Origin: Bacteroidales bacterium
GTDB lineage: Bacteria > Bacteroidota > Bacteroidia > Bacteroidales > UBA932
DNA length: 9,181 nucleotides
Reading direction: 5' to 3'
Assembly: GCA_017631875.1 (NCBI GenBank)
Contig: JAGBSL010000071.1
Span: 1 to 9,181, forward strand
In this document: positions 1-9,181 of the stretch, in pieces
Layout of the letters: each line of letters starts with the position of its first letter
Numbering within the stretch: position 1 is the stretch's first letter
Position numbers and translations under genes: made by a program
The notes under the pieces: generated by a model
Databases searched by the model: none
Told to the model about the DNA's origin: nothing
What the model saw: only the letters and a program-made list of their open reading frames with translations

Positions 1-25
1 TGTCAAGTAATTCCTGTGCTGTCAT
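1..25 (-). CDS. Possible start of a gene downstream of rnfA (partial)
   Basis: An ATG at 25-23 overlaps the rnfA stop codon by one base (TAATG on the minus strand), an arrangement typical of translationally coupled genes. It opens a frame of eight codons, MTAQELLD, before the window ends. A weak AGGA lies about 11 bases upstream, inside rnfA. Eight residues are too few to name a product. The case rests only on the overlap and on the operon direction; the ATG could equally be chance. Confidence 0.35.
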
Positions 26-627
26 TATACGAGTCCTGAGAAGCCCATGAATGCCATAGCAAGGATACCTGCGGTCACAAGAGCGATAGGAATGCCCTTG
101 AATGCCTTAGGTACATCGTTGAGCGAGAGCTGCTCGCGCAGTCCTGCGAAGAGGACCATCGCAAGGCCGAAGCCGAGCGAAGTAGCGAATGCATATACGG
201 TTGCCTCGCCGAGGTTGAACATTCCGTTTGCAGCAGCCGCAAATGGTGAGGACTTCTGCACTACTGTCAGAGCCACACCAAGAACGGCACAGTTAGTTGT
301 GATCAGCGGAAGGAAGATACCAAGAGAAGCATACAGCGCAGGGCTGATCTTCTTGAGGACGATCTCCACCATCTGCACGAGAGCAGCGATCACAAGAATG
401 AACGAAATGGTCTGGAGGAACTCGAGTCCAAGATTCACAAGGAGCATGTTCAGCAGGTATGTCACCACTGTAGCCAGGGTGATGACGAAGCATACCGCCA
501 TCGACATACCGGTCGCTGTGCTGAGCTTGTTGGAAACTCCGAGGAAAGGACAGATTCCGAGGAACTGCGACAACAGGATATTGTTTACGAATATCGCTGA
601 GATGATGATAAGTAAATATTCTACCAT
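25..627 (-). CDS. rnfA: RnfA, membrane subunit of the Rnf ion-translocating ferredoxin:NAD+ oxidoreductase
   Basis: This 200-residue integral membrane protein is homologous to RnfE and to NqrE/NqrD. About six hydrophobic segments run through it (roughly 3-25, 37-60, 70-91, 100-123, 143-162 and 178-198). Two motifs diagnose the family: LGICPFLG with Cys26 and TTNCAVLG with Cys113. In studied Rnf and Nqr complexes the equivalent cysteines, together with those of RnfE, hold an iron-sulfur cluster in the middle of the membrane, which passes electrons between the cytoplasmic and outer faces. The length is normal for the family. It is the last rnf gene here, 21 bases after rnfE. The start is supported by an AGGAGA ribosome binding site seven bases upstream. 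Family assignment is certain; the coupling ion (Na+ or H+) cannot be read from the sequence. Confidence 0.97.
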
Positions 628-634
628 AACAATT

Positions 635-640
635 TCTCCT
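635..640 (-). promoter_or_regulatory. Ribosome binding site of rnfA
   Basis: AGGAGA on the minus strand lies seven bases before the rnfA ATG, in the 21-base gap after rnfE. It supports the chosen start. Bacteroidota often lack such sites, so its presence is notable. Confidence 0.7.
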
Positions 641-648
641 ACAATTAA

Positions 649-1239
649 TTACTCCGCTTTCTTCGAAGTGAGTTTCCTGAATATCACGATAAGGTATCCC
701 AGCGCGAGGAAGGCTCCCGGAGCAAGTACGAATGCGAGGATACCGTCACCCTCGATGAACTTGAAGCCGAATGCCGAGCCGCTTCCGAGGATCTCGCGCA
801 CGAGGCCGAGAACTGTAAGCGAGCATGTGAAGCCGAGACCTATACCGATACCGTCAAGTGCCGAATCAACCACGCTGTTCTTGTTGGCGAATGCCTCCGC
901 ACGTCCGAGCACGATACAGTTCACCACGATGAGCGGGATGAAAAGACCGAGAGTCTCGTAAACATCCGGAACGTAAGCCTGCATGATGAACTGAAGCAGG
1001 GTCACGAAAGTCGCGATCACAACAATGTATGAAGGGATACGCACTTTGTCAGGAATGTATGCAGCGATAGCTGAAATCACGATATTGGAGAGAATGAGGA
1101 CAAACATTGTGGCAAGTCCCATGCTCATACCGTTGATGGCCGAAGTGGTTGTGGCCAATGTAGGACACATACCAAGAAGGAGGACGAATGTAGGGTTCTC
1201 CTTGATCAGGCCTTTAGTTATAAGTTGAAATTTTCCCAT
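649..1239 (-). CDS. rnfE: RnfE, membrane subunit of the Rnf complex
   Basis: This 196-residue polytopic membrane protein is the partner and paralogue of RnfA, which it packs against in inverted topology in known Rnf structures. The sequence shows the two family cysteine motifs, GMCPTLA with Cys25 and VVNCIVLGRAEAFA with Cys108. These are the expected second half of the shared membrane iron-sulfur site. Hydrophobic segments fall near 17-30, 41-62, 69-90, 98-113, 131-150 and 168-188, and the protein ends in a short basic tail (RKLTSKKAE). Its ATG is three bases after the rnfG stop, and the GGAGGAG serving as its ribosome binding site is formed by the last two rnfG codons and the first base of the stop. 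That arrangement implies translational coupling to rnfG. Length and motifs are intact. Confidence 0.97.
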   Translation of the reverse strand: MGKFQLITKGLIKENPTFVLLLGMCPTLATTTSAINGMSMGLATMFVLILSNIVISAIAAYIPDKVRIPSYIVVIATFVTLLQFIMQAYVPDVYETLGLFIPLIVVNCIVLGRAEAFANKNSVVDSALDGIGIGLGFTCSLTVLGLVREILGSGSAFGFKFIEGDGILAFVLAPGAFLALGYLIVIFRKLTSKKAE

Positions 1240-1242
1240 TGT

Positions 1243-1836
1243 TTACTCCTCCATATTGTTAAGTAACATTGGCGTCTGAGCTATGGCCTCAAAGACCTTC
1301 ACTGCAAGAGCGAGACCGTCAGCGTATGCACGCGAAGTGATTGTAGAAGCTGTGATAGCGTCCACGTCACCGCCGTCCTTCTTGACTGCAAGCTTCTTCT
1401 CAGCAGGGTTGAAGCCCTTGAACTGAGCGGAGAATGCAGGCTCCACGCACTTCGCACCGAGACCCGGAGTCTCAGCCTGTGAAAGAACCTTTGTATTCCA
1501 AATGACGCCGTTGATATCAAAGCCCACTTTGATCGCGATAGGGCCACCGAAACCTACAGGAGCCACATTGATTGCACATCCTACAGTATTACCGAGCTCA
1601 TCATAAGCAAGGTTATAAGTATATGACGCGCCTTCGAACTCGACTGTCCTTTCCTCCTCGACTGTCACCGCAGTCTCAGGAAGGACCTCCATGATCGCAG
1701 CCTCGTTCTTTGCCTTTGCAGCAGCATCGATAGGCTCCTTTGTAAGAGCATATACGCCTGCAAGAAGGCCTGAACATACGAGACAGATAACGAGCAGACA
1801 AAGGCTCATGTTCTTGAATGTCGACTGTACTGCCAT
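1243..1836 (-). CDS. rnfG: RnfG, FMN-carrying periplasm-facing subunit of the Rnf complex
   Basis: This 197-residue subunit has one N-terminal membrane anchor (about 10-31) followed by an FMN-binding domain outside the membrane. RnfG proteins carry FMN bound through a phosphoester to a threonine in an S/T-G/A-x-T motif, attached by the flavin transferase ApbE. Here the motif is TAST in DAITASTITS, so Thr165 is the likely acceptor; the more usual form is TGAT. The ETPGLGAK stretch at 122-129 is also typical of the family. The gene starts three bases after the rnfD stop, with GGGAGG inside the rnfD end as ribosome binding site. It ends MEE, and those codons supply the binding site of rnfE. No apbE gene is in the window, so the transferase must be encoded elsewhere. 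Confidence 0.96.
   Translation of the reverse strand: MAVQSTFKNMSLCLLVICLVCSGLLAGVYALTKEPIDAAAKAKNEAAIMEVLPETAVTVEEERTVEFEGASYTYNLAYDELGNTVGCAINVAPVGFGGPIAIKVGFDINGVIWNTKVLSQAETPGLGAKCVEPAFSAQFKGFNPAEKKLAVKKDGGDVDAITASTITSRAYADGLALAVKVFEAIAQTPMLLNNMEE
1246..1252 (-). promoter_or_regulatory. Ribosome binding site of rnfE inside the rnfG 3' end
   Basis: GGAGGAG on the minus strand is six bases before the rnfE ATG. It is made of the two final Glu codons of rnfG plus the overlap into its stop, so translation of rnfG passes directly over it. Confidence 0.75.
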
Positions 1837-1839
1837 AGC

Positions 1840-2802
1840 CTATGCCCTCCCGTATTTCTTGGTGTGGAACCACTTGTTGAGGAGAGGAACCACAGAGTTC
1901 ATGATAAGGATAGCGAACGATACTCCCTCAGGATATGCTCCGAAGTAACGGATCAGCATTGTGATCACACCGATGCCGATACCAAACACCACGCCACCCA
2001 TGTTGCTCATAGGAGATGTCACATAGTCGGTAGCCATGAAGATAGAACCGAGAAGGAGACCACCTGTGAGGATATTGAAGAGAGGGTCAGTGTACTCAGC
2101 AGGGTTGATTGCCCAGAAGATGCCTGAGAACACTGCTACAGTCGCAAGAATCGAGAGTGTGATGTATGGACGGATCACCCTGCGGACAAGGAGATACACG
2201 AAACCGATGAGCAGCGCGATCGCTGAAAGCTCACCGGCAGAACCTCCGATGTTGCAGAAGAGCATATCCATATAACCCATGTTCTCGATGGCAGCTACGC
2301 CGCTTTCCTTAGCGATTCCGAGAGGAGTCGCACCTGTGAAAGCATCGAAGTTGCCGATGAAGCCGTTTGGCTTAGTCCAGTTTGTCATGTAAGTAGGGAA
2401 TGAGATCAGAAGGAACACACGGCCGACGAGGGCTGGGTTGAACACGTTCTGACCGAGACCGCCGAATGTCATCTTAGCGACTCCGACAGCTACTACTGCA
2501 CCGATGAACACTACCCACCAAGGTGTAGAGGCAGGAAGGTTGAGTGCAAGAAGAACACCTGTCACGGCTGCAGACCAGTCGCATACTGTGCAAGGCTTCT
2601 TCAACAGATATTTTGTGATAAGATACTCCAGCAAGATGCATGAAGCAACGCTCACTCCAAGAACGAGAAGTTCCGACCAGCCGTAGCAGAGGACAGAAAC
2701 AACCACTGCAGGGAGCAGAGCGATCACTACGTCACGCATCAAAGACTTGGTCGAAGTCTTCGTATGCAGATGCGGCGACGGTGAAACCAGTATTTTATCC
2801 AT
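1840..2802 (-). CDS. rnfD: RnfD, FMN-carrying membrane subunit of the Rnf complex
   Basis: This 320-residue polytopic protein is homologous to NqrB. About ten hydrophobic segments can be traced between residues 24 and 307. The TGAT motif in DAFTGATPLG (156-159) marks Thr159 as the covalent FMN acceptor. Other conserved stretches are GGLGQNVFNPALVGR (114-128) and GSIFMATDYVTSP (252-264). In the complex RnfD relays electrons within the membrane together with RnfG and is implicated in ion movement. The ATG is preceded by an A-rich leader (2803-2830) without a Shine-Dalgarno sequence, unlike rnfC, rnfG, rnfE and rnfA. It is separated from rnfC by a palindromic repeat element, so it may be expressed somewhat independently of rnfBC. 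That last point is inference. Length and motifs look normal. Confidence 0.97.
   Translation of the reverse strand: MDKILVSPSPHLHTKTSTKSLMRDVVIALLPAVVVSVLCYGWSELLVLGVSVASCILLEYLITKYLLKKPCTVCDWSAAVTGVLLALNLPASTPWWVVFIGAVVAVGVAKMTFGGLGQNVFNPALVGRVFLLISFPTYMTNWTKPNGFIGNFDAFTGATPLGIAKESGVAAIENMGYMDMLFCNIGGSAGELSAIALLIGFVYLLVRRVIRPYITLSILATVAVFSGIFWAINPAEYTDPLFNILTGGLLLGSIFMATDYVTSPMSNMGGVVFGIGIGVITMLIRYFGAYPEGVSFAILIMNSVVPLLNKWFHTKKYGRA
1846..1851 (-). promoter_or_regulatory. Ribosome binding site of rnfG inside the rnfD 3' end
   Basis: GGGAGG on the minus strand is nine bases before the rnfG ATG and lies within the final Gly-Arg codons of rnfD. It fits the pattern of coupled starts in the rnfDGE stretch. 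Confidence 0.65.
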
Positions 2803-2830
2803 TTTATGCTTTTATTAGTTATTGATTTGG

Positions 2831-2935
2831 GAGGCAGGGGGCAAAGGTAAAAACCGTGGCCGCCCATGGCCTCGTGAATGGGAGGGGCCCACCGCAGGTG
2901 GGAGGGATTTAGTTTTTACCTTTGCCCCCTGCCTC
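2831..2935. repeat. Palindromic repeat element, copy 1, between rnfC and rnfD
   Basis: A perfect 24-bp inverted repeat (2831-2854 with 2912-2935) encloses a GC-rich interior. The part shared with the copy at 5755-5859 is 2848-2918, bounded by TAAAAAC and GTTTTTA. The outer 17 bp of each arm (2831-2847, 2919-2935) have no counterpart in the other copy. Inside are hairpin CCCAT/ATGGG (2863-2867 with 2878-2882) and hairpin CCCACC-GCA-GGTGGG (2888-2902). Two GGGAGGG tracts (2880-2886, 2900-2906) flank the second hairpin, and GGCC occurs three times. The right arm covers the rnfC stop and its last five codons. No open reading frame lies inside. It may be a non-autonomous mobile palindrome of the REP or MITE kind, or a structured RNA; I do not recognise a named family. 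Confidence 0.88.
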
Positions 2936-4277
2936 TGATAATTTTAATTACATCACCTTTTGCAAGACGGATGATGTCCAGAAGAGGAATGTTTGCAGGA
3001 CAGCTGTAGAGGCAACATCCGCACTCGATGCAATCCTGTACCGCATTCTCCTCAAGCTCGTCGAACATGCTGTTGCGAGCATACTTCTGGAGAAGGAACG
3101 GCTCAAGTCCCATAGGACATGCCTCTGCGCACTTTCCGCAACGGATACATGCAGACTCGACACCACGTACTGTCTGCTCAGCAGTCAGATAAAGAAGCGA
3201 CGACGAACCTTTTACTGTAGTTGCATCAAGATTTGCAATCGCCTTACCCATCATAGGACCGCCGCTGACAATCTTGACAGCCTTCTCTGGAATACCTCCG
3301 GCAACCTCCGCAATATATGAAAGCGGCATACCGATACGGAACTTGTAGTTATGCTGGTTCTCCATCGGGAGACAGTCACCCGTGATTGTCATCACATTGG
3401 TAATGAGCGGGATATTCTTCTGAACAGCCTCGTATACAGCGAGAGATGTAGCTACGTTCTGCACTACCGCTCCTACGTCGATAGGAAGTCCCATAGACTT
3501 GACCTGACGCTTCATCACTGCATCGATAAGCTGCTTCTCACCACCCTGCGGATACTTCTTCTTGAGAGTCATCACAGAAATGCCCTCATAGCCCTTTGCA
3601 GTCTTCTGGAGCTCAGCAACGGCAGCGGTCATGGCCTTGATTGCCTCAGGCTTGTTCTCCTCGATACCGATCACTGCAGGACATCCGCCCAGAACCTGCT
3701 TCATGATAGCGGCTCCGACAACGATCTCCTTGCTTCTCTCAAGCATGATACGATAGTCAGATGTAAGATAAGGCTCACACTCTGCACCATTGAGGATCAG
3801 GCAGTCAGCCTTCTTGCCCGGAGGAGGGCAAAGCTTCACGTGTGCAGGGAAAGTCGCACCACCGAGTCCCACAACGCCACACATCTTGATCTTCTCAAGA
3901 ATAGCCTTGTTGTCCTCTGGGATAGCTGTCACGAGAGTATCTGTAAGGTCAACGCCCTCGATCCACTCGTCACCCTCCACATCAATCTCAATGTGAGTAA
4001 TATTGTTACCGGCGAGGTCCTTGCGAGGTCCTACTGACTTCACAGTACCTGATACCGATGAATGTACATAAGCTGAAATGAATCCCGCAGGCTCTGCAAT
4101 TACCTGGCCGACCTTCACCTGATCACCTGCCTTCACGATCGGAGTTGCAGGGGCACCAAGATGCTGAGCAACAGAGATGAACACCTTTGAAGGAACAGGA
4201 AGCACCTCGATCTTGCAGTCCTTTGAAATTTTGCTGTCGCTTGGGTGGATACCACCTATTGAAAATGTCTTCATCAT
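2916..4277 (-). CDS. rnfC: RnfC, NAD(H)- and FMN-binding peripheral subunit of the Rnf complex
   Basis: This 453-residue soluble subunit sits on the cytoplasmic face and exchanges electrons with NAD+/NADH. The N-terminal part has the RnfC barrel-sandwich region, seen as the hairpin-like stretch around AGDQVKVGQVIAEP (50-63). The middle is the complex-I 51 kDa-like nucleotide and FMN fold, with GLGGATFPAHVK (137-148) and NGAECEPYLTSD (163-174). GGPMMGK is at 339-345. Two ferredoxin motifs follow, CIRCGKCAEACP (Cys377, 380, 383, 387) and CIECGCCLYSCP (Cys416, 419, 422, 426), for two [4Fe-4S] clusters. Two adjacent ATGs (4277 and 4274) are possible starts; AAGGAGG lies nine bases before the first. 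The gene begins four bases after rnfB. Its last codons (GRGQR and stop) lie inside the arm of a palindromic repeat element. Confidence 0.97.
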   Translation of the reverse strand: MMKTFSIGGIHPSDSKISKDCKIEVLPVPSKVFISVAQHLGAPATPIVKAGDQVKVGQVIAEPAGFISAYVHSSVSGTVKSVGPRKDLAGNNITHIEIDVEGDEWIEGVDLTDTLVTAIPEDNKAILEKIKMCGVVGLGGATFPAHVKLCPPPGKKADCLILNGAECEPYLTSDYRIMLERSKEIVVGAAIMKQVLGGCPAVIGIEENKPEAIKAMTAAVAELQKTAKGYEGISVMTLKKKYPQGGEKQLIDAVMKRQVKSMGLPIDVGAVVQNVATSLAVYEAVQKNIPLITNVMTITGDCLPMENQHNYKFRIGMPLSYIAEVAGGIPEKAVKIVSGGPMMGKAIANLDATTVKGSSSLLYLTAEQTVRGVESACIRCGKCAEACPMGLEPFLLQKYARNSMFDELEENAVQDCIECGCCLYSCPANIPLLDIIRLAKGDVIKIIRGRGQR

Positions 4278-4281
4278 AGTA

Positions 4282-5241
4282 CTATTCCTCCTTCTTTACA
4301 GATTTCTCCACTCCTGCTGCGCCGTCGGTCGAAATGACAGTTGGGGTTACCGGCTCTGCCGGCTTAGGCGCTGGAGCGGCCTCTGGTTTTGGCGCTGGAG
4401 CCGCTGGCTTTGGTGGGATTACAGGGAAATTCACTGTATGGATGGCACCAGTAGGACACTCGGCAACGCATTTCTTACAAAGCCTACACTTTGTGTAGTC
4501 AATGTAAGCGAGGTTGTTCTCAACTGTGATAGCCTCGAAAGGACAAACCTTAGCGCACTTGCTGCAGCCTATGCAGGCAGCCTTGCAGGCCTTGCGCGCA
4601 GCGGCGCCCTTGTCTTTGTTCACACATGAAACATATACACGCATGTTTCTGCGTCCCTTGTTGCGAAGCTCGATGACAGCCTTAGGACATGCCTTCACAC
4701 AGGCACCACAAGCCGTACACTTCTCCTCGTCAACGACAGGAAGTCCTGTTTCAGCATCCATGGAGATTGCTCCGAACTGGCAGACTGCAACGCAGTCACC
4801 ACATCCGAGACATCCGAAAGAACATGCTGTGTCGCCACTGTAAAGAGTGGCCTTGACACGGCAAGACTGATAGCCGCCGTACTCGTTTGTGCGAGGACGG
4901 TTCTCACAAGTACCGTTGCAGCGTACCACAGCGACCTGAGGCTCCTTGACGGCCACCTCAACGCCGAGCACAGCAGCAACCTTCTGCATGCCTTCATTGC
5001 CTCCTACAGGACAGAAGCAGCTGTCCAGATTTGGAGACGACTCAACGCAATGCTGGGCGAAAGCGCGACAACCTGCCTGTCCGCAGCCACCGCAGTTTGC
5101 ACCAGGCAATACCTTCTCCACCTCATCGATCCTCGGATCTTCCTCGACATGGAACTTCTTTGCCACGACGAAGAGGACAACAGCGAGGGCCGCACCAAGA
5201 ATGGTGAGGATTGCAATAGTCCAGATGATTGTTTGTGTCAT
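4282..5241 (-). CDS. rnfB: RnfB, multi-cluster iron-sulfur subunit receiving electrons from ferredoxin
   Basis: This 319-residue protein starts with one membrane anchor (about 5-27). A four-cysteine cluster domain follows (Cys50, 53, 58 and 75 in ANCGGCGQAGC and DSCFCP). Then come four ferredoxin motifs of the CxxCxxCxxxC type at Cys144/147/150/154, 175/178/181/185, 223/226/229/233 and 252/255/258/262. Up to five [4Fe-4S] clusters are therefore expected, more than in the short proteobacterial RsxB and in keeping with the longer RnfB of anaerobes. RnfB is the entry point for ferredoxin electrons. After residue 275 a low-complexity Pro/Ala/Lys tail (about 277-297) and a charged end follow; their role is unknown. 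The leader at 5242-5280 is AT-rich, lacks a Shine-Dalgarno sequence, and is separated from rseC by a short palindrome. The last codons KKEE supply the rnfC ribosome binding site. Confidence 0.97.
   Translation of the reverse strand: MTQTIIWTIAILTILGAALAVVLFVVAKKFHVEEDPRIDEVEKVLPGANCGGCGQAGCRAFAQHCVESSPNLDSCFCPVGGNEGMQKVAAVLGVEVAVKEPQVAVVRCNGTCENRPRTNEYGGYQSCRVKATLYSGDTACSFGCLGCGDCVAVCQFGAISMDAETGLPVVDEEKCTACGACVKACPKAVIELRNKGRRNMRVYVSCVNKDKGAAARKACKAACIGCSKCAKVCPFEAITVENNLAYIDYTKCRLCKKCVAECPTGAIHTVNFPVIPPKPAAPAPKPEAAPAPKPAEPVTPTVISTDGAAGVEKSVKKEE
4287..4293 (-). promoter_or_regulatory. Ribosome binding site of rnfC inside the rnfB 3' end
   Basis: AAGGAGG on the minus strand lies within the final Lys-Glu-Glu codons of rnfB. 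It is nine bases before the first of two adjacent ATGs and twelve before the second. It slightly favours the first ATG and implies coupling of rnfC to rnfB. Confidence 0.75.
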
Positions 5242-5280
5242 TATAGCTATAATTAGTTTAGTTGTTGTTCATTATACAGA

Positions 5281-5300
5281 CCCTTCGACTTCGCTCAGGG
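5281..5300. repeat. Short REP-like palindrome between rseC and rnfB
   Basis: CCCTTCGACTTCGCTCAGGG is an imperfect palindrome with complementary CCCT/AGGG ends and a CG-rich interior, set in an AT-rich gap. It lies 12 bases after the rseC stop. From memory, this 20-mer is a recurring intergenic sequence in many bacterial genomes and is often followed by TGACA, as it is here. That recollection should be checked. Short GTTGT/ACAAC stretches (5261-5265 and 5309-5313) flank it in inverted orientation. The rest of the gap (5242-5280) is an AT-rich leader that includes the perfect palindrome TATAGCTATA at 5242-5251, directly before the rnfB ATG. Confidence 0.65.
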
Positions 5301-5312
5301 TGACAGGGACAA

Positions 5313-5729
5313 CTATTTGATATAGAACACGAATTCGTTTGACAGCTTATTTCTAAACAGCCACACGAACAGGTAATATACCGCAACGCCACCGATAGCA
5401 GTCAGTGCACGATACACCTCGCTTTCGATAACGCCAGACAAAGATAATATTAAAATCATTAAAACGGCCAAAGGAATCACATAAGATATCCACACGGCTT
5501 TCAACCCCATGGCCATCTTCGTGCACACCTGCACCTCATCTCCAACCTTATACGTAGCATAAGGATCAGTAGGCAGCATGATCACCTTCTCCTCTTCCTC
5601 CGACATGCCGCAAAGTGCCTTTGCATGACATGACGAGCATGCAGACGAAACGATTATCTGCACAGTTGTAAAATCCGGAGTGATATCCAATATCCTTCCG
5701 GCATGAACTATTTCATTCTTCTTTGACAT
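5313..5729 (-). CDS. rseC: RseC/MucC family membrane protein leading the rnf genes
   Basis: This 138-residue protein matches the RseC/MucC family (SoxR-reducing system protein RseC). An N-terminal cytoplasmic domain carries CSSCHAKALC (Cys31, Cys34, Cys40), a cysteine motif characteristic of the family. Two membrane segments follow (about 79-98 and 105-125), with a short tail ending FVFYIK. In Escherichia coli, RseC is encoded with the sigma-E regulators and takes part, with the Rnf-like Rsx complex, in keeping SoxR reduced. In Bacteroidota it commonly precedes rnfB, where its exact job (assembly, maturation or regulation of Rnf) is not settled. The ATG at 5729 has an AT-rich leader without a Shine-Dalgarno sequence. 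Palindromic elements lie on both sides of the gene. Length and motif are normal for the family. Confidence 0.92.
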   Translation of the reverse strand: MSKKNEIVHAGRILDITPDFTTVQIIVSSACSSCHAKALCGMSEEEEKVIMLPTDPYATYKVGDEVQVCTKMAMGLKAVWISYVIPLAVLMILILSLSGVIESEVYRALTAIGGVAVYYLFVWLFRNKLSNEFVFYIK

Positions 5730-5754
5730 AACTACTTAGCTTTCATTATTATAT

Positions 5755-5859
5755 ATTCATATGTGTGTTTAAAAACCCTGGCCGCCCGTGGCCTGGTGAA
5801 CGGGAGGGGCCCGCGCCGAAGGCGTGGGAGGGATTTAGTTTTTAAACATACATATGAAT
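5755..5859. repeat. Palindromic repeat element, copy 2, between the DUF3108 gene and rseC
   Basis: An inverted repeat matching at 21 of 22 positions (5755-5776 with 5838-5859) encloses a core that aligns with copy 1 over 5770-5844. Hairpin 1 is CCCGT/ACGGG (5785-5789 with 5800-5804), where copy 1 has CCCAT/ATGGG, a compensated base-pair change. Hairpin 2 is CCCGCGCC-GAA-GGCGTGGG (5810-5828), two pairs longer than in copy 1. Both mismatches in the element (5765 with 5849, and 5813 with 5825) are G opposite T when read on the plus strand. GGGAGGG occurs at 5802-5808 and 5826-5832. The outer arms (about 5755-5769 and 5845-5859) are AT-rich and unlike those of copy 1. The element begins three bases after the DUF3108 stop and ends 25 bases before the rseC ATG. 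Confidence 0.88.
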
Positions 5860-5862
5860 TAA

Positions 5863-6729
5863 CTATTTCTTTATCAATGAACTGAAAGGATATTTCAATC
5901 CTTCATATGATTTGAGGCGGCCAGATGCAGTGCCCACAAGGATAGGCGCCTCGAACTTGACCGGAATCCTGTTGTCATCATCCGACACCCATATCATCAT
6001 ATCCTCCTCACCGTTGAAGACCTCTCCGGCAACAAGCCTCGCTGCGAACTTAATCGTCCTGACCGTACCCAACCCCTTGACCTTCACCGTCTCACGACCA
6101 TAGAGTATGAAGTACACATTATAGACATCATCATCTATCGCAAAGGTCATCGGATACTTCTTTCCAGGAACTATGTTATCGATATCCATGTTCCTCGCAA
6201 GGAAGAAAAGCGTCGGAAGATCGTATGTACATGGAGTCAGCGTCAGTTCCATCTCCCTCTGGCCCCGGCTTGACGAATAGACATCAGCCGAGATATAAGG
6301 CTCGGGAACATCCCAATTATATATATAGGTATTCTTCGCAACATACCTTCCCTCATGAGTATCACGGGTAAACTTCAAAGGCCTCAACCCGTCGCAAGTG
6401 AACCAGGCATCGAAATCCTCACGTACCTTAAAGATAAGGTCGAACAGTCTTGTGGTCTTTCCGTAAACTGAACAATGGAAAGCCTTAAGGCCATTGAACC
6501 TCACAGTATCAAGCACCACCGTACCCGTTCCAACATCAGAGTCTATGTTTCCCCACTCATAATGCATCGTAAAGGTCAGCTTCTCGCCTGCCTGATATGC
6601 AAGATCCTCCTCTGCCAGCGTGCGCACTGGAATACAATAAGTCTTAGAAACATCATTCTCCTGCGCACATACCGGCAGAAGCGCCAAATACGCACACAGG
6701 AGAACCAATATTTTCTTCAAATGCCTCAT
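5863..6729 (-). CDS. Exported DUF3108 domain protein
   Basis: This 288-residue protein is of the DUF3108 type found in Bacteroidota, judged by the pattern LAYQAGEKLTFTMHYEWGNI (43-62) and the following beta-rich region with FDLIFKVREDFDAWF (96-110). A signal peptide is visible: basic MRHLKK, a hydrophobic stretch to about residue 19, and a likely signal peptidase I site VCA|QE after residue 22. The protein is then periplasmic or attached to the outer membrane; the cysteine context is a poor lipobox. The frame stays open upstream to 6843 inside dnaB, but the ATG at 6729 places the signal peptide at the N-terminus and leaves ten bases after the dnaB stop. The molecular function of the family is not established to my knowledge. 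Nothing links it to dnaB beyond position. Confidence 0.85.
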   Translation of the reverse strand: MRHLKKILVLLCAYLALLPVCAQENDVSKTYCIPVRTLAEEDLAYQAGEKLTFTMHYEWGNIDSDVGTGTVVLDTVRFNGLKAFHCSVYGKTTRLFDLIFKVREDFDAWFTCDGLRPLKFTRDTHEGRYVAKNTYIYNWDVPEPYISADVYSSSRGQREMELTLTPCTYDLPTLFFLARNMDIDNIVPGKKYPMTFAIDDDVYNVYFILYGRETVKVKGLGTVRTIKFAARLVAGEVFNGEEDMMIWVSDDDNRIPVKFEAPILVGTASGRLKSYEGLKYPFSSLIKK

Positions 6730-6739
6730 AGGCAGCTTA

Positions 6740-8296
6740 TTATACAAAGCCTCCGCCTCCAAATCCCTCATCCGGAGGATATGCATCATATGTATCTTGC
6801 ATAGGAGGATATGGTGCAGGCTCCTGCGCAGGGGCCGCATCATCGCTATTCATTGCAGAATCCACGCCTACACTGTCAGCCTGAGCATACACAGTATCGG
6901 TAAGGTCGACGAAACGCACTTCATCGGCACGGAACTTCATATCCACATCCGCAATCGCACCGTTTCTGTGCTTGGCGATAATGATCTGTGTTCTTCCTAT
7001 ATCGTCGGCATTCTCCGAAAGACCCTGATAGTCGAATCGGTGGATGAATACTACCATATCGGCATCCTGCTCAATTGATCCCGACTCTCGCAGGTCACTG
7101 AGCTGAGGACGACGGTTGCCACCCTGTCGGTTCTCGGCCTGACGCGAGAGCTGCGACAGTGCAATGATAGGAACATTAAGTTCCTTTGCAGTAGCCTTAA
7201 GCATTCGTGAGATGGCAGCAACTTCCTGCTCACGCATTCCCCTGAGTTCTGCAGGACCCTGCATCAACTGAAGGTAGTCGACAACCACCAGCTTTACGCC
7301 TTTCTGGTTAACGAGTCTCTTCACTTTAGAGCGGAACTCCATGATCGGAAGTGACGGAGTATCATCTATATATATAGGTGCCTTAACGAGTCTCTTAAGC
7401 TGAATATCAAGCTGCTTCCACTCCCACTTCTCGATTTTCTCACCACCTTTGAACTTATCGGCATTGAGCTTGGTCTCGGACACCATCATACGCTTTGCAA
7501 GCTGTATTGAAGGCATCTCAAGAGAGAATATCGCAACAGGGACATTGAAGTCAACTGCTGCATTTCGTGCAAGGTTAAGAACGAAAGCTGTCTTACCCAT
7601 TGACGGACGCGCAGCCAGAATGATGAGGTCGGAAGGCTGCCAGCCCTGGGTAATTTTATCAAGCGAGGCGAAGCCTGAAGGCACGCCACTCAGTCCAGTC
7701 TTGTCCTGAAGCTTCTGGAGTTCGTCGAGAGCATCATTTATGACGGAACCGATTTCCTGGACATCCCTCTTTACATTGTTCTGTATTGCTGAGAAGATCT
7801 TTGTCTGTGCGTCATCTATCAGCAGATCGACATTGATCGACTCATCATAGGAGGCCTTGAGGATATGGTATGACGCCGTGATGAGCTCACGCTGAATACA
7901 CTTCTGCTTGAGGATCCTTATATAATACTCGATATGCGCGGCGGCACCCACCTTCTGTGACAGGTGCACCAAGAACACTGTACCTCCTATCTCGTCTAGC
8001 TTTCCATTATCCCTGAGTTTCTGGGATACAGACAAAAGGTCAAGGGCAGCATGTTCCTTCACCAAGGTGCTCATCGCATCGAATATGATCCTATGCTTCT
8101 CACTATAAAAGCATGCAGGCGTAAGTTCGCCCATTGCGTCATCAACGCTATTAGGCTCAATCAAAAGCGCTCCGAGGACTGCCTCTTCGACATCAAGAGC
8201 TTGAGGCGGTCTATTTCCCACCTCAAGCCCCAATGTATCAAGATTAACTCCCGAATCCTTTCTTTTGACTGATTTTCTCCTTCCTTCTTCAGCCAT
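6740..8296 (-). CDS. dnaB: Replicative DNA helicase DnaB
   Basis: DnaB is the hexameric 5'-3' helicase that unwinds the replication fork and recruits primase. The 518-residue product has the N-terminal DnaB domain (about 29-135, starting RPPQALDVEEAVLGALL), a linker, and the RecA-like motor. The motor shows Walker A ARPSMGKT (228-235), Walker B LVVVDYLQL (336-344), SQLSRQAENR (381-390), DLRESGSIEQDAD (401-413) and AKHRNG (441-446). No intein interrupts the Walker A or later motifs. The N-terminus has a basic leader (RRKSVKRK). After residue about 468 an acidic, Pro-rich tail ends GFGGGGFV, outside the conserved fold. The start at 8296 has an AT-rich leader without a Shine-Dalgarno sequence, 17 bases after the zinc-ribbon gene. 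It is a full-length chromosomal-type helicase rather than a phage form. Confidence 0.97.
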   Translation of the reverse strand: MAEEGRRKSVKRKDSGVNLDTLGLEVGNRPPQALDVEEAVLGALLIEPNSVDDAMGELTPACFYSEKHRIIFDAMSTLVKEHAALDLLSVSQKLRDNGKLDEIGGTVFLVHLSQKVGAAAHIEYYIRILKQKCIQRELITASYHILKASYDESINVDLLIDDAQTKIFSAIQNNVKRDVQEIGSVINDALDELQKLQDKTGLSGVPSGFASLDKITQGWQPSDLIILAARPSMGKTAFVLNLARNAAVDFNVPVAIFSLEMPSIQLAKRMMVSETKLNADKFKGGEKIEKWEWKQLDIQLKRLVKAPIYIDDTPSLPIMEFRSKVKRLVNQKGVKLVVVDYLQLMQGPAELRGMREQEVAAISRMLKATAKELNVPIIALSQLSRQAENRQGGNRRPQLSDLRESGSIEQDADMVVFIHRFDYQGLSENADDIGRTQIIIAKHRNGAIADVDMKFRADEVRFVDLTDTVYAQADSVGVDSAMNSDDAAPAQEPAPYPPMQDTYDAYPPDEGFGGGGFV

Positions 8297-8313
8297 ATTA
8301 TATAGGATTCTGA

Positions 8314-9123
8314 CTATTCAAAATCTGGATTAACCAAAATTCTTCCGCAGTACTCGCAGATAATCATCTTCTTGTTTGACGCGATGTCGATGAGTCGCTG
8401 TGGAGCGATTGTATTGAAACATCCACCGCATGAGTCACCGTTGAAAACTGACACCACAGCAAGGTGGTTATTGCAGCTAAGTCTGATGCGCTCGTATGCG
8501 CTCATTGTTCTTGCGTCAATCTTCTCTGCGCAAGCATCTCTCTTCGCACGGAGAGTCTCCTCTTCCTTCGCCGTAGCCTCAACGATGTTTGCAAGCTCCT
8601 CCTGCTTTGCTGCGAGGTCATCTGTTCTTACGGCAATTTTCTCCTTGATTGTCTCAAGCTCTGCCTTCTTCTCGAGAATGCGCTCCTTTGCCTCGCCGAT
8701 ATGCTTCTCAGCAATCATTCTGAGGAGGCCCTGGTTCTCGATCTCCTTGTTGAGAGAGTCGTACTCGCGGCTGTTTGAGATATTGTCAAGCTGCGACTTG
8801 TACTTCTCGATCTGAGCGTCACACTCAGAAATGTTGAGCTTGTTCTCGGCGATGAGCTTTGTCATCTCCTCGATCTGCTCCGATACACGTGCTGACTTTG
8901 CCTTAAGCTCTGCAATCTCACGCTCGAGATTCTCTACCTCGAGAGGAAGTTCACCTCTGAGCTGAAGGATCTTATCTATCTCTGTGTCTGCCTGCTGCAG
9001 CGCATAGAGGGTCTTGAGCTTCTCAGCCACTGAAAGATCCGAGTCTGCAAAAGTCTTCTGAATTGACACGAATGTTTCTCTCTGGTCAATCGGAGTGTCG
9101 AATTTCTTAGTCTTTTTAGCCAT
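8314..9123 (-). CDS. Coiled-coil protein with C-terminal C4 zinc ribbon (DUF164/CT398-like)
   Basis: This 269-residue protein has a long helical region (about 31-215) rich in Glu, Lys, Leu and Ala heptads. It then ends in a zinc ribbon with CGGC (Cys232, Cys235) and CEYC (Cys256, Cys259). This layout matches the widespread C4-type zinc ribbon family related to CT398 of Chlamydia, whose coiled coil forms a hairpin. The stretch LRGELPLEVENLEREI (55-70) resembles Bacteroidota members. The first 30 residues form a polar extension before the coiled coil. The role is unsettled; links to nucleic acids or to sigma factor and secretion partners have been proposed for relatives. It is followed after 17 bases by dnaB and may be cotranscribed with it. 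Upstream of the start (9124-9181) I see no convincing promoter. Confidence 0.9.
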   Translation of the reverse strand: MAKKTKKFDTPIDQRETFVSIQKTFADSDLSVAEKLKTLYALQQADTEIDKILQLRGELPLEVENLEREIAELKAKSARVSEQIEEMTKLIAENKLNISECDAQIEKYKSQLDNISNSREYDSLNKEIENQGLLRMIAEKHIGEAKERILEKKAELETIKEKIAVRTDDLAAKQEELANIVEATAKEEETLRAKRDACAEKIDARTMSAYERIRLSCNNHLAVVSVFNGDSCGGCFNTIAPQRLIDIASNKKMIICEYCGRILVNPDFE

Positions 9124-9181
9124 ATCGCTTAAAAATAATATATCGGGTTACTATTTATATTCTGCGTAATGCGAACCGCAA

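Follow-up and report, generated by a model that had tools for sequence, protein, structure and literature searches.

What kind of repeat keeps a constant center while each copy is closed by paired ends of its own? The question is raised by two small, folded, non-coding elements at intergenic positions 2831-2935 (copy 1) and 5755-5859 (copy 2) of a 9,181-nt window, the whole stretch analyzed here (contig JAGBSL010000071.1 of GCA_017631875.1, Bacteroidales bacterium; coordinates are positions in this window; Table 1). The original prediction of a shared core with copy-specific paired arms is borne out by a repeat search of the window and by shuffling. Copy 1 contains an inverted repeat of 24 nt (2831-2854/2912-2935; 100% complementary, 57 nt between), and copy 2 one of 22 nt (5755-5776/5838-5859; 95% complementary, 61 nt between), the sole mismatch in the copy 2 arms being a G·T when read on the + strand. 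The two cores are direct repeats of each other (43 nt at 91% plus 21 nt at 100%). Folding of the whole elements gave z-scores of -6.4 to -7.6 relative to dinucleotide shuffles on both strands of both copies, and 0 of 200 shuffles folded as well for either strand of either copy. A chance origin of the pairing is rejected by the repeat search, the shuffled folds and a swapped-arm control, in which the left arm of one copy set against the right arm of another gave a median pairing score of 1 (99th percentile 9, maximum 20), as compared with a median of 18 for the true arms of 96 copies.

Table 1. Parts of the two elements and the genes beside them (positions in the 9,181-nt window).
Feature	Position	Strand	Remarks
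Copy 1 left arm (GAGGCAGGGGGCAAAGGT)	2831..2848	+	inverted copy, on comparative evidence
Copy 1 AAAAAC, inner end of P1 stem	2849..2854	+	pairs with 2912-2917
Copy 1 P2 hairpin CGUGGCC/GGCCUCG	2855..2874	+	2855-2861 with 2868-2874, internal U·U mismatch; covariation
Copy 1 H-type pseudoknot		+	P2 loop CCCAU 2863-2867 pairs with AUGGG 2878-2882; covariation
Copy 1 pseudoknot helix, 3' strand	2878..2882	+
Copy 1 P3 hairpin CCCACC-GCA-GGUGGG	2888..2902	+	covariation
Copy 1 GTTTTT, P1 inner end, 3' side	2912..2917	+
Copy 1 right arm	2918..2935	+	within rnfC frame (last codons and stop); native rnfC on comparative evidence
Copy 2 left arm (ATTCATATGTGTGTTT)	5755..5770	+	repeat search
Copy 2 AAAAAC, end of P1	5771..5776	+	repeat search
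Copy 2 P2 hairpin and pseudoknot	5777..5804	+	5777-5783 with 5790-5796; CCCGU 5785-5789 with ACGGG 5800-5804
Copy 2 P3 hairpin CCCGCGCC-GAA-GGCGUGGG	5810..5828	+	contains a G·U pair
Copy 2 GTTTTT, end of P1	5838..5843	+	repeat search
Copy 2 right arm	5844..5859	+	one G·T mismatch against left arm
rnfD (PF03116), downstream neighbor of copy 1	1840..2802	-
rnfC (PF13375, PF01512), upstream neighbor of copy 1	2916..4277	-	stop at arm/core border
RseC/MucC-like gene (PF04246), downstream neighbor of copy 2	5313..5729	-
DUF3108 gene (PF11306), upstream neighbor of copy 2	5863..6720	-

The 71-nt core is more than a simple palindrome: on the covariation evidence it consists, beyond AAAAAC/GTTTTT, of a pseudoknot and a hairpin, forming a pseudoknotted head on one strand in the order 5'-arm-AAAAAC-(P2 + pseudoknot + P3)-GTTTTT-arm'-3'. 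Covariation is strong throughout; among 88 distinct cores, the pseudoknot, which was absent from the search model, is 98.4% paired and shows 23 both-side-changed cells against 5.2 in shuffled controls, with 45 against 11.1 for P2 and 83 against 23.9 for P3. A smaller set of 26 cores gave covariation of the same sign relative to shuffled and slid controls, and the differences between the P2/pseudoknot regions of the two window copies are compensatory pairs. Within P3, pair 44-56 is A-U in 41 of the 88 distinct cores, G·U in 44, G-C in none and unpaired in three. The arms further identify the core's + strand as the structured one, because G·U outnumbers A·C among arm mismatches read on this strand (68:24 over 96 copies; 43:15, p=3e-4, over 60 clusters; 36:9 under a greedier clustering). 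In the 60-cluster set, the excess is found both where the two flanking genes oppose the core (27:8) and where they run with it (6:1), with a reverse trend in one small context class, that with a left '+' gene only (no G·U, two A·C). The strand arm-AAAAAC-head-GTTTTT-arm' is thus the structured one, and selection very probably acts on its structure, the single strand that matters presumably being RNA or ssDNA. A role as mRNA stabilizer in an operon transcript is disfavored, since in 31 of 39 tandem cases the flanking genes have the opposite sense to the structured strand, which retains its G·U excess there. The element resembles the structured RNAs of Rfam 15 in its covarying helices, its pseudoknot and its one functional strand, but no Rfam 15 family matches it at any of the loci searched, which were the window and 15 others; the Rfam matches listed fall outside the element.

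The expectation of additional copies in related genomes was confirmed. Model matches occur in all 25 uncultured Bacteroidales genomes picked via a core-tail scan (2-22 per genome; 241 matches counted, about 150 of them listed) and in 122 of the 151 genomes sampled from the genus to which G016 belongs, the reference genomes being drafts. In the genome scan, 41 of 53 loci carry 43 full elements and 12 carry none; five loci are chance hits in other phyla or orders (L006, L020, L042, L046, L055) and seven are cut or rearranged (L009, L010, L011, L012, L037, L039, L051). At L010, L011, L012, L023, L025, L037 and L039, all or part of the element is shared together with a variable-length 3' tail of one gene; these loci were considered as retrocopies, but a simpler, though unproved, reading is that genomic islands integrated at the 3' end of that gene. 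The 25-genome and 151-genome searches provided 80 regions and another search 40 more, and nhmmer gave 185 hits in 128 distinct contexts, 96 of them with full ends and 40-nt flanks. These 96 copies, used for the arm statistics, reduce to 60 non-redundant clusters, of which 31 lie antisense and 8 sense between tandem genes, 9 between convergent and 0 between divergent genes, while the remaining 12 fall within an ORF by mechanical calling (5) or are one-sided (7). This dispersed repeat is structured and non-coding, goes into short gaps at the ends of genes, and almost certainly represents a mobile family with copy-specific paired arms. No paper matching it was found in the literature, plasmids contained no match to copy 1, and viral contigs contained no exact match to one core pattern or to four arms. 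A viral or plasmid origin was rejected, the four viral contigs matched by the tail pattern all carrying a single, unrelated phage sequence; likewise rejected were guide- or spacer-like copies of phage DNA as the source of the arms, no match being found for the four arms tried.

How does such a family relate to known repeats? In MITEs, the terminal repeats are the same from copy to copy and lie between direct target duplications. Here, in contrast, the terminal repeats are copy-specific and share only AAAAAC/GTTTTT, shared-arm copies excepted, and a search for target-site duplications yielded direct repeats of at least 5 nt next to the arms in 3.8% of the 53 copies, against 4.9% of shuffled pairs. 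MITEs, including the Correia elements (CREE) of Neisseria, which have inverted repeats and can bind RNase III (PMC2649163), are likewise small, non-autonomous and multicopy. A resemblance in placement is offered by REPs, both those of REP/BIME and those linked to RAYTs, which one account presents as short intergenic palindromes that occur in many copies at the 3' ends of genes in tandem or convergent orientation, are constant over 20-40 bp and are mostly tagged GTAG or CGTC (PMC3733652). The present element shares this placement (39 tandem, 9 convergent, 0 divergent) and, presumably, single-strand folding; unlike those REPs, it measures about 105 nt and has a pseudoknotted head and a constant core with arms that differ in most non-orthologous copies, and no GTAG/CGTC tag was seen at the base of its stem.

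Could it then be transposed as ssDNA in the manner of REPs, with a Y1 (RAYT-type) HUH transposase recognizing the folded + strand and the arms arising in the joining step? The site choice and the lack of target duplication agree with this, and Y1_Tnp (PF01797) matches were found in 16 of 16 carrier genomes, which says little, Y1 genes being common. At two Y1 loci (L200, L212), the sequence examined includes an element whose head, GGGAGGGGACCC-hairpin-GGGGAGGG, is related and whose arms measure 20 bp. However, none of the 30 Y1 genes examined, out of 51 matches, lies next to a strong model match; one has a weak match (L207, 25 bits), several others bear unrelated palindromes, and REPs are not known to have copy-specific arms, so that we regard Y1-driven transposition as improbable.

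The arms pair in other copies as anticipated: 57 of the 60 non-redundant copies have well-paired arms of about 19 nt with a sharp end, the three with poor arms being L285, L073 and L258. Over the 54 clusters with an ungapped arm of at least 10 nt, the fraction paired is 0.83-1.0 as far as nt 17 and is close to the chance level from about nt 26 onward. That the arms are not constant in sequence is true of most copies. Eight copies of one subfamily within a single genome have cores of 94% mean identity (minimum 86%) and arms of 50% (maximum 70%) against 46% when shuffled, and two arms searched in their draft genome each matched only their own two arms. Exceptions are a fixed-arm subfamily, whose arms are homologous across ten genomes, one genome in which seven copies have their right arm in common, and the partly alike arms of L080, L264, L265, L067 and L222 (two genomes). 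Of the 47 consensus pairs of the fixed-arm subfamily, 3' of which a terminator-like hairpin was noted by eye, 13 show at least two Watson-Crick types. Ten of them belong to the 22-bp arm stem, and the compensatory arm changes include transversions; covariation, sought in core and arms, is therefore present in the core helices and in the arms of this subfamily. Given these compensatory changes and the strand-specific G·U excess, arm pairing is maintained.

The predicted absence of the element from orthologous sites was also found, and insertion is clear, as relatives lack the copies. Copy 2 is missing from 28 of 29 relatives read at its site, where the gap is at most 18 nt in 24 of the 28 and usually about 10 nt; the L230 site is empty in 25 of 29 relatives (median gap 12); and L093, L096 and L097 lack the element at rnfC. 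The eight-copy subfamily was compared at three of its eight loci (L007, L057, L230), where the relatives read have no family-1 element, and L031 and L033 were compared with relatives at part of their sites. Insertion of the core into the loop of pre-existing perfect hairpins, e.g., terminators, would yield copy-specific arms without any copying, but the gaps in most relatives lacking the element are too small to contain a 40-nt hairpin (copy 2, L230 and rnfC sites) and both window copies sit within co-directional gene runs, making this extremely unlikely at the sites examined. On inspection by eye, short stems are present in a few of the longer empty-site gaps (L306, L342).

These sites also bear on the suggestion that insertion copies neighboring DNA in inverted form. 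On comparative evidence, the right arm at rnfC consists of the gene's own C-terminal codons (RGR..) and the left arm is the inverted copy; at L256, the arm contains stop-proximal codons (QVSHD) that the empty relative L168 has as well; and right arms extend past the stop codon of the right-hand gene at L297, L008 and L070. The closest filled/empty pair read, L181 and L142, instead resembles a clean insertion of the core plus about 13 nt of both arms, which look new, and at this pair and the copy 2 and L230 sites an inverted copy of native DNA was either not seen or not resolvable. Copying of flanking DNA is thus seen at few sites, rnfC and QVSHD, and is not established as a general rule, since at other sites the gaps in relatives are mostly too short for either arm and both arms look new in L181/L142.

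Selection on pairing, the other explanation originally offered, is supported by the compensatory changes and the G·U excess but does not suffice alone. In its strict form, a structured RNA or ssDNA has a P1 stem of free sequence whose inherited arms diverge fast by compensatory change. The strong covariation, the transversions in the fixed-arm subfamily, the one-strand G·U excess whatever the gene direction, the shared arms of some copies and the apparently new arms at several sites all fit such a scheme. It is nonetheless somewhat unlikely: the eight copies from one genome combine similar cores with arms at about the shuffled level while relatives lack the family-1 element at three of those loci, the native rnfC and QVSHD codons would be a coincidence, and the arms of L090 and L146 still pair although the core is damaged. 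Additionally, orthologous arms can change slowly, being 95% identical between the window and L024 at rnfC, although those of copy 2 and L253 are not slow-changing.

We therefore favor, at a probability of roughly 0.5, a REP-like element that acquires new arms with each insertion, probably through hairpin-primed copying, and then keeps them paired. That the arms are made per insertion, at or soon after it, rather than inherited is likely, and snap-back or template-switch synthesis is quite possibly their maker. A 3' end in GTTTTT would fold back onto AAAAAC at the other end of the core and prime synthesis across the adjacent DNA, so that about 19 nt of flank would be written twice, the second time inverted; pairing would later be maintained through selection for the + strand structure, further hairpin-templated correction, or both. 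The native codons in the right arms at rnfC and QVSHD support inverted copying of flank, and the core of L269, flipped by eye between its arms relative to L270, L271 and L272, fits template switching between inverted repeats, which flips the enclosed segment (PMC8604942). Replication template switching, or quasipalindrome correction, creates and maintains hairpins, one event writing a reverse complement of DNA close by that can mend a stem and invert a loop, much as in L269 (PMC8794818). That source deals with mutations in RNA genes, whereas here a dispersed element has arms of near-fixed length at dozens of sites. Other observations argue against the scheme: the usual gaps of about 10 nt in relatives at the copy 2 and L230 sites could not have accommodated either arm; the composition of the arms (left G 0.34, C 0.13; right C 0.32, G 0.15) departs from that of the AT-rich sequence next to them (G and C 0.15-0.16 each), contrary to what simple copying of neutral flank would give; a template switch on the + strand would make the left arm the source and the right arm the copy, the reverse of the direction at rnfC and QVSHD; and the shared arms speak against arms remade per insertion.

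Searches of carrier genomes for Y1 and reverse transcriptase genes tied no mobilizing enzyme to the element. In another scheme, an RNA of the + strand with GUUUUU at its end would undergo target-primed reverse transcription, and the cDNA end would snap back to produce the inverted copy. This fits the geometry (structured strand as RNA, right arm as primer-side flank, left arm as copy), but is very unlikely, as RVT_1 was matched in only 6 of 18 carrier genomes (5 above cut-off) and had no match in G002, G009, G010, G012 and G045 despite their 12-18 element matches; draft gaps might hide it, but hardly in 12 genomes.

Mobile repeats are normally recognized by constant ends, and copy-specific, near-perfect arms are not a feature of ordinary repeats. 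With this element, a large bacterial genus gains a structured-RNA or ssDNA family that is so far unannotated (matches in 122 of 151 genomes). Tentatively, it may be a self-closing mobile element whose AAAAAC/GTTTTT ends prime an inverted copy of about 19 nt at each landing site and so build a perfect stem. If its ends are indeed remade at each site, perfect stems would arise in one step, ordinary repeat annotation would miss the element, only its cores being alike, and the family would provide a natural setting in which events of template-switch or hairpin-primed synthesis can be counted. Related heads (families 2-4) may use the same priming, which would constitute a general way to gain terminal repeats without carrying them.

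Both copies of the palindromic element in the window belong to family 1, in which arms of about 19 nt flank a 71-nt core, and they lie in a gene run that is entirely on the - strand. The inverted repeats of both were found as originally predicted, and both elements fold far better than shuffled sequence. The + strand is the one on which the core reads from AAAAAC to GTTTTT and on which the arms are named left and right; the stop codon of rnfC, a - strand gene, falls at the right-arm/core border of copy 1.

Features of the window and palindrome families related to the element (gene families from Pfam; any other gene name is interpretation)
Feature	Coordinates or loci	Strand	Description	Basis
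Copy 1	2831-2935		family-1 element between rnfC and rnfD	
Copy 2	5755-5859		family-1 element between DUF3108 and the RseC-like gene	
RnfA/E-like		-	two PF02508 matches	Pfam
RnfG-like		-	FMN-binding	Pfam
rnfD, rnfC, rnfB-like ferredoxin		-		Pfam and reading
RseC/MucC-like, DUF3108, dnaB, zinc-ribbon protein		-		Pfam and reading
Family 2	L163, L169, L186, L260, L261		two copy-specific stems separated by an internal loop	
Family 2, 5' half			arm, TGGA, 6-bp copy-specific stem, ATTTTC.CACCCCC..GGGGGAGGGGCCC	
Family 2, 3' half			hairpin, GGGAGGGGG, stem', GGAA or GGAG, arm'	
Family 3	L053 flank, L138, L182, L355, L357, L361, L365		similar internal loop; head CACCCCC..GGGGGTGG	
Further heads	L185, L186, L231, L233, L200, L212		GGGAGGG(G)(A)CCC-hairpin-GGG(G)AGGG, 20-25 bp arms	

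The search for further core copies that the original prediction called for returned many in Bacteroidales genomes. Scanning genome contigs with 18 bases from the tail of the core gave 53 loci. Full elements, 43 in total, occur at 41 of them, and by their record titles these 41 are all from Bacteroidales metagenome-assembled genomes (MAGs), many of the titles naming ruminant gut samples. The invariance of the tail in this first set was imposed by the scan pattern, and later sets were gathered by covariance model or profile. The covariance model of the element (R1) matched all 25 genomes picked through the scan, 2 to 22 times per genome at E 0.01 or better, and 122 of 151 sampled genomes of the genus to which one carrier (G016) belongs; some of the matches in these sets are variants or pieces of the element. 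The exact core and arm patterns tried were not found in viral contigs, except for one chance phage match, copy 1 had no match in plasmids, and Rfam 15 holds no family matching the element. Likewise, no such family is described in the titles and abstract openings among the literature matches listed, a search with preprints and most subscription journals outside its scope.

Nearly every copy carries its own well-paired arms. Over the 96 copies whose ends are complete and whose flanks are long enough, the median arm score is 18, against 1 when left and right arms are taken from different copies, and when similar arms are collapsed, 57 of 60 clusters score 12 or more. Ungapped arm length has a median of 19 over all 60 clusters; in the 54 with an ungapped arm of at least 10 nt, pairing is 0.83-1.0 over the first 17 nt outward from the core and close to the chance level from about nt 26 on. 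Most arms are unlike those of other copies. For example, the eight copies of the extra-C subfamily in genome G002 have a mean core identity of 94% (minimum 86%), an arm identity of 50% (maximum 70%) compared with 46% for shuffled arms, and a within-copy arm complementarity of 0.90-1.00; when up to 2 mismatches are allowed, each of two G002 arms searched for in this draft genome is present only as its own two arms. Cores are identical in 8 pairs among all copies, and in four of these the arms are >60% identical, at least three of which look orthologous (L021/L040, L066/L218 and L024/window). The exceptions are one right arm common to seven copies in one MAG, a partial likeness among the arms of L067, L080, L222, L264 and L265, and a fixed-arm subfamily (see below). 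The seven MAG copies (L018, L027, L030, L032, L043, L045, L054) have identical cores, each with a pseudoknot deletion; the left arm is visible only in L030, where it is poorly paired, because the other six are located at the ends of contigs.

Comparison with orthologous loci, as originally proposed, revealed empty sites at both window positions. Among 30 rnfC/rnfD loci, the element is present in 6, one of them with a damaged core, and absent from 23, among which are three near relatives (L093, L096 and L097). The remaining locus, L091, has a different palindromic insert after rnfC, and L116, one of the 23, has by eye another long inverted repeat there. The copy 2 site was matched in 76 of 400 genomes; 29 of the 30 returned loci were readable, 28 of these lack the element, and the gap is 18 nt or less in 24 of the 28. 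The sole filled relative among those read, in G025 (L253), is the closest of them, and its arms clearly differ from those of copy 2 despite flanking proteins 94% and 88% identical. The L230 site, matched in 331 of 400 genomes, is free of any element in 25 of 29 relatives read (median gap 12 nt, range -1 to 61); the other four carry another palindromic family, family 3, whose arms, roughly 20 bp long, differ except for a resemblance between L357 and L365. No direct target duplication was seen. Copies also occur in a carA/carB-like gap, named by eye (L047, L056), and after a gene ending KNYFII.. (L052, L061, L083, L078); these gaps are occupied in several species with arms that differ or with the opposite orientation, which would reflect repeated insertion or fast arm turnover.

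The original prediction offered two origins for the arms, selection on pairing itself or insertion that duplicates flanking DNA in inverted form. The latter is shown at a few sites. In rnfC, the C-terminus of the gene product itself, RGR, is encoded by the right arm; the codon for the first R is AGA, CGA, CGT or CGC depending on the genome, and the same end occurs in L097 and L091, both without a family-1 element; the left arm mirrors the right, in G022 including an extra ATTATTCG. Similarly, the right arm at L256 reaches codons QVSHD, which its empty relative L168 also has. A right-hand - gene, by mechanical ORF calling, stops within 17 nt of the core, which places the stop inside or close to the right arm, in 9 of 60 clusters (L024, L061, L070, L008, L073, L256, L297, L253 and L052, the 119-aa ORF of the last being doubtful). 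A left-hand + gene stops so near in 0 of 60, but copies with such a gene are fewer. Gene starts, possibly miscalled, lie near four cores (L014, L041, L248, L255), and the fixed-arm subfamily, by reading, overlaps the end of the left gene. As a general rule, however, flank copying is unproven: the usual gap in relatives at the copy 2 and L230 sites is too small for an arm, the difference between L181 and L142 resembles an inserted core plus about 13 nt of each arm, and the arms (left G-rich, right C-rich) differ in composition from the AT-rich DNA outside. Intrastrand template switching, according to PMC8794818, favours 5'G-3'C and 5'U-3'A pairs, a preference that agrees with the sign of the arm skew; on the + strand it would copy the left arm into the right, whereas rnfC shows the contrary direction.

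No enzyme is known to make such copy-specific inverted arms. Y1_Tnp (PF01797) has 51 matches, spread over all 16 genomes tested, and R1 matched, weakly, at 1 of the 30 Y1_Tnp loci examined; two of these stretches, L200 and L212, contain an element with a related head, and several others unrelated palindromes. RVT_1 occurs in 6 of 18 genomes. Other palindromes in the same genomes, described qualitatively, also have long outer arms differing between copies and related heads of the form GGGAGGGGCCC-hairpin-GGGAGGG; in some, a TGGA/GGAA internal loop precedes a second copy-specific stem. In L012 and L037 a larger insertion, which includes a palindrome (GTAGGGCTTTAGCCC), lies inside or just before the P3 hairpin of a family-1 element, and a similar motif lies beside a Y1 gene in L207. 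In L010, L011, L012, L023, L025, L037 and L039, a gene's 3' tail, all or part of the element and a terminator are duplicated, with tails of differing length; these loci are probably island attachment sites, since TIR-like and RhuM-like genes are, by eye, among their neighbours.

The core itself has a conserved architecture. On the + strand it comprises AAAAAC, the P2 hairpin (CXUGGCC/GGCCUYG), the pseudoknot 3' strand, AGGGG, the P3 hairpin (CCC...GGG), AGGGAUUUA and GUUUUU, and an H-type pseudoknot, which was absent from the search model, forms between the P2 loop (CCCRU) and the AYGGG immediately 3' of the hairpin region. In 26 distinct cores, 97.6% of cells are paired, falling to 26-62% in slid controls, and pairs changed on both sides number 9 versus 3.9 in shuffles. 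In 88 distinct cores the corresponding figures are 45 versus 11.1 for P2, 23 versus 5.2 for the pseudoknot and 83 versus 23.9 for P3. In both sets sequences rather than events are counted, and related copies inflate the numbers.

Arm pairing is likewise maintained in places. In ten members of the fixed-arm subfamily, selected for similar arms, a 22-bp stem is kept through numerous compensatory changes, C-G to A-U among them; at least 2 Watson-Crick types occur in 13 of 47 consensus pairs, 10 of them in the arm stem, and mismatches are G·U 15, A·C 2 and other 2. A conserved terminator-like hairpin follows the element in L270, L272, L281, L266 and L293, and this subfamily is perhaps a stand-alone RNA gene. 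The rnfC arms show decay with partial mending, two Watson-Crick types occurring in 3 of 35 pairs of a predicted consensus that lacks the pseudoknot and whose core pairs are unreliable. Arms remain paired despite core damage in L090 (P3 lost) and L146. Relative to the neighbouring gene, the core of L269 is, by eye, inverted between its arms compared with L270, L271 and L272, which looks like spacer inversion.

With G·T and A·C both scored as mismatches, arm mismatches on the + strand are 68 G·U versus 24 A·C in the 96 copies and 43 versus 15 in the 60 clusters (p=3e-4). One small gene-context class apart (0:2), this excess is independent of flanking-gene direction: G·U:A·C is 27:8 with both genes opposite to the core, 6:1 with both along it, 5:2 between convergent genes and 2:1 inside ORFs. 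One P3 pair is A-U in 41 of 88 cores, G·U in 44 and never G-C. Because of this pair and the G·U excess in the arms, the + strand is the structured one. Of the 39 tandem placements, 31 have this strand antisense to the genes, and a function within operon mRNA is unlikely. The finding as a whole is real and unusual: selection on the + strand fold is well supported, and the structured molecule could possibly be RNA or single-stranded DNA.
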